Shown: piece after piece, positions 1 to 64,000 of the stretch
Layout of the letters: each line of letters starts with the position of its first letter
Position numbering within the stretch: position 1 is the stretch's first letter
Source: Kiloniellaceae bacterium
GTDB taxonomy: Bacteria; Pseudomonadota; Alphaproteobacteria; Kiloniellales; J153
Reading direction: 5' to 3'
NCBI GenBank assembly: GCA_021776095.1
Contig: JAJFGO010000002.1
Coordinates: 1-64,000, forward strand
Length of the DNA: 64,000 nt
Made by a program: the position numbers and the translations under genes
The notes under the pieces: generated by a model
Seen by the model: only the letters and a program-made list of their open reading frames with translations
What the model was told of the DNA's origin: nothing
Database searches by the model: none

Positions 1-141
1 GCCGTCGAGAGGTTCTTCAATAAACTCAAACATTTCCGCGCCGTCGCCACACGCTACGACAAACGAGACGACAACTATCTCGCTTCCGTTAAACTTGCTT
101 CACTGCGAATATGGATTCGATTTAATGAGTCGGTGACCTAA
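1..141 (+). CDS. IS5-family transposase, C-terminal fragment
   Basis: The frame is open from the first base of the window and ends at TAA, giving 46 residues of a transposase C-terminus. The opening AVERFFNKLKHFR and the following ATRYDKR and NYLASVKLA match the C-terminal end of IS5-superfamily DDE transposases (IS427/IS1031-like groups). There the glutamate of the ERFF block is the third catalytic acidic residue. The rest of the gene lies left of the window, so whether the transposase is intact cannot be judged. It sits at the outer end of an AT-richer segment that carries the dGTPase and ends at tRNA-Arg, which suits an accessory island. Confidence 0.85.
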   Translation, partial: AVERFFNKLKHFRAVATRYDKRDDNYLASVKLASLRIWIRFNESVT

Positions 142-166
142 AGTCATTTCCAATCAGGGCGGACTC
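1..166 (+). mobile_element. Right end of an IS5-family insertion sequence (partial)
   Basis: The transposase stop codon is followed by about 25 bases that look like a terminal inverted repeat, ending in GGCGGACTC at 158-166 and followed by TAA at 167-169. IS5-group elements commonly duplicate a short TNA or YTAR target, so TAA (or CTAA) could be the target duplication. The left end is outside the window, so the inverted-repeat match cannot be verified. The exact boundary is inference; the assignment as an IS end rests on the transposase tail. Confidence 0.6.
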
Positions 167-169
167 TAA

Positions 170-521
170 GCAGGGCCCCATGACTGATTTTGGAGCCCAA
201 AAGTTAGGCCCTAGGGCGAATCCATCTTTCCCACAGGGGGTGGTGCTCTCAGGTGGTGCGCCGCCGCCAGCCGAAAAATCCCAGCCCGGTCCCGAATCAA
301 TACCATGGCACATGCGAGACGTGGGAACAGGCCGCAGAAATTGCGCCCTTGGCCCGCCAAGGGGTTGCTAAGCGGCAAGCAGACAGGCGGGAATGCACTC
401 GCGGATCTATGAGTGCCTTGTCGCAAGGTGACAGGCAGCCGTGGCGCATGCCGACCAACTTTTTTGTCACGAGGCGCCGCAGCGGTTTGGCTGGGATTCC
501 GGACTCCTCTTTGAAACGAGG
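170..521. other. Non-coding patch between the IS end and dgt
   Basis: About 350 bases with no recognisable gene. Short open frames exist on both strands but none has a convincing ribosome-binding site, known motif or consistent codon use. I see no tRNA, no array and no clear terminator for the dGTPase gene that ends at its right border. A small hairpin (CCTC/GAGG at about 506-521) is not followed by a T-run in the dgt reading direction. It is most likely remnant sequence left by island rearrangement. Confidence 0.5.
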
Positions 522-2009
522 TTATAAAGGTTTGAAAATGGTTTCCGGTTCTGTGGAGTTTAATCTGCCATAGAACTCTAAAGCGTACTTGTCTGTCATG
601 CCTGCAATGTAATCACATATCAGTCTATCTTTTTCGGTATCGTCTATATGATCATAAATATTACGAAAATCAGCAGGCATCAGCCGACTACCTTCCCCCT
701 CCTTTATTGCGCTGAAGATGTTTTTCACTATATCTTTTCCCCTATGTGCAACGACTTTTAGCATCGGAGACATTATTAATGACTGAAACGAAAAATGCTT
801 GAGAACCTCAACCTCTTTGAATGTAGCTAGGCTCAGATAGACTTTTGATAAAGGAGGAAATGTCGCATCGTATTCTGTCTGAATCCCACGGATGAATCGG
901 CCAACCAAATTCGACGTAAACTCAGTTCGAAGGTAGCCGTTTTCACAGAGCGAATTCGACGCGTCGTATATCGCTGACGCAATGGAGGCTCTCTCAACTC
1001 TGACGGCGAGGCCGCTCTTTTTCTGAGGCGACTGTTCATCGTCGAAATCCGGTATGCTCAAAATGTCACTAAATAGCGCTAGCAATGTAGCCAAGACTTC
1101 TTGTCGCGTAAATGTTGCTTCACTCGGGTTAGGCACTTGAGGATGCTTCTTGAGACCTGTTGTCACTTGATCCGCGATGGAATCTAGAAGCTCCTCAGAG
1201 GCCGAAATCATCTTCATAGGACTAAGAAACTGTGCTTTAAATGCGTCCTCTAAATCGTATGTCGAATAAGCGATATCGTCAGCCACATCCATGATGGCGC
1301 ACTCAATCGTCTTGAAGACATCCGGTATTTTGTCCGAGCCTAGAACGTGTCTTTTTATGTCAGCAACCAAACCCTTTTCTGTTCGGTAATATCCTTTTTG
1401 GATACCGCCACTCTTTCGGCTTTCAGTCTTTTGAGGTATTTCGTGATCATATTTTAGAATTGACGCTAACGTTCGATACGTCAGGTTGAGCCCTGCGCGG
1501 CAATCTACTTTTGAATCGTCCACCGGGACTGGCCTGTCTCGGTCCGTCTTCTTGGTCTGGCGCTTCTCTAATTTTGCTAGGATTCGAAGCGTTTGGGCGT
1601 TGCCTTCAAATCCGCCCAGATCCTTCATGCATTCATCCAAAGCTTCCTCGCCATTGTGACCAAAAGGCGGATGCCCAAGGTCGTGGCACAACGCAGCCGT
1701 TTCGACGATATCTGTTTTGATTTCTTGCTTTCGAAATCTGGGCTCAGTCGCGTTGATACGGATAGCTATCGACTTCGCGACCTGAGCCACCTCAAGAGAG
1801 TGCGTTAGGCGGTTGCGAAAGAAATCCGACTCGTGATTTGGGAAGAGCTGGGTCTTTCCTTGCAAGCGCCTAAAAGCTGCCGAGTGAACCAATCGCGCAA
1901 AATCGCGCCGCCACGGTGTCCGGTAATTCTCTTTGTCGAGTTGCCTCGTTAGGCGCGTTTGCGAAACTACGCGCCCTTCGTCACTCTTCCTGTATAGATT
2001 CTTTGCCAA
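522..2009 (-). CDS. dgt: dGTP triphosphohydrolase (HD-domain dGTPase)
   Basis: Predicted to hydrolyse dGTP to deoxyguanosine and triphosphate. The 495-residue protein carries the HD-superfamily metal site: FRNRLTHSLEVAQ (H70), then CHDLGHPPFGHNGE (H109, D110), and a later MDVADDIAYSTYDLEDA block typical of dGTPases. Length fits the long dGTPase type (E. coli Dgt is about 505 residues) rather than the shorter housekeeping type. The start is TTG, chosen because GGAGGAG lies at good spacing and the N-terminus (YRTPWRRDFARLVHSAAFRRLQGKTQ) matches the family start. The gene is visibly more AT-rich than the core, lies between an IS end and tRNA-Arg, and probably shares a transcript with the small basic ORF upstream. 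Some dGTPases of this family deplete dGTP during phage infection; that role here is inference. Confidence 0.9.
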   Translation of the reverse strand: MAKNLYRKSDEGRVVSQTRLTRQLDKENYRTPWRRDFARLVHSAAFRRLQGKTQLFPNHESDFFRNRLTHSLEVAQVAKSIAIRINATEPRFRKQEIKTDIVETAALCHDLGHPPFGHNGEEALDECMKDLGGFEGNAQTLRILAKLEKRQTKKTDRDRPVPVDDSKVDCRAGLNLTYRTLASILKYDHEIPQKTESRKSGGIQKGYYRTEKGLVADIKRHVLGSDKIPDVFKTIECAIMDVADDIAYSTYDLEDAFKAQFLSPMKMISASEELLDSIADQVTTGLKKHPQVPNPSEATFTRQEVLATLLALFSDILSIPDFDDEQSPQKKSGLAVRVERASIASAIYDASNSLCENGYLRTEFTSNLVGRFIRGIQTEYDATFPPLSKVYLSLATFKEVEVLKHFSFQSLIMSPMLKVVAHRGKDIVKNIFSAIKEGEGSRLMPADFRNIYDHIDDTEKDRLICDYIAGMTDKYALEFYGRLNSTEPETIFKPL

Positions 2010-2075
2010 TCCTGATCTCCTCCCCTCTCGGAATCAGAGAAGGGAGGGCAGCGAAACACGAAAAAGTTGAATTGC

Positions 2076-2279
2076 CTAGGCTCTTTTTTCTGCGCGCTTT
2101 GCTGATCCGTTGGCAGCTTGAGGTGCAACCCGCTTTGCAGATGTTACGTTTTTTGTTGGGGCTTGACTAAGTGCTTTCGTAACTTCTCGGAGTGTGCGTA
2201 GGTTTTCCGAGGCCACCTGCGTAGCGCCCCGCAGCGCCGCCGAGGGGACTGCCTTTATTTCCGAGAGCTTTGCGGCCAT
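2076..2279 (-). CDS. Small basic protein of unknown function upstream of dgt
   Basis: A 67-residue frame that I do not recognise. It begins MAAKLSEIKAVPSAALRG, is rich in Ala, Lys and Arg, and ends in a strongly basic tail (SAKRAEKRA). No membrane segment or cysteine is present. The ATG is preceded by AAGGGA about 8 bases upstream, and a good sigma-70-like promoter lies 45-75 bases further up. It is followed after 66 bases by dgt on the same strand, so the two are probably co-transcribed. It could be a small nucleic-acid-binding partner or regulator of the dGTPase, but nothing in the sequence proves a function. Confidence 0.5.
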   Translation of the reverse strand: MAAKLSEIKAVPSAALRGATQVASENLRTLREVTKALSQAPTKNVTSAKRVAPQAANGSAKRAEKRA

Positions 2280-2324
2280 GGAGCTAATCCCTTAAAAATT
2301 TGATGCTGATTATGCAACAGTGAG

Positions 2325-2354
2325 AGTATAGCTGCTTGCCGAAGGATTTGTGAA
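2325..2354 (-). promoter_or_regulatory. Predicted promoter for the small ORF and dgt
   Basis: On the minus strand, TTCACA (2354-2349, five of six matches to TTGACA) and TATACT (2330-2325, five of six matches to TATAAT) are separated by 18 bases. Transcription would begin near 2318, about 40 bases before the small ORF. It lies in the AT-rich stretch between tRNA-Arg and the dGTPase pair, so the island genes would have their own promoter. Confidence 0.5.
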
Positions 2355-2466
2355 TCCCCCACGGAAAGATTTTATCCACTGCCATGGATTTATGACGAAT
2401 CCCAGTTAGTCGGTTGCTAAATAACCAATTCAAAATCCGATGATTGTCATATGTCATTGAAAAACT

Positions 2467-2543
2467 TGGCGGACCCGACAGGATTCGAACCTGTGACCTC
2501 TGCCTTCGGAGGGCAGCACTCTATCCAGCTGAGCTACGGGTCC
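2467..2543 (-). tRNA. tRNA-Arg (anticodon CCG)
   Basis: A full cloverleaf can be read on the minus strand. The acceptor stem GGACCCG pairs with CGGGTCC, the D-arm contains AGCTCAGCTGGATAGAG, and the anticodon stem CTGCC/GGCAG closes the loop CTCCGAA with anticodon CCG (reads CGG, arginine). The T-arm is AGGTTCGAATCCT, the discriminator is G, and CCA is encoded. The 3' end faces the AT-rich left segment, the usual geometry for an integrase target. No second copy of the tRNA 3' end is visible inside the window. Confidence 0.95.
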
Positions 2544-2586
2544 CCAGAGCCGGCGCGACCTTACTCCAAGGTTTGGCGCGCGTAAA

Positions 2587-3609
2587 CTAGCTCGCGCCGC
2601 TATTCAGGCGGGTGAGGGCGCGGTCTTCGGCGCCGGAGGGCAGGGGCGCCGCCGGGTCGGCGATCCAGTTGGCGATATCGCTCCACACCACCTTGGCGTC
2701 CAGGTCGCGCAACAACATGTGCCAGCCATTGGCATAGAGGGCCCGGCGCTGGCGCGCGTGCGCTTCGGCGGGCAGGCTTTGCCACAGGCGCAGGGTCGGG
2801 TCCTCGGGCACGATCTCGTCCTTGCCGCCGTAAAGGAGCAGCGCCGGCAAGTTGAAAGCCGGCGCCGCCGCCAGGGCCTCGTCCATCAGATCGGCCAGGC
2901 CGCTAATGGCGTCGATCCGCGTCGCCTTGATGATCAGGGGATCGCGGCCCAGGGCGCGCAGCATCTCGATGTTGTCGGAGGCCTGGATCTTCAAGCCCCG
3001 CCCCGTGAGCGTGAGCCAGGGCATGGTGTGCGCGCCCAGCCACAGGGCCGCCCGGTAAAGCACCGGCATGGTCGCGCGCGCCCACACCGCCGGGGCGACC
3101 AAAACGGCGCCTTCAACCGCCAGGGTTTCCTCCTGGGCGGAGGCGGCCAGGATCACCGCGCCGCCCATGCTGTCGCCGACCAGGTAAAGCGGTATGCCGG
3201 GATAGCGGTTCCGCAACAGGGCCAGGGCATCGCGCAGATCGGCGGTCATGGCGGACGTGCCGGGCCAGAGGCCATGATGCGGCGCGGCCCCGAATCCGCG
3301 CTGGTCGTAGGCAAAGGTGGCGAGTCCTCGCGCCGCCCAAAAGGCGCCCGCGTCCTCGAAGGCCTTGGAGTAATCGTTGAAGCCGTGCAGGGCGAGGATA
3401 ACCGCGCGCGGCGCGCCGTCCGCCGGCAGCCAGGCACGCAGGGGCAGCGCCAAGCCGTCGCCGGTCACGAATTGCGTGGCGCTCAAACGGGGCATGGTTT
3501 CGCCGATGCCGGCGAGGCCGGATCCGGGCGGCGCCAGGCGCGGCGCGCAAGCGCCGGCCAGCAAGAGCAGCAGCAACGCGGCGCTTCGCCAAACCGGGGT
3601 TTCGGCCAT
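2587..3609 (-). CDS. Lipoprotein alpha/beta hydrolase (monoacylglycerol lipase-like)
   Basis: A serine hydrolase of the alpha/beta fold, probably anchored in the envelope. From the chosen ATG the protein begins with a short charged stretch, a leucine-rich hydrophobic segment and a lipobox (LAGAC, Cys21), so it should be a lipoprotein. The fold is shown by LHGFNDY (oxyanion region), the nucleophile elbow GDSMGG (Ser147), GGKDEIVPED (catalytic Asp) and NGWHML (catalytic His). This pattern matches the serine aminopeptidase S33/monoglyceride lipase group. An in-frame ATG 30 bases upstream lies inside the preceding ABC gene and would extend the N-terminus, so the start after the ABC stop is preferred. 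Its substrate is unknown; lipid or ester cleavage is inference. Confidence 0.8.
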   Translation of the reverse strand: MAETPVWRSAALLLLLLAGACAPRLAPPGSGLAGIGETMPRLSATQFVTGDGLALPLRAWLPADGAPRAVILALHGFNDYSKAFEDAGAFWAARGLATFAYDQRGFGAAPHHGLWPGTSAMTADLRDALALLRNRYPGIPLYLVGDSMGGAVILAASAQEETLAVEGAVLVAPAVWARATMPVLYRAALWLGAHTMPWLTLTGRGLKIQASDNIEMLRALGRDPLIIKATRIDAISGLADLMDEALAAAPAFNLPALLLYGGKDEIVPEDPTLRLWQSLPAEAHARQRRALYANGWHMLLRDLDAKVVWSDIANWIADPAAPLPSGAEDRALTRLNSGAS

Positions 3610-3613
3610 GGGG

Positions 3614-4636
3614 TTAGCGGCCGCTCTCGCGCTTGCCATTGCCCGGCCGTGGGTCGTGGGCGCCTCGGGTCAATTGCAGGAATATGTCCTCCAGGTCGGT
3701 CTCTTCGGTTGAGAGGTCCATGACTTGCAGGCCGGAGGCGGCCACCGCGCGCAGGATATCGGGCACCGGGCTTTGGCTCGGGCGATAATGAAAGACCAGA
3801 CGGCGGGGGCCGGTCAGCTCGGCGTTGAATTCGGCCAAGGCCGTGGGCACGGTGTCCAAGTCGTTGCCCAGCACCAAGGTCAAATCCTTGCTGTCGAGGC
3901 GTTTCAGCAGGGATTGCGTGGTGTCGCAGGCGATGACCCGACCGTGATCGATGATCGCGATGCGATCGCACAGGGCCTCGGCTTCCTCCAGATAGTGGGT
4001 GGTCAGGAGAATCGTGGTGCCAAGCCGGTTCAGTTCGCGCACATGGCCCCATAGCTGTTGGCGGAACGCGATATCGACGCCCGCCGTCGGCTCGTCCAGG
4101 ACCAGCACCGGCGGGTTGTGGACCATGGCCTTGGCGACCATCAGGCGCCGGCGCATGCCGCCGGAAAGGGTCCGGGCGTAGGACTTGGCCTTGTCGGCGA
4201 GGCCCAGCGCGCCCAGGATTTCGTCGCTGCGTCGTTCCCGGGGCGGCACGCCGTAGAGGCCGGCTTGCAGTTCCAAGAGCTCGCGCGGGGTGAAAAAGGG
4301 GTCGATATTCAATTCCTGAGGCACGACGCCGATCGCCGAACGCGACTGGCGCGACTGGGCTTCGATGTCGTAGCCCCAGATCTTGGCGGTGCCGCCGCTT
4401 TTGTTGACCAGGCCGGCGAGGATGTTGATCAGCGTCGATTTGCCGGCGCCGTTAGGCCCCAAGAGGCCGAACAGCGACCCGCGCGGAATCTCCAAATCGA
4501 CATCGGCCAAGGCGTGTATATCCTCGCCCCGGCCCTTGGCCCGGTAGAGTTTATCGAGCCCTCGAACCTCGACCGCGAAGACCGGCATGTCCGCATTGGC
4601 CGAATGCGCTGCCACGGAAGTTTGATCGTCAGGCAT
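3614..4636 (-). CDS. ABC-2 type transporter ATP-binding protein
   Basis: A 340-residue ATPase subunit of an ABC exporter of the NodI/YadG/CcmA type. The nucleotide-binding domain shows Walker A GPNGAGKST, the Q-loop VVPQE, signature LSGGM, Walker B VLVLDEPTAGVD and the switch-histidine region TTHYLEEAE. These are followed by a C-terminal regulatory extension of about 100 residues. The membrane permease that such ATPases need is not next to it on either side. The next gene on the same strand, four bases after the chosen lipoprotein start, is the alpha/beta hydrolase, so the two are probably co-transcribed. The cargo cannot be deduced. Confidence 0.88.
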   Translation of the reverse strand: MPDDQTSVAAHSANADMPVFAVEVRGLDKLYRAKGRGEDIHALADVDLEIPRGSLFGLLGPNGAGKSTLINILAGLVNKSGGTAKIWGYDIEAQSRQSRSAIGVVPQELNIDPFFTPRELLELQAGLYGVPPRERRSDEILGALGLADKAKSYARTLSGGMRRRLMVAKAMVHNPPVLVLDEPTAGVDIAFRQQLWGHVRELNRLGTTILLTTHYLEEAEALCDRIAIIDHGRVIACDTTQSLLKRLDSKDLTLVLGNDLDTVPTALAEFNAELTGPRRLVFHYRPSQSPVPDILRAVAASGLQVMDLSTEETDLEDIFLQLTRGAHDPRPGNGKRESGR

Positions 4637-4832
4637 GACACCTAGCTTGAAATTGAGAATCGCGGCCGCGAACGAACATCTTCACAACGCGCACGGCGCG
4701 GGCTCCAGGCCCGCTTCCACCATTGATCGCGGCGCGTCAATGGGTATCATCGCGTCATCGGACGGTCAATTGAGGCCCAGCGGACCCTGTCGTGTGCCCA
4801 GGACATAGCGGGCTGGCCTCCCAAGGCGGAGA

Positions 4833-5042
4833 GTGGCGGTGGATAATTCCCTGGATGCCCCCGAGGCGGTCGAGGTCGGCGGCGAAACGGTCAAGTGCGA
4901 CGGCGGTGGCGGGGCTCTCGGGCATCCGCGTGTGTGGCTGAACATGGAGGGCCGGGGCCGGATCGATTGCCCCTATTGCGACCGGCGATTCGTCCTCAAG
5001 GCGAACGCGGCCGGCGGGGGACAGGGCGGCGGCGGGCATTGA
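4833..5042 (+). CDS. Zinc-finger domain protein (zf-CHCC, NDUFS6-like)
   Basis: A 69-residue protein with the CHCC zinc finger found in mitochondrial complex I subunit NDUFS6 and its alphaproteobacterial relatives. The ligands are readable: Cys22 in KCDGG, His31 in LGHPRVWL, then Cys46 and Cys49 in DCPYC. The glycine-rich stretch before GHPRVWL is typical of the family. Translation starts at GTG, with AAGGCGGAGA just upstream. It ends 8 bases before the first adenylate-forming ligase and is probably translated from the same mRNA. In Paracoccus-type complex I this protein is an accessory subunit; that role here is inferred from the family, and no nuo genes are in the window. Confidence 0.85.
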   Translation: MAVDNSLDAPEAVEVGGETVKCDGGGGALGHPRVWLNMEGRGRIDCPYCDRRFVLKANAAGGGQGGGGH

Positions 5043-5049
5043 GCGCGGC

Positions 5050-6441
5050 GTGAGCGCCGGCGCGCCTATCGCGCGAGTTCCCCATTCCGCCACACCGGGC
5101 ATCGCCTGGCCGGCCTTGCCATCGCCCAGCGTCGCGCGCCGCTTGGCCCTGATTCAGCAGCTCGAGCAAACCCAGTGGTGGCGCCCCGAGGTCTTGCGCG
5201 ACTGGCAATTCCGGCAACTTGCTCTCTTGATCGATCACGCGCTAAATACGGTGCCGTTTCATAGAAAACGCCTGCGCGCGGCGGGGCTGCGGGCCGGCCA
5301 GCCGCTCACCCCTGAAATCTGGGCGAAAATCCCGCTCCTGACGCGCGAGAACATACAAGACGCCGGCGGCGCCATGCTCAGTGCGAACATTCCAGCCGGA
5401 CACGGGCGCTGCGCCAAGACCACGACCTCGGGATCGACCGGCAAGCCGGTAACGGTGGTCAAGACCGCCTTGGGGCAACTTCTGTGGGAAAGCGTGACCC
5501 TGCGAAATCACATCTGGCAGGGCCGGGATCTGGGCAAGAAGCTCGCGGTGATCCGCAGCTTGGCGGCCGGAAAGGCGCCCTATCCCAGGGGCGCGCACAG
5601 CCGCACCTGGGGCGGCGGCGCGGCGGCGGTGTTTCCGACCGGTCCGGCGGCGCTTCTGAACGTGGACACGAACATCGCGGACCAGGCACGCTGGCTGCAG
5701 CGGCAAAATCCGGAATATCTCTTGGTGCTGCCGACCAACCTGCTCGATCTGGCGACCTACTGTATCGACCAGGAAATAAAGCTGCCGCGCTTGCGCGATG
5801 TCGGAACCCTAGGCGGGGTCTTGATGCCCCGGGTCCGCGCGGCGTGCCGGACCGCCTGGGAGGTATCGGTGATTGACATGTACAGCGCGCAAGAGGTCGG
5901 TTACATCGCGCTTCAGTGCCCCGATCACGAGCACTATCATGTTCAGTCCGAAACCTGCATGGTTGAAGTTCTCGATTCCGACAATATGCCCTGCGAACCT
6001 GGAGACTTGGGCCGAGTCGTCGTGACGCCTTTGCACAGCTTCGCCATGCCGCTCTTGCGCTACGATATCGGCGACTACGCGGAGGTCGGGGAGGCCTGTT
6101 CCTGCGGCCGCGGCCTGCCGGTCCTGCGCCGCATCATCGGGCGGGCCCGCAACATGCTTGTCCTGCCCGGCGGCGAGCGGATTTCCCCCACCTTCATCAA
6201 CGATTGGTTCGAAGGCTTCCCGGTCCGCCAGTTCCAGGTCATTCAGAGGGCGCAACGCGACCTGGAGATCAAGGTCGTGCCACTGCGGCCTTTCACCAAG
6301 GCGGAAGAGGCACGCGTCAAGGATCTGATCGCCGAACGGCTCGGATCCGAATTCCAGGTTTCCCTGACCTACCACGACGAGATCCCGCGCGGGCCGGGCG
6401 GAAAGTTCGAGGATTTCAAGTGCGAGATCGAAGACACCTAA
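5050..6441 (+). CDS. Adenylate-forming ligase, PaaK/CapK type (copy 1)
   Basis: A 463-residue member of the ANL superfamily, in the phenylacetate-CoA ligase/CapK branch, expected to activate a carboxylic acid as an acyl-adenylate. Visible motifs are the phosphate loop TTSGSTGKPV, the adenylate-binding MYSAQEVG block, LLRYDIGDYAE, a cysteine pair SCGRGLP as in PaaK-type proteins, GRARNML, and near the end GPGGKFEDFK, which supplies the lysine of the C-terminal lid. It starts at GTG. It is the most divergent of three ligases arranged head to tail before polA. The acid substrate, and whether the acceptor is CoA, an amine or a sugar, cannot be read from sequence. Confidence 0.82.
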   Translation: MSAGAPIARVPHSATPGIAWPALPSPSVARRLALIQQLEQTQWWRPEVLRDWQFRQLALLIDHALNTVPFHRKRLRAAGLRAGQPLTPEIWAKIPLLTRENIQDAGGAMLSANIPAGHGRCAKTTTSGSTGKPVTVVKTALGQLLWESVTLRNHIWQGRDLGKKLAVIRSLAAGKAPYPRGAHSRTWGGGAAAVFPTGPAALLNVDTNIADQARWLQRQNPEYLLVLPTNLLDLATYCIDQEIKLPRLRDVGTLGGVLMPRVRAACRTAWEVSVIDMYSAQEVGYIALQCPDHEHYHVQSETCMVEVLDSDNMPCEPGDLGRVVVTPLHSFAMPLLRYDIGDYAEVGEACSCGRGLPVLRRIIGRARNMLVLPGGERISPTFINDWFEGFPVRQFQVIQRAQRDLEIKVVPLRPFTKAEEARVKDLIAERLGSEFQVSLTYHDEIPRGPGGKFEDFKCEIEDT

Positions 6442-6445
6442 CGCA

Positions 6446-7891
6446 ATGACTTTAACCGGCATCGCGACCGACCTGGCGTGCGAACGCGAGGAGCAGGGCC
6501 GCTGGCGCCTGCGCCCGCGTTACGCGAAGGTGAAGGTCTTCGACCAACTGGTGGACGGCGAGTTCTTGCCGCAAGACGAGCAACGCCGCCGTCAGTCGCG
6601 CGCCCTTTCGCGCATTATCGAATTCGCCGCCGCCGAGGTGCCCTACTACCGCGATCTATTCGCCGCGCGCGGCCTCGGTGTGCGGGATATCCAAAGCCCG
6701 GACGATCTGGTGAAGTTGCCTGTGCTGGGCAAGGAAAGTGTGCACGCGAATCATGACCGCTTACGTCCCGCCCGCCTGCCGCGTGGCGAACGGCTCCACG
6801 GCATCTTTTCTTCCTCCGGTACTACCGGGCAGCCGACGAAGATTTTTCAAACCGCGTCCAGCAACGCGATGTTCTCCTATCTGGGCCAGCGGCAATACCG
6901 CTGGTGCCGCTTCGATCCTGGCAAGACCATCGCATTTTTGCGCTATCCGGGCGACTTCCCGGCGCCGCGCGGGGGTGGAGCCTATCCCGACGGCGTGACC
7001 TACCGTTTGCCGCGTTGGCGCTACGCAGGATTTTTTTTCGAAACCGGCCCCTGGCTCGGCCTGACCATCACGACGCCGGTAGAGCGGCAAATAGAGTGGC
7101 TGCGGGACCAGCGCCCAGCCTATCTGTGCACCCACGCCTCATGGCTGGAACAGCTGTGTTATGCCGCTGCCGGCGAGACCGTGGCCGATAGTCTGGAGTC
7201 GGTCTTGGGAATTTCCGAGGATTTGCGCGCGCCCGCGCGGCGTTTCGTCGAGCGCGCGCTCGACGTCCCGGTTCATCAGAACTACGGCATGAACGAAATC
7301 GGCCTCATGGCCATGCGCTGCGCCGCCGGGCGCTATCACGTCCATGCCGAGCATTGCCTGATCGAGATCGTGGATGAAGAAGGACAGCCCTGCCCGCCCG
7401 GCGAGACCGGGCGCATCGCCGTGACCGCCTTGCGCAACCCCGCCATGCCGTTAATCCGCTACGACACCGACGACATGGCCGAAGCCCTGGACGGCCTTTG
7501 CCCCTGTGGGCGCAGCCTGCCGTCCTTCGGCAATTTGACCGGCCGCTACCGGCGTTATCTTTCCTTACCGGAAGGTTCTTACCAATTGTTCCTCGCTCTG
7601 CGCACCGCCGTGAACGACTTGCCCGGCGATACGGTCCGCGCCTTGCGGCGATTCCAGGTGCATCAATACCGCGACGGGCGTTTCGAATTACGCCTCATGG
7701 TGGCCGGCCCGCTGCCGCCGGCCTTTTACGAAGGCGTGCGCGCCGCCTGGGCGGCGGCCATCGGAACCCGGACGGAAACGCTTAGCGTTGTCGAGGCCGA
7801 GGAAATTCCGCGTGGGCGGGGCGGCAAATTTCAGGATTTCACCTCCGACTACATGCTGGCCCCGGATAGCGAGCCCCCGACCCCGGCCTAG
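6446..7891 (+). CDS. Adenylate-forming ligase, PaaK/CapK type (copy 2)
   Basis: A 481-residue paralogue of the preceding gene. It keeps the phosphate loop SSSGTTGQPTK, with Gln where copy 1 has Lys. It also keeps YGMNEIG in the adenine-binding region, LIRYDTDDMAE, LCPCGRSLP, the hinge-region GRYRRYL, and a terminal RGGKFQDF block with the putative catalytic lysine. It is clearly closest to copy 3: both have 481 residues and align end to end without large gaps, sharing stretches such as EVPYYRDLFAARGL and VTALRNPAMPL. It starts 4 bases after copy 1 ends. The protein looks intact, so a functional, possibly diverged-specificity enzyme is likely. Confidence 0.82.
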   Translation: MTLTGIATDLACEREEQGRWRLRPRYAKVKVFDQLVDGEFLPQDEQRRRQSRALSRIIEFAAAEVPYYRDLFAARGLGVRDIQSPDDLVKLPVLGKESVHANHDRLRPARLPRGERLHGIFSSSGTTGQPTKIFQTASSNAMFSYLGQRQYRWCRFDPGKTIAFLRYPGDFPAPRGGGAYPDGVTYRLPRWRYAGFFFETGPWLGLTITTPVERQIEWLRDQRPAYLCTHASWLEQLCYAAAGETVADSLESVLGISEDLRAPARRFVERALDVPVHQNYGMNEIGLMAMRCAAGRYHVHAEHCLIEIVDEEGQPCPPGETGRIAVTALRNPAMPLIRYDTDDMAEALDGLCPCGRSLPSFGNLTGRYRRYLSLPEGSYQLFLALRTAVNDLPGDTVRALRRFQVHQYRDGRFELRLMVAGPLPPAFYEGVRAAWAAAIGTRTETLSVVEAEEIPRGRGGKFQDFTSDYMLAPDSEPPTPA

Positions 7892-7940
7892 GCGCGAGCC
7901 TCTCTCGACTCCAGCACGCTGCTCCGGCATTCTGCGGCCC

Positions 7941-8099
7941 ATGAGCGTGCCCGAGAAGCCCTCCCTCAATCATCCCCTTCGCATCATCCTGATCGGCGAA
8001 CCCAGCTACGTTGAAATTCCAGCGATCCGCGAGCGTCAGGCCGCGCGGAAACGCCGCGAGTTGTTGGAGGCCAGGTTGCGCGAGATCGGGGAAACCTAG
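7941..8099 (+). pseudogene. Remnant of the polA 5' end (duplication scar)
   Basis: A 52-codon frame whose start mirrors the true polA start. Both are preceded by CTCGACTC and GCTCCGGCATTCT followed by GCGGCC and the ATG, and both encode M-x-x-PEK, then NHP, then an I-x-LI segment and a Tyr at matching positions. The likeness fades after about 25-30 codons, where unrelated sequence (RERQAARKRRELLEARL) takes over until a stop just before ligase copy 3. It lacks every DNA polymerase domain. The simplest reading is that a unit made of a ligase plus the beginning of polA was tandemly duplicated and the extra polA piece decayed. A functional small peptide is less likely. Confidence 0.65.
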
Positions 8100-8117
8100 A
8101 ATGATGGCCGGGGAAAA

Positions 8118-9563
8118 ATGAACGGCCCCGGCATAGCGACCGACCTGGCGCGCGAGAACGAGGAACAGCGCCGCTGGCGCCTGTGTCCGCGTTTCGCGAA
8201 GGTAACGGTTTTTGATCATCTCTTGCGCGGCGAGTTCCTGTCGCGAGACGAGCAACGCCACCGTCAATCGCGCGAGCTTTCCCGGGTTATCGAATTCGCG
8301 GCCGCTGAGGTCCCTTACTACCGCGATCTATTCGCCGCGCGCGGGCTTGTCGCGCGGGATATCCAAAGTACGGACGATCTGGTGAAGCTGCCTTTGCTGG
8401 ATAAGGAATGCGTGCGCGCGAATCATGAAGGCTTGCGACCCGCGCGCCTGCCGCGCGGAGAACGGGTTTACAGCGTTTTTTCCTCATCGGGCACCACCGG
8501 GCAGCCGGTGAAGATCTTTCAGACCGTGTCGAGCAACGCGATGTTCACCTATCTGACCCAGCGCGCCTATCGATGGTTTTGCTTCGATCCGGCCAAAACC
8601 ATGGCGGTTTTTCGAACTTCAGGTGACTTGCCGCGAAAGCCCGGCGGCGCGTCCTATGGCGACGGCGAGGTTTGCCATCTTCCGCGCTGGCGCTATGCCG
8701 GGACGTTTTTCGAGACCGGTCCTTGGCTCGGCCTGACCTCAAGCACGCCGGTGGCACGTCAGCTATCGTGGTTACAAGAAGTTCAACCGGCTTACCTCAT
8801 GGCGATACCATCGTGGCTGGAGTATTTGACGTACGCGTCCGAAGGGCGAAACCTGGCCGATAGTCTCGAAGGCGCCGCCGGAGTTGCCGAGCAGGTCACC
8901 GCGTCCATGCGCGTGCGCCTGGAACGGGTGCTTCGCGTGCCATTGCATCAGGCCTATGGGATGAACGAGGTAGGCCTCGTCGCGGCGCGTTGCCCGGCCG
9001 GACGTTATCATGTCCATACCGAACACTGCCTGGTCGAAATCGTCGATTCCGAGGGCCGGCCTTGTGAGCCCGGCGTGCCGGGGCGCATCGCGGTTACGGC
9101 CCTGCGAAACCCGGCGATGCCCCTGGTGCGTTACGATACCGATGACTTGGCGGAGTGGCCGGCGGACCCCTGTCCCTGTGGCCGGACATTGCCGGCTTTC
9201 GTCAATCTGATCGGCCGGTACCGTCGCTATATCGCCCTTCCCGAAGGAGCCTACGATCTCTATCGCGTTGTACGCGCCCGCATCATGGAAGCGCCCGATG
9301 ACATGGTACGGCCCCTGCGTCAGTTTCAATTGCACCTCTACCGAGACGGGCGCTACGAGTTGCGCGTGGCAAGCCATGGACCGATGCCTGACGCGTTCCA
9401 TGAGTGGATCGAAATGGCTTGGGCCGCGGCCGCCGGTCCGCGCGGCGAGACTCTTTGTATCGTCGAGGTGGGCGAAATACCGTATGGGCCTAACGGCAAG
9501 TTCCAGGATTTCACCTCCGATTTCTTACCGGCCCCGGATAGCGAGACCCCGGACCCGCCCTAG
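8118..9563 (+). CDS. Adenylate-forming ligase, PaaK/CapK type (copy 3)
   Basis: The third ANL-superfamily ligase of the array, 481 residues and the nearest relative of copy 2. Motifs are SSSGTTGQPVK (phosphate loop), YGMNEVG, LVRYDTDDLAE, PCPCGRTLP, IGRYRRYI and, close to the C-terminus, GPNGKFQDF with the putative catalytic lysine. The start ATG has GGGGAAAA immediately upstream. It is followed by polA after 65 bases. Differences from copy 2 cluster in the middle of the protein (for instance MAIPSWLEYL against CTHASWLEQL), which may reflect changed substrate preference; this is inference. Confidence 0.82.
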   Translation: MNGPGIATDLARENEEQRRWRLCPRFAKVTVFDHLLRGEFLSRDEQRHRQSRELSRVIEFAAAEVPYYRDLFAARGLVARDIQSTDDLVKLPLLDKECVRANHEGLRPARLPRGERVYSVFSSSGTTGQPVKIFQTVSSNAMFTYLTQRAYRWFCFDPAKTMAVFRTSGDLPRKPGGASYGDGEVCHLPRWRYAGTFFETGPWLGLTSSTPVARQLSWLQEVQPAYLMAIPSWLEYLTYASEGRNLADSLEGAAGVAEQVTASMRVRLERVLRVPLHQAYGMNEVGLVAARCPAGRYHVHTEHCLVEIVDSEGRPCEPGVPGRIAVTALRNPAMPLVRYDTDDLAEWPADPCPCGRTLPAFVNLIGRYRRYIALPEGAYDLYRVVRARIMEAPDDMVRPLRQFQLHLYRDGRYELRVASHGPMPDAFHEWIEMAWAAAAGPRGETLCIVEVGEIPYGPNGKFQDFTSDFLPAPDSETPDPP

Positions 9564-9628
9564 GCACGGCGCCACGCCCCTAACACCGCCCCTCGACTCG
9601 GGCGCGCCGCTCCGGCATTCTCGCGGCC

Positions 9629-12409
9629 ATGAATACTCCCGAAAAAGACCCCAATCATCCCCACCATATCTATCTGATCGACGGTTCCGGATATATCTTC
9701 CGCGCCTACTACGCCATGCCGCCCATGACCCGGGCCGACGGCACCCCGGTCAACGCAGTCTTCGGATTCGTCAACATGCTGATCAAGCTTCTGGCCGATG
9801 CCGAGGCGGAAGGCATCGCGGTCATCTTCGATGCCGGGCGCGAGACCTTCCGCAACGAAATTTATCCTGAGTACAAGGCGCAGCGCCCCGATACGCCGGA
9901 AGATCTGATCCCGCAGTTCGAGTTGATTCGCGAAGCCACGCGCGCCTTCAATCTGCCCTGCATCGAGTTGGAGGGTTACGAGGCCGACGACCTGATCGCC
10001 AGCTACGCCAAGCTGGCGCGCGCGGCGGGGCTGGAGGTCACGGTGGTTTCCTCCGACAAGGACCTGATGCAACTGGTGCGACCTGGGGTCGCCATGCTCG
10101 ACCCGGTGAAGAACCGCGCCATCGGCCCCAAGGAGGTCGAGGAGAAATTCGGCGTGCCGCCCGAAAAGGTGATCGAGGTTCAGGCCCTGGCCGGGGATTC
10201 GGTCGATAACGTGCCGGGTGTGCCCGGTATCGGGGTCAAGACGGCGGCGCAACTGATCGGCGAATACGGAGATATCGAGAGCCTGCTCGCCCGCGCCGGG
10301 GAGATCAAGCAGCCCAAGCGGCGCCAGAACCTGATCGACCACGCCGAGCAGGCGCGCGTTTCCCGGCAACTGGTTTTGCTGAAGGACGATGTCCCCCTGG
10401 CGATGGGCTTGCAAGACCTGCACCTTCGCGACCCCGACCCCGGTACCTTGCGGGCTTTTCTCGAGGCCCAGTCTTTCCGCTCCATCATTTCCCGGCTCGG
10501 CGGTCTACTGGGCGAAGCCACGCCGGAAGCCCCGGAACCCACGCGCGCCGCCGCCGAATACGAACTGGTCCAGGATATCGAGGCCTTGGAGCGCTGGATC
10601 GCCGGGGCGCGGGAAGAAGGCGTGGTCGCGGTCGATACCGAAACCACCTCCCTCGATGCCTTGCGCGCCGATCTGGTCGGGGTTTCCCTGGCGCTTTCGG
10701 GCGGCCGGGCTTGTTACATCCCGCTCGCCCACACCGGCGCGGCGGCGGGCGGCGAACTGGATTTGGGTAACGCCGCCACGGCACCCAAACAGATTCCCAT
10801 GCAGGACGCGCTGGCGGCGCTCAAGCCCCTGCTCGAAGATCCCGGCGTGCTCAAGATCGGGCAGAACTTGAAATACGACATGCTGGTGCTCGGCCGCCAC
10901 GACATAGACATAGCGCCCATGGACGACACCATGCTGCTGTCTTACGTGCTCGACGGCGGTCTGCACGGTCATGGCATGGACGAACTGGCACGCCTGCACC
11001 TGGGTCACGAAACCATCAAGTTCAAGGACGTGGCAGGCACTGGCAAATCGCAAATCACTTTCGACAAGGTGCCGCTGGAGGCGGCGCTCGACTACGCCGC
11101 CGAGGACGCCGACATCACCCTGCGCCTGCACGCCGCCTTGAAGCCGCGCCTGGTGACGGAGCGCATGACCACGGTCTACGAAACCTTGGAGCGTCCCCTG
11201 GTGCCCGTGCTGGCCCAGATGGAGCGCACCGGCATCAAGGTCGACCGCGGCGCCCTGCGCGCGCTGTCCAACGATTTTGCCCAGCGCGCGTCGGAACTGG
11301 AAGTCGAGATCCACGAACTCGCCGGCCGCGTATTCACCATCGGTTCGCCCAAGCAGCTAGGCGAAATCCTGTTCGACGAGATGGGGCTGAACAGCGGCAG
11401 CGCTAAGAAGGGCAAGTCGGGCGCCTACACCACCGATGCCTCGGTGCTGGAGGGGCTCGCCGCTCAAGGTCACGATCTGCCCGCGCGGGTTCTCGACTGG
11501 CGCCAACTCACCAAGCTGCGCAGCACTTATACCGATGCCCTGCAAAATCAAATCAACCCGCGAACCGGGCGCGTGCACACCTCTTTCAGCCAGGCCATCG
11601 CCTCGACCGGGCGGCTCTCTTCCAACGATCCGAACTTGCAGAACATCCCGATCCGCACCGAGGAGGGGCGCAAGATCCGCTACGCCTTCGTTGCCGAGGA
11701 AGGCCATGTCCTGCTCTCGGTCGATTACAGCCAGATCGAACTGCGCTTGGCCGCCCACATCGCCGAGGTCGAGCCCCTGCGCGCGGCCTTTCTGGACGGA
11801 CAGGATATCCACGCCGCCACCGCCGCCCAGGTCTTCGGCGTGCCCGTGGAGGGAATGGATCCCATGATCCGGCGCAAGGCCAAGGCGATCAACTTCGGCA
11901 TCATCTACGGCATCTCGGCCTTCGGCCTGGCCAACAACCTGGGCATCCCCCAGGGCGAGGCCAAGGCCTACATCGACGCCTATTTCGAGCGCTATCCCGG
12001 CATCAAGGACTACATGGAACGGACCAAGGAATCTTGCCGCGAGCGCGGTTTCGTCGAGACCCTTTTCGGGCGCAGGATCAACATGCCCGGCATCAAGGAA
12101 AAGAACCCGGCCCGGCGCAACTTCGCCGAGCGCGCGGCCATTAACGCGCCGATCCAGGGAACGGCCGCCGACATTATCAAGCGCGCCATGATCCGCATGC
12201 CCCCGGCCTTGATGGCGGCCAAGCTGAACGCCCGCATGTTGTTGCAGGTCCACGACGAGCTGCTGTTCGAAGTAACCCCGGACGAACTAAAAAAGACCAC
12301 CGAGGTGGTGAAAGCGGTCATGGAAAACGCCTGCGCCCCGGTCCTGGAACTCTCGGTCCCCCTAGTCGCCGACGCCGGCACCGGCCCCAACTGGGCCGAG
12401 GCGCATTAG
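9629..12409 (+). CDS. polA: DNA polymerase I
   Basis: A 926-residue family A polymerase with all three activities. The first roughly 310 residues form the 5'-3' exonuclease (IYLIDGSGYIFRAYYA; YEADDLIA; VVSSDKDLMQLV; GDSVDNVPGVPGIGVKTA). The proofreading domain follows, with its catalytic DTET at residues 336-339, so proofreading is probably active. The polymerase domain contains motif A DYSQIELR (Asp699), motif B around RRKAKAINFGIIYG and motif C VHDELLFE (Asp876). It works in Okazaki fragment processing and excision repair. Length and order are normal. It stands directly after ligase copy 3 and 11 bases before the PaiB-like gene. Confidence 0.97.
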   Translation: MNTPEKDPNHPHHIYLIDGSGYIFRAYYAMPPMTRADGTPVNAVFGFVNMLIKLLADAEAEGIAVIFDAGRETFRNEIYPEYKAQRPDTPEDLIPQFELIREATRAFNLPCIELEGYEADDLIASYAKLARAAGLEVTVVSSDKDLMQLVRPGVAMLDPVKNRAIGPKEVEEKFGVPPEKVIEVQALAGDSVDNVPGVPGIGVKTAAQLIGEYGDIESLLARAGEIKQPKRRQNLIDHAEQARVSRQLVLLKDDVPLAMGLQDLHLRDPDPGTLRAFLEAQSFRSIISRLGGLLGEATPEAPEPTRAAAEYELVQDIEALERWIAGAREEGVVAVDTETTSLDALRADLVGVSLALSGGRACYIPLAHTGAAAGGELDLGNAATAPKQIPMQDALAALKPLLEDPGVLKIGQNLKYDMLVLGRHDIDIAPMDDTMLLSYVLDGGLHGHGMDELARLHLGHETIKFKDVAGTGKSQITFDKVPLEAALDYAAEDADITLRLHAALKPRLVTERMTTVYETLERPLVPVLAQMERTGIKVDRGALRALSNDFAQRASELEVEIHELAGRVFTIGSPKQLGEILFDEMGLNSGSAKKGKSGAYTTDASVLEGLAAQGHDLPARVLDWRQLTKLRSTYTDALQNQINPRTGRVHTSFSQAIASTGRLSSNDPNLQNIPIRTEEGRKIRYAFVAEEGHVLLSVDYSQIELRLAAHIAEVEPLRAAFLDGQDIHAATAAQVFGVPVEGMDPMIRRKAKAINFGIIYGISAFGLANNLGIPQGEAKAYIDAYFERYPGIKDYMERTKESCRERGFVETLFGRRINMPGIKEKNPARRNFAERAAINAPIQGTAADIIKRAMIRMPPALMAAKLNARMLLQVHDELLFEVTPDELKKTTEVVKAVMENACAPVLELSVPLVADAGTGPNWAEAH

Positions 12410-12420
12410 GGGGCACTAGC

Positions 12421-13047
12421 ATGTATGTTCCAGAAATCTTTGCCTTGGACGATCCCGAAAAGACTGCGGAGGTTCTCCGGCGCTTCGACTTCGCGCTTTT
12501 GGTCAGCGCCCTTGAGGGCCAGGCGCCGGTCGCGACGCACTTGCCTTTCGTCTTCGATGCGGGGCGCGGGGCCAAGGGCACCCTGCGCGCCCACATGGCG
12601 CGGGCCAACCCGCACTGGCGCGATCTGGCCAAGCTCGCCGAGGCGGGGGGCGAGGCCCTGGCGATTTTCTCCGGGCCTCATGCCTATATCTCGCCGTCGT
12701 GGTATGGGCCCGGCGACGCGGTGCCGACCTGGAACTATGTCGCCGTCCACGCCACCGGTATCCCGCGCCTGATCGAGGACGCGGGCGAGGTCCGGGCCTT
12801 GCTCACGCGGATGGTCGCGCTCCACGAGGCCGATAGGACCGCCCCCTGGCTGCTCGACGGTCAAGGCGAGGCCTTCCTCGCGCGCATGCAACGCGGCATC
12901 GTGGCCTTCGAGATTCCAATCGCGGGTTTGGAGGCCAAGGCCAAACTAAGTCAGAACAAGGACCCTGGGGACCGCCGAAGCGTCGCCGCCGCCTTGCGCG
13001 ATAATGGCGAGGCGGATCTGGCCGAGTGGATGGAAGACCTGACTTGA
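12421..13047 (+). CDS. FMN-binding negative transcriptional regulator family protein (PaiB-like)
   Basis: A 208-residue protein of the PaiB family, which has an FMN-binding split-barrel fold. Recognisable family blocks are MYVPEIF at the start, ATHLPFVFD, LRAHMARANPHW, AIFSGPHAYISPSWY, VPTWNYVAVHATG and a C-terminal KLSQNKDPGDRRSV segment. In Bacillus the family was described as a regulator of sporulation and protease genes, but in proteobacteria most members are uncharacterised flavoproteins. No separate DNA-binding domain is visible. It begins 11 bases after polA and precedes the glycerophosphodiesterase by 19 bases on the same strand. Confidence 0.85.
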   Translation: MYVPEIFALDDPEKTAEVLRRFDFALLVSALEGQAPVATHLPFVFDAGRGAKGTLRAHMARANPHWRDLAKLAEAGGEALAIFSGPHAYISPSWYGPGDAVPTWNYVAVHATGIPRLIEDAGEVRALLTRMVALHEADRTAPWLLDGQGEAFLARMQRGIVAFEIPIAGLEAKAKLSQNKDPGDRRSVAAALRDNGEADLAEWMEDLT

Positions 13048-13066
13048 ATGAACTAGGCTGAACTCC

Positions 13067-14083
13067 ATGACGCGTTTCTCGAAAGTCTTATTCGTTCTAA
13101 GCGGGCTGATCCTGGCCGCCGGGCCCGGTTTTGCCCTGGCGGCGGATTTCGATGCCCAAGGCCACCGGGGCGCGCGTGGCTTGTATCCCGAGAACACCTT
13201 GCCCGCCTTTCAAGGCGCCATGGCCATCGGGGTCACGACCCTGGAAATGGATGCCGGGCTGACGGCGGACGGGGTTGTCGTGGTTCATCACGACCGCAAG
13301 CTATATCCGGACCGCACGCGCGGGCCCGGCGGCGCGTGGATATCGGGGCCTGTCCCGGCCTTGGCGGCCCTCACCTTCGCCGATCTGGCGGCCTACGATG
13401 TCGGGCGCGCCCGCCCCGGCGGCAAGGTCGCCCGGCGTTTTCCTGGGCAAGCGGCCTTCGAGGGCACGCGCATTCCCGCCCTGGCGGCGGTCTTGGCCAC
13501 GGCCGAAGCCCAGTCCCGGCGCACCATTCGCTATAACATCGAGATCAAGACCTCGCCCCTGGCACCGGAGGAGACCGCGCCGCCCGATATTTTCGCCGAT
13601 GCCCTGGTCGCGGTCCTGCGCGCGGCCGGGGTCGCGGGCCGCGTGGCGATCCAGTCGTTCGACTGGCGCTCGCTAAGACACGTTCAAGAGATCGCGCCCG
13701 GGATCGCGACCGTTTACCTGACCGCCGAGCGGTCCTGGCTGAACAATTTGCGGCGCGGCCAGCCCGGCGCCTCGCCCTGGACCGCCGGGTTCGATATCGA
13801 TGCCCATGACGGCTCCGCCGCGCGCACCGTCAAGGTTGCGGGCGGCGCCGTCTGGTCGCCCTATTTCCGCGACCTGACGCCCGCCGAACTGGCGGCGGCG
13901 CATGGCCTGGATCTGAAGGTCGTGGTCTGGACCGTCAACGAAGCGGCCGACATGGCCTCTTTGATAGATCTGGGTGTCGACGGCATCATCACAGATTACC
14001 CGGACCGCCTGCGCCGGGTCATGGCGGACAGGGGCTTGCCCCTGCCGCCAGCCCACGGCGCCCCACCGGCCGCCGGAAATTAA
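13067..14083 (+). CDS. Glycerophosphodiester phosphodiesterase, exported
   Basis: A 338-residue GDPD-family enzyme that should cleave glycerophosphodiesters to glycerol 3-phosphate and an alcohol. An N-terminal signal peptide is evident (basic start, hydrophobic VLFVLSGLILAAG, then ALAA), placing it in the periplasm. The catalytic elements are QGHRGARGLYPENT (His and Arg-Gly pair), EMDAGLTADG and VVHHD in the first third, then IEIKT. The C-terminal KVVVWTVNEAADM and GVDGIITDYPDRL are the usual family ending. Its end overlaps the end of the convergent DUF6494 gene by four bases. It could supply phosphate or glycerol from membrane lipid turnover. Confidence 0.92.
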   Translation: MTRFSKVLFVLSGLILAAGPGFALAADFDAQGHRGARGLYPENTLPAFQGAMAIGVTTLEMDAGLTADGVVVVHHDRKLYPDRTRGPGGAWISGPVPALAALTFADLAAYDVGRARPGGKVARRFPGQAAFEGTRIPALAAVLATAEAQSRRTIRYNIEIKTSPLAPEETAPPDIFADALVAVLRAAGVAGRVAIQSFDWRSLRHVQEIAPGIATVYLTAERSWLNNLRRGQPGASPWTAGFDIDAHDGSAARTVKVAGGAVWSPYFRDLTPAELAAAHGLDLKVVVWTVNEAADMASLIDLGVDGIITDYPDRLRRVMADRGLPLPPAHGAPPAAGN

Positions 14084-14286
14084 TTCAAGGAGATTTCGCC
14101 GTCGATGTCGTGGGTCATCGGCAGGCCCTGGATAGTTAGGGTCGCCTTGACCTGAAGTTTCTCGTTGCCCTTGAGGGCACCAGAATCGAGAGCCTCGCGG
14201 ACCGCCTGCTCGATTTCGCGTTGCGAGGTCACGCCGACCTTTTTCAGGAACTTGCGCAACTCCATGTTGAAGATGTCTTCGTTCAT
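14080..14286 (-). CDS. DUF6494 family small protein
   Basis: A 68-residue protein of unknown function. It begins MNEDIFNMELRKFLKKVGV, followed by a predicted amphipathic helix SQREIEQAVREAL and a beta-rich end (QVKATLTIQGLP, DIDGEISL). I assign it to DUF6494 from memory of this short conserved family in Rhodospirillales-like bacteria. The start ATG is supported by AAAGGACGG upstream; longer in-frame extensions run through the intergenic region and are rejected. It converges on the phosphodiesterase gene and is divergent from the PhyH operon. No catalytic motif is seen. Confidence 0.75.
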   Translation of the reverse strand: MNEDIFNMELRKFLKKVGVTSQREIEQAVREALDSGALKGNEKLQVKATLTIQGLPMTHDIDGEISLN

Positions 14287-14422
14287 ATGATTTTCCGTCC
14301 TTTGATATCCGTTCGGCGGCGAAGATAGCGGCTCGGCGCCGTGGGCGCCATGACCGCGCGCGATACTTGGCCCTTGCGCCGGTCTTGCGCTACCATGAAG
14401 CCGAATTGTGGGAGCGCAAGCG

Positions 14423-15217
14423 GTGAAACTGAACCAGCAACAAATCGCGGATTTCGAGGAGCGGGGGTACCTGTTTCTGCCCGATGTCTTCGATCCGACC
14501 GAAGTCGCGGTCATGCGCGCCGAGGTGCCCGGTATCTTCGCCCAGGAACGCGACGAAGTTTGGCGCGAGAAGGACGGCAAGGCCGTGCGCACCGCCTTTG
14601 CCGCCCACACCTACAACGAGGCGTTCCGGCGGCTGGCCGCCCACCCGCGCATGGTCGAACCGGTGATGAGCCTGGTGGACGGGCCGGTCTACGTTCACCA
14701 GTTCAAGATCAACGGCAAGGAAGCCTTCGACGGCGACGTTTGGCAGTGGCACCAGGACTACGGCACCTGGGCCCGCGACGACCTCATGCCCGAGGCGCGG
14801 GCCATGAATATCGCCGTGTTCCTGGACGACGTGAGCGAATTCAACGGCCCGCTCATGTTCATTCCGGGAAGTCATAAGGGCGGCACCTTGGAGGCCGGAC
14901 ACGATCTGGCGACCACGTCCTATCCCTTGTGGACGCTGGATAAGGCGACGATCACGCGGCTGGCGGAAACCGGCGGCATCGTCGCGCCCAAGGGGCCGGC
15001 CGGCTCGCTCCTCGTGTTCCACAGCAACTTGGTCCATGCCTCGCCGCCCAACATATCGCCTTGGGGGCGCACCATCGTTTACGTCAGCCTGTGCCACGTC
15101 GACAACCACATCCGGCAATTCAAGCGCCCGGAATGGATCGCGCACCGCGATTTCACCCCCATAGAGCCCTTGCCCGACGACTGCCTGCGGGAATTGGTCG
15201 CCCGGGCGGCGGAGTAA
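14423..15217 (+). CDS. Phytanoyl-CoA dioxygenase family protein (Fe(II)/2-oxoglutarate)
   Basis: A 264-residue non-haem iron oxygenase of the PhyH family, expected to hydroxylate a small molecule with 2-oxoglutarate and O2. The iron-binding facial triad reads H110-x-D112 (QWHQDYG) and His205 (NLVHASPPN), with Arg216 positioned to bind 2-oxoglutarate. PLMFIPGSHKGG is a typical block. The chosen GTG start has GGGAG upstream; another in-frame GTG 15 bases earlier is possible. It is the first gene of a tight three-gene operon with a COG4091 oxidoreductase and an SDR, so it probably takes part in one catabolic or modification route. The substrate is unknown. Confidence 0.85.
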   Translation: MKLNQQQIADFEERGYLFLPDVFDPTEVAVMRAEVPGIFAQERDEVWREKDGKAVRTAFAAHTYNEAFRRLAAHPRMVEPVMSLVDGPVYVHQFKINGKEAFDGDVWQWHQDYGTWARDDLMPEARAMNIAVFLDDVSEFNGPLMFIPGSHKGGTLEAGHDLATTSYPLWTLDKATITRLAETGGIVAPKGPAGSLLVFHSNLVHASPPNISPWGRTIVYVSLCHVDNHIRQFKRPEWIAHRDFTPIEPLPDDCLRELVARAAE

Positions 15218-15221
15218 GGGG

Positions 15222-16583
15222 ATGAACCTGCATCGACTGCTCGCCGCCCGCGCCGAGGCGGGCCGCCCGGTTCGTGTTGGCTTGATCGGGGCCGGGAAGT
15301 TTGGCTCCATGTTCCTGGCCCAGGCGCGCCTGGTGCCGGGGTTCCACATCATGGGCCTGGCCGATCTGGACCCGGCGCGGGCGCGCGCCGCCCTGGCCGC
15401 CACCGGCTGGCCGGCAGAACAGGCCGAGGCCGGCACCTTCGCGGCGGCCTTCGAGAGCGGCGGCACCCATATCACCGATGACGCCGAGGAACTGATTGCC
15501 GCCGATGGCTTGGATGTGGTGATCGAAGCCACCGGGCACCCGCGCGCCGGGGTCCGCCACGCGCGATTATGCGTAAGCCACGGCCGTCACTTGGTGATGG
15601 TCAATGTCGAGGCGGACGCCCTGTGCGGCCCCTTGCTGGCGCGCGAGGCCGAGGCGGCGGGTCTGGTCTATTCCCTCGCTTACGGCGATCAACCGGCGCT
15701 TATTTGCGAGATGGTCGATTGGGCGCGCGCCTGCGGCTTTCCCGTTACCGCCGCCGGCAAAGGTACTAAGTACTTGCCTGAATATCATGGCTCGACCCCC
15801 GATACCGTCTGGGGCTACTACGGCCTGACGCCCGAGCGCGCGACCGCCGGGGGCATGAATCCGCAAATGTTCAACTCCTTCCTCGATGGCACCAAGTCGG
15901 CGATCGAGATGGCCGCGGTGGCCAACGCCACCGGCCTGACCCCGCCCCCGGACGGACTGGCCTTCCCGCCTGTAGGCGTGGACGATCTTGCGCAAGCCTT
16001 GCGCCCGGCGGTCGAAGGCGGCGTGCTGCATGGCAAGGGGCAGGTCGAAGTCGTGTCCTGCTTAGAGCGCGACGGCGGTGCGGTGGCGCGCGATCTGCGC
16101 TGGGGCGTTTACGTGGTTTTCGAGGCGCCCAGCGACTATGCCGCGCGCTGCTTTTCGGAATACGGCCTGGTGACCGACGAGACCGGGCGTTACACGGCCA
16201 TGTATAAGCCCTTTCACCTGATCGGGCTCGAACTCGGCATCTCGGTGGCGAGCGCCGCCCTGCGCGGCGAGGCGACCGGGGCCGCGACCGGGTTCCGGGG
16301 CGATGCCGTGGCCGTGGCCAAGCGCGATCTCGCGCCCGGCGAAATGCTGGACGGCGAGGGGGGCTATACGGTTTGGGGCCGGCTCATGCCGGCCGCCGGC
16401 AGCCTCGCCACGGCGGCTCTGCCGATCGGATTGGCGCAGGGCGTCAAGGTGACGCGCGCGGTTGCCAAGGGGCAGGTTCTCAGTGCCGCCGACGTGATCC
16501 TGGACGAGGCCGACGACGGCGTGCGCGCGCGCCTTGACATGATCGCCGCCTTCGCCAAAGCGGCGCCGCAAGCAGCGGAATGA
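15222..16583 (+). CDS. COG4091-type NAD(P)-dependent oxidoreductase with SAF domain
   Basis: A 453-residue protein with an N-terminal Rossmann fold (VGLIGAGKFGSMF) and a homoserine-dehydrogenase-like middle (VVIEATGHPRAGVRHA; VNVEADALCGPLL). The C-terminal SAF region (KRDLAPGEMLDGEGG; AVAKGQVLSAADVIL) is also found in sialic acid synthases and altronate dehydratases. This is the arrangement of COG4091, labelled predicted homoserine dehydrogenase, whose members mostly act on sugar acids or remain uncharacterised. It starts 4 bases after the PhyH gene and overlaps the following SDR by four bases, so translation is coupled. True homoserine dehydrogenase activity is unlikely, given the SAF domain and the neighbours. 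Confidence 0.8.
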   Translation: MNLHRLLAARAEAGRPVRVGLIGAGKFGSMFLAQARLVPGFHIMGLADLDPARARAALAATGWPAEQAEAGTFAAAFESGGTHITDDAEELIAADGLDVVIEATGHPRAGVRHARLCVSHGRHLVMVNVEADALCGPLLAREAEAAGLVYSLAYGDQPALICEMVDWARACGFPVTAAGKGTKYLPEYHGSTPDTVWGYYGLTPERATAGGMNPQMFNSFLDGTKSAIEMAAVANATGLTPPPDGLAFPPVGVDDLAQALRPAVEGGVLHGKGQVEVVSCLERDGGAVARDLRWGVYVVFEAPSDYAARCFSEYGLVTDETGRYTAMYKPFHLIGLELGISVASAALRGEATGAATGFRGDAVAVAKRDLAPGEMLDGEGGYTVWGRLMPAAGSLATAALPIGLAQGVKVTRAVAKGQVLSAADVILDEADDGVRARLDMIAAFAKAAPQAAE

Positions 16584-17341
16584 GCGCGCGTTCCGCTACA
16601 GGCGCGGTTCTGATTACCGGCGGCGGACGCGGCATCGGCGCGGCCACGGCGCGCCTTGCCGCCAAGCGCGGCTATGCCGTTTGCATAAATTACGCCAATG
16701 CCTCCGGGCCGGCCGAAGCCCTGGCGGCGGAAATTCGCCAAGCCGGCGGGCGGGCCTTCGCGCACCGGGCCGATGTCGCCCGCCAAGACGAGGTCGAGAC
16801 AATGTTCACGGCCCTCGACCGCGAATTCGGGCCGATCACAGCCCTGGTCAACAATGCCGGGCTGACCGGACAGATTTCCCGCCTCGACGCGGCAGAACCC
16901 GAAATGCTGCGCCGGGTGATCGAGGTCAACGTCCTGGGGGTTCTTACCTGCGCGCGCGCGGCGGTCAAGCGCATGTCGACCCGCCACGGCGGCGCCGGCG
17001 GGGTCATTGTCAACATCTCCTCGGCTGCCTCGACACTGGGCAGTCCGGGCGAATATGTCTGGTACGCCGCCTCCAAGGGCGCGGTCGACAGCTTCACCAT
17101 CGGACTGGCCAAGGAAGTCGCGGGCGAGGGTATTCGGGTCAACGCCGTCGCCCCCGGCATGATCGCGACCGAAATTCACGCCTCCAGCGGCGACGCCGGG
17201 CGCCTGGAGAGGATCGGCAAGACGGTTCCCATCGGCCGCCCCGGCGAGGCGAATGAGATCGCCGAACCGGTCCTGTGGCTCATGTCCGATGAAGCCCGCT
17301 ACATTACCGGCGAGGTTTTGCGGGTCACCGGCGGGCGGTAA
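16580..17341 (+). CDS. Short-chain dehydrogenase/reductase (SDR)
   Basis: A classical 253-residue SDR. The cofactor motif TGGGRGIG sits at residues 13-20, NNAG at 91-94, the catalytic serine lies in NISSAAS around 147, and Tyr162-x3-Lys166 (WYAASKG) completes the active site. The C-terminal LWLMSDEARYITGEVLRVTGG is typical of FabG-like and sugar-alcohol SDRs. It overlaps the preceding COG4091 gene by four bases and closes the operon. The likely role is reversible oxidation of a hydroxyl group on the same metabolite handled by its two neighbours; this is inferred from context only. Confidence 0.9.
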   Translation: MSARSATGAVLITGGGRGIGAATARLAAKRGYAVCINYANASGPAEALAAEIRQAGGRAFAHRADVARQDEVETMFTALDREFGPITALVNNAGLTGQISRLDAAEPEMLRRVIEVNVLGVLTCARAAVKRMSTRHGGAGGVIVNISSAASTLGSPGEYVWYAASKGAVDSFTIGLAKEVAGEGIRVNAVAPGMIATEIHASSGDAGRLERIGKTVPIGRPGEANEIAEPVLWLMSDEARYITGEVLRVTGGR

Positions 17342-17480
17342 TACCTACCTCGCAGCCGCGGCCGCAGGCGGCGAGCCCGGGGCCGAAATGCTCGACATCG
17401 CCGGGCTCATGGGGCAAAAAGGATCAGCGGCCTAGAATATTTTCTAAGAATTGGCCGAAAACCGGGAGGCTGAACAGGAT

Positions 17481-18188
17481 ATGGGGGGGATTTTACTTGG
17501 CGGAAAAACCGCTCCATGGCCGGTCGCTCTGGCTTTCTTCGCGCTTCTTTTCGCGATAGCCGCACCGGCCCATGCCGAAGAGGGCGTGTTTTCCTATTAC
17601 ATGGGCCTGCGCGCCATCGGCACCCAAAGCATGATCGACGATGTGGAGACCCCCGGTTTTACCGGCGCGGCGGTCATCCAGAACGATAGCGATGTCGTCG
17701 GTGGCGTTGGCCTGGTGTTTGGAACCAAAACGAGAGATTTACCGATCCGGCTGGAACTGGAAGTCGCCCATCGTTTCCGCTTCGATCTGGACGTGCGGGA
17801 AAACCGCAACGGGACCGTCATCGACAACGAAATAAACGTCGCGTCCACCTCGGCCATGGTTAGCGCCATAGTGGAGTGGCGCAATCGATCATCCTTCACC
17901 CCCTTTGTGGGGGGCAGCATCGGTTGGGCGCGCAACTCAGCGGAGACGGAGCGGATAGATATCGGGACGCAGGTCAAGACGGTGCGCGACACCGACACGG
18001 ATAACTTCGCTTGGGGCGGCACCCTGGGTGTCGATTGGTTCTTCGCCGAGAACTGGAGCGCCCAGGCCGCCTACCGCTACATCGATTTGGGCAAAACGGA
18101 AACCGGCCCCGGCCCCACCGGCGAAAGCATCAAGGGGGGAAGCTATACTTCGCACGACCTCTTGCTCGGTGTTTTCTTCCACTTCTGA
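17481..18188 (+). CDS. Outer-membrane beta-barrel protein
   Basis: A 235-residue exported protein. After MGGILLGGKTAPW comes a hydrophobic stretch and APAHAEEG, a clear signal peptidase I site. The mature part alternates hydrophobic and polar residues with aromatic girdles, as in the eight-stranded OmpA/Opacity-like barrels. Typical strands are VEWRNRSSFTPFVGGSIGWA and AQAAYRYIDLG. The last residue is Phe in LLLGVFFHF, the signal read by the BAM machinery. An upstream TTG would give ten extra charged residues before the signal peptide and is rejected. Its function is unknown; it lies 20 bases before zapE on the same strand. Confidence 0.85.
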   Translation: MGGILLGGKTAPWPVALAFFALLFAIAAPAHAEEGVFSYYMGLRAIGTQSMIDDVETPGFTGAAVIQNDSDVVGGVGLVFGTKTRDLPIRLELEVAHRFRFDLDVRENRNGTVIDNEINVASTSAMVSAIVEWRNRSSFTPFVGGSIGWARNSAETERIDIGTQVKTVRDTDTDNFAWGGTLGVDWFFAENWSAQAAYRYIDLGKTETGPGPTGESIKGGSYTSHDLLLGVFFHF

Positions 18189-18208
18189 TTCACCGCACTA
18201 GGCTGGTC

Positions 18209-19336
18209 ATGACCGCTGGCCCGCTCGCGGCGTACCGCGCCAAGCTCGACGCGCAAGAGATCGAATTCGATCCCGTGCAGCAGCTTGCCGTGGAGAAACT
18301 TCAAAGCCTGCATCATGCCGTGAACCGCTACCAGCCTTCCGCCGGCGCCGCCGGTTGGAAGGCGCGCCTTGGGCTTGAGCGCAGGCGGGGCGAGCCGCCG
18401 CAGGGGCTTTATCTCTTTGGGCCGGTCGGCACCGGCAAATCCCTGCTGATGGATATCTTCTTCGCCGCCAGTCCCATCGAGGCGAAGCGCCGGGTTCATT
18501 TCCATGCCTTCATGCACGAGACGCACGAACGTCTTCACGCCAAGCGTCAGGCCGAGGACGGCGCTAAGGGCGATCCCTTGGCCAGCCTCGCTCAAGATAT
18601 GGCCGGCGAGGCGTGGCTGTTGTGCTTCGACGAGTTTCATGTCGTCAACATCGCCGACGCCATGATTCTGGGCCGCTTGTTCGAAGCCCTATTCGAGCAC
18701 GGCGTGATCGTCGTCCTAACCTCGAACTCCGCGCCCGGCCAACTTTACGAGGGTGGGCTTCAGCGCGACAATTTTTTACCCTTCATTGAGCTTTTGAAAA
18801 CCCGGCTGGACATCTTGCAGCTCGACAATGGCCGCGATTACCGCCTCGAGCGCTTGCGCAACGAACCGGTTTACCACACGCCCCTGGGGCGCAAGGCCAA
18901 GTCCGCGCTCGAGCGGACCTTCTCCCAACTCACCGAAGGGGCGATGGTGGCCCCCCTGAAGTTCGCCGTCTTGGGCCGCGAGTTGAAGGTTCCCGCAGCC
19001 GGGCGCGGTGTCGCGCGCTTTACCTTCAAACTCTTGTGCGAGGCGCCCCTGGGCGCCGCCGACTACCTGGCCATCGCGGCGCGGTTCCACACGCTCGTTC
19101 TAGAAGGCGTTCCGTGCCTGACTCCGGATAAAAGGAACGAGGCCAAGCGTTTCATGATCTTGATCGATACCCTTTACGACCATCGGGTCAATCTGGTCAT
19201 GTCGGCCGCCGGCGCGCCGGACACGCTTTATCCAAAAGGCACCGGCGCCAAGGACTTCAAGCGCACGGTTTCGCGCCTAATGGAAATGCGCTCGCAAGAT
19301 TACATCGCCATGGAGCATTTGCCGCCCGCGCGCTGA
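18209..19336 (+). CDS. zapE: Cell division protein ZapE (AFG1-like ATPase)
   Basis: A 375-residue AAA-like ATPase of the AFG1/ZapE family. Walker A is GPVGTGKS (Lys77) and Walker B is LLCFDEFHV; the family segments RRVHFHAFM, SNSAPGQLYEGGLQRDNFLPFI and GRDYRL are all present. The start is the ATG in AGGCTGGTCATG because it gives the normal family N-terminus (PLAAYRAKLDAQEIEFDPVQ). Open sequence further upstream overlaps the barrel gene in another frame. In E. coli ZapE interacts with FtsZ under low oxygen, and in mitochondria AFG1 assists respiratory complex turnover. In many alphaproteobacteria it lies upstream of mdh-sucCD, and here the TCA operon is about 4.3 kb downstream. Confidence 0.93.
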   Translation: MTAGPLAAYRAKLDAQEIEFDPVQQLAVEKLQSLHHAVNRYQPSAGAAGWKARLGLERRRGEPPQGLYLFGPVGTGKSLLMDIFFAASPIEAKRRVHFHAFMHETHERLHAKRQAEDGAKGDPLASLAQDMAGEAWLLCFDEFHVVNIADAMILGRLFEALFEHGVIVVLTSNSAPGQLYEGGLQRDNFLPFIELLKTRLDILQLDNGRDYRLERLRNEPVYHTPLGRKAKSALERTFSQLTEGAMVAPLKFAVLGRELKVPAAGRGVARFTFKLLCEAPLGAADYLAIAARFHTLVLEGVPCLTPDKRNEAKRFMILIDTLYDHRVNLVMSAAGAPDTLYPKGTGAKDFKRTVSRLMEMRSQDYIAMEHLPPAR

Positions 19337-19367
19337 GCACGCATGGGCTCCAAGCACGGGCGAAGGC

Positions 19368-20957
19368 TTACTCGAGCGGCCAAACCGGGCGCGGCCGGCC
19401 GATCGCTTGCGGGTCGGGGTCAACCCAGCCTTTCGGCATGAAGGTTTTCCAGCCCTTAGGTTTTGGCTTGGAATCTTCTATCGGCTCGACCCTGACGCCG
19501 TAGGCGCCCAGGTGCTCCGCGAAACAGACATTCCTCCAACGGCGCGGGTCGGCGTCGATGTCGGACACCGACAGCGTGGGCGCGTAGGCGGTGACGTTTC
19601 TGGCCACAACGACTTCGCGCGCGCGATCTGGGTTATCCAAGACATCGCGAATTTGCGCCGCCGCTTGCCTAGAAAAGGCAAAACCCCGCACGATATCCAG
19701 TGTGGCGCGATTGAAATTGCCGGTTCCCGCAATGGTCACGAATAGGGCCGCGAACAGCCCAACAGACAGGCGCCGGCGGTTAATACCGGAGAGATCGACC
19801 GCCAAAGCCTTTCCGAAATTAGCGAAGGCGAACGACAAGACGGCGAGCCAGAATATCATGCTGAATATGTCGGCGAGGAAATGAGCCCGCACCGGATTCG
19901 CGGTGCCGTAAGCGTAGAACATGGGCAAGACGGCGAGGTAGGTAAGCGCTGCTAGGCCGGCGAAGGCGGCCAGGGTGACACGCCGCCGCCGGGCATCCTT
20001 TTTCCAATCCACTAGAAGCTGTTCGCGAAACGCCCAAGAGAAGGCCAAGGCCAAGACCCAAACGCTGGCTCGGGATCCCCAGGTTCCCAAGCGCTCGGCG
20101 GTCCAAAGAAACGAGCGAATGGCGATTGCGATGAGGCCGATCAGATCCTTGCCGGCATCCAGTTCTATGACCCCGGCGCGCGTCGCGGTGCCCAGGGACG
20201 ATAGGTTTAGCCACAAGCCGAGCGCGGCCGCCGCCGCGACAAACACGATCCCCGCGCCGCCGGGCCGCCTTAGGATGCGGGTTATAAGTACGCAGAAAAC
20301 TCCGCCCGCCATGATGACGGGTCCCGAAGCCTCGAAACTACCGGCCGCCGCGACACTGGCCAGGGATCCCAGGGCCACGGGCAGGAGCCGCATGAAGCGG
20401 CCGATGTCGGCCCGCATGAGCATCAGCATGCAGGCTAGGGCTATCGAGGTGCCGGTGGCCGCGCTCACGTAAGTCGCGCTTGCCGATAGCCAGTAAAAAA
20501 TCTCGGATAGTTTCTCGGTATTCGAGATCAGAATCAGCGCCGACAGGAGACCCAGGGCGGACTTGCCCCGCCAATCAAGGGCGCGCGGCGCCAGAATCGA
20601 AGCAAGGGCCCAAACCAAGGCCAGGAAGGCCATGGCGATGGACGCGAGGAAGATGAGGGGTATCGCCGCGTAGGCGTGTCCTATCGGAAATATAAAATCC
20701 AGCGCGACGATGACGAAGGTCGCGAAGAACCTGCCGTTCACGTTGTTATAGTAGTGTTCGATGGCACCGAGAAATCCGGATTTCCCGTACTGGGCGGCGT
20801 AACAGAAGTCGTCGGATGCCGGCCCCGCGTGAATGGCATCGATAAGGAAGGGGACGAAAAGCACGGCAGTCGCGGCCAGCGCGAAACCGGTATGAAGCCC
20901 CTTGTTAGGGGCCGCGTGGCTTGGTACTTCACCGGGCGGTGGGGCCTGCGAAGTCAC
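19368..20957 (-). CDS. Polytopic membrane protein, DUF6056/GT-C-like
   Basis: A 529-residue protein with about ten to twelve hydrophobic segments. An early extracytoplasmic loop contains ASDDFCYAAQYG and is followed by YYNNVNGRFFATF. Acidic Asp-Asp pairs in the first loop are typical of GT-C glycosyltransferases that use polyprenyl-phosphate sugars. The layout resembles DUF6056 membrane proteins. The C-terminal part is a soluble tail (SDIDADPRRWRNVCF). It overlaps the upstream membrane gene by four bases, so the two are translationally coupled. Transfer of a sugar to a surface lipid or glycan is a reasonable guess, but the donor and acceptor are unknown. Confidence 0.7.
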   Translation of the reverse strand: MTSQAPPPGEVPSHAAPNKGLHTGFALAATAVLFVPFLIDAIHAGPASDDFCYAAQYGKSGFLGAIEHYYNNVNGRFFATFVIVALDFIFPIGHAYAAIPLIFLASIAMAFLALVWALASILAPRALDWRGKSALGLLSALILISNTEKLSEIFYWLSASATYVSAATGTSIALACMLMLMRADIGRFMRLLPVALGSLASVAAAGSFEASGPVIMAGGVFCVLITRILRRPGGAGIVFVAAAAALGLWLNLSSLGTATRAGVIELDAGKDLIGLIAIAIRSFLWTAERLGTWGSRASVWVLALAFSWAFREQLLVDWKKDARRRRVTLAAFAGLAALTYLAVLPMFYAYGTANPVRAHFLADIFSMIFWLAVLSFAFANFGKALAVDLSGINRRRLSVGLFAALFVTIAGTGNFNRATLDIVRGFAFSRQAAAQIRDVLDNPDRAREVVVARNVTAYAPTLSVSDIDADPRRWRNVCFAEHLGAYGVRVEPIEDSKPKPKGWKTFMPKGWVDPDPQAIGRPRPVWPLE

Positions 20958-22507
20958 GACCCTAGCTCCTGCTTCGCCAGATAAAGCGCGAAACGGCCGC
21001 TTCGATATACCTCTTTCCAGGAGCAGGTGCCGATGGCGCGCGCGCCATCCCCGCTCGATATCGAGAGCACGTAATCGGCTTCGCGCCGGCGCAGGATTTC
21101 GGCGCGCTCGGCGCAGGTTGCCGTTGGGTTGAAAAAACGCATGACGTCCGCGCGGCGCGCTTCCCCGGTGGAAATCGTGGGCACGTCATAGCGTGTAGCG
21201 GCAACCTTGGCCCCCGTCAGCGCGGCTAGCGGATAGGCCCAAGCCGTCGGCGCCAAGACCGTGGCCTTGGAAAGCGGTATCGCGGACCCCATGATTTCCA
21301 GATCGCGGTAGCGCCGCGCGGCCGAATGGGTACCAAGAGGAACTCCCGTGACCAGATCCCAGTAGGGACCATAGGTGCGCGGACCCCCGTACACAGATTG
21401 AAACGCCCCAGCGATAGTGCCGACCGCGAGTAGGAGGCTCAGCAAAAGCGTTCTCGCTTTGGGGCTCGGCAAGGACGCCACCCAGGCGACCAATAAAAGG
21501 TGAAGCGCGAAGGCGATGAAGATCAAATACCGCGACAGGATATGCGATAGGTTGAGCGCGTAGTTGGCGGTGTAAATCGCCAGCAGGACCGCTAGGAGGG
21601 CTAAAAGAAACCGGATCGGGCGCGATGACCGGTACGACGCCATGGCGCCGATTCCCAAGATCGCGGGGCCGATCTGCAGCAGAGGCTTATCGTAGAACAC
21701 GCCGATTCCGCCGAAAAAATCGGGTGAAGAACGTGCCGCCATTACCAACGTCGGGACCGAGAAATAAGGCCAGAAAAATCCCAGACAAATCCCGGCCGCG
21801 GCCGGCCACGCTGCCCAAGCGATAGCGCGGATACCAACCCCTGGCGACATCAAGACCTTCACCGCTAGAAACACCAGCAGGAAGCTGGTGGTGATCGGGT
21901 GAACCACGAACAGGGCGGCCAGCGCCGCCGCGAAACCGGCTTGCCAGGCTAGGCTGCGAAATCCAGGCTCGAAGTAGATCGCTCCGACTATCATCGCGGC
22001 CGAGAACGCGAAGGTGCTGGGGTATCCGATGACGAGAACGATTTGCGCGACATTATAGATGCCGCTCCACCAGGCCGGGGCGCCCCAAAACAGCAGCAAA
22101 GTCGCGAAGAGGACGAAATCCAAGCGCGCGTCGCCGATCACGCGGCGGGCCAGAAAATGACATCCGATCATGAAAAGTAGGGCGTTCACCATCGACGCCG
22201 CCGTCAGGATGCTCCATATGCTCACTTGGCCCAGCGCCATGGCCGCCGCCCAGAAGAGGTGGTACGGCGTGTAGAGATGGACCTCGTAGGCTTCGTTCAA
22301 AAACAGCGGCGGCGGGGTCAGAAGACCGCTCGAAAGGCTACGAATGGCGGCCAAGTGCTGCCACAGATCGTAGGTCGTCTCGTCCAGGCGGATATGCATG
22401 GCGCCGAATCCGAGAATCGCGAAGGCGGCGGCGAAGGCGGCATAACGCGCGAATCGATGCGGGATGGCGGCCTGGGGCGCGGTGACGGCTTGAAAACTCG
22501 CGGCCAT
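20954..22507 (-). CDS. Polytopic membrane protein, GT-C-like
   Basis: A 517-residue integral membrane protein with a hydrophobic helix near the N-terminus (YAAFAAAFAILGFGAM). A first periplasmic loop contains RLDETTYDLWQHLAA, and many further helices follow. The acidic loop residues and the soluble C-terminal region (CAERAEILRRREADYVLSI) resemble lipid-linked sugar glycosyltransferases of the GT-C fold. It precedes the DUF6056-like gene with a four-base overlap and lies about 140 bases after a methyltransferase on the same strand. I cannot assign it to a named family with certainty. Confidence 0.65.
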   Translation of the reverse strand: MAASFQAVTAPQAAIPHRFARYAAFAAAFAILGFGAMHIRLDETTYDLWQHLAAIRSLSSGLLTPPPLFLNEAYEVHLYTPYHLFWAAAMALGQVSIWSILTAASMVNALLFMIGCHFLARRVIGDARLDFVLFATLLLFWGAPAWWSGIYNVAQIVLVIGYPSTFAFSAAMIVGAIYFEPGFRSLAWQAGFAAALAALFVVHPITTSFLLVFLAVKVLMSPGVGIRAIAWAAWPAAAGICLGFFWPYFSVPTLVMAARSSPDFFGGIGVFYDKPLLQIGPAILGIGAMASYRSSRPIRFLLALLAVLLAIYTANYALNLSHILSRYLIFIAFALHLLLVAWVASLPSPKARTLLLSLLLAVGTIAGAFQSVYGGPRTYGPYWDLVTGVPLGTHSAARRYRDLEIMGSAIPLSKATVLAPTAWAYPLAALTGAKVAATRYDVPTISTGEARRADVMRFFNPTATCAERAEILRRREADYVLSISSGDGARAIGTCSWKEVYRSGRFALYLAKQELGS

Positions 22508-22645
22508 GGGTCGGCGGATGCTCCTGGCTCTGATTTCCCGGCAAAACGTTTGGGAAGGCCCACGCCCTCGCGGGATTGGACTTAAGGTATGGTAAGAGCT
22601 TAACGAATTGCCTAACCGCTTCGAGCCCCGGAAGCTGGAACCAGG

Positions 22646-23371
22646 TTACCCAGCTCGCCGGGCGAGGCAGAAGACGGTCAGGCCGGCCAGGCGGTTGAAG
22701 GGGAACATCACCCTGCGTTCCAAATCGTGCACGGCGATCAGGATCGTGTTGACGGCTTTTCCTTGAGTGCTCAGGGCGCTTTTCGCGGGTCCGGGGGTGG
22801 ATTTCCGGCGCCATTTGTTAAACAGCCTTTGAATCGCCGCGACCGGGAACAACAGGCCGAAAAAGTAACCGCTCTTGACCGGTTCCAGGCCCGCGGCCCG
22901 GACCACCGCCTCGACTTGGCGACGGGTATAGCGCCGCCGGTGCTCTAGGAACTCGTCGTGGCCGGACCACAGAAACTGAAACGCCGGAACCGTGATCACG
23001 ACCTGATCATGCGGCCGCAACCTGGCTGTGGACCGGCGAAGCAAGGCCACATCGTCATCGACATGCTCCAGGACGTCCATCATGAGGATAATGTCCGCCG
23101 GGCCTTGGTCCGGCGAAGGGGCGAAGCGGATTTCGCGGTCGTTGTGCCGTTCGACCCCTTCTGCCCGGTAGGCCGGATCGACGCACACGGCGCGCCGGCA
23201 AATACCGGCGTCGAGAAGCTGGCGTGAGAAGATACCGGAGCCGGCCCCGATATCGAGCACCGTCTCGACCTTTAGGCCCTTGAGAAGCTGAAGCAGGGCA
23301 CGCCCCTTCGAGGCATAATACCAATGCCGGCCAGCGTTTTCGCCGAGAATTGAGACTTCTTTGATATCCAC
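22646..23371 (-). CDS. Class I SAM-dependent methyltransferase
   Basis: A 241-residue methyltransferase. The SAM-binding motif I is VLDIGAGSGIF, followed by an acidic residue at the end of strand 2 (VDPAYR) and motif post-I/II (ADIILMMDVLEHV). The C-terminal half contains an amphipathic segment (SGYFFGLLFPVAAIQRLFNKW) often seen in membrane-associated small-molecule methyltransferases close to sugar or lipid glycosyltransferases. It is the first gene of a minus-strand trio with two GT-C-like proteins, which suggests action on a polyprenyl-linked or surface glycan intermediate. This context-based role is inference. Confidence 0.82.
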   Translation of the reverse strand: MDIKEVSILGENAGRHWYYASKGRALLQLLKGLKVETVLDIGAGSGIFSRQLLDAGICRRAVCVDPAYRAEGVERHNDREIRFAPSPDQGPADIILMMDVLEHVDDDVALLRRSTARLRPHDQVVITVPAFQFLWSGHDEFLEHRRRYTRRQVEAVVRAAGLEPVKSGYFFGLLFPVAAIQRLFNKWRRKSTPGPAKSALSTQGKAVNTILIAVHDLERRVMFPFNRLAGLTVFCLARRAG

Positions 23372-24691
<1,320 letters not shown>

Positions 24692-24853
24692 GGCGCGGGT
24701 TCGGTGACGGCTGCTCCCAGTTGCGCGACTCGCGCGGGGTGTTAGAGTGATCTTGTTTACACGCGGTTCGGCCTGGACACTTCTTCGGGGCGTAAGAACC
24801 CGGAGACTTCGCCGGCGGCCAGAAATCTTGACTCTAATCCCGCGCGAGGACCG

Positions 24854-26049
24854 ATGAATATCCATGAATACCAGGCCAAGAGCCTGCTAGCGAAGTATGG
24901 CGTCGCGGTGCCGCGCGGCTCGGTGGCCTTCACGCCGGCCGAGGCCGAGGGCGCGGCGCGCGAGTTGGGCGGCCCCATCTGGGTGGTGAAATCGCAAATT
25001 CACGCGGGCGGGCGCGGTGCCGGACGCTTCAGCGACGATCCCGGCGGGGCGGGCGGCGTGCGCATTTGCAAATCCCTGGAAGACGTCAAGGATAACGCCC
25101 GCCATATGCTGGGGCACGTCCTGGTGACCAAGCAGACCGGCGCCGCCGGCAAGGAGGTCAAGCGCCTCTACATCGAGGAAGGCTGCGACATCGCGCGCGA
25201 ACTCTACCTCGGTATGTTGATCGACCGGGCGACCAGCCGTATCACCGTCATGGCCTCGACCGAGGGTGGCATGGAGATCGAGGAGGTCGCCGCCGCCACG
25301 CCCGAGAAAATCCTCAAGCTGGCGATCGACCCGGTGACCGGGATCATGCCCCATCACGGCCGCAAGATCGCCTTCGGCCTGGGCCTGGAGGGCAAGCAGG
25401 TCGGCTCCGCGGTCAAGTTCATCGCCGCCATGTACCGCGCCTTTCTCGATCTCGACGCCAGCATCGTCGAGGTCAATCCCTTGGTCGTGACCGGCGCCGG
25501 CGATGTGATCGCGCTCGACGCCAAAATGAACTTCGACGATAACGCCTTGTTCCGGCACAAGGATCTTGCCGACATGCGCGACGAGAGCGAGGAAGATCCG
25601 GCGGAGTTGGAAGCCGCGCAGCACGACCTCAACTACATCAAGCTGGATGGCAGCATCGGCTGCATGGTCAACGGCGCGGGCCTGGCCATGGCGACCATGG
25701 ATATCATCAAGCTGACCGGCGGTTCGCCCGCCAACTTCCTCGATGTCGGTGGCGGCGCGACCGCGGAGCGTGTGACGGCGGCTTTCAAGCTCATTCTCTC
25801 CGACCCCAACGTCAAGGGCATCCTGGTCAATATCTTCGGCGGCATCATGCGCTGCGACGTCATCGCCGAGGGCGTGGTCGCGGCCGCGCGCGAGGTTGCG
25901 CTGCACGTGCCGCTGGTTGTTCGCCTGGAGGGGACCAACGTCGATCTGGGCAAGAAAATTCTGGCCGATTCGGGGCTGCCCATTGTCTCGGCGGACGATC
26001 TGGGCGATGCCGCCAAAAAAATAGTCAAAGCGGTCGAGGAGGCGGCGTA

Positions 26050-26050
<1 letters not shown>
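24854..26050 (+). CDS. sucC: Succinate-CoA ligase, beta subunit
   Basis: The 398-residue beta subunit of succinyl-CoA synthetase, which forms succinate and ATP or GTP from succinyl-CoA. It begins [17 protein letters not shown], the standard family start. The ATP-grasp domain includes [14 protein letters not shown], and the C-terminal CoA-ligase-like domain has FLDVGGGA and [16 protein letters not shown] precedes the ATG. It follows mdh after 162 bases and ends in TAATG, sharing one base with the sucD start, so the subunits are translated together. Confidence 0.97.
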
Positions 26051-26925
<875 letters not shown>

Positions 26926-27080
26926 TTTCGTCCCTCCACGGTCCGCGATGGTTACTGGACGTCAAGATTCCCCGGTTACCATGGGCGCCCTAGCTGGACG
27001 CGAGGGGCGCCGGTTGCCCGGAAGGCCCTGGCCGGCGAGCTCTTAAGCCTTTGGATGGCCCAGGGGGGCCGTGTTAACAG

Positions 27081-30047
<2,967 letters not shown>

Positions 30048-30072
30048 CGCTAACCAGACGGAATAAGCAGAC

Positions 30073-31320
30073 ATGGCAACGGACATCGTGGTTCCTACTC
30101 TCGGCGAATCGGTCAGCGAGGCGACCGTCGCGCAGTGGCTTAAGAAACCGGGCGACGCGATCGCGGTCGACGACCCCTTGGTCGAGTTGGAGACCGACAA
30201 GGTCACGCTGGAGGTGAACGCCAGCGTGGCGGGGGTGCTGTCCGAGGTCGCGGCCGAAGAGGGCGCCAATGTCGAGGTCGGTGCCTTGCTTGGGCGCATT
30301 TCCGAAGGCGGCGGCGCATCCGCCGCGACCCCGGCGCCAAAACCGGAGCCGGCACCCGCGCCCGCGCCCGCACCCGCACCCAAGGAGGCGGAACCCGTGG
30401 CGACGCCACCACCGCCTCTCGCCGCCAAGGAGGCGGCCGCCACGGATGCGCAGTCTCCCGCCGTGCGCAAGATGGTTGCCGAGCACGGGCTGGACGCTGG
30501 AAAAATAGAGGGCACGGGCAAGGACGGGCGTCTGTTGAAGGAAGATGTCCAAAAGGCCGTGGACTCAGCGCCCGCGCCGACCGACGAAGCCAAGCCTGCC
30601 GCGCCGGCACAGGATACCGGCGCGCGCGAGGAGCGGGTGCGCATGACCCGTTTGCGCAAGCGGATCGCGGAACGCTTGAAGGAGGCGCAGAACACGGCCG
30701 CCATGTTGACCACCTTCAACGAGGTCGATATGGGCGCGGTTATGGATTTGCGTAACATTTATCGCGACAGCTTCGAAAAGAAGCACGGCGTGCGCCTGGG
30801 ATTCATGTCGTTCTTCACCAGCGCCGTCGTGGCCGCCTTGAAAGAATTGCCGGCGGTTAACGGCGCGATCGAGGGCGATGAGATCGTCTACCGAAATTAC
30901 TACAACATCGGCGTCGCGGTCAGCGCGCCGCAGGGTTTGGTCGTGCCGGTCCTGCGCAATGCCGAAACCATGGGCTTCGCCGATATCGAAAAGAACATTG
31001 GCATCCTCGGTCGGCGTGCGCGCGACGGCAAGCTGTCCATGGAGGATATGTCGGGGGGCACCTTCACCATTACCAATGGCGGTGTGTTCGGCTCCCTGCT
31101 CTCGACCCCGATTCTCAATCCGCCGCAGTCCGCGATCCTAGGCATGCACAAGATTCAGGAACGCCCCATGGCGGTGGATGGCGAAGTGAAGATCCGCCGC
31201 ATGATGTATCTCGCCCTGTCCTACGATCACCGGCTGATCGATGGCCGCGAGGCGGTCACCTTCCTGGTCCGGGTCAAGGACTACATAGAGGACCCGGAGC
31301 GGCTGCTGCTCAACGTTTAG
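30073..31320 (+). CDS. sucB: Dihydrolipoyllysine-residue succinyltransferase (E2)
   Basis: The 415-residue E2 core of 2-oxoglutarate dehydrogenase. A single lipoyl domain carries the modified lysine in ETDKVTLEV (Lys43). It is followed by a flexible Pro/Ala-rich linker ([10 protein letters not shown] region), a peripheral subunit-binding domain ([27 protein letters not shown]) and the catalytic acyltransferase domain ending with [13 protein letters not shown], whose His and Asp are catalytic. It starts 25 bases after sucA and is followed by lpdA after 36 bases. Confidence 0.97.
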
Positions 31321-31356
31321 GCGGACCGCGCCACGGAACAACAGGGGACAGGAAGC

Positions 31357-32766
31357 ATGAGCGAAAACGCATTCGATGTCGTGGTGATCGGCGGCGGGCC
31401 GGGGGGTTATGTCTGCGCCATTCGGGCCGCGCAATTGGGCCTGAAGACAGCGTGCGTGGAAAAGCGCGGAAGCCTGGGCGGCACCTGCCTCAATGTCGGT
31501 TGCATCCCCTCCAAGGCCCTGCTCCATGCCTCGGAAAAATACGAAGAGGCGCGCCATGGCATGGCCGCCATGGGCATCAAGACGGGCGAGGTGGAACTCG
31601 ATCTAGCGGCCATGCTCGCCAACAAGAACAAGATCGTCGGCGACCTGACCAAGGGTATCGAATTCTTGTTCAAGAAGAACAAGATCGCTTACCTGAAAGG
31701 CACCGGCGCCATCGCCGGTCCGGGCACGGTGAGTGTGAGCGGAACTGGCGGCGAGGCGCGAGACATAACCGCCAAGCACATCGTCATCGCCACCGGGTCG
31801 GACCACATGAACCTGCCCGGGGTCGAGATCGACGAGAAACGCATCGTTTCCTCGACCGGCGCCTTGGCGCTGGAGCGGGTGCCGGAACATCTGGTCGTCA
31901 TCGGCGGCGGCTTCATCGGGCTTGAGATGGGCTCTGTCTGGCAGCGCCTGGGCGCCAAGGTCACGGTGGTCGAATTCCTGGATCGCATCGTGCCCGGCAT
32001 GGACGGCGAAGTCGGTAAAATGTTTCAGCGCACGCTCAAGAAACAAGGCATGGTCTTCAAGCTTTCGACCAAGGTCACCGGCGCCAAGGCGAACAAGGAC
32101 GGTGTCGCCTTGACCATAGAGCCGGCCAAAGGCGGCGACGCGCAAGACCTGCAGGCCGACGTGGTGCTGGTCGCGATCGGCCGCCGGCCTTATACCGAGG
32201 GTCTGGGCCTGAAGGAAGCGGGGGTCGAGACCGACAAGGCCGGCCGGGTCGTTATCGACGGCCACTTTCGTACCAATGTCGAAGGCGTTTACGCCATCGG
32301 CGACGCGGTCGCCGGTCCCATGCTGGCCCACAAGGCCGAGGAGGAAGGTGTCGCCCTGGCCGAGACCCTGGCCGGTCAGGCCGGCCACGTGAATTACGAT
32401 ACCGTGCCCGGCATCGTCTATACTTGGCCGGAAGTCGCCGCCGTCGGCAAAACCGAGGAGCAACTGAAAGAGGCCGGCATCGACTACAAGTCCGGTAAGT
32501 TCCCCTTCGCCGCCAACAGCCGGGCGCGCGCTAACCTGGCCACCGATGGCTTCGTCAAGATTCTGGCGGATGCCAAGACCGATCGCATTCTGGGTGCGCA
32601 TATCATCGGGCCCGATGCCGGCAACTTGATCCACGAAGTCGTGGTGGCGATGGAGTTTAGCGCTTCGGCGGAGGATTTGGCGCGCTCCTTCCACGGCCAT
32701 CCGACCCTCAATGAAGCGGTCAAGGAGGCCGCGCTCGCCGTCGACGGCCGGCCGATCCACGTATAA
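31357..32766 (+). CDS. lpdA: Dihydrolipoamide dehydrogenase (E3)
   Basis: A 469-residue flavoprotein disulfide reductase that re-oxidises the lipoyl group and reduces NAD. The FAD-binding motif is [10 protein letters not shown] and the redox-active disulfide is [13 protein letters not shown] (Cys44 and Cys49). The NAD motif [12 protein letters not shown] follows, and the C-terminal [17 protein letters not shown] contains the catalytic His-Glu pair. The ribosome-binding site GGGGACAGGAAGC precedes the ATG. It completes the set of 2-oxoglutarate dehydrogenase genes in one operon and may also serve pyruvate dehydrogenase. Confidence 0.97.
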
Positions 32767-32783
32767 AACCAAGGAGTGCTGAC

Positions 32784-34034
32784 GTGCCGAAAATGCCGCG
32801 CCAGCGCCTTTCCGGCGCGCGCCTGGTTATCGGCATGTGCGCCGCGCATGTCTTTTCCATGCTCGGCTTCGCCAGTTTCGCGGCTTTGCTGCCGACTTTC
32901 TTCGCCGAGTGGGGCCTGAGCAACACCCAGGCCGGTTGGATCAACGGCATTTATTTCGGCGCTTACATGATCGCCGTTCCGGTGCTGGTCAGCCTGACCG
33001 ACCGCATCGATCCGCGCCACATCTACGTCGCCGGCTCGGCCTTGACCGCGCTCGCCGCTTTTGGTTTCGCGCTTCTGGCCGAAGGATTCTGGGGTGGATT
33101 CTGGGTCCGCGCCTTGGCCGGGGTTGGGTTGGCCGGCACCTACATGACCGGGCTGAAGGCGCTGACCGATCATATTCACGAGGGCATCCGCGCCCGCTCC
33201 ATTGCCTTCTATACCGCGACGTTCTCCATCGGCTCGGCCCTGTCGTTCCTCTTGACCGGTGAGATCGCGGCGGATCTGGGGTGGCGGTGGGCCGTCGGCG
33301 TGGTCGGGCTGGGGCCGCTGGTCTCGCTCGGCATCGTGCTTTGGCTGGCGCCGCCGAGCCAGCCCCACCATCTGGCGCGCGGCGAGGCTGCTTTGCTGGA
33401 TTTTCGCCCGGTCCTGCGTAACCGGCGCGCGTTTGCCTACATCCTGGCCTACAGCGCCCATAACTGGGAACTTTTCGCGCTCCGTTCCTGGCTGGTCGCG
33501 TTTTTGGTGTTCGCGCAAGGACAGCAGGAGACGGGCGTGCTCGGCGGCGCCTGGAGCGCGACCGCCCTGGCCGCACTGGTCACCGTCCTGGGCCTGCCGT
33601 CCAGCGTGCTGTGCAACGAGTTGGCGCAGCGCATCGGGCGCCGGCGCTTGGTCGTCTCGATCATGTGCGCCTCGGCCGCGATCGCCGCTGTCCTGGGGTT
33701 CCTGGCGCCTTTGCCCTTCCTCCTGCTGTTCGCCGTGGTCGTGATCTACGGCATCACCGTGACCGGGGATTCCGCTTCCATCACCGCCGGGGCCGTCGCC
33801 AATGCCGCGCCCGGCCAGCGCGGCGCGACCATGGCCGCGCATTCCTTCATTGGTTTCGCGGGTGCTTTCGCCGGGCCGCTCGCCTTCGGCGTGGTTCTAG
33901 ACGTGGCCGGCGGCGGCGAAAGCTTGCTCGCCTGGGGTTTGGCCTTCGCCAGTTCGGGACTGGTGGTCGCCTTGGGGCCGCTTGTGCTGGCGACCCTGGG
34001 CCGGCGTCCGCCCGGCGAGGGGGAAGCGATCTAG
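32784..34034 (+). CDS. MFS transporter
   Basis: A 416-residue major facilitator superfamily protein with twelve predicted membrane helices. The loop between helices 2 and 3 has SLTDRIDPRHIYVAG, a variant of the MFS motif A (usually G-x3-D-R). The central loop after helix 6 is short. The GTG start is supported by AAGGAG seven bases upstream. It follows lpdA by 17 bases, so it is probably transcribed with the TCA genes. A dicarboxylate or other organic acid would be a natural cargo given the position, but the sequence does not identify the substrate. Confidence 0.85.
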   Translation: MPKMPRQRLSGARLVIGMCAAHVFSMLGFASFAALLPTFFAEWGLSNTQAGWINGIYFGAYMIAVPVLVSLTDRIDPRHIYVAGSALTALAAFGFALLAEGFWGGFWVRALAGVGLAGTYMTGLKALTDHIHEGIRARSIAFYTATFSIGSALSFLLTGEIAADLGWRWAVGVVGLGPLVSLGIVLWLAPPSQPHHLARGEAALLDFRPVLRNRRAFAYILAYSAHNWELFALRSWLVAFLVFAQGQQETGVLGGAWSATALAALVTVLGLPSSVLCNELAQRIGRRRLVVSIMCASAAIAAVLGFLAPLPFLLLFAVVVIYGITVTGDSASITAGAVANAAPGQRGATMAAHSFIGFAGAFAGPLAFGVVLDVAGGGESLLAWGLAFASSGLVVALGPLVLATLGRRPPGEGEAI

Positions 34035-34062
34035 CCGTGGAGTCTCCGCAGGTTATTCACAT

Positions 34063-35031
34063 CTAGCGCCTGGCGCGCGGATGGGCGCGGTCGTAGACCG
34101 AGAGAAGGCCTGCGGCATCGACATCGGTATAGCGTTGGGTAGTGGATAACGAGGCGTGGCCCAGCAGTTCCTGGATCGCCCGCAAGTCGCCGCCGCCGGC
34201 CAGAAGATGGGTCGCGAAGCTATGGCGCAAGGCATGAGGCGTCGCGGTCGCGGGCAGTCCCAGTGCCGCCCGGGCCTCCGCCATGCGCGCCTGCACCCGC
34301 CGCGCCCCCAGGCGCTTGCCGCGCGCACCGACGAACAACGGTCCCTCAGGCGGTAGTATGAAAGGGCAAGCGGCCAAGTAATCCCGCACGGCCTCGATTA
34401 CAGCCGGCAATAAGGGGACATAGCGTTGCTTGTTGCCCTTGCCGGTCACGCTCATGGCTTCCTGGCCCGGTGCCGGCGCTTCGCCCCGGTTCAAGGAGAG
34501 AGCCTCGCCGATGCGCAAGCCGCAGCCGTAAAGTAACGCCAGGACCGCCGTGTCGCGCTTGCCGGCCCAGGGGTCGCGGGCGAGGCCTTGGACCAGGCTC
34601 AGCGTTTCCCGGGCTTCATCGATCGCCAAGGCCTTGGGAACCGAGTGCGGCAATTTCGGCGTTCGCAACACGCCCAGCGCCGGATTCTCCACCACGCCCG
34701 CCCGCGCCATCCAGCGGAAAAATCCGCGCACCACGGACAAACCGCGGGCCCTGGAGGCGCGGCCGATGCCCTGCTCCGCCCGGCGTGCCAACCAGGCGCG
34801 GAAATCAGTCGTGCGCAAGTCCGCCAGATCGTTGAGGTCCGGCAAGGCGCCCAGATGCCCGCTCAGAAATTCCAGAAATTGCGTGAGGTCCCGGCGGTAG
34901 GCGGCGCGGGTGTGGGGCGATGCCCGCCGCTCGTGTTCAAGCCATGCTTGCCAGTCCAGCAGGGCGGCCTTTAGGCCGGGCTTAGCCGGAAATCCCAGAA
35001 CCTTTGGGCTTATTCGGGCAGGTCTAGCCAT
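34063..35031 (-). CDS. xerC: Tyrosine recombinase XerC
   Basis: A 322-residue site-specific recombinase that resolves chromosome dimers at dif together with XerD. The N-terminal SAM-like core-binding domain begins around residue 25. The catalytic domain contains Arg173 (LRIGEAL), Lys198 (TGKGN), His266 and Arg269 (HALRHSF), His292 (LLGHASL) and the nucleophile Tyr301 (TQRYTDV). The context with DUF484 upstream, overlapping by 22 bases, and priA nearby is the usual chromosomal one, so this is a housekeeping recombinase and not an island integrase. No dif site was recognised in the window. Confidence 0.94.
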   Translation of the reverse strand: MARPARISPKVLGFPAKPGLKAALLDWQAWLEHERRASPHTRAAYRRDLTQFLEFLSGHLGALPDLNDLADLRTTDFRAWLARRAEQGIGRASRARGLSVVRGFFRWMARAGVVENPALGVLRTPKLPHSVPKALAIDEARETLSLVQGLARDPWAGKRDTAVLALLYGCGLRIGEALSLNRGEAPAPGQEAMSVTGKGNKQRYVPLLPAVIEAVRDYLAACPFILPPEGPLFVGARGKRLGARRVQARMAEARAALGLPATATPHALRHSFATHLLAGGGDLRAIQELLGHASLSTTQRYTDVDAAGLLSVYDRAHPRARR

Positions 35032-35762
35032 CCGCGTATCGAGATCTCCACCACATGCGCCAGAAAGCTCAAGAGCTCGGTGCCCTGGCCCGGTTCGAAG
35101 TGAGTCGCGTTTCGGGCGCCGAAGGCTAAAAGCGCGCTTGGTGCCGCGCGGCCGAACGATAGACGGATCAAGGCCTCGGATCTCACCAGGCCGGCGCCTG
35201 GCCCAAAGATCTCGGGATCGCCGGTCACATTGTCTCTCAGTACGATGTTCTGGCCGGGGCCGATCTGGCGGTCCACCATCTTGGGGCTCAGCGGTACGAC
35301 GCCTGCGGCCGGCGGTGTGGCGCCGCCGATTTCACCCTGCTCGACGCCCACGATAATAACGTCGAGGTCCAGGATGATCGCCAGATCCGTGGTCAAGGTT
35401 TCGATGAAATGCTCAAAGCAGCGCGCCTTCAAGAGCGCCACGACCGCCTTGTGCACACGTGCCTGCACGGTGAGATTGCCGCGGCCGGTGGCCACCAGCG
35501 CGTCGCGGGCCTCGGCCAGTTCGGCGAGTTCGCGGCGCAATTTCTCGACCCTGAACTGTTGCAAGTCGGTGACGCCGTTGGCGCTGTCGCGGCCCGGCGT
35601 TATCAAGATGTCGAGCAGGTCTTGATTCTCGCACAAAAAGTTTGGGTGTTGGCGCAGAAATTCGATGACCCGCTCCGCCGAAAGCGGCGGTGCGTCAGCG
35701 CCGCCTACCGACTGTTTGGCATTGCCGCGCTTAGGCGCGACGTCTTGCGGGTTTTGAACCAT
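35010..35762 (-). CDS. DUF484 family protein
   Basis: A 250-residue cytoplasmic protein of the DUF484 family, which has a GAF-like fold. The recognisable N-terminal block is [22 protein letters not shown], followed by a helical segment rich in Arg and Leu and the beta-rich domain ([44 protein letters not shown]). DUF484 often precedes xerC in proteobacteria, as here, where the genes overlap by 22 bases. Its first codons also overlap the end of fsa by about 32 bases; no strong ribosome-binding site is visible, so the exact start is uncertain. Its molecular role is not established. Confidence 0.88.
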
Positions 35763-36441
35763 CGGCCGTGCTGTTTGTTGTTGTGTTTAGAATCGATTGT
35801 CCGGTCTTGGCCCAGTCCGCGAGGAAGATTTCCAGCCCCTTGTCGGTCAGGGGGTGCTTGAACATGGCGCGCAGGATCGCGGGCGGAAGGGTCGCGACAT
35901 GGGCGCCCATCTTGGCCGATTCGACGACATGAGCGGTGCCGCGCACGGAGGCGACCAGGACCTCGGTCGTGAAGTCCGGGTAGGCGTCGTAAATCTCCAC
36001 GATGTCCGCGATCAGGCCCAGGCCATCGGCGCCGGTATCGTCCAGCCGGCCGACGAAGGGCGAAACGTAGCGCGCCCCGGCCTTGGCCGCTAGGATCGCT
36101 TGGGCGGCGGAAAAGCATAGGGTTACGTTGACCGGGGTGCCTTCGTCGGTGAAGGCGCGGCAGGCTTTCAGGCCGTCGGGGGTGAGCGGCACCTTGATGA
36201 CCACGTTCTTGGCGACGGCGGCCAGGCGGCGGCCCTCGGACAGCATGGTGGGCGCATCGATCGCCGCGACCTCGGCGCTAACCGGCCCCGGGACGACTTC
36301 GCAAATTTCTTCCAGCACCTCGATGAAATCGCGACCGGACTTGGCGATCAGCGAAGGATTGGTGGTCACCCCGTCGACCAAGCCGGTCTCGGCTAGATCG
36401 CGAATCTCGGAGATATCCGCCGTATCGATGAAGAAACGCAT
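35731..36441 (-). CDS. fsa: Fructose-6-phosphate aldolase / transaldolase family protein
   Basis: A 236-residue class I aldolase of the small transaldolase (TalC/Fsa) family. It opens [14 protein letters not shown], has [14 protein letters not shown], and the Schiff-base lysine is Lys83 in [11 protein letters not shown]. Later family blocks are [11 protein letters not shown] and [11 protein letters not shown]. Members of this family are either transaldolases of the pentose phosphate pathway or fructose-6-phosphate aldolases, and sequence alone does not separate these. Family length is about 217 residues; the last 20 or so ([17 protein letters not shown]) are a basic extension overlapping the DUF484 start. 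Confidence 0.9.
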
Positions 36442-36603
36442 GAGCTACTTCGTCCCGATTCCTAAAAACATAGTGTGTAAGTCTGCCTCGAAGGCGTTTC
36501 GATAGGGTTTCGGCGAACCCGAATAACCAGTCGGCGCCCAGTGCGTCAAGACCTTATGGTTCGCCATTGGTTCCCCGGCCGGGCCTCGTCTAAAGTGTAA
36601 CCC

Positions 36604-38910
36604 ATGCCCGATGACCGCGCCAGCGCACCTCCGGAATCCACCCCCAAACCAGACTCAGGGGTTAACGGCGCCGGGCCCGATTCAGGGGCGGGCGAAGCCG
36701 GCGCGGCGCGCGTGGCGGTACTTCTGCCCCTTCCCTTGGAGCGGCCTTACGATTATCTGGCGCCGCCGGACCTGGTTTTGGCGCCGGGCGCGGTGGTGCG
36801 TGTGCCGCTGGGCGGTCGCGAGGCGATCGGCGTGGTTTGGGACCGCGAACCGGGCGGACGCCGAGTTCCAGCCGCCAAACTCAAAACGGTGCTGGCGCGA
36901 TTCGACGTGCCGCCTCTAAGCGGCGATCAGCGCCGTTTCATCGACTGGGTGGCTAATTACACCATGGCACCGCGCGGCGCGGTTCTGCGCATGGCTTTAA
37001 GCGTGCCGGCGGCGCTTGACCCGCCGCGCCCTCAAATCGGTTACCGCATGCCGGAGGCCCGCGCGACCGGGGATGGCGGACCGGGGCCGGCGATTCGCTT
37101 AACCCCGGCGCGCCAGCGGGTTCTCGCCGAAGCGAAAGACGCTGCCCCACGGACTCTGTCGGGCTTGGCGCGCGCCGCCGCGGTCAGCCCCTCGGTGGTG
37201 AGGGGTCTGCATGCCGCCGGGCTTTTGGAGGAAACCGAGATCGGCGCGCCGCCGCCTTTCGCGCGGCCCGATCATGCCCGCGCCGGCCCCCGACTATCGC
37301 CCGAACAAGCGGCCGCCGCGGCCGAATTGCGGGTTCGGGTCGCCGCCGGTGCCTATACCAGTATTCTGCTCGACGGCGTGACCGGATCGGGCAAGACCGA
37401 AGTCTATTTCGAAGCCATAGCCCAGGCCCTGGAGCGCGGCCGTCAGGCCCTGGTTCTGCTGCCTGAGATCGCACTCTCGGCGCAATGGCTGGAGCGCTTC
37501 GCGGCGCGTTTCGGGTCCGCGCCCGCGCTTTGGCACTCGGACCTGACGGCGGCGCAACGGCGCGCGACCTGGCGCGCGGCGGCGCTGGGCCAGGCCAGGG
37601 TTGTCGTCGGGGCGCGCTCGGCCCTGTTCCTGCCCCTGCGCGAACTTGGCGTCATCGTCGTGGACGAGGAACACGATCCCGCCTTCAAGCAAGAGGATGG
37701 GGTCATCTATCACGCCCGCGATATCGCCGTGGTGCGCGCGCATCTCTTGGGTATTCCGATCATCCTGGCATCGGCCACGCCGTCGCTGGAAACCATGGTC
37801 AATGTCGAGACCGGGCGCTACGCCAAGGTGCACCTGCCGGACCGCCATGGCGGCGCCGCCATGCCGAGCGTGGAACTGGTCGATTTGCGCCGCGACCGGC
37901 CGGTGAAACTTCCAGGCCTGGGCCAAAGTTGGCTCTCCGAGCGCTTGCGCGGCGCCATGACCGCGACCTTTGAGGCCGGCGAGCAGGCGATGCTGTTCCT
38001 GAACCGCCGGGGCTACGCGCCCTTGACCCTGTGCCGGGCCTGCGGCCACCGCCTGCAATGCCCCAACTGCACGGCCTGGCTGGTCGAGCATCGCCTGGCC
38101 GGGAAACTGCAATGCCATCACTGCGGCCATCTTGCCGCCTTGCCTCAGTCTTGCCCGTCCTGCGGGGCGGAAGGCACCTTGGCGGCCTGCGGTCCGGGGG
38201 TCGAGCGCTTGGCGGAGGAAATCTCGATCCTTTTTCCCAAGGCGCGCAGCGCGGTCATGGCCAGCGACACTCTCACCGGTCCCGGTGCCGCCGCCCATCT
38301 CATTCAAGCCGTGCAGGCGCGCGAGATAGATCTTCTGATCGGAACCCAGATCGTCGCCAAGGGGCACCATTTTCCGCATTTAACGCTGGTCGGCGTTGTC
38401 GACGCCGACTTGGGGCTATACGGCGGCGATCTGCGCGCGGCGGAGCGGACGTTTCAGTTGTTGCATCAGGTCGCGGGCCGGGCCGGCCGGGCCGAGCGGC
38501 CGGGCCGCGTGCTCCTGCAAACGGCGGAACCCGGCCATCCGGTCATGCAGGCACTGGCGGCCGGCGGGCGCGACGAATTTTTGCGGGTCGAGACCGAAGT
38601 GCGGGCGAGCCATGGTCTGCCGCCTTTCGGCCGCATGGCCGCGTTCATAGTCTCGTGCCCCGATTCGGCGCCCCTGGACCGGTTCTGCCGGGCCCTGGCC
38701 GGCGCCGCGCCGCGGGCGGAGGGGGTGGTGGTTCTGGGGCCCGCGCCCGCGCCCTTGGCGATGTTGCGCGGCCGCCACCGCCGGCGTTTCCTGCTCAAAA
38801 CCCGGCGCGATATTCCCCCTCAGGGCGTCATCAAGATGTGGTTGGAGGGCTTGAAGATACCGCCCAAGGTGCGTCTGCAGATCGATATCAACCCTTACAG
38901 CTTCCTGTAG
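36604..38910 (+). CDS. priA: Primosomal protein N' (PriA helicase)
   Basis: A 768-residue superfamily 2 helicase that restarts stalled replication forks. The N-terminal 3'-DNA-binding domain ([16 protein letters not shown]) follows a short low-complexity leader. The helicase has Walker [12 protein letters not shown] (Lys264), the DEEHD box ([12 protein letters not shown]) and ASATPSLET. The zinc-binding insert carries paired cysteines (CRACG, CPNC, CHHCG, CPSCG), and motif VI is HQVAGRAGR. It stands alone on the plus strand upstream of the F1 ATP synthase operon, a common alphaproteobacterial arrangement. The length is normal. Confidence 0.96.
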
Positions 38911-39158
38911 CCCGCGACGGCGGCTTTCGCGCCGCCAAGCGTGGGTCCCAGGCCGCTAAATCCGGGCGGAAACAGCCCGCTATGAGGCGCCCGAGTCGGC
39001 TTGCCACGCTCCGGGGTCTATGATACCAAACGCCCGCCGCGCCCTGGGGGCTGCCTCGTGCATCCTTAGGCTATAGCGCGGCAATTTGGGGACTATGATT
39101 GAGTTCGCCGCCTGCCGCCGATTAGGCCGCCGCGCGAACCATTTGGGGGCTAGCGAGC

Positions 39159-39719
39159 TTGGCAAGAGAAGACACCGGATTGAGCGGGGTCGCGGGGCGC
39201 TATGCCTTGGCAATGCTGGAGCTCGCGGACGGCAGAAATCAGCTCGACCCGGTCGCGCAAGATTTGCGCGGTTTGCTCGCCGCGATCGAGGAGAGCGAGG
39301 ATTTTCGCCGCCTGATCCGCAGTCCGCTATTCACACGCGCCCAGCAATCCAAGGCCATGGCTTCGATTTTGGACCAAGCCGGGGCCGGTGAGCTGACCCG
39401 CCGCTTCGTTCTGGTCGTGGCGGAAAATCGGCGGTTGTTCGTGCTGCCGGGGATAATCAAGGCCTACTTGGGGGAGCTTAGCCGGCGGCGCGGAGAAATC
39501 ACCGCCGAGGTGACGAGCGCGGCGCCGCTGACCGATGCGCAGCATGCCGCCTTGGTCGAAGCGATTAAATCCAAGGTCGGCGGTAAGGTTCAGGTCGAGG
39601 TCGAGATCGACCGGGGCCTCATTGGCGGTCTGATCGTCAAGATCGGCAGCCGCATGATCGATAATTCATTACGCAGCAAACTGCAGAGACTGCAACTCGC
39701 CATGAAAGGGGTTGGCTGA
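39159..39719 (+). CDS. atpH: ATP synthase subunit delta
   Basis: The 186-residue delta subunit (OSCP homologue) of the peripheral stalk. It begins at TTG ([22 protein letters not shown]), the typical alphaproteobacterial start, and ends with [26 protein letters not shown]-type sequence ahead of the stop. TTG is chosen because no ATG or GTG in frame gives the conserved SGVAGRYA block. It is first in atpHAGDC, and its TGA overlaps the atpA ATG by one base. Fo subunits are not in the window, as is normal for this class of bacteria. Confidence 0.95.
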
Positions 39720-41248
39720 TGGAAATCCGCGCAGCGGAAATCTCCGCGATCCTCAAGGAGCAGATCGAGAACTTCGGCGCCGAAGCCGATGTCGCGGAGG
39801 TCGGACAGGTCCTTTCCGTGGGCGACAACGTGGCCCGGGTCTATGGCTTGGACAACGTTCAGGCCGGTGAGCTGGTGGAGTTTCCCGGCGGCATCATGGG
39901 CATGGCGCTCAACCTCGAGGTCGATAACGTCGGCGTCGTGTTGTTCGGCGAGGACCGCGGCATCAAGGAAGGCGATGTCGTCAAACGAACCGGACAGATC
40001 ATCGACGTGCCGGTCGGACGCGGCCTGTTGGGCCGGGTCGTGGACGCGCTCGGCAACCCGATCGACGGCAAGGGTCCGATCGAGGACGTCAAACGTACCC
40101 GCGTCGAGGTCAAGGCGCCGGGCATCATCCCGCGCCGGTCCGTGCACGAGCCGATGCAGACCGGCTTGAAGGCGATCGACAGCTTGATCCCGGTCGGCCG
40201 CGGCCAGCGCGAACTGATCATCGGTGACCGCCAGACCGGCAAGACGGCGATCGCGCTCGACACCATTCTGAATCAGAAGTCGGTCAACGCGGGCGACGAC
40301 GAATCGAAAAAGCTCTACTGCATCTATGTGGCGGTCGGGCAGAAGCGTTCCAGTGTGGCGCAGTTCGTCAAGGCGTTGGAGGATCGGGGCGCGATGGAAT
40401 ACTCCATCGTCATCGCCGCGACCGCGTCGGAACCCGCGCCCATGCAGTTCCTGGCGCCCTACACCGGCTGCACCATGGGCGAATTCTTTCGCGACAACGG
40501 CATGCACGCGGTGATTTTCTACGACGATCTGTCGAAGCAGGCGGTCGCTTATCGCCAGATGTCGCTGCTGCTGCGCCGTCCGCCCGGGCGCGAGGCCTAT
40601 CCGGGCGATGTCTTCTATCTGCATTCGCGTTTGCTGGAGCGTGCGGCGAAGATGGGCGAAGGGGCCGGCAACGGTTCGCTGACCGCCTTGCCTGTGATCG
40701 AAACCCAGGCCGGCGACGTTTCCGCCTATATTCCGACCAACGTGATCTCTATCACCGACGGCCAGATCTTCCTGGAAACCACCTTGTTCTATAAGGGTGT
40801 GCGCCCGGCGGTAAACGTCGGCCTTTCGGTTTCGCGTGTCGGTTCGGCCGCGCAGATCAAGGCCATGAAGCAGGTCGCCGGCACCATCAAACTGGAGCTC
40901 GCCCAGTACCGCGAGATGGAGGCCTTCTCTCAATTCGCCTCGGACCTGGATGCCTCGACCCGGCGCCTCTTGTCGCGCGGCGCGCGCTTGACCGAGCTCT
41001 TGAAACAGGACCAGTACGACCCCCTGCCGGTCGAAGAACAGGTTGCGGTTATCTTTGCCGGCGTGCGCGGCTTCCTCGACGATATTCCGATCGACAAGAT
41101 CACCAGCTATGAGGAAAAGCTGCGTGGTGAGCTGAAGGCCAGCGGTCAGGAAATCCTGGAGGCCATCCGCAACGAGAAGGAACTCAGCACGGCGACCGAC
41201 GAAAAGCTGAAGTCTTTCATCGAAACCTTCACCAAGACCTTCGTTTGA
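39719..41248 (+). CDS. atpA: ATP synthase subunit alpha
   Basis: The 509-residue alpha subunit of F1. The nucleotide-binding P-loop is GDRQTGKT around residues 170-177. [29 protein letters not shown], the [12 protein letters not shown] block and the alpha signature [17 protein letters not shown] are all present. It binds non-catalytic nucleotides and supports the catalytic beta subunit. It overlaps atpH by one base. The long minus-strand open frame across this gene is a coding shadow. Confidence 0.98.
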
Positions 41249-41298
41249 GCCCCGGCTCCTCGGGTTTGATTTCGGCAAGACGGAGCGTTTAGCAGCGC

Positions 41299-42195
41299 AT
41301 GGCAAGCCTTAAAGATCTTCGGGTCCGTATCGCCAGCGTCAAGTCGACGCAAAAGATCACCTCGGCGATGAAGATGGTCGCGGCGGCGAAGCTGCGCCGC
41401 GCCCAAGAAACGGTCGAGGCGGCCCGGCCCTATGCCGAGCGCATGGAACGCATGCTGGGGTCTCTGGCCCAGGCGGCGGCCGGCCAGGATGGCGCGCCCA
41501 AGCTGCTGGCCGGTAACGGGCGGGCAGACATCCACCTTCTGGTCGTGGGCACCGCCGATCGGGGCTTGTGCGGCGGCTTCAACAGCAACATCGTGCGCGA
41601 AGCGCGCCGGGCGGCGGAGAAGCTGACCAAGGACGGCAAGACGGTCAAGATTCTTTGTGTCGGCCGCAAGGGCCGCGATCAACTGCGCCGCTTCTATGGC
41701 AAGCAGATCGTCGACACCATCGAGGACGTGGCTAAGCCGCGGGTGACCTTCGAAACCTCCGAAGGCATCGCCCTGCGCATCATTCAGATGTTCGAGGCCG
41801 GCGACTTCGATGTCTGCACGCTGTATTACGCGCGCTTCAAGTCGGCGATGACCCAGGTCGTAACCGGCCAGCAACTGATCCCCTTCGCGGTTGAGGACAA
41901 GGCCGCCGATCAGGCCGAGGGCACAACCGGCGGCGCCAAGGCGGTTTATGAATACGAGCCGGATGAGCATGAGATCTTGGCCGATTTGTTGCCGCGCAAC
42001 CTGGCGGTCCAGATGTTCAAGGCCTTATTGGAAAACAGCGCCAGCGAGCACGGCGCGCGCATGACCGCGATGGATAGCGCGACCCGCAACGCCGGCGAGA
42101 TGATCGACAAACTGACGCTGACCTACAACCGCACCCGTCAGGCGGTCATCACCAAGGAACTGATCGAAATTATCTCGGGCGCCGAGGCCCTGTAG
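41299..42195 (+). CDS. atpG: ATP synthase subunit gamma
   Basis: The 298-residue rotor shaft of F1. The N-terminal helix [20 protein letters not shown] and the C-terminal helix [30 protein letters not shown] form the coiled-coil shaft. The central domain has [12 protein letters not shown]. The length is that of the alphaproteobacterial gamma subunit. It lies 50 bases after atpA and about 50 bases before atpD in the same operon. Confidence 0.97.
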
Positions 42196-43671
<1,476 letters not shown>

Positions 43672-43709
43672 GCCGGCCGTCGGCACCGAGAATAGCGAGG
43701 GAATGAGCC

Positions 43710-44117
43710 ATGGCCGAAGGTAGGGTTGGGTTCGAGCTTGTATCGCCCGAACGGCTGTTGCTGTCCGAGGACGTGGAAATGGTTGTGGTTCCGGGCGCGG
43801 AGGGCGACTTTGGCGTCCTGCCCCGGCATACGCCCATGATCTCGATCGTACGCCCCGGCGTCATCCGGGTATTCGAGAACGGTGCGGTCAAGGAGTCTAT
43901 TTTTGTGGCCGGTGGTTTCGCCGAGGTCACGCCGGAGCGTTGCACCGTGCTCGCCGACCTGGCCATGCCGGTCGGCGAGATCGACCGCGCCGCCACCGAG
44001 CAACAGCTTAAGGACGCGCGCGAAGACCTGGCCGACGCCAAGGACGATCAGGCGCGCAAGGTTGCGGAAAAGGCGGTCGCGGTCGCCGAGGCCATGCTGC
44101 AGGCCGGTCAGGCTTAA
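43710..44117 (+). CDS. atpC: ATP synthase subunit epsilon
   Basis: The 135-residue epsilon subunit of F1, which links the rotor and can inhibit ATP hydrolysis. The N-terminal beta sandwich has FELVSPERLLLSEDVEMVVVPGAEGDFGVLPRHTP-type sequence and FVAGGFAEVTPERCTVLAD. The C-terminal part is an alpha-helical hairpin of charged residues. GAATGAGCC with a nearby GAGGGA precedes the ATG. It ends the ATP synthase operon; no strong terminator was found in the 100 bases that follow. Confidence 0.95.
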   Translation: MAEGRVGFELVSPERLLLSEDVEMVVVPGAEGDFGVLPRHTPMISIVRPGVIRVFENGAVKESIFVAGGFAEVTPERCTVLADLAMPVGEIDRAATEQQLKDAREDLADAKDDQARKVAEKAVAVAEAMLQAGQA

Positions 44118-44218
44118 GGCAGACCGCGGCGCCCCGGCGGCGGGCCCGTATCCGGTCCGCCGGCACGTTCTGGGCCGTCGCCATACCGGGCGGTATCGAT
44201 AACGTCACAATCGCGAAG

Positions 44219-45046
44219 ATGGTCATGGCGACTAGGCACTGGACCCTTGACGATATCCCCTGGTCTCGCTTCGACCCGGCCAAGATCGATCCGGAGATCC
44301 TGAAGGTCGCTAAGGCGGCCAGCATGGTCGAATACAACGGCGCCGACTACGCCACCTATTTGTGTAACGTCTTTTCCGACGATCCCGCGTTTCAGGAGGC
44401 CGTACGCGTCTGGGCGCGCGAGGAGGTGCAGCATGGACAGGCGCTCGGACGTTGGGCCGAAATGGCCGATCCCGGCTTCGATTTCGACACCTGCTTCAAG
44501 CGCTTCACCGCGGGCTATCAACTGCCCCTGGAAGCCACGCGGTCCGTACGCGGCTCGCGCAGCGGCGAGTTGGTCGCCCGCTGTATCGTCGAGGTCGGCA
44601 CCTCGTCCCACTACTCGGCCCTGGGCGCGGCTTGCGAGGAGCCGGTCTTGCGCGCCATCTGTCGCCATATCGCGGCCGACGAATTCCGCCACTACAAGCT
44701 GTTCTACACACACCTGAAGCGCTACCTGGCGGCGGAGAACATCGGCCGCCTGCGCCGGGTCGCGGTCGCCCTGGGCCGGATCGGCGAGAGCGAGGACGAC
44801 GAACTCGCCTACGCCTACTACGCCGCCAATGCCGCGCCGGGCGAGCCCTACGATCGCAAACGCTGGTCGCGCGCCTATGCCGCCCGGGCCTTCACGCACT
44901 ACCGGCCGGAACACGTAGAACGCGGCATCGCCATGGCCTTTAAGGCGGCGGGGCTCGATCCCCAGGGTCTTTTGGCGCGGATGGCGGCGCGCGCCGGCTA
45001 CCGCCTGCTCCGCGCGCGCGGCCGCCGCCTGGCCGCGGCCGCCTAA
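44219..45046 (+). CDS. Ferritin-like di-iron domain protein
   Basis: A 275-residue mostly helical protein with a ferritin-like metal site. The visible ligand candidates are ExxH in REEVQHGQAL, a glutamate in IVEVGTSSHYSAL, and ExxH in ADEFRHYKLF. The pattern of two ExxH helices plus additional Glu is typical of di-iron carboxylate proteins. Aromatic clusters around it resemble acyl-ACP-desaturase-like and AurF-like enzymes, not iron-storage ferritins. The C-terminal tail is basic and Arg-rich. Two ATGs six bases apart could start it. It lies about 100 bases after atpC on the same strand and converges on rppH. Its substrate is unknown. Confidence 0.75.
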   Translation: MVMATRHWTLDDIPWSRFDPAKIDPEILKVAKAASMVEYNGADYATYLCNVFSDDPAFQEAVRVWAREEVQHGQALGRWAEMADPGFDFDTCFKRFTAGYQLPLEATRSVRGSRSGELVARCIVEVGTSSHYSALGAACEEPVLRAICRHIAADEFRHYKLFYTHLKRYLAAENIGRLRRVAVALGRIGESEDDELAYAYYAANAAPGEPYDRKRWSRAYAARAFTHYRPEHVERGIAMAFKAAGLDPQGLLARMAARAGYRLLRARGRRLAAAA

Positions 45047-45180
45047 GGTCCTAAGGCCTTGGCTAGTCCAGGCAAAAAATGGGCCGCCCTACTTGGCCGG
45101 GCCCCGGACCTTTAGGCTGGGGCCGAAGCAGCCGTCCGCGACAGCCTCTGTCGCTGACATTAGCGGCCGGGTGTGACCGC

Positions 45181-45245
45181 TAGAGCAGCATCCGGTCCGT
45201 TGGAATCGCTTTCAGCGATCCAAGGGATCGGATAAAGCTGCTCTA
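45181..45245. repeat. Imperfect palindrome, REP-like element 1
   Basis: Starts TAGAGCAGC and ends GCTGCTCTA. The arms continue with partial complementarity (TTGGAATCGCT against AGCGATCCAA), so the whole 65 bases can fold into one long imperfect hairpin. It sits in the 308-base gene-free gap between the convergent ferritin-like gene and rppH, next to a second palindrome. The rest of that gap (45047-45180 and 45321-45354) holds nothing I can recognise. Such pairs resemble dispersed intergenic palindromes of alphaproteobacteria and could also act as a bidirectional terminator. Confidence 0.7.
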
Positions 45246-45258
45246 CCTCATTGAAGAG

Positions 45259-45320
45259 TAGAGCAATTTCATCTGAACGAATCGAACCGTATCGGTTCTA
45301 TTTGTTCAGATATTGCTCTA
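45259..45320. repeat. Imperfect palindrome, REP-like element 2
   Basis: Starts TAGAGCAAT and ends ATTGCTCTA. The inner arms pair as ATCTGAAC with GTTCAGAT and GAACC with GGTTC, giving a 62-base imperfect hairpin. It shares the outer TAGAGCA/TGCTCTA ends with element 1, 13 bases away, so the two form a matched pair. This arrangement is typical of mobile or REP-type palindromic units in intergenic space. Confidence 0.75.
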
Positions 45321-45354
45321 GGTGGCTGTTATGTGATTCTTTCACGCCGTAGCT

Positions 45355-45864
45355 TCAGCGAGTCTGCAACGCGGCGACCAGGTCACGGAATTCCTCGACC
45401 ACGGCCTCGTAGAGCGGCCGTTTGAAGGCCACGATCAGGCTGGACAGCTCGTCCAAATCGGCCCAGCGCCAGGCGCTGAATTCGGGGTGCTTGGTGGCGA
45501 TGTCGATGTCCGACTCGGTCCCTTCGAACAGCATGGCGAACCACTTCTGTTCCTGCCCGCGATAGCGGCCGCGCCAGACCCGGGGCACCAGTTCGGCCGG
45601 CAGGTCGTAACGAACCCAGTCCCGGCTTTCGGCCAGGACTCGCGCCTTGCCGGTGCCGGTCTCCTCTTCCAGTTCGCGCAGCGCCGCCGCGCGCGGCGCC
45701 TCGCCGCGGTCGATACCGCCTTGGGGCATCTGCCAGGCCGCGCCGGGCGCGTCGATCCTTTGCGCCACGAAGATCTGGCCGGCGGGGTTGAGCAACATGA
45801 TTCCGACCCCACGCCGATAGGGCAGTTCGGCGATTTTCCGGGGCCGATTTTTCTTGGCGCTCAC
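45355..45864 (-). CDS. rppH: RNA pyrophosphohydrolase (Nudix hydrolase)
   Basis: A 169-residue Nudix protein that removes pyrophosphate from the 5' end of mRNA to start decay. The N-terminal block is LPYRRGVGIMLLNPAGQIFVAQR. The Nudix box is GGIDRGEAPRAAALRELEEETG, broken here only by normal variation, and GQEQKWFAMLF and EFSAWRWADLDEL follow as in RppH. The GTG start overlaps the TGA of the deacetylase gene upstream (GTGA), indicating coupled translation; the open frame beyond it is unrelated. It is the last gene of the long minus-strand cluster. Confidence 0.93.
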   Translation of the reverse strand: MSAKKNRPRKIAELPYRRGVGIMLLNPAGQIFVAQRIDAPGAAWQMPQGGIDRGEAPRAAALRELEEETGTGKARVLAESRDWVRYDLPAELVPRVWRGRYRGQEQKWFAMLFEGTESDIDIATKHPEFSAWRWADLDELSSLIVAFKRPLYEAVVEEFRDLVAALQTR

Positions 45865-47075
45865 TGCGTGTCGCTGTCGCGCGAGGCGGTTTGGCGTGCC
45901 ACCCGATCGGCTGCCACCGTGCTCAGCGGCGCCAGGACGAAGCCGCGGGTTTGAACCTCGGCGGCCCAGGCGCGCAGGCGCTCGATGGTGGCCGGATAGG
46001 GTTGTCCGATGGCGACCGCGAAGCCCTCGGTCCGCGCAATCCGTTCCAGCTGCGTCAGGCGCGCGTCGATCGCCACCCGGCTGACCTGTGCCCGGTCCAG
46101 GAAGCGATCGTTCACCGCATTGGCGAGACCGATTTGCTGGGCCAGCGGCCCGGCCACGCTGGTTTCGCTGGCGCGGCTGTCGAGGAACAGCAGGCCCCGG
46201 GTCTTCAACTCGTTCAGGATCGGGGTCATGTGCGCCTCCGAGCTGAGGAAGCGCGACCCCATGACCGCGGTGACGCCGACGATCCCGGTTGTCCGGCGCA
46301 AGGCCCAATCCAGACGTTCCAGGTTCTGCCGTTCGGATAAGGCGGTCAGCAGGGCCTGGGGTCCCGGATCATCCTCGGGATAGCTGGTCGGCTCCATGGG
46401 CAGGTCGAGCAGGACTTCGTGCCCGCTCACCCGGGCCAGCGCGATCCACTCGTTCAGACGCCGCGAATAGGGGGTAAAGGACAGGGAAATCGGGCCGGGC
46501 AGTTGCTTGATCGCCGCCTCCGTCGCGGCCGATGACATGCCCAGACCGCTCACCACAATGGCGATCCGCGGCCTGGTGTCCGCCGCATCGAAGGGCAGGG
46601 CATTGCGCTGCCAGGGCGGCAGGATCGCCGGGGCGGTGACTTGCGGCAGGGCCGCCTCTTGGGTCGTGCTTGGGGCGGGGGGGGCAGGCGCTTTGGGCGC
46701 TTCAGGGGCCGCTTCCGCTTCGGCCTGCGCCGTGGCTTCGGTCGCCGGCGCGGGTTCGGTCTCTGTAATGTCTGCGGCCGCGCCGCTGCCCGCTGGGTCC
46801 GGTGCCTCGACCGTCGGTGGCGGTGGGGCCTCCTTCTCCACCTCGGGCGGTGCTGCCGGCGCCTCGCTTTGGGCAACTTGCGGGCTCTCGTCCACCGGCG
46901 CGTCGGGTAGGGCGAGTGCGACTGCGCGCGGGCCTAGGGGCTGGGCCGGTTGCTCGGGCAGAAACAACACATAGCCGATGCCCGCGCCCAGGCCGCCCAG
47001 CAGCGAGAGCCAAGACACGAGTAGGGCCAGCCCGGCCGCCCGGGCACCAAGAGATCGCGGAGCCGCAGCGTTCAA
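45861..47075 (-). CDS. Divergent polysaccharide deacetylase family protein (YibQ-like)
   Basis: A 404-residue protein. Residues about 12-35 form a membrane anchor (GLALLVSWLSLLGGLGAGIGYVL). A low-complexity Pro/Ala/Glu-rich linker of about 100 residues follows, and then a COG2861 divergent polysaccharide deacetylase domain. Readable domain parts are PRIAIVVSGLGMSSAATEAAI, ISLSFTPYS, HEVLLDLPMEP, GVTAVMGSRFLS and GLLFLDSRAS. The protein is probably anchored in the inner membrane with its domain in the periplasm. It lies between ctpA and rppH, and the ctpA-envC-deacetylase set is a recurrent envelope cluster in proteobacteria. The catalytic activity of this family is not proven. Confidence 0.85.
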   Translation of the reverse strand: MNAAAPRSLGARAAGLALLVSWLSLLGGLGAGIGYVLFLPEQPAQPLGPRAVALALPDAPVDESPQVAQSEAPAAPPEVEKEAPPPPTVEAPDPAGSGAAADITETEPAPATEATAQAEAEAAPEAPKAPAPPAPSTTQEAALPQVTAPAILPPWQRNALPFDAADTRPRIAIVVSGLGMSSAATEAAIKQLPGPISLSFTPYSRRLNEWIALARVSGHEVLLDLPMEPTSYPEDDPGPQALLTALSERQNLERLDWALRRTTGIVGVTAVMGSRFLSSEAHMTPILNELKTRGLLFLDSRASETSVAGPLAQQIGLANAVNDRFLDRAQVSRVAIDARLTQLERIARTEGFAVAIGQPYPATIERLRAWAAEVQTRGFVLAPLSTVAADRVARQTASRDSDTQ

Positions 47076-47104
47076 TTGCTCCTCCGCCCGCTGGGTTCAG
47101 GCGA

Positions 47105-48406
47105 TCAATTGACCGCCCGCTCGCGGACCAACGCCAAGCCGCGCAGCAGGTCCAAAGCCCGGGCCAACTGGTAGTCCTGCGGTCGAGCCCTAGGCGTTTC
47201 GCCCTCCGCCTGCGGGGTTGTCTCGCTCGGCGGCGCGGCTTGGCTCGGCGCAGCTTGGCCCTGAGGTACGTCCAGAGCGCCGCGCAGGTCCGATTCCTTG
47301 GTCCGTGCGCGGGCGTCGATCTCCTCGATCTTGGCCTGCTCGACCTTGATATCGGGCGTGATTCCGGTGCCCTGAATGGAGCGGCCCGAGGGCGTGTAAT
47401 AGCGCGCCGTGGTCAGGCGCATGGCGCCGCTGCCGCTAACCGGGATGATGGTCTGGACCGAGCCCTTACCGAAGGACGTCGTCCCCATGATGATCGCCCG
47501 CCGGTGATCCTGCAGCGCCCCGGCCACGATCTCGGACGCCGAGGCGGAGCCGCCGTTGATCAGGACCACGATAGGCAGGCCCTTGGCCAGGTCGCCGGCT
47601 CGCGCGTTGTAGCGTTGCGCGTCGTCCGGGTCGCGGCCCCGGGTTGAGACGATTTCGCCCTGCTCGAGAAAGGCGTCCGACACGGCGATCGCCTGATCCA
47701 GCAAACCGCCCGGATTGTTGCGCAGGTCGAGAACAATGCCGGTTAGCTCATCGCCGATGTCGGCGTTGCGCTTCTTGAGTTGGGCCTCCAGACCGGGGGC
47801 GGTCTGCTCGTTGAAGGTCGTGATGCGGACATAGGCGACCTTGTCCTCGGGCCGGCCGCGGACCGAGGTGATCTTGATGACGTCGCGGGTGATAGAGACA
47901 TCGAAAGCGTCGCGCCCTTCGCGCCGGATGGTCAGCTTGATGGTCGAGCTGATAGGGCCGCGCATCATGTCAACCGCCTCGTTGAGGCTCAGACCCTGCA
48001 CCGGCTTGGCGTCGAGGTGGGTGATCAGATCGCCGGCCTCGATCCCGGCCCTGAAGGCGGGCGTGTCATCGATCGGCGAGACCACCTTGACCAGTCCGTT
48101 CTCCATGGTGACCTCGATACCCAGGCCACCGAATTCACCCTTGGTCTGGACCCGCATGTCGCGGAAGGAATCGGCGTTCAGGTAGCTGGAGTGGGGGTCG
48201 AGGGACGACAACATGCCTTGGATCGCAAGCTCGATCAGCTTTTGGTCGCTGACCTCCTCCACATAGTCGGCGCGCACGCGCTCGAACACGTCGCCGAAGA
48301 GTTTTAGCTGACGATAGGTCTCCGACCGGCTCTCCTGGGCGGAAATTCCCATGGGAACGAAACTGATAACGACGGCCAGGATGGCCGCAATTTTAAATCT
48401 GCGCAT
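47105..48406 (-). CDS. ctpA: Carboxyl-terminal processing protease (S41 family)
   Basis: A 433-residue periplasmic serine protease. A signal sequence (KIAAILAVVISFVPMGISAQ) is followed by the N-terminal helical region (YVEEVSDQKLIELAIQGML) and a PDZ domain (GGLGIEVTMENGLVKVV; AGIEAGDLI). The peptidase domain contains the catalytic Ser in GGSASASEIV and Lys in GTTSFGKGSVQT. It shares one base with the end of envC (TAATG). In Gram-negative bacteria CtpA-type proteases degrade peptidoglycan hydrolases or their activators, which suits its place next to envC. Confidence 0.95.
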   Translation of the reverse strand: MRRFKIAAILAVVISFVPMGISAQESRSETYRQLKLFGDVFERVRADYVEEVSDQKLIELAIQGMLSSLDPHSSYLNADSFRDMRVQTKGEFGGLGIEVTMENGLVKVVSPIDDTPAFRAGIEAGDLITHLDAKPVQGLSLNEAVDMMRGPISSTIKLTIRREGRDAFDVSITRDVIKITSVRGRPEDKVAYVRITTFNEQTAPGLEAQLKKRNADIGDELTGIVLDLRNNPGGLLDQAIAVSDAFLEQGEIVSTRGRDPDDAQRYNARAGDLAKGLPIVVLINGGSASASEIVAGALQDHRRAIIMGTTSFGKGSVQTIIPVSGSGAMRLTTARYYTPSGRSIQGTGITPDIKVEQAKIEEIDARARTKESDLRGALDVPQGQAAPSQAAPPSETTPQAEGETPRARPQDYQLARALDLLRGLALVRERAVN

Positions 48407-49794
48407 TAGCCTCGCACCTTATCGCCAGTTGTTGCCAGCCAGGGCAGCGGATTGATCGGCTGTCCTGCATGGCGCAATTCGAGATAGAGCTCGGGCCCCG
48501 CACCACGCGGGCCACCCAAAACTCCGACAGGTTCTCCGGCAAGCAGCCATTGACCGACCACGGCGTCGATCCGCTCAAGACCGGCTAGAAGGGTATGATA
48601 TCGCCCGCCGTGCTCAATGATCAAGATTTGCCCGTAACTTCGGAAAATTCCGGCGTAGACAACCTTACCGTCGTAGGGCGCCACAACCTGTGCGCCCTTG
48701 CGCGCGGCGATCACAATGCCGTGGGCGGCGCGGCCGTCGGCTTGGGTCTGGCCGAAGCGGGATTTCATCTTACCCCGCGCCGGCATGACCAAACTGTGCC
48801 CTGAGGTTGGGAAGGACCGGATGTTGGGCGGCCGTGCCAAGGCGATCTGCGCGCCAGCCCCGGGTTTTTCAACCTCTGCGGTTCGGTCCTCTGAGGTCTG
48901 AGCCTTGGGGGCCGGCGGCTTAGGCGCGGGCGGCTTGGGCGCCTCGGCCGTCTGGGAGTCCGCTAGGCGTTTTGCGGCGGCTTCGCGCTCGCGCGCTTCC
49001 TTGGCCAGGCGGGCGGCGATTTGCTTGGCGGCGCGCGCGCGTGCCGCCTGTTCCTCGGCCTCTTGCTTGGCCCGGGCCGCAGCCTCGCGCTCGACCTTCT
49101 CCATCAGCTCGCGCAGGTCTTTGGCTTTGGCCGCCAGGCGCGCGGCGCGGCCGTCCGCGGTTTTCTGCTCGGCGGTGGCGGCGGTGCGGCTCCGGCTCTT
49201 GCGCTCTATCAGGGCGCCTAGGCGGGTGCGCTCCTTGGCCAGGTCTTGCGCGGTTTCCGCCAGTTGGCCGCGCCGGGCCGTAATTTCTTGGCGCAAGCTG
49301 GACAGCTCGCTCAGCTCCGCGCGCAAGGTCGCGGCGCGCTGCTCGATGGCGGGGATCGCGGCGCGCAGCAGGATGCCGCTACGCACGGTGTCGATGGGTG
49401 GACCCGGCGAAAACAACAAGGCATCGCTGGGCTGCAGGGCGATTCGCTGCAGGGCGGCCAATGTCTGACTCAGTTGGCCGCGCCGGGTGGCCAGTACTTC
49501 GGTCTTTTCGGCCTCCTCGCGCTCCAACTCGGCCAGTTGCGCCTCGATCGCGCTAAGCCGGGTCTCATGGTCTTGGGCCTTGCGCGCGGCCGATACGGTT
49601 TCGACCCGCAGGGCTTGAATCTCTCGGGCCAGGGCCTCGGCCTGGCGGCGCATCTCCTCGGCCCGGCTTTGGTCCTGGCGCAGGGCGCGCTCGACGTCCT
49701 CCAACTCGCTCACCCCGGCTCGCACAGGCGCTAGGGCAGCGCACATCAGCACGCCGATCAGGATGAGCTTGGCGCCGTGCCGGTTCGCGCTCAC
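48406..49794 (-). CDS. envC: Murein hydrolase activator EnvC-like (degenerate M23 domain)
   Basis: A 462-residue exported protein: a signal peptide, then about 250 residues of coiled coil interrupted by a hinge, a Pro/Ala/Lys linker and a C-terminal LytM (peptidase M23) domain. The LytM domain (SLVMPARGKMKSRFG; AHGIVIAARKGAQVVAPYDGKVVYAG; IIEHGGRYHTLLAGL) has lost parts of the zinc site. The usual HxGID is HGIVI and the final YAH histidine is missing. That is expected for EnvC, which activates amidases during septum splitting instead of cutting murein itself. It is 19 bases downstream of gpmI and overlaps ctpA. Confidence 0.9.
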   Translation of the reverse strand: MSANRHGAKLILIGVLMCAALAPVRAGVSELEDVERALRQDQSRAEEMRRQAEALAREIQALRVETVSAARKAQDHETRLSAIEAQLAELEREEAEKTEVLATRRGQLSQTLAALQRIALQPSDALLFSPGPPIDTVRSGILLRAAIPAIEQRAATLRAELSELSSLRQEITARRGQLAETAQDLAKERTRLGALIERKSRSRTAATAEQKTADGRAARLAAKAKDLRELMEKVEREAAARAKQEAEEQAARARAAKQIAARLAKEAREREAAAKRLADSQTAEAPKPPAPKPPAPKAQTSEDRTAEVEKPGAGAQIALARPPNIRSFPTSGHSLVMPARGKMKSRFGQTQADGRAAHGIVIAARKGAQVVAPYDGKVVYAGIFRSYGQILIIEHGGRYHTLLAGLERIDAVVGQWLLAGEPVGVLGGPRGAGPELYLELRHAGQPINPLPWLATTGDKVRG

Positions 49795-49813
49795 TTGAGA
49801 GCGGCCTCACCGG

Positions 49814-51373
49814 TCATTGCGCGGCCGAAGATTGGGCGAGGGCCGGACGCAAAAGGCAGCGCCCGGTCATTTCCGCCGGCTGGGCCAAACCCATGAGCGC
49901 CAGGACCGTCGGCGCGATATCGGCTAGGCGCCCGTCGGTCAATGCGCCGACCCCGGCCGGCGCATTGACCAGGATCGCCGGCACCTTGTTCATGGTGTGC
50001 GCGGTATGGGCTTGGCCGGTCGCCGCATCGGACATTTGTTCGGCATTGCCGTGGTCGGCGGTGATCAAGAGGGTTCCGCCGGCCTTGGTCAGTGCCGACT
50101 CGACCCGGCCCAGACAGGTATCGACCGCCTCCGCCGCCGCGATCGCCGCCTGCAAGTTGCCGGTATGGCCGACCATGTCGCCGTTCGCGTAGTTGACCAC
50201 GATTAGGTCGAAGCGCCCGCTCTCAATGGCGCCGACCAACTTGTCGGTCAATTCGGGCGCCGACATTTCCGGCTGCAAGTCGTAGGTCGCGACCTTGGGC
50301 GAGGGGATCAAGATGCGTTCCTCGCCGGCGAAGACCGCTTCGCGGCCGCCGTTCAAAAAGAAAGTAACGTGCGCGTACTTTTCGGTCTCCGCGATGCGCA
50401 ACTGCGTCAGCCCCGCATCGGCCACCACCTCGCCCAGGGTGTGGCGTAGATGGAGCGGCTCGAACATGGTGCCCAAAAAAGGGTTCAGATCGTCCGAATA
50501 TTCGACCAGGCCGACGGCGGCCGCGAAGCGCACGGTTCGATCGCGCGCGAAACCGTCGAACGCGGGGTCGAGTAGGGCGGCCAGGATCTCGCGCACCCGG
50601 TCGGCCCGGAAATTGGCGCACAGCAGGCCGTCGCCGTCGGCCATGCCGGTAAAGCCCTCGATCGCGGTCGGGCGCACGAACTCGTCGGCCAGGTCGGCTT
50701 CGTAGCTTTGCTCGACCGCGGCGATGGCGTCGGGCGCCCGATCGCCCCGGCCGGCGACCAGGGTTTCGTAGGCCAGGGCGACTCGCGCCCAGCGCTGGTC
50801 GCGATCCATGGCGTAATAGCGCCCAATGACCGTCGCGATCCTGGCTGCCGGCGCCTGGTCTCTGAACCGCCCGATATAGTCGAAGGCGCTACGCGGCGGG
50901 GTGTCGCGGCCGTCCAGGACGGTATGAACCGCCACCGGGACACCGGCCCCGTGAAGAATGTCCGCCAGGCACGCCATATGGTCCTGATGGGAATGTACGC
51001 CGCCGGGCGACATCAGGCCCAGGATATGGGCGGTGCCGCCACTGGCCTTCAGCTTGGCGATAAAGTCGCGCAGGGCCGGGCGTTTGGCCAAGCTGCCGTC
51101 CTCGACCGCCCGGTCGATGCGCGGCAAGTCCTGCATCACCAAACGTCCGGCGCCCAGGTTCATATGCCCGACCTCCGAGTTGCCCATCTGGCCGCTGGGC
51201 AGGCCGACCTCCTGCGCCGAGGCATCGATCAGCGCGCGCGGGCAGCCGGCGCGGAATCGGTCCAGGGCCGGGGTGCGGGCCTGGCGGATGGCGTTATCCT
51301 CGGGGTCCTCGCGGTGGCCCCAGCCATCCAGGATGCACAGGACTACGGGGCGCGGAGGGCTCGTCTCGGTCAT
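49814..51373 (-). CDS. gpmI: 2,3-bisphosphoglycerate-independent phosphoglycerate mutase
   Basis: A 519-residue, two-metal phosphoglycerate mutase that interconverts 3- and 2-phosphoglycerate. The alkaline-phosphatase-like core has ILDGWGHRE, the phosphoserine nucleophile Ser66 in GNSEVGHMNLGAGR, DGRDTPPRSA, YYAMDRDQRW, NYANGDMVGHTGN and ITADHGNAEQM, which supply the manganese ligands. Length is normal. It lies between rlmH and envC, an order found in many alphaproteobacteria. Confidence 0.97.
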   Translation of the reverse strand: MTETSPPRPVVLCILDGWGHREDPEDNAIRQARTPALDRFRAGCPRALIDASAQEVGLPSGQMGNSEVGHMNLGAGRLVMQDLPRIDRAVEDGSLAKRPALRDFIAKLKASGGTAHILGLMSPGGVHSHQDHMACLADILHGAGVPVAVHTVLDGRDTPPRSAFDYIGRFRDQAPAARIATVIGRYYAMDRDQRWARVALAYETLVAGRGDRAPDAIAAVEQSYEADLADEFVRPTAIEGFTGMADGDGLLCANFRADRVREILAALLDPAFDGFARDRTVRFAAAVGLVEYSDDLNPFLGTMFEPLHLRHTLGEVVADAGLTQLRIAETEKYAHVTFFLNGGREAVFAGEERILIPSPKVATYDLQPEMSAPELTDKLVGAIESGRFDLIVVNYANGDMVGHTGNLQAAIAAAEAVDTCLGRVESALTKAGGTLLITADHGNAEQMSDAATGQAHTAHTMNKVPAILVNAPAGVGALTDGRLADIAPTVLALMGLAQPAEMTGRCLLRPALAQSSAAQ

Positions 51374-51423
51374 GCCGCAGTATATATGTTGATTCGGGCC
51401 GATTCCCTAAGGTTTTCGGGCCA

Positions 51424-51906
51424 TCAGCCGCGATGGTAGGGGTGCCCGGTCAGGATGGTTTGGGCCCGGTAGAGCTGCTCGGCCAGCATCGCCCGGACCA
51501 GCATGTGAGGCCAGGTTTGGGGCCCCAGGGACAGCACCAGCGCGGCCTCGGCGCGAAATTCCGGGTCCAGCCCCTCGGCCCCGCCGATCGCAAAGGCGGC
51601 CTCGGCCGTGCCCGCGTCGCACCAACGGCCCAACAGCGCGGCGAAGTCCTCGCTGGATAGGGCCTTACCCCGGCTGTCCAGGGCGATCAGGCGGGCGCCG
51701 GGGAGGATCGCCGCACGCAGCAATTCGGCTTCGCGGCGCATGAGTTCGCTGGGGGCCAGGGGGCGCCGGTCCTCGACCTCCTTAAGGGTCAGGGGGCCCA
51801 GGGGACCTCGAATCCGCTGCGGGTTCAGGCGCGTGGCGAACTCGGTGTAGAGCTCGCGCGCCGGCCCCGCCTTGGCCCGCCCGACGGCGGCCAGGGTGAG
51901 TTTCAT
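51424..51906 (-). CDS. rlmH: 23S rRNA (pseudouridine1915-N3)-methyltransferase RlmH
   Basis: A 160-residue SPOUT-family methyltransferase that modifies helix 69 of 23S rRNA. It starts MKLTLAAVGRAKAGPARELY. The knot region has FAIGGAEGLDPEFR and LSLGPQTWPHMLVRAMLAEQLYRAQTILTGHPYHRG-type sequence, with the characteristic C-terminal PYHRG end. It follows rsfS, as is usual, and both act on the large ribosomal subunit. Confidence 0.95.
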   Translation of the reverse strand: MKLTLAAVGRAKAGPARELYTEFATRLNPQRIRGPLGPLTLKEVEDRRPLAPSELMRREAELLRAAILPGARLIALDSRGKALSSEDFAALLGRWCDAGTAEAAFAIGGAEGLDPEFRAEAALVLSLGPQTWPHMLVRAMLAEQLYRAQTILTGHPYHRG

Positions 51907-51962
51907 AGGATCGTCCTCGCTTCCCCGCCCCAGGCGACCTCATCCCGGGGCGGCCCCGGGCC

Positions 51963-52397
51963 TTAGACCTTGGCTAGGGGCCGTCCTGCCGCGGTGCCGG
52001 CGCTTGGAATATCGACCCCCCACATCTTTTCGAGCCCGTAGAACTCTCGAATTTCGGGCCGGAAAAGGTGGACGATGACATCGCCCCCGTCGATCAGGAC
52101 CCAGTCGGCGCGGGCCGCGCCTTCAACCGATACATTGGGCGCGCCGGCGGCCTTCAGCCGTTCGCGCAGATGCTCGGCCATGGACGCCACCTGCCGGCTG
52201 GAACGCCCGCTGGCGATGACCATGAAGTCCGCGATCGTCGATTTTCCGAGAAGGTCGATGGTGACGACGTCCAGCGCCTTGTCGTCATCCAGCGAGGTTT
52301 GGACCAGCTCGAGCAGCTTTTTGCTGTTGGCGAGCGGGTCATTCTTCGCGGCCCTACGGGGCCGCGCGGCCTTGGAGGCACTGATTTGGGTTATTAT
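51963..52397 (-). CDS. rsfS: Ribosomal silencing factor RsfS (non-standard start)
   Basis: RsfS binds ribosomal protein L14 and blocks subunit joining in poor nutrition. The frame encodes KKLLELVQTSLDDDKALDVV, then TIDLLGKSTIADFMVIASG, RQVASMAEHLRERL, DWVLIDGGDVIVHLF and PEIREFYGLEKMW, all family blocks. The first ATG in frame (52223) would delete the conserved DDDKALDVV part. Upstream of it, no ATG, GTG or TTG exists before the in-frame stop at 52418-52416. A strong AAAGGAG site (core GGAG at 52411-52408) points to an ATA codon at 52397 or 52394 as the probable start, giving about 144 residues. A sequencing error is the alternative. It lies between nadD and rlmH in the usual order. Confidence 0.85.
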   Translation of the reverse strand: MITQISASKAARPRRAAKNDPLANSKKLLELVQTSLDDDKALDVVTIDLLGKSTIADFMVIASGRSSRQVASMAEHLRERLKAAGAPNVSVEGAARADWVLIDGGDVIVHLFRPEIREFYGLEKMWGVDIPSAGTAAGRPLAKV

Positions 52398-52447
52398 GGC
52401 GCTCGGTCTCCTTTGCTATCACTCGGTATCGGGTGCGGCGGCCCTAC

Positions 52448-53086
52448 CTAAGGCCGCCTGGCCCGGATTTTACGCGCCGCCCGGATCCGGGCCGAGGACT
52501 GCGGGTACAGCCCTTGATGGACAAAGACCCAGGCAGGTGGCGTCCGGCGCGCCAGGAGGCCGGCCCGCGATTCGGGCTGGCGCTGCCGCGCGAAGCGCCG
52601 TGCCGCGATTCCGGCCAACGCCCCTAAATGATAGGAAGGTCGGTCGAAAACCGCAACGGGCAGTATATGAAACAATTCTTGCCAATTCTTCCACGCCGGC
52701 ACCTGAAGTAAATTGTCGGCGCCCATTAACCATACGAAATTTACCCTGGGAAAGCGCTGGACCAGGGCATTCAGGGTATCGACGCTGTAAACCGTGCCTA
52801 GGGCGCTTTCGATCGCGCCGACCCGAATCCGCGGATGCCGGGCCCGGGTCCGAGCGGCCGCCAGGCGCTCCGCCAGGGGTGCCGATTCCGCCGGGGATTT
52901 CAGGGGATTCTGCGGCGATACCAGCCACCAAACCTGATCCAGGCGCAGGCGGCGCAGGGCCTCGCGGCTGATCGCCAGGTGCCCCTCGTGGGCCGGGTTG
53001 AAGGAGCCGCCGAGCAGCCCGATCCGCTGCCCCGGGGCAGGCAGATGCCCGCCCATGGCGGCGGCCAGGCGGGCCGGGGTTGGCAA
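52448..53086 (-). CDS. nadD: Nicotinate-nucleotide adenylyltransferase
   Basis: A 212-residue enzyme that adenylates nicotinate mononucleotide in NAD synthesis. The nucleotidyltransferase motif is GLLGGSFNPAHEGHL, followed by DQVWWLVSPQNPLK, WLMGADNLLQV and the C-terminal SSARIRAA loop, a variant of the family SSTxIR. The chosen start is TTG, preceding a short leader PTPARLAAAMGG; an ATG ten codons further in is an alternative, and neither has a clear ribosome-binding site. It lies between proA and rsfS, which is the normal alphaproteobacterial order. Confidence 0.93.
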   Translation of the reverse strand: MPTPARLAAAMGGHLPAPGQRIGLLGGSFNPAHEGHLAISREALRRLRLDQVWWLVSPQNPLKSPAESAPLAERLAAARTRARHPRIRVGAIESALGTVYSVDTLNALVQRFPRVNFVWLMGADNLLQVPAWKNWQELFHILPVAVFDRPSYHLGALAGIAARRFARQRQPESRAGLLARRTPPAWVFVHQGLYPQSSARIRAARKIRARRP

Positions 53087-53109
53087 TGCGCCATTTAGGG
53101 CCGATCCGT

Positions 53110-54402
53110 TCAGGGCCGGACCTGCCCGGTACCACGCACGATGTATTTGTAGCTGGTCAATTGCTCGGCGCCGATCGGGCCGCGCGCGTGCAGCCGGCCG
53201 GTCGAGATGCCGATCTCCGCGCCCATGCCGAACTCGCCGCCGTCGGCGAACTGGGTCGAGGTGTTGTGCATGACGATGGCGGCGTCGACGCGCTTGAGAA
53301 AGGCGTCGGCAGCGGCCGCGTCCTCGGTCACGATCGCCTCGGTGTGTTGCGAACCGTGGCGCGCGATATGGTCCAGGGCGTCGTCCAGACCTTCAACCAC
53401 CTTAACGGCCAGGATCGCGTCCAGGTATTCGGTGTCCCAATCGGCCGGCGTGGCGGCGACCGCCTGCGGCGCCATCTTGCAAACAGACTCGTCGCCGCGA
53501 ATCTCGCAGCCGGCCTCGATCAGATCCTTCAGGATTGGCGGCAACATGCCGGGCGCGGCGGCACGGTCGATCAGCAGAGTTTCGGTCGAACCGCAGATTC
53601 CGGTCCGCCGCATCTTGGCGTTCAGCACGATCTCGCGCGCCTTACGCGCATCGGCCCCGGCGTGAATGTAGGTGTGGCACATGCCGTCCAGATGGGCGAT
53701 CACCGGGATCCGGCTTTCGTCTTGGACTCGCTCGATCAAACCGCGCCCGCCCCGTGGCACGATAATATCCACGAGATCGTTCATGCCGAGCAAGATGCCA
53801 ACCGCATCCCGGTCGGCGGTCGGCACGCGCTGGATCGCGGCCTCGGGTAGACTGGCGGCGCGCAAGCCGGTTTGCAGCGCGGTGTGTATCGCGCTGGAGG
53901 ACAGGAAGCTTTCCGAGCCGCCGCGCAGGATGGCCGCGTTACCCGCCTTGAGGCACAGTCCGCCCGCGTCGGCGGTCACGTTCGGGCGGCTCTCGTAGAT
54001 CACGCCGATGACGCCTAGGGGCACCGCGACCCGCGCGATCTTCAGACCGTTCGGCCGGTCCCATTCGGCCAGGGTGCGACCGACCGGATCGGGGAAGTCG
54101 GCGATCGCCTCCAGCCCGCTGCCCATGGCATCGATCCGGCCCGGGTTGAGGGCCAGGCGGTCCAGCATGGCTTTGTTCAGGCCCTTGGTGCGGGCCGCTT
54201 CCATGTCCTTGGCGTTGGCCGCCAGGATCTCGGCACTGGCGCGCCGGATCGCCTCCGCCGCCGCGCGCAGGGCCTTGGCCTTGGTCTTGGCGCTGGCGAG
54301 GGCGAGTTCGACCGCCGCGCCGCGCGCCGCGGCGCCGATCACATGCATCTGCGCGCGTAGATCGTCAGCGGCGGGCTGGATCGCCGCGGGCTCTGCGGTC
54401 AT
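53110..54402 (-). CDS. proA: Gamma-glutamyl phosphate reductase
   Basis: A 430-residue NADPH-dependent enzyme of proline biosynthesis that reduces gamma-glutamyl phosphate to the semialdehyde. Family blocks are [45 protein letters not shown] and the catalytic cysteine Cys270 in [13 protein letters not shown]. The C-terminal [23 protein letters not shown] is typical. It follows proB by 26 bases on the same strand. Confidence 0.97.
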
Positions 54403-54428
54403 GAGGCGTCTCCCGCTTTGCCGGTGCC

Positions 54429-57365
<2,937 letters not shown>

Positions 57366-57380
57366 GCCGTAAGTCTTGGT

Positions 57381-57418
57381 CCAAACGAAAACGAGGGGAA
57401 CGGCACCCGTTCCCCTCG
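57381..57418 (-). terminator. Rho-independent terminator after rpmA
   Basis: A perfect 12-base-pair stem (CGAGGGGAACGG with CCGTTCCCCTCG, 57392-57418) closes a three-base loop. Read on the minus strand it is followed by TTTTCGTTT, so it terminates rplU-rpmA transcription. On the plus strand no T-run follows. It separates the ribosomal protein pair from the GNAT-obgE-proBA genes, which would then need a promoter of their own or read-through. Confidence 0.85.
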
Positions 57419-57478
57419 AAATCGAAAACCATGTGGGAGCAAGGCGCCTCGAATTCGGAGGCCGCTCGCTTCCGAATC

Positions 57479-57754
57479 CTATTCGGCCGGCGGGGCCGTC
57501 TCGCCGGGCAGCACCGACACGTAGGTCCGCCCGAACTTCTTTTGGGCGAAACTGACCTCGCCCTCGACCAGGGCGAACAGCGTGTGGTCCTTGCCCATGC
57601 CGACGTTCGCGCCGGGATGGAACTTGGTGCCGCGCTGACGAACCAGGATGTTACCCGGGATCGTCTTCTGGCCGCCGAACAGCTTGACGCCGAGGCGGCG
57701 TCCCGCGGAATCGCGCCCGTTGCGCGAAGAACCGCCGGCTTTCTTATGGGCCAT
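57479..57754 (-). CDS. rpmA: 50S ribosomal protein L27
   Basis: A 91-residue L27. The N-terminus [29 protein letters not shown] is diagnostic, and its first residues reach the peptidyl transferase centre. [29 protein letters not shown] follows. There is no N-terminal cleavable extension of the Firmicutes type. It follows rplU by six bases and is closed by a strong terminator. Confidence 0.98.
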
Positions 57755-57760
57755 GCCGTC

Positions 57761-58342
57761 TTACTCCTTGTCGCTCTTGGCTGCTTTTTTTGCGGCCGTC
57801 TTTTTCGGGGCCGCTTTTTTCGCCGGCGCCTTCTTGGCCGCCGCCTTTTTGGGCGCGGCCTTCTTTGCCGGGGCTTTCTTGGCGGCCGTCTTTTTCGCTG
57901 CTGCCTTTTTGGGCGCGGCTGGCTTCGCGGCGACTTTCTTGGATAGGGTCTTCTTGGCCTGGGGCTTCTGGGTCGCGGTCTTGGTTTTTTCCGCGGGCGC
58001 CTTGGCCTTGGTCGGGGTCGGCTGCTTGCCGTCGGTCAGGATCTCGGTCACCCGCAAGACGGTGAGGTCCTGGCGATGGCCGTGACGCCGGCGATGATGC
58101 TTGCGCCGCTGCTTCTTGAAGACGACGATCTTGGCGCCGCGGGTCTGTTCGAGCACCTCGGCGGCGACCGTCGCGCCCTCGACCAGGGGTGCGCCGACCT
58201 GCAGGCCGGCCTCGGTCTCGAGCATGAGGACCGCGTTGAGCGCCAGGGTCTCGCCGGGCTCGCCCGCCAGTTTCTCCACGCGCAAGATATCTTTGGGGGC
58301 GACCTTGTATTGCTTGCCGCCGGTTTTGATGACCGCGAACAT
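57761..58342 (-). CDS. rplU: 50S ribosomal protein L21 with long Lys/Ala tail
   Basis: The first 105 or so residues are ordinary L21 (MFAVIKTGGKQYKVAPKDIL; FKKQRRKHHRRRHGHRQ; LRVTEILTDG). L21 normally ends there. This protein continues for about 87 residues (107-193) of lysine, alanine and proline repeats such as KKAPAKKAAPKKAAA, reminiscent of histone H1-like tails, and ends SDKE. The reading frame is continuous, and the tail's codons show the GC bias of a translated region, so it is probably expressed. The tail should be disordered and could contact rRNA. rplU-rpmA form one operon. Confidence 0.95.
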   Translation of the reverse strand: MFAVIKTGGKQYKVAPKDILRVEKLAGEPGETLALNAVLMLETEAGLQVGAPLVEGATVAAEVLEQTRGAKIVVFKKQRRKHHRRRHGHRQDLTVLRVTEILTDGKQPTPTKAKAPAEKTKTATQKPQAKKTLSKKVAAKPAAPKKAAAKKTAAKKAPAKKAAPKKAAAKKAPAKKAAPKKTAAKKAAKSDKE

Positions 58343-58761
58343 GACGATGGCTTACCGATAATGCGTACAAAAAGGAAACGCCGCCGGCCCCCTTCGGACC
58401 AGCGCGCGACGGGCGGGACTATAGCGCGGCGCCCCCGCCTGTCAACGCCTTTCCGGGCCGTTTGGCAACCACCCCGGCGCCTTTCAGGGCGCCGGCAAGG
58501 GCCCAAACCGGACCCGGGGGTTGGCTGGGGCCCGCGGACGGCTCGGCCCGGCCGATCGGCCGGGTGCAACGACCCCGAAAAGCGGCCCAAATAACCCACG
58601 GGGCGGCCCCCGAGGCCCCCGGCGCGGGGGCCCGGACGGGCGACCGTGGCCGGGGGATCGGCCCAAATTCGGCGGCTTGCGAGGCTTCGCACCTTCCTAT
58701 ACGGTCCGCCCCGTTTCGGCCCGGCGCGTTCAGCCCCGGACCCGGGGCCGGACCCGCCCGC
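58343..58761. other. Gene-free, very GC-rich region between rplU and tRNA-Ser
   Basis: About 420 bases containing the divergent upstream regions of rplU (minus strand) and tRNA-Ser (plus strand). The central part is an extreme run of C and G with many short self-complementary pieces (for example GGCCCGGCCGATCGGCCGGG at 58545-58564). Open frames here are artefacts of base composition. A weak promoter-like pair for the tRNA (TTGCGA at 58677 and TATACG at 58698) has only a 15-base spacer, so I do not claim it. No L21-specific leader motif was recognised. Confidence 0.5.
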
Positions 58762-58851
58762 GGAGGGGTGCCGGAGTGGTCGAACGGGGCGGTCTCGAAA
58801 ACCGTTGTACGCGCGAGCGTACCGTGGGTTCGAATCCCACCCCCTCCGCCA
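58762..58851 (+). tRNA. tRNA-Ser (anticodon CGA)
   Basis: A class II tRNA of 90 bases. The acceptor stem GGAGGGG pairs with CCCCTCC. The anticodon stem GCGGT/ACCGT has loop CTCGAAA with anticodon CGA (reads UCG). A long variable arm (GTACGCGCGAGCGTAC) marks it as serine, the T-arm is GGGTTCGAATCCC, the discriminator is G, and CCA is encoded. Sequence composition changes sharply right after the CCA (ACTAATTATTATTAAC), as at the edge of an element integrated in the tRNA 3' end. No second copy of the tRNA end was seen to the right inside the window. Confidence 0.96.
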
Positions 58852-59061
58852 CTAATTATTATTAACTATATGAATTAGTTTAATAATTGTCATTTCAGAA
58901 AACAAGTGTCCCACATTGTGACCCCTATTTCGTATGCTGTTACCCGCTTTGAGCCTGGCGGGATAGGTGGTTACCTGGGGCAGATAGTAAGGACCTGATT
59001 GGCTCCCCCGCGCAGAGTGCAAGAGTAGAAAAACTAGGGTGCTTTTCAACCACGCAATAGG

Positions 59062-59090
59062 TTGACCCGACTGCGCAAGCGCGATGTATT
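59062..59090 (+). promoter_or_regulatory. Predicted promoter upstream of the STAND NTPase gene
   Basis: TTGACC (59062-59067, five of six matches to the -35 consensus) and TGTATT (59085-59090, four of six) are separated by 17 bases. Transcription would start near 59097, directly at the hairpin that covers the next ribosome-binding site. The sequence between the tRNA and this promoter (58852-59061) is AT-rich with no recognisable gene. Confidence 0.4.
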
Positions 59091-59093
59091 TTG

Positions 59094-59119
59094 CCCCCCG
59101 TGTTACTAATCACGGGAGG
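59094..59119 (+). promoter_or_regulatory. Hairpin overlapping a Shine-Dalgarno sequence
   Basis: The arms CCCGTG (59097-59102) and CACGGG (59111-59116) are perfectly complementary around an eight-base loop. Pairing extends with one mismatch to 59094 and 59119. The right arm contains most of the Shine-Dalgarno GGGAGGA (59114-59120) of the ATG at 59124. If formed in RNA it would hide the site. As DNA, the same inverted repeat could be a regulator-binding operator. Confidence 0.45.
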
Positions 59120-59123
59120 ATAC

Positions 59124-59294
59124 ATGCCAACCAACTGCAGCAAAGAGAAAATTCTTTCCGCCTGCGGATGTCGGCAGTTTATGACCCGAAGCGGTCGAAT
59201 TGGAACGTATGGCATCCGCCCCAGACTGAGGGCGGATATCTTGCTGAGCCGGAGTCCAAGCATACAATCGGTCAGTCGGCGCCTTGATTGTTAG
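59124..59294 (+). CDS. Possible 56-residue small protein upstream of the STAND NTPase
   Basis: An ATG three bases after GGGAGGA, a strong ribosome-binding site, and downstream of a plausible promoter. The product starts MPTNCSKEKILSACGC, has four cysteines and is basic; it resembles no family I know. It ends 26 bases before the large NTPase gene. The real function may be that of a leader peptide whose translation affects the downstream gene, or it may be spurious. Codon use is not clearly diagnostic. Confidence 0.3.
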   Translation: MPTNCSKEKILSACGCRQFMTRSGRIGTYGIRPRLRADILLSRSPSIQSVSRRLDC

Positions 59295-59320
59295 CCACTC
59301 AACAATTTTTTGGTCTAGCG

Positions 59321-62300
59321 ATGTCACAATCACCTGAACTTGCCGGCGGAGAGGGTTTCACTTTTGAGGGTGACGCGGCTGCATTCTACCTCAGCGCGCT
59401 GTTGGCCGAAGCATATGCACCCGGCATCGATGATCGAACCGTTGTTCGCGTATCGGTTCAGCAGCGAGACTTCGGCGAACCGCTCGATGATGTGATCGTC
59501 GATTTTGAGGATGCCGCAAAAAAACCCGCTCGCCTTAGCCTCCAGGTGAAACGTCCGCTCACTATCAGCGTCGCGAAAACGAATACCGACTTTCGCGATA
59601 TCATCCACGACAGTTGGGCCACCCTCAAGAAATCTGACTTCCGCATCAACGCGGACCGCTACGGGGCAGCAGTCGGCACGGTCACCCCTGCCAAAGAACG
59701 GGCGCTTAGGACCCTTTGCGATTGGGCCCGTGAAAGTCTGACGGCTGACCATTTCGACGCTCGCTTTGCACAGGGCGGTAGCGCCAGCAAAGGCATCAAA
59801 GCTGTCAAGGACGATGTCGTTACTCTGCTGGAAGAGGCAAACGGGGCGCCGTGCACGGGTGAAGAAGTGCATCGGTTCCTTGCGCACTTCGTTCTGATCC
59901 AATTCGATTTCCTTCGAGAAGGGGCCACTGATCCGCCTGATGCCATTAATCGCATTCGAGATTGCCTCGCGCCCCATGACGCAGCCAAGGCTTCCCTCGT
60001 CTGGTCAAAGGTCGTTCAGTTGGCCCGCACATCAGCAGGGAAATCAGGTCAATTTGATCGCTCGCGGCTCGTGCGATTGATCTCCCCTGTCGCACGCCTT
60101 CGAAGCGCACCCTCCTTACGCCTCGACCTCGACAAGCTAACGGGGCTCGCAAAGAGCTACGCGCACCTCATTTCGGACGACATTGGCGGAACGAAGCTCG
60201 ACCGCGCCCTGCTCCTTGAGAACCTAAACGCCAAGCTCACCACGGCCCGTGTCGTCCAGGTCCGCGGCCTGCCAGGAAGTGGTAAATCAGTCTTGGTGAG
60301 GCGAGCGGTACAACGCGCGCTAGAGCGCGGGCCGGTCCTCTTCCTCAAGGCCGAACAGCTCGAAGGCACCAGCTGGATCAGCTACGCAACCTCGCAGGGT
60401 CTCTCTGGTGCTCCCTTGGAGCAACTTCTCGTGGAGGTCGGGGCGGCTGGCGCTCCCATTTTGTTCATCGATGCAATTGATCGCATTGAGAAGGAGCACC
60501 AGCCCGTAATCCTCGACGTGATCCGCGCCATCGTGGAGTCGCCGCTGCTCGATAATTGGCGCATCGTTGTCTCTCTTCGCGACACCGGGATTGAAGTGCT
60601 TCGCAATTGGTTAGGCCACTTCCTTGATGTCCTTAAGGTCGAGGCTCTTGAAGTTGGTCAGCTGAGCGACGAAGAGGCTGAGACACTCGCAAAAGCCAAA
60701 CCACACCTGAGGCCGCTTCTGTTCGGATCACCCCAGGTAAGAGAAATTGTCCGACGCCCCTTTTTTGCGAAGGTGCTCAACCAGAGTTACGTGGCTGATC
60801 CTAGCGCTCCAACATTCGCCCCTCAATCTGAACTCGATCTGATCGAGAATTGGTGGCGACGGGGCGGCTACAACGAATCCGGCCAAAGCGCGGTTGAACG
60901 CCAACGCGCGCTGCTCGACTTGGCTCGTGTTCGCGCCCGCCGGCTTAGCCAGCCGATTAGCCTTAGCCACCTGAGCTCGGTCGCACACATCTCTGATCTA
61001 AGATCGGATGGCATACTTCAAAATGCTCGCGAAGGGATATCGGTCCGCTTCGCTCACGATGTCTTTTTCGAATGGGCCTTCTTCCATGTCCTGGCGGAAC
61101 GCGGGGCCCGATGGATGGAAGAGATAAAGGCCTGCGGCGAGCCACCCGCGATCGCACGCGTCGTCGAACTCGTTTCCCAATGGGAGTACGCGCAGGGGAA
61201 AGACTGGCCGGCGTACCTCGCCAAAACCGAGGATTCGGACCTTCGATCACAATGGCTTCGAGCGTGGCTGGTCGGCCCCCTAGGAACTGCGAAGTTCGAA
61301 GTCGATGAGGACCAATTCGCGACGGTCGTCTTTGCCGAAGACTTCCGCCTTTTCAGGAAGGCGCTCGTCTGGTTTCAGGCTGAGAAGACCTCCCCGAATG
61401 CGAATGTCCTCGCCGGTGCGCTCCCACTGGATCAACGCCAACGCTTCGCTGACCTTCTCGGTTGGCCTTCTGACTTCGCCGCGTGGCGTCGGCTCATCAA
61501 CTTCATCCTTCGGCGCATTTCAGATATTCCGCAGAGGCTCTATCCAGAAGTCGTCGCTGTCTTCGAGGTTTGGCAGAATGCTCTAGCTGACTATCACAAT
61601 CCGACGTCTCGCGCTCTTCTACAACAATGCGCGACTTGGCTCTCCTCCATAGATGCAGCCAGTACCGCCGATGGGCCCGACGAGAACTCTGCGTTCTGGG
61701 AGAAGGTGTCCGATCTGGGCACTTTCCGAAAATCCTTGGGCCAGCTCCTTTTGAGGTCGTCGAGAGCTGAGCCGACCTTCGCGGCCGATTATTTGCAGCG
61801 GGTCGCCAATTCAGAGCGCATCCGCGACGATGCATTTCATGACATCATCACCTATTCACCCACCCTCGCCCAATCGCTGCCCCAGTCGGTGGTCGAGCTT
61901 TCACTAGCGTTCCTGCGAGAGGAACTTCCAGACGAGCAAGTCGCTCGCGAAAATCAGGAACGTCATGACGCAGCTGAGTGGCGCAAAGCAGTCCTGGCGA
62001 AGCCGGAAGCCGAGCGCTCGCGTAAAGAAAAAATGTCGCTTTCGAGTGGGTTGTTTCTGCGAACCATCGGTGGTTTCAGCTACCACGACTGGGAAAGCCT
62101 TTCGATCCACGACGACCACCGAAGCTTCTGGCCTCCTTCCCCGCTTCGAGAGCCCTTTCACTCACTTTTCCAATCATCTCCCGACGAGGCACTGAGGCTC
62201 CTTCGGGAGCTCTGCAATCATGCGATGACCGCGTGGCGACAGCTGCATCGTCACTCACGCGACCGTGGGGGCACTCCTATAACGCTCGAACTGACATTTC

Positions 62301-64000
62301 CCTGGGGGACCCAAAAGTTCTGGGGCGCCGACCGGGAGTATCTTTGGTTTCGGTCGACGTGGGCGCCCAAAGCCATCGGTTGCGGGTTTATGGCGCTCGA
62401 GGAGTGGTGTTTCGCCGAGCTTGCGCGGAGCCGGCCGGTTGACGAGCTGATCCAGCATATCGTTGAGGGGAACGAGTGCATCGCCACCCTGGGTATCGCG
62501 TCGATGCTCGCGCTCCACACGGAGACGGTATCCGAAACTACGTTGCCGCTCATCACCTCACAGCGCCTGTTGGCGGCAGACCATAACCGATGGGCGCAAG
62601 ACCTCTCGCCGACCGCTAGCCTAATCGGTTTTACATATCGCAGCGACCAGCCTCACATTGAGGCGATCCGAGCAGCAGATGCCCGGCCGGTTCGCAAGAC
62701 AGAGCTTAGTTGTATGGTGCCAGGGTTCGTCTTTGCGACAGGGCCGATCCGCGACCGAGCCCGTGAAGCGATCCTTAATTTTGAGAACGATCTGCCATAT
62801 CAATACGAAGAGCACCGCAACAATCCGAGGGCACGGGAGGACCTCACAGCTCAGGCCCTCGAATATGCCGAGTTGGCGGACCCGAAAAACTATCAGGCCT
62901 ACCGCACCAAAGAGGGTTCAGACCAGATTGCGATTGTCCATGTGAGCCCTTCCGCCGCTAAGCCTGAAAACGTCGCTAGGGCCGAAGAGGCCTCTAAGCA
63001 GCTTAGTCAGACGGGCCTTTGGACGTGGGCATCCAAGTCCTTCGAAGAGAAGAGACTGGGCGACACCTACACGGTCGAGGATGCCATCGCATTGGCCAGG
63101 GACGCGGACGCCAGCGACCTTTTTGAGCACTCAAAGGACGAGAACGAAGAAGAGCGGTTGGGTATGCGTCGAGGTGCGGTCGCCGCTACCGCGGCCATCA
63201 CGCTCAACTTCCGAGAAGGGCGCACACAAGAAGACCTTGAGTGGGCTCGTGATGTCCTAGGGCGCGCGATCCGCCTGCCAGAAAAGCCCGATCTGATGTG
63301 GACGCCTGGTTCTGTCATCCCCTGGCACCAGGCTATCTACGTGGCACGAGGTCTCGCAGCGGATCTCCGCGAAGGTACAGCGGCACGCGGCGCGGCTCGC
63401 AACCTCCTCGGGCTGATTGCGCACCCACTTGAAGTCGTTTCGTTGGCCGCGCTCGAAGAATCGTGCAACCTTTGGTCCAAGGACCCGAAGCTGGCTTGGG
63501 CCGCGCTGATCTTGGCATTTTCGCTCTGCCACGTTCCGCCGCGGCCCCGCGGTCAGCTCCGTCAACACCATGAAGCGCTCCACTCGTCGAGTGAAGCGCA
63601 AGCGGCGATCGACGCGGCACTTGCGTTCTATGAGAACGGAGGCGGATGGACCTCCCTTCCGTTACCGCCCCCAGCCTGGGTGAAGGCCGAACCCGGGAAG
63701 GGCCGGCGTGGGCGTCAAAGCTATGAAGATTACGACGCGGATGATGCAACCGACGCGGCTGAGGTGTGGGCTGAACCGGATGTCTTCTGGCACTCAAAGC
63801 AGGCCGCAGAAATCCTTAAGCGCATCCCCTTCGATGAGGTCCTGAGCAGTAGCGCGAGAAGTGCGCTCCTCGACTTCCTTGCTGTTGCTCTCGACTGGAC
63901 CAACCAGAAGAATGCGCCGCCATGGGTGAAGCCCGGACGCCGAGATCGTTCGGCGACCCGCATCTTCGAATGGACCCACGCCCTAGGGTCAACGCTCGGC
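59321..64000 (+). CDS. Large STAND NTPase with N-terminal nuclease-like domain (Avs-like), 3' end outside window
   Basis: An uninterrupted frame of 1,560 codons still open at the window edge. The N-terminal region of about 130 residues has GEGFTFEGDAAAFYLSALL, then Asp56-Asp57 (EPLDDVIVDF) and Gln75-x-Lys77 (SLQVKR). That pattern fits PD-(D/E)xK nucleases of the Cap4/DUF4297 or Mrr-like kind. A P-loop NTPase follows: Walker A GLPGSGKS (Lys322), Walker B APILFIDAID (Asp384, Asp387), and a sensor-like WRIVVSLRD (Arg420). This is the STAND layout. The following roughly 1,100 residues are predicted helical with no named repeat visible, as in sensor regions of Avs proteins. It is next to tRNA-Ser and has lower GC than the core. 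An anti-phage role is inference, strongly suggested by architecture; the exact Avs type is undecided. Confidence 0.65.
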   Translation, partial: MSQSPELAGGEGFTFEGDAAAFYLSALLAEAYAPGIDDRTVVRVSVQQRDFGEPLDDVIVDFEDAAKKPARLSLQVKRPLTISVAKTNTDFRDIIHDSWATLKKSDFRINADRYGAAVGTVTPAKERALRTLCDWARESLTADHFDARFAQGGSASKGIKAVKDDVVTLLEEANGAPCTGEEVHRFLAHFVLIQFDFLREGATDPPDAINRIRDCLAPHDAAKASLVWSKVVQLARTSAGKSGQFDRSRLVRLISPVARLRSAPSLRLDLDKLTGLAKSYAHLISDDIGGTKLDRALLLENLNAKLTTARVVQVRGLPGSGKSVLVRRAVQRALERGPVLFLKAEQLEGTSWISYATSQGLSGAPLEQLLVEVGAAGAPILFIDAIDRIEKEHQPVILDVIRAIVESPLLDNWRIVVSLRDTGIEVLRNWLGHFLDVLKVEALEVGQLSDEEAETLAKAKPHLRPLLFGSPQVREIVRRPFFAKVLNQSYVADPSAPTFAPQSELDLIENWWRRGGYNESGQSAVERQRALLDLARVRARRLSQPISLSHLSSVAHISDLRSDGILQNAREGISVRFAHDVFFEWAFFHVLAERGARWMEEIKACGEPPAIARVVELVSQWEYAQGKDWPAYLAKTEDSDLRSQWLRAWLVGPLGTAKFEVDEDQFATVVFAEDFRLFRKALVWFQAEKTSPNANVLAGALPLDQRQRFADLLGWPSDFAAWRRLINFILRRISDIPQRLYPEVVAVFEVWQNALADYHNPTSRALLQQCATWLSSIDAASTADGPDENSAFWEKVSDLGTFRKSLGQLLLRSSRAEPTFAADYLQRVANSERIRDDAFHDIITYSPTLAQSLPQSVVELSLAFLREELPDEQVARENQERHDAAEWRKAVLAKPEAERSRKEKMSLSSGLFLRTIGGFSYHDWESLSIHDDHRSFWPPSPLREPFHSLFQSSPDEALRLLRELCNHAMTAWRQLHRHSRDRGGTPITLELTFPWGTQKFWGADREYLWFRSTWAPKAIGCGFMALEEWCFAELARSRPVDELIQHIVEGNECIATLGIASMLALHTETVSETTLPLITSQRLLAADHNRWAQDLSPTASLIGFTYRSDQPHIEAIRAADARPVRKTELSCMVPGFVFATGPIRDRAREAILNFENDLPYQYEEHRNNPRAREDLTAQALEYAELADPKNYQAYRTKEGSDQIAIVHVSPSAAKPENVARAEEASKQLSQTGLWTWASKSFEEKRLGDTYTVEDAIALARDADASDLFEHSKDENEEERLGMRRGAVAATAAITLNFREGRTQEDLEWARDVLGRAIRLPEKPDLMWTPGSVIPWHQAIYVARGLAADLREGTAARGAARNLLGLIAHPLEVVSLAALEESCNLWSKDPKLAWAALILAFSLCHVPPRPRGQLRQHHEALHSSSEAQAAIDAALAFYENGGGWTSLPLPPPAWVKAEPGKGRRGRQSYEDYDADDATDAAEVWAEPDVFWHSKQAAEILKRIPFDEVLSSSARSALLDFLAVALDWTNQKNAPPWVKPGRRDRSATRIFEWTHALGSTLG

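What the first reader, a model, noticed from the sequence alone, without database searches (positions are those of the whole stretch)
59321..64000. Giant STAND NTPase with a nuclease-like N-terminus, probably an Avs-like immune sensor
The frame stays open for 1,560 codons and leaves the window. A Cap4/DUF4297-like putative nuclease (Asp56-Asp57, Gln75-x-Lys77), a STAND P-loop module (Lys322, Asp384, Asp387) and a very long helical C-terminal region reproduce the three-part design of bacterial NLR-like (Avs) proteins, which recognise phage proteins and then cut DNA. The large sensor part shows no motif I can match to a named Avs subtype, so it may be a new branch. Its position right behind tRNA-Ser suits a mobile defence island.
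Basis: partly seen in the sequence, partly recalled or inferred. Interest (0 to 1): 0.82.

Follow-up and report, generated by a model that had tools for sequence, protein, structure and literature searches.

The report
Avs4-related phage sensor with Cap4-like nuclease
A giant bacterial immune-type protein that most likely senses a phage protein and then cuts DNA: its sensing half is a distant relative of the known portal-protein sensor Avs4, but it carries a different DNA-cutting head and belongs to a large, unnamed, widely spread branch.

Summary
The open frame is a gene of 1,794 codons that ends 705 bases beyond the window. Residues 1-262 model as a Cap4-type PD-(D/E)xK nuclease; 263-620 are a NACHT/STAND switch (VIA Z about 22 to NLRC4/NLRP3); 621-1794 are a mostly helical sensor. 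Yet it is far from Avs4 itself (94.7 bits against a cut-off of 1,500), with a different nuclease head. It belongs to an unnamed family: 171 relatives in one genome scan, nine phyla by record title, 91% DNA identity to a Nitrosomonas copy, absent from 29 close relatives, lying behind tRNA-Ser. Within the family the head changes three times on the tree, once to a probable protease with an MBL-type partner gene. Best explanation: an anti-phage sensor, probably for the portal protein, that triggers a suicidal nuclease. Ligand and cutting are inferred. Novelty: new variant of a known kind.

The parts
58762..58851 (+). tRNA-Ser (CGA); its 3' end is where similarity to congeneric genomes stops
   Evidence: ARAGORN; matches to G398, G399 and G402 end at 58851 or within 3 bases of it
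58852..59320 (.). 469-base spacer between tRNA-Ser and the start codon; no similarity to the same-genus genomes found
59321..64000 (+). Gene for the 1,794-aa STAND protein (1,560 codons lie in the window; stop at contig position 64705, outside the window)
59321..60106 (+). Residues 1-262: Cap4-type PD-(D/E)xK nuclease (effector)
   Evidence: AF2 model of residues 1-620, pLDDT 89.9; VIA residues 4-259 to Cap4 6vm6 Z 13.2, LmuA 9hr5 Z 13.0, HerA-DUF 9c1m Z 12.7; PADLOC DUF626_VIII E 9.3e-26
59486..59491 (+). Asp56-Asp57, candidate metal ligands
   Evidence: invariant in 60 of 60
59543..59551 (+). Gln75-x-Lys77 of the QxK motif
   Evidence: invariant in 60 of 60; lies on strand 69-80 of the model
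60107..61180 (+). Residues 263-620: NACHT/STAND NTPase with its C-terminal helical/winged-helix end
   Evidence: VIA Z 20-22 to NLRC4, NLRP9, NLRP3, NOD2; Pfam NACHT and AAA_16 below cut-off; NCBIfam Avs4 residues 291-593
60266..60289 (+). Walker A GLPGSGKS (residues 316-323; Lys322)
   Evidence: G316, P318, G319, G321, K322 invariant
60458..60487 (+). Walker B ILFIDAIDRI (residues 380-389; Asp384, Asp387)
   Evidence: D384, D387, R388 invariant
61049..61075 (+). FAHDVFFEW motif (residues 577-585) at the end of the STAND module
   Evidence: F577, H579, D580, F583, E584, W585 invariant
61181..64000 (+). Residues 621-1560 of the Avs4-type, mostly helical sensor (whole sensor: residues 621-1794)
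   Evidence: model of the 89%-identical homologue L031, residues 596-1794, pLDDT 88.0; VIA 8dgf Avs4 Z 23.8, 980 residues, chain 491-1587; hhalign to Avs4
62273..62326 (+). Residues 985-1002 (TPITLELTFPWGTQKFWG): a conserved beta hairpin in the mostly helical sensor
   Evidence: conservation; strands 394-398 and 401-406 of the sensor model, which has a second short strand pair at 596-612; part of the best-conserved sensor stretch, residues 931-1030

Best explanation
This is an intracellular anti-phage sensor of the STAND/NACHT (Avs, bacterial NLR-like) kind. The C-terminal helical arm, of Avs4 type, binds a conserved phage protein made during infection, most likely the portal protein. Binding lets the NACHT module bind or exchange ATP and oligomerise. 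That brings together and activates the N-terminal Cap4-type PD-(D/E)xK nuclease, which degrades phage and host DNA and stops the infection by killing or arresting the cell. Shown here by sequence and model: the three modules, their invariant catalytic residues, the Avs4 relationship of the STAND module and sensor, a patchy distribution that points to horizontal transfer, and exchange of the head within the family. Inferred: defence function (about 0.9), nuclease activity (about 0.85), portal as ligand (about 0.55), tetramerisation as in Avs4 (recalled for Avs4; about 0.6).
For: Full-length gene under purifying selection. STAND plus sensor: hmmsearch of the family profile finds 8dgf (Avs4 with phage portal) at E 2.3e-20 in two stretches, with Avs2 (9o4e) at 0.69 and Avs3 not listed at E up to 1. 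hhalign to an Avs4 alignment gives E 8.5e-31 over 1,305 columns, profile positions 290-1764. Foldseek of the 1-620 model ranks Avs4-portal first at E 2.1e-12, then NOD2 and other NLRs. Foldseek of the sensor model gives Avs4 E 6.2e-19 against at best 1.4e-5 for anything else; VIA Z 23.8 against 11.2. Nuclease: VIA to Cap4, LmuA and HerA-DUF; D56, D57, Q75, K77 invariant. Mobility: none of the 29 nearest other genomes has it; the nearest copy found is in Nitrosomonas halophila at 89% aa and 90.9% DNA identity, while full-length copies in the window's own class in the phylum sample are only 41% and 37% identical (G285, G075); GC 0.590 against 0.644 for the preceding 58.9 kb. Effector exchange: 3 changes on the tree among 69 rows.
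Against: No defence gene can be seen beside it: upstream is housekeeping by my reading of the frames and the held contig ends 295 bases downstream. Identity to Avs4 is only about 13-16%, so the ligand may differ. It fails the Avs4 equivalog cut-off. I saw no functional data for any member. The N-terminal match to Cap4 is by fold at Z about 13 within a 620-residue model; Pfam DUF4297 was not listed. Pseudomonadota rows are somewhat clustered on the tree, so transfer is not unlimited.
Confidence: 0.8

Rival explanations
1. Same machine, different ligand: an Avs-type nuclease whose diverged sensor reads the large terminase subunit or another phage protein instead of the portal.
For: Only about 13-16% identity to Avs4 over the sensor. 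The sensor's residues 1031-1300 and 1301-1560 are the least conserved parts of the family (mean pairwise identity 0.36 and 0.32 among 59 sequences). A published paper states that Avs1-4 read the large terminase subunit, portal proteins or another phage protein, and shows that Avs5 reads an early jumbo-phage protein (passages of PMC12931631).
Against: The Avs4-portal complex is the only solved structure listed whose sensor matches nearly end to end.
Confidence: 0.3
2. A STAND nuclease aimed at plasmids or other mobile DNA, or a programmed-death switch with no phage ligand.
For: Relatives lie on 27 plasmid records and some beside integrases and transposases, so the gene could serve the element that carries it.
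Against: The closest fold along the STAND module and sensor is a phage-protein receptor. Defence elements are commonly mobile, so mobility does not favour this reading.
Confidence: 0.08
3. The apparent acquisition is an assembly artefact: the contig joins host DNA to a contaminant at tRNA-Ser (the genome is scored 4.44% contaminated).
For: Similarity to congeneric genomes stops at the tRNA 3' end, the held contig ends soon after the gene, and the nearest copy is in Nitrosomonas.
Against: The flanks of the Nitrosomonas copy gave no DNA match to the window's flanks. A relative in Shinella sits on the same strand about 360 bases behind another tRNA-Ser in a record labelled complete. The gene's identity as a family member does not depend on this.
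Confidence: 0.07

Closest known systems
Avs4 (AVAST type 4; PDB 8dgf; NCBIfam NF041815)
   Same: STAND module and the C-terminal sensor, by profile and by fold
   Different: About 13-16% identity; 94.7 bits against a cut-off of 1,500; N-terminal effector not aligned by profile (alignment starts at residue 292)
Avs3 (PDB 8dgc)
   Same: Nuclease head plus STAND; VIA Z 13.4 over residues 2-585, rmsd 16.7. That Avs3 carries a Cap4-type nuclease is recalled, not tested
   Different: Not among the matches listed for this sensor
Cap4, LmuA and HerA-DUF nucleases
   Same: N-terminal PD-(D/E)xK nuclease fold
   Different: Those nucleases are coupled to SAVED/CARF (title), Lamassu or HerA parts, not to a STAND sensor
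PADLOC candidate PDC-M54A and model DUF626_VIII
   Same: PDC-M54A matches residues 10-586, DUF626_VIII residues 1-266
   Different: Only partial coverage; PDC-M54A carries no description in the library
Eukaryotic NLRs (NLRC4, NLRP3, NOD2)
   Same: NACHT module, VIA Z 20-22 over about 330 residues
   Different: Different effector and sensor domains

Membership tests
STAND/NACHT NTPases | Walker A and B motifs in a NACHT fold followed by its C-terminal helical/winged-helix region | tested here: met
   K322, D384, D387, H579, D580 invariant; VIA Z about 22 to NLRC4 and NLRP3 over residues 262-620
Avs4 (AVAST type 4) | Score above the curated NF041815 equivalog cut-off (1,500 bits) | tested here: not met
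   94.7 bits
Avs4 (AVAST type 4) | Avs4-type C-terminal sensor | tested here: met
   hhalign E 1.7e-18 for the sensor alone, 8.5e-31 for STAND plus sensor; VIA Z 23.8
Avs4 (AVAST type 4) | Avs4's own N-terminal nuclease (Mrr-like, recalled) | tested here: inconclusive
   Profile alignment starts only at residue 292; the VIA row for 8dgf spans residues 4-620 at rmsd 15.9
Avs4 (AVAST type 4) | Activated by phage portal protein | not testable with these tools
   needs co-expression or a complex structure
Avs3 (AVAST type 3) | Avs3-type sensor for the large terminase subunit | tested here: inconclusive
   Avs3 (8dgc) not listed for the sensor model nor in the profile search at E up to 1; an absent row excludes nothing
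Cap4-type PD-(D/E)xK nucleases | Nuclease fold with conserved acidic and QxK residues | tested here: met
   Fold; D56, D57, Q75, K77 invariant. Activity not tested
Pfam DUF4297 | Sequence match to the Pfam model | tested here: not met
   Not among the 10 Pfam families listed at E up to 10; HMMER's filters drop most weak matches
System behind PADLOC model DUF626_VIII (retron type VIII, recalled) | Reverse transcriptase gene beside the effector | tested here: inconclusive
   I recognised no RT-like frame in 50000-59320 (read by eye); only 295 bases downstream are held

The most novel reading that the evidence does not exclude
An unnamed sister branch of Avs4, spread over many phyla, in which one portal-type sensor works as an exchangeable chassis. 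It is mounted on a Cap4-type nuclease (this protein), on what looks like a trypsin-type protease with a separate MBL-type partner gene (the effector pair recalled for AVAST type 1 and some Lamassu systems), or on a third head of unknown kind, so that the same phage pattern is read out through chemically different executioners.
Probability: 0.5. Interest if true: 0.62.

Novelty: new variant of a known kind. Interest (0 to 1): 0.5.

Why it matters
It links a widespread group of giant proteins, annotated on plasmids only as 'hypothetical', 'ATP-binding' or 'NACHT domain' or not at all, to a phage receptor with a solved structure, and so gives a direct ligand hypothesis. Copies that are 83% identical to the window protein over residues 268-1794 but carry another head (L042, L050) are a natural experiment: they allow a clean test of whether the sensor alone sets phage specificity and the head alone sets the way the infection is stopped.

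Tried and rejected
Rejected: 'sensor outside all known Avs clades' (searches place it with Avs4). Rejected: a housekeeping STAND regulator; none of 29 close relatives has it. Rejected: a conserved partner gene for the nuclease-headed form; clustering of 494 frames within 4.5 kb found, among groups present in at least 3 loci (smaller ones were not printed), only an integrase-like family in 6 loci and four groups in 3 loci each.

Led nowhere: PDB sequence search with the single protein (no hit); tblastn in phage records (no match); PHROGs (no family for P0001 at E up to 0.1); searches for the third head of L042/L046/L050 (Pfam, PHROGs, plasmids, PADLOC, IMG/VR: nothing convincing; the PDB profile search mixed both kinds of head and is a weak test); a downstream copy of the tRNA-Ser 3' end as attachment site (none seen in the 6.5 kb held). 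Against the protease reading of the L101/L107 head: Pfam listed no protease family at E up to 1, and the PDB gave only a weak hit to an 'Anti-bacteriophage protein A/HamA' chain (E 0.061). Paper searches for an already named group of this kind: (listings only), plus passages of PMC12931631. Two papers looked up by DOI as the Avs discovery paper and the retron survey (DOIs recalled) are not held, so I cannot say that this branch is not in print. No control set of random neighbourhoods was scanned beside. The tree is FastTree only, and 21 rows have odd letter make-up.

Full report
Observation. The reading frame at 59321-64000 is open through the window's end. The held contig runs to 65,000 bases, and the frame stops at position 64705, so the protein has 1,794 residues. 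The nearest relatives share the ATG at 59321 and others start within about ten residues of it.

Domains by sequence. Pfam gives only sub-threshold matches, the best AAA_16 (residues 308-403) and NACHT (310-457). PADLOC gives DUF626_VIII for residues 1-266 (E 9.3e-26), Avs4 for 292-587 (2.4e-19) and the candidate family PDC-M54A for 10-586 (1.3e-12). NCBIfam gives Avs4 at 94.7 bits against a cut-off of 1,500, with a second stretch in the sensor. phmmer with the single protein finds no PDB chain, but a profile of nine relatives finds 8dgf, Avs4 with phage portal, at E 2.3e-20 in two stretches (profile positions 281-776 and 928-1278); the next chain, a plant resistance protein, is at 0.0017, Avs2 at 0.69, and Avs3 is not listed.

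Domains by fold. The model of residues 1-620 (60 sequences) has mean pLDDT 89.9. Foldseek ranks Avs4-portal first (E 2.1e-12), then NOD2 and other NLRs. VIA aligns residues 262-620 to NLRC4, NLRP9, NLRP3 and NOD2 at Z 20-22, and residues 1-262 or most of them to Cap4 (Z 13.2), LmuA (13.0), Hachiman (12.7) and HerA-DUF (12.7). The sensor was modelled on the 89%-identical homologue from Nitrosomonas halophila (residues 596-1794, 66 sequences; mean pLDDT 88.0, pTM 0.74). It is mostly helical, with two short strand pairs. Foldseek gives Avs4 at E 6.2e-19 with the next match at 1.4e-5. VIA gives Avs4 Z 23.8 over 980 residues (chain 491-1587, rmsd 6.7) and 11.2 for the next, an importin. For long helical repeats Z up to about 13 may be background according to the tool's note; 23.8 stands clear of it.

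Relation to Avs4. So the STAND module and sensor are homologous and collinear, while the N-terminal effector is not recognisably the same one. Avs4 proper is rare in the window's phylum sample: 18 of 299 genomes match NF041815 at E up to 0.001, the window's own among them, and 0 of 299 exceed its cut-off. A published paper (PMC12931631, passages seen) states that Avs1-4 nucleases cleave phage and host genomes after recognising the large terminase subunit, portal proteins or another phage protein.

The family. One scan of the genome collection found 213 candidate stretches, 171 of them relatives, of which the best 80 were kept as 77 loci. By record title the 66 labelled rows of the tree fall in nine phyla: Pseudomonadota (55 rows), Thermodesulfobacteriota, Nitrospirota, Chlorobiota, Verrucomicrobiota, Campylobacterota, Bacillota, Myxococcota and Fibrobacterota; many are metagenome bins. 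In a sample of the window's phylum, the window's genome included, 14 of 398 genomes match the protein, some over one domain only, and 12 of 398 match the sensor profile. Plasmid records: 27 match, 6 over at least 80% of the query, none with an Avs name among the 27 rows, several of which have no annotation. IMG/VR: 4 loci. Phage records: none. On a FastTree tree of 71 rows the phylum labels together need 11 changes, and shuffled labels need 11.0 on average; Pseudomonadota alone is somewhat clustered (8 changes against 10.4; 6 of 500 shuffles as low). This fits wide transfer but, as the tool warns, is no proof of it.

Transfer into this genome. None of the 29 other nearest genomes, three of them of the same genus, has the gene. 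In two of the three congeneric genomes the sequence up to and including tRNA-Ser is conserved and similarity then stops; the third gave only tRNA-like matches. Behind that tRNA one has frames that read as a broken serine recombinase and the other frames that read as a transposase (named by eye). Gene GC is 0.590 against 0.644 for the preceding 58.9 kb, and DNA identity to the Nitrosomonas copy is 90.9%, whereas full-length copies in the window's own class in the phylum sample reach only 41% and 37% protein identity. A relative in Shinella lies about 360 bases behind a tRNA-Ser(TGA) on the same strand, one in Desulfovibrio lies 5.7 kb behind a tRNA-Ser(CGA), and in Ochrobactrum a 31-base, 94%-identical copy of the tRNA-Ser 3' end without the rest of the tRNA lies 2.2 kb away on the other strand. 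Of 60 loci scanned, 10 hold a tRNA or tmRNA somewhere in the stretch, one of them tRNA-Ser; of 7 scanned, one (Shinella). So tRNA-Ser is a recurrent but not a general neighbour.

Neighbourhoods. I scanned 134 nearest flanking frames (at most one on each side, 150-900 aa) from 77 loci. Seven of 134 match Phage_integrase and a few match transposase models (25 of 119 Pfam families shown). PADLOC models matched include AbiEi, AbiEii, a type I methyltransferase, GajB, SoFic and LmuA/Avs1a (25 of 73 shown). No control was scanned. Some annotated plasmid copies sit beside a recombinase and an integrase (Polaromonas) or, for a distant relative, near a type I restriction system and an abortive-infection gene (Sinorhizobium pSymA).

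Exchange of the head. Five of the 77 loci match only from about residue 261-270 although the frame runs on upstream. In L042, L046 and L050 the head is about 180 residues of unknown kind. In L101 and L107 it carries what I read by eye as a His-Asp-Ser trypsin-like set ending in GISGS. For: the L107 head matches a PADLOC LmuA model (E 9e-12); the gene just upstream in both matches LmuA, RTasMBL and Avs1a models (E 1.1e-33 or better); and in a Vibrio plasmid a relative of this head directly follows a gene annotated 'MBL fold metallo-hydrolase'. Against: no protease family was listed by Pfam and none by the PDB search. On the tree of STAND plus sensor the head changes 3 times among 69 rows; two rows cut by contig ends (L043, L051) were left out of that count. 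L042 and L050 sit among nuclease-headed copies, 84% identical to L031 in the sensor and 83% to the window protein; L075, nuclease-headed, is sister to the two L101/L107 copies. Exchange of heads is expected of Avs proteins (recalled), so this supports the reading rather than being new in principle.

Mechanism. From the anatomy: sensor binding, NTP-dependent oligomerisation and activation of the head nuclease, with loss of phage and host DNA. Module identities, invariant motifs and patchy distribution are shown; ligand, oligomer and cutting are inferred. The portal is the most likely ligand because the only solved receptor found with this sensor fold binds a portal; at 13-16% identity this is a hypothesis (about 0.55).

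Verdict. A real, full-length, probably horizontally acquired Avs-type protein. Membership in Avs4 proper fails on the curated cut-off; 'works like Avs4 with a Cap4-type head' stands. I rate it a new variant of a known kind, interest 0.5.

Noticed in passing
L101:898-7099 and L107:8326-14497: Avs4-type STAND/sensor fused to a probable trypsin-like protease head (motif read by eye; Pfam lists no protease), with an MBL-type gene (PADLOC LmuA/RTasMBL/Avs1a models) just upstream.
   Followed up: partly
L042:9335-9990, L046:9437-9980, L050:1470-2030: About 180-residue head of unknown kind replacing the nuclease in copies whose sensor is 84%, 70% and 84% identical to L031; no convincing library match.
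   Followed up: partly
L029:5998-7683 and L030:5974-9537: The N-terminal nuclease module also occurs in shorter proteins (561 aa in Agrobacterium pAt, 1,187 aa in a Shewanella plasmid beside an Abi gene and a super-infection exclusion gene), so it is a module used elsewhere.
   Followed up: no
L142:1782-3714 and L141:1678-2816: Right behind the same tRNA-Ser, one congeneric genome has frames that read as a broken large serine recombinase and another has frames that read as a transposase: this tRNA flank looks like an insertion hot spot in the genus.
   Followed up: partly
L080:7720-7750: A 31-base, 94%-identical copy of the tRNA-Ser 3' end without the rest of the tRNA, 2.2 kb from the family gene: likely an attachment-site remnant.
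   Followed up: partly
L065, L069, L060, L054, L070, L067, L023, L026, L111: Several relatives are split into pieces by stops or frameshifts, as one would expect of costly defence genes.
   Followed up: no
window 64000 / contig C2 end: The held contig is exactly 65,000 bases long, 295 bases past the stop codon, so anything downstream of the gene is unseen.
   Followed up: no
L164:1-6211: On a Haliscomenobacter plasmid a 1,655-aa Avs4-like protein has a 347-aa gene directly upstream and a SLATT-domain gene before it.
   Followed up: no
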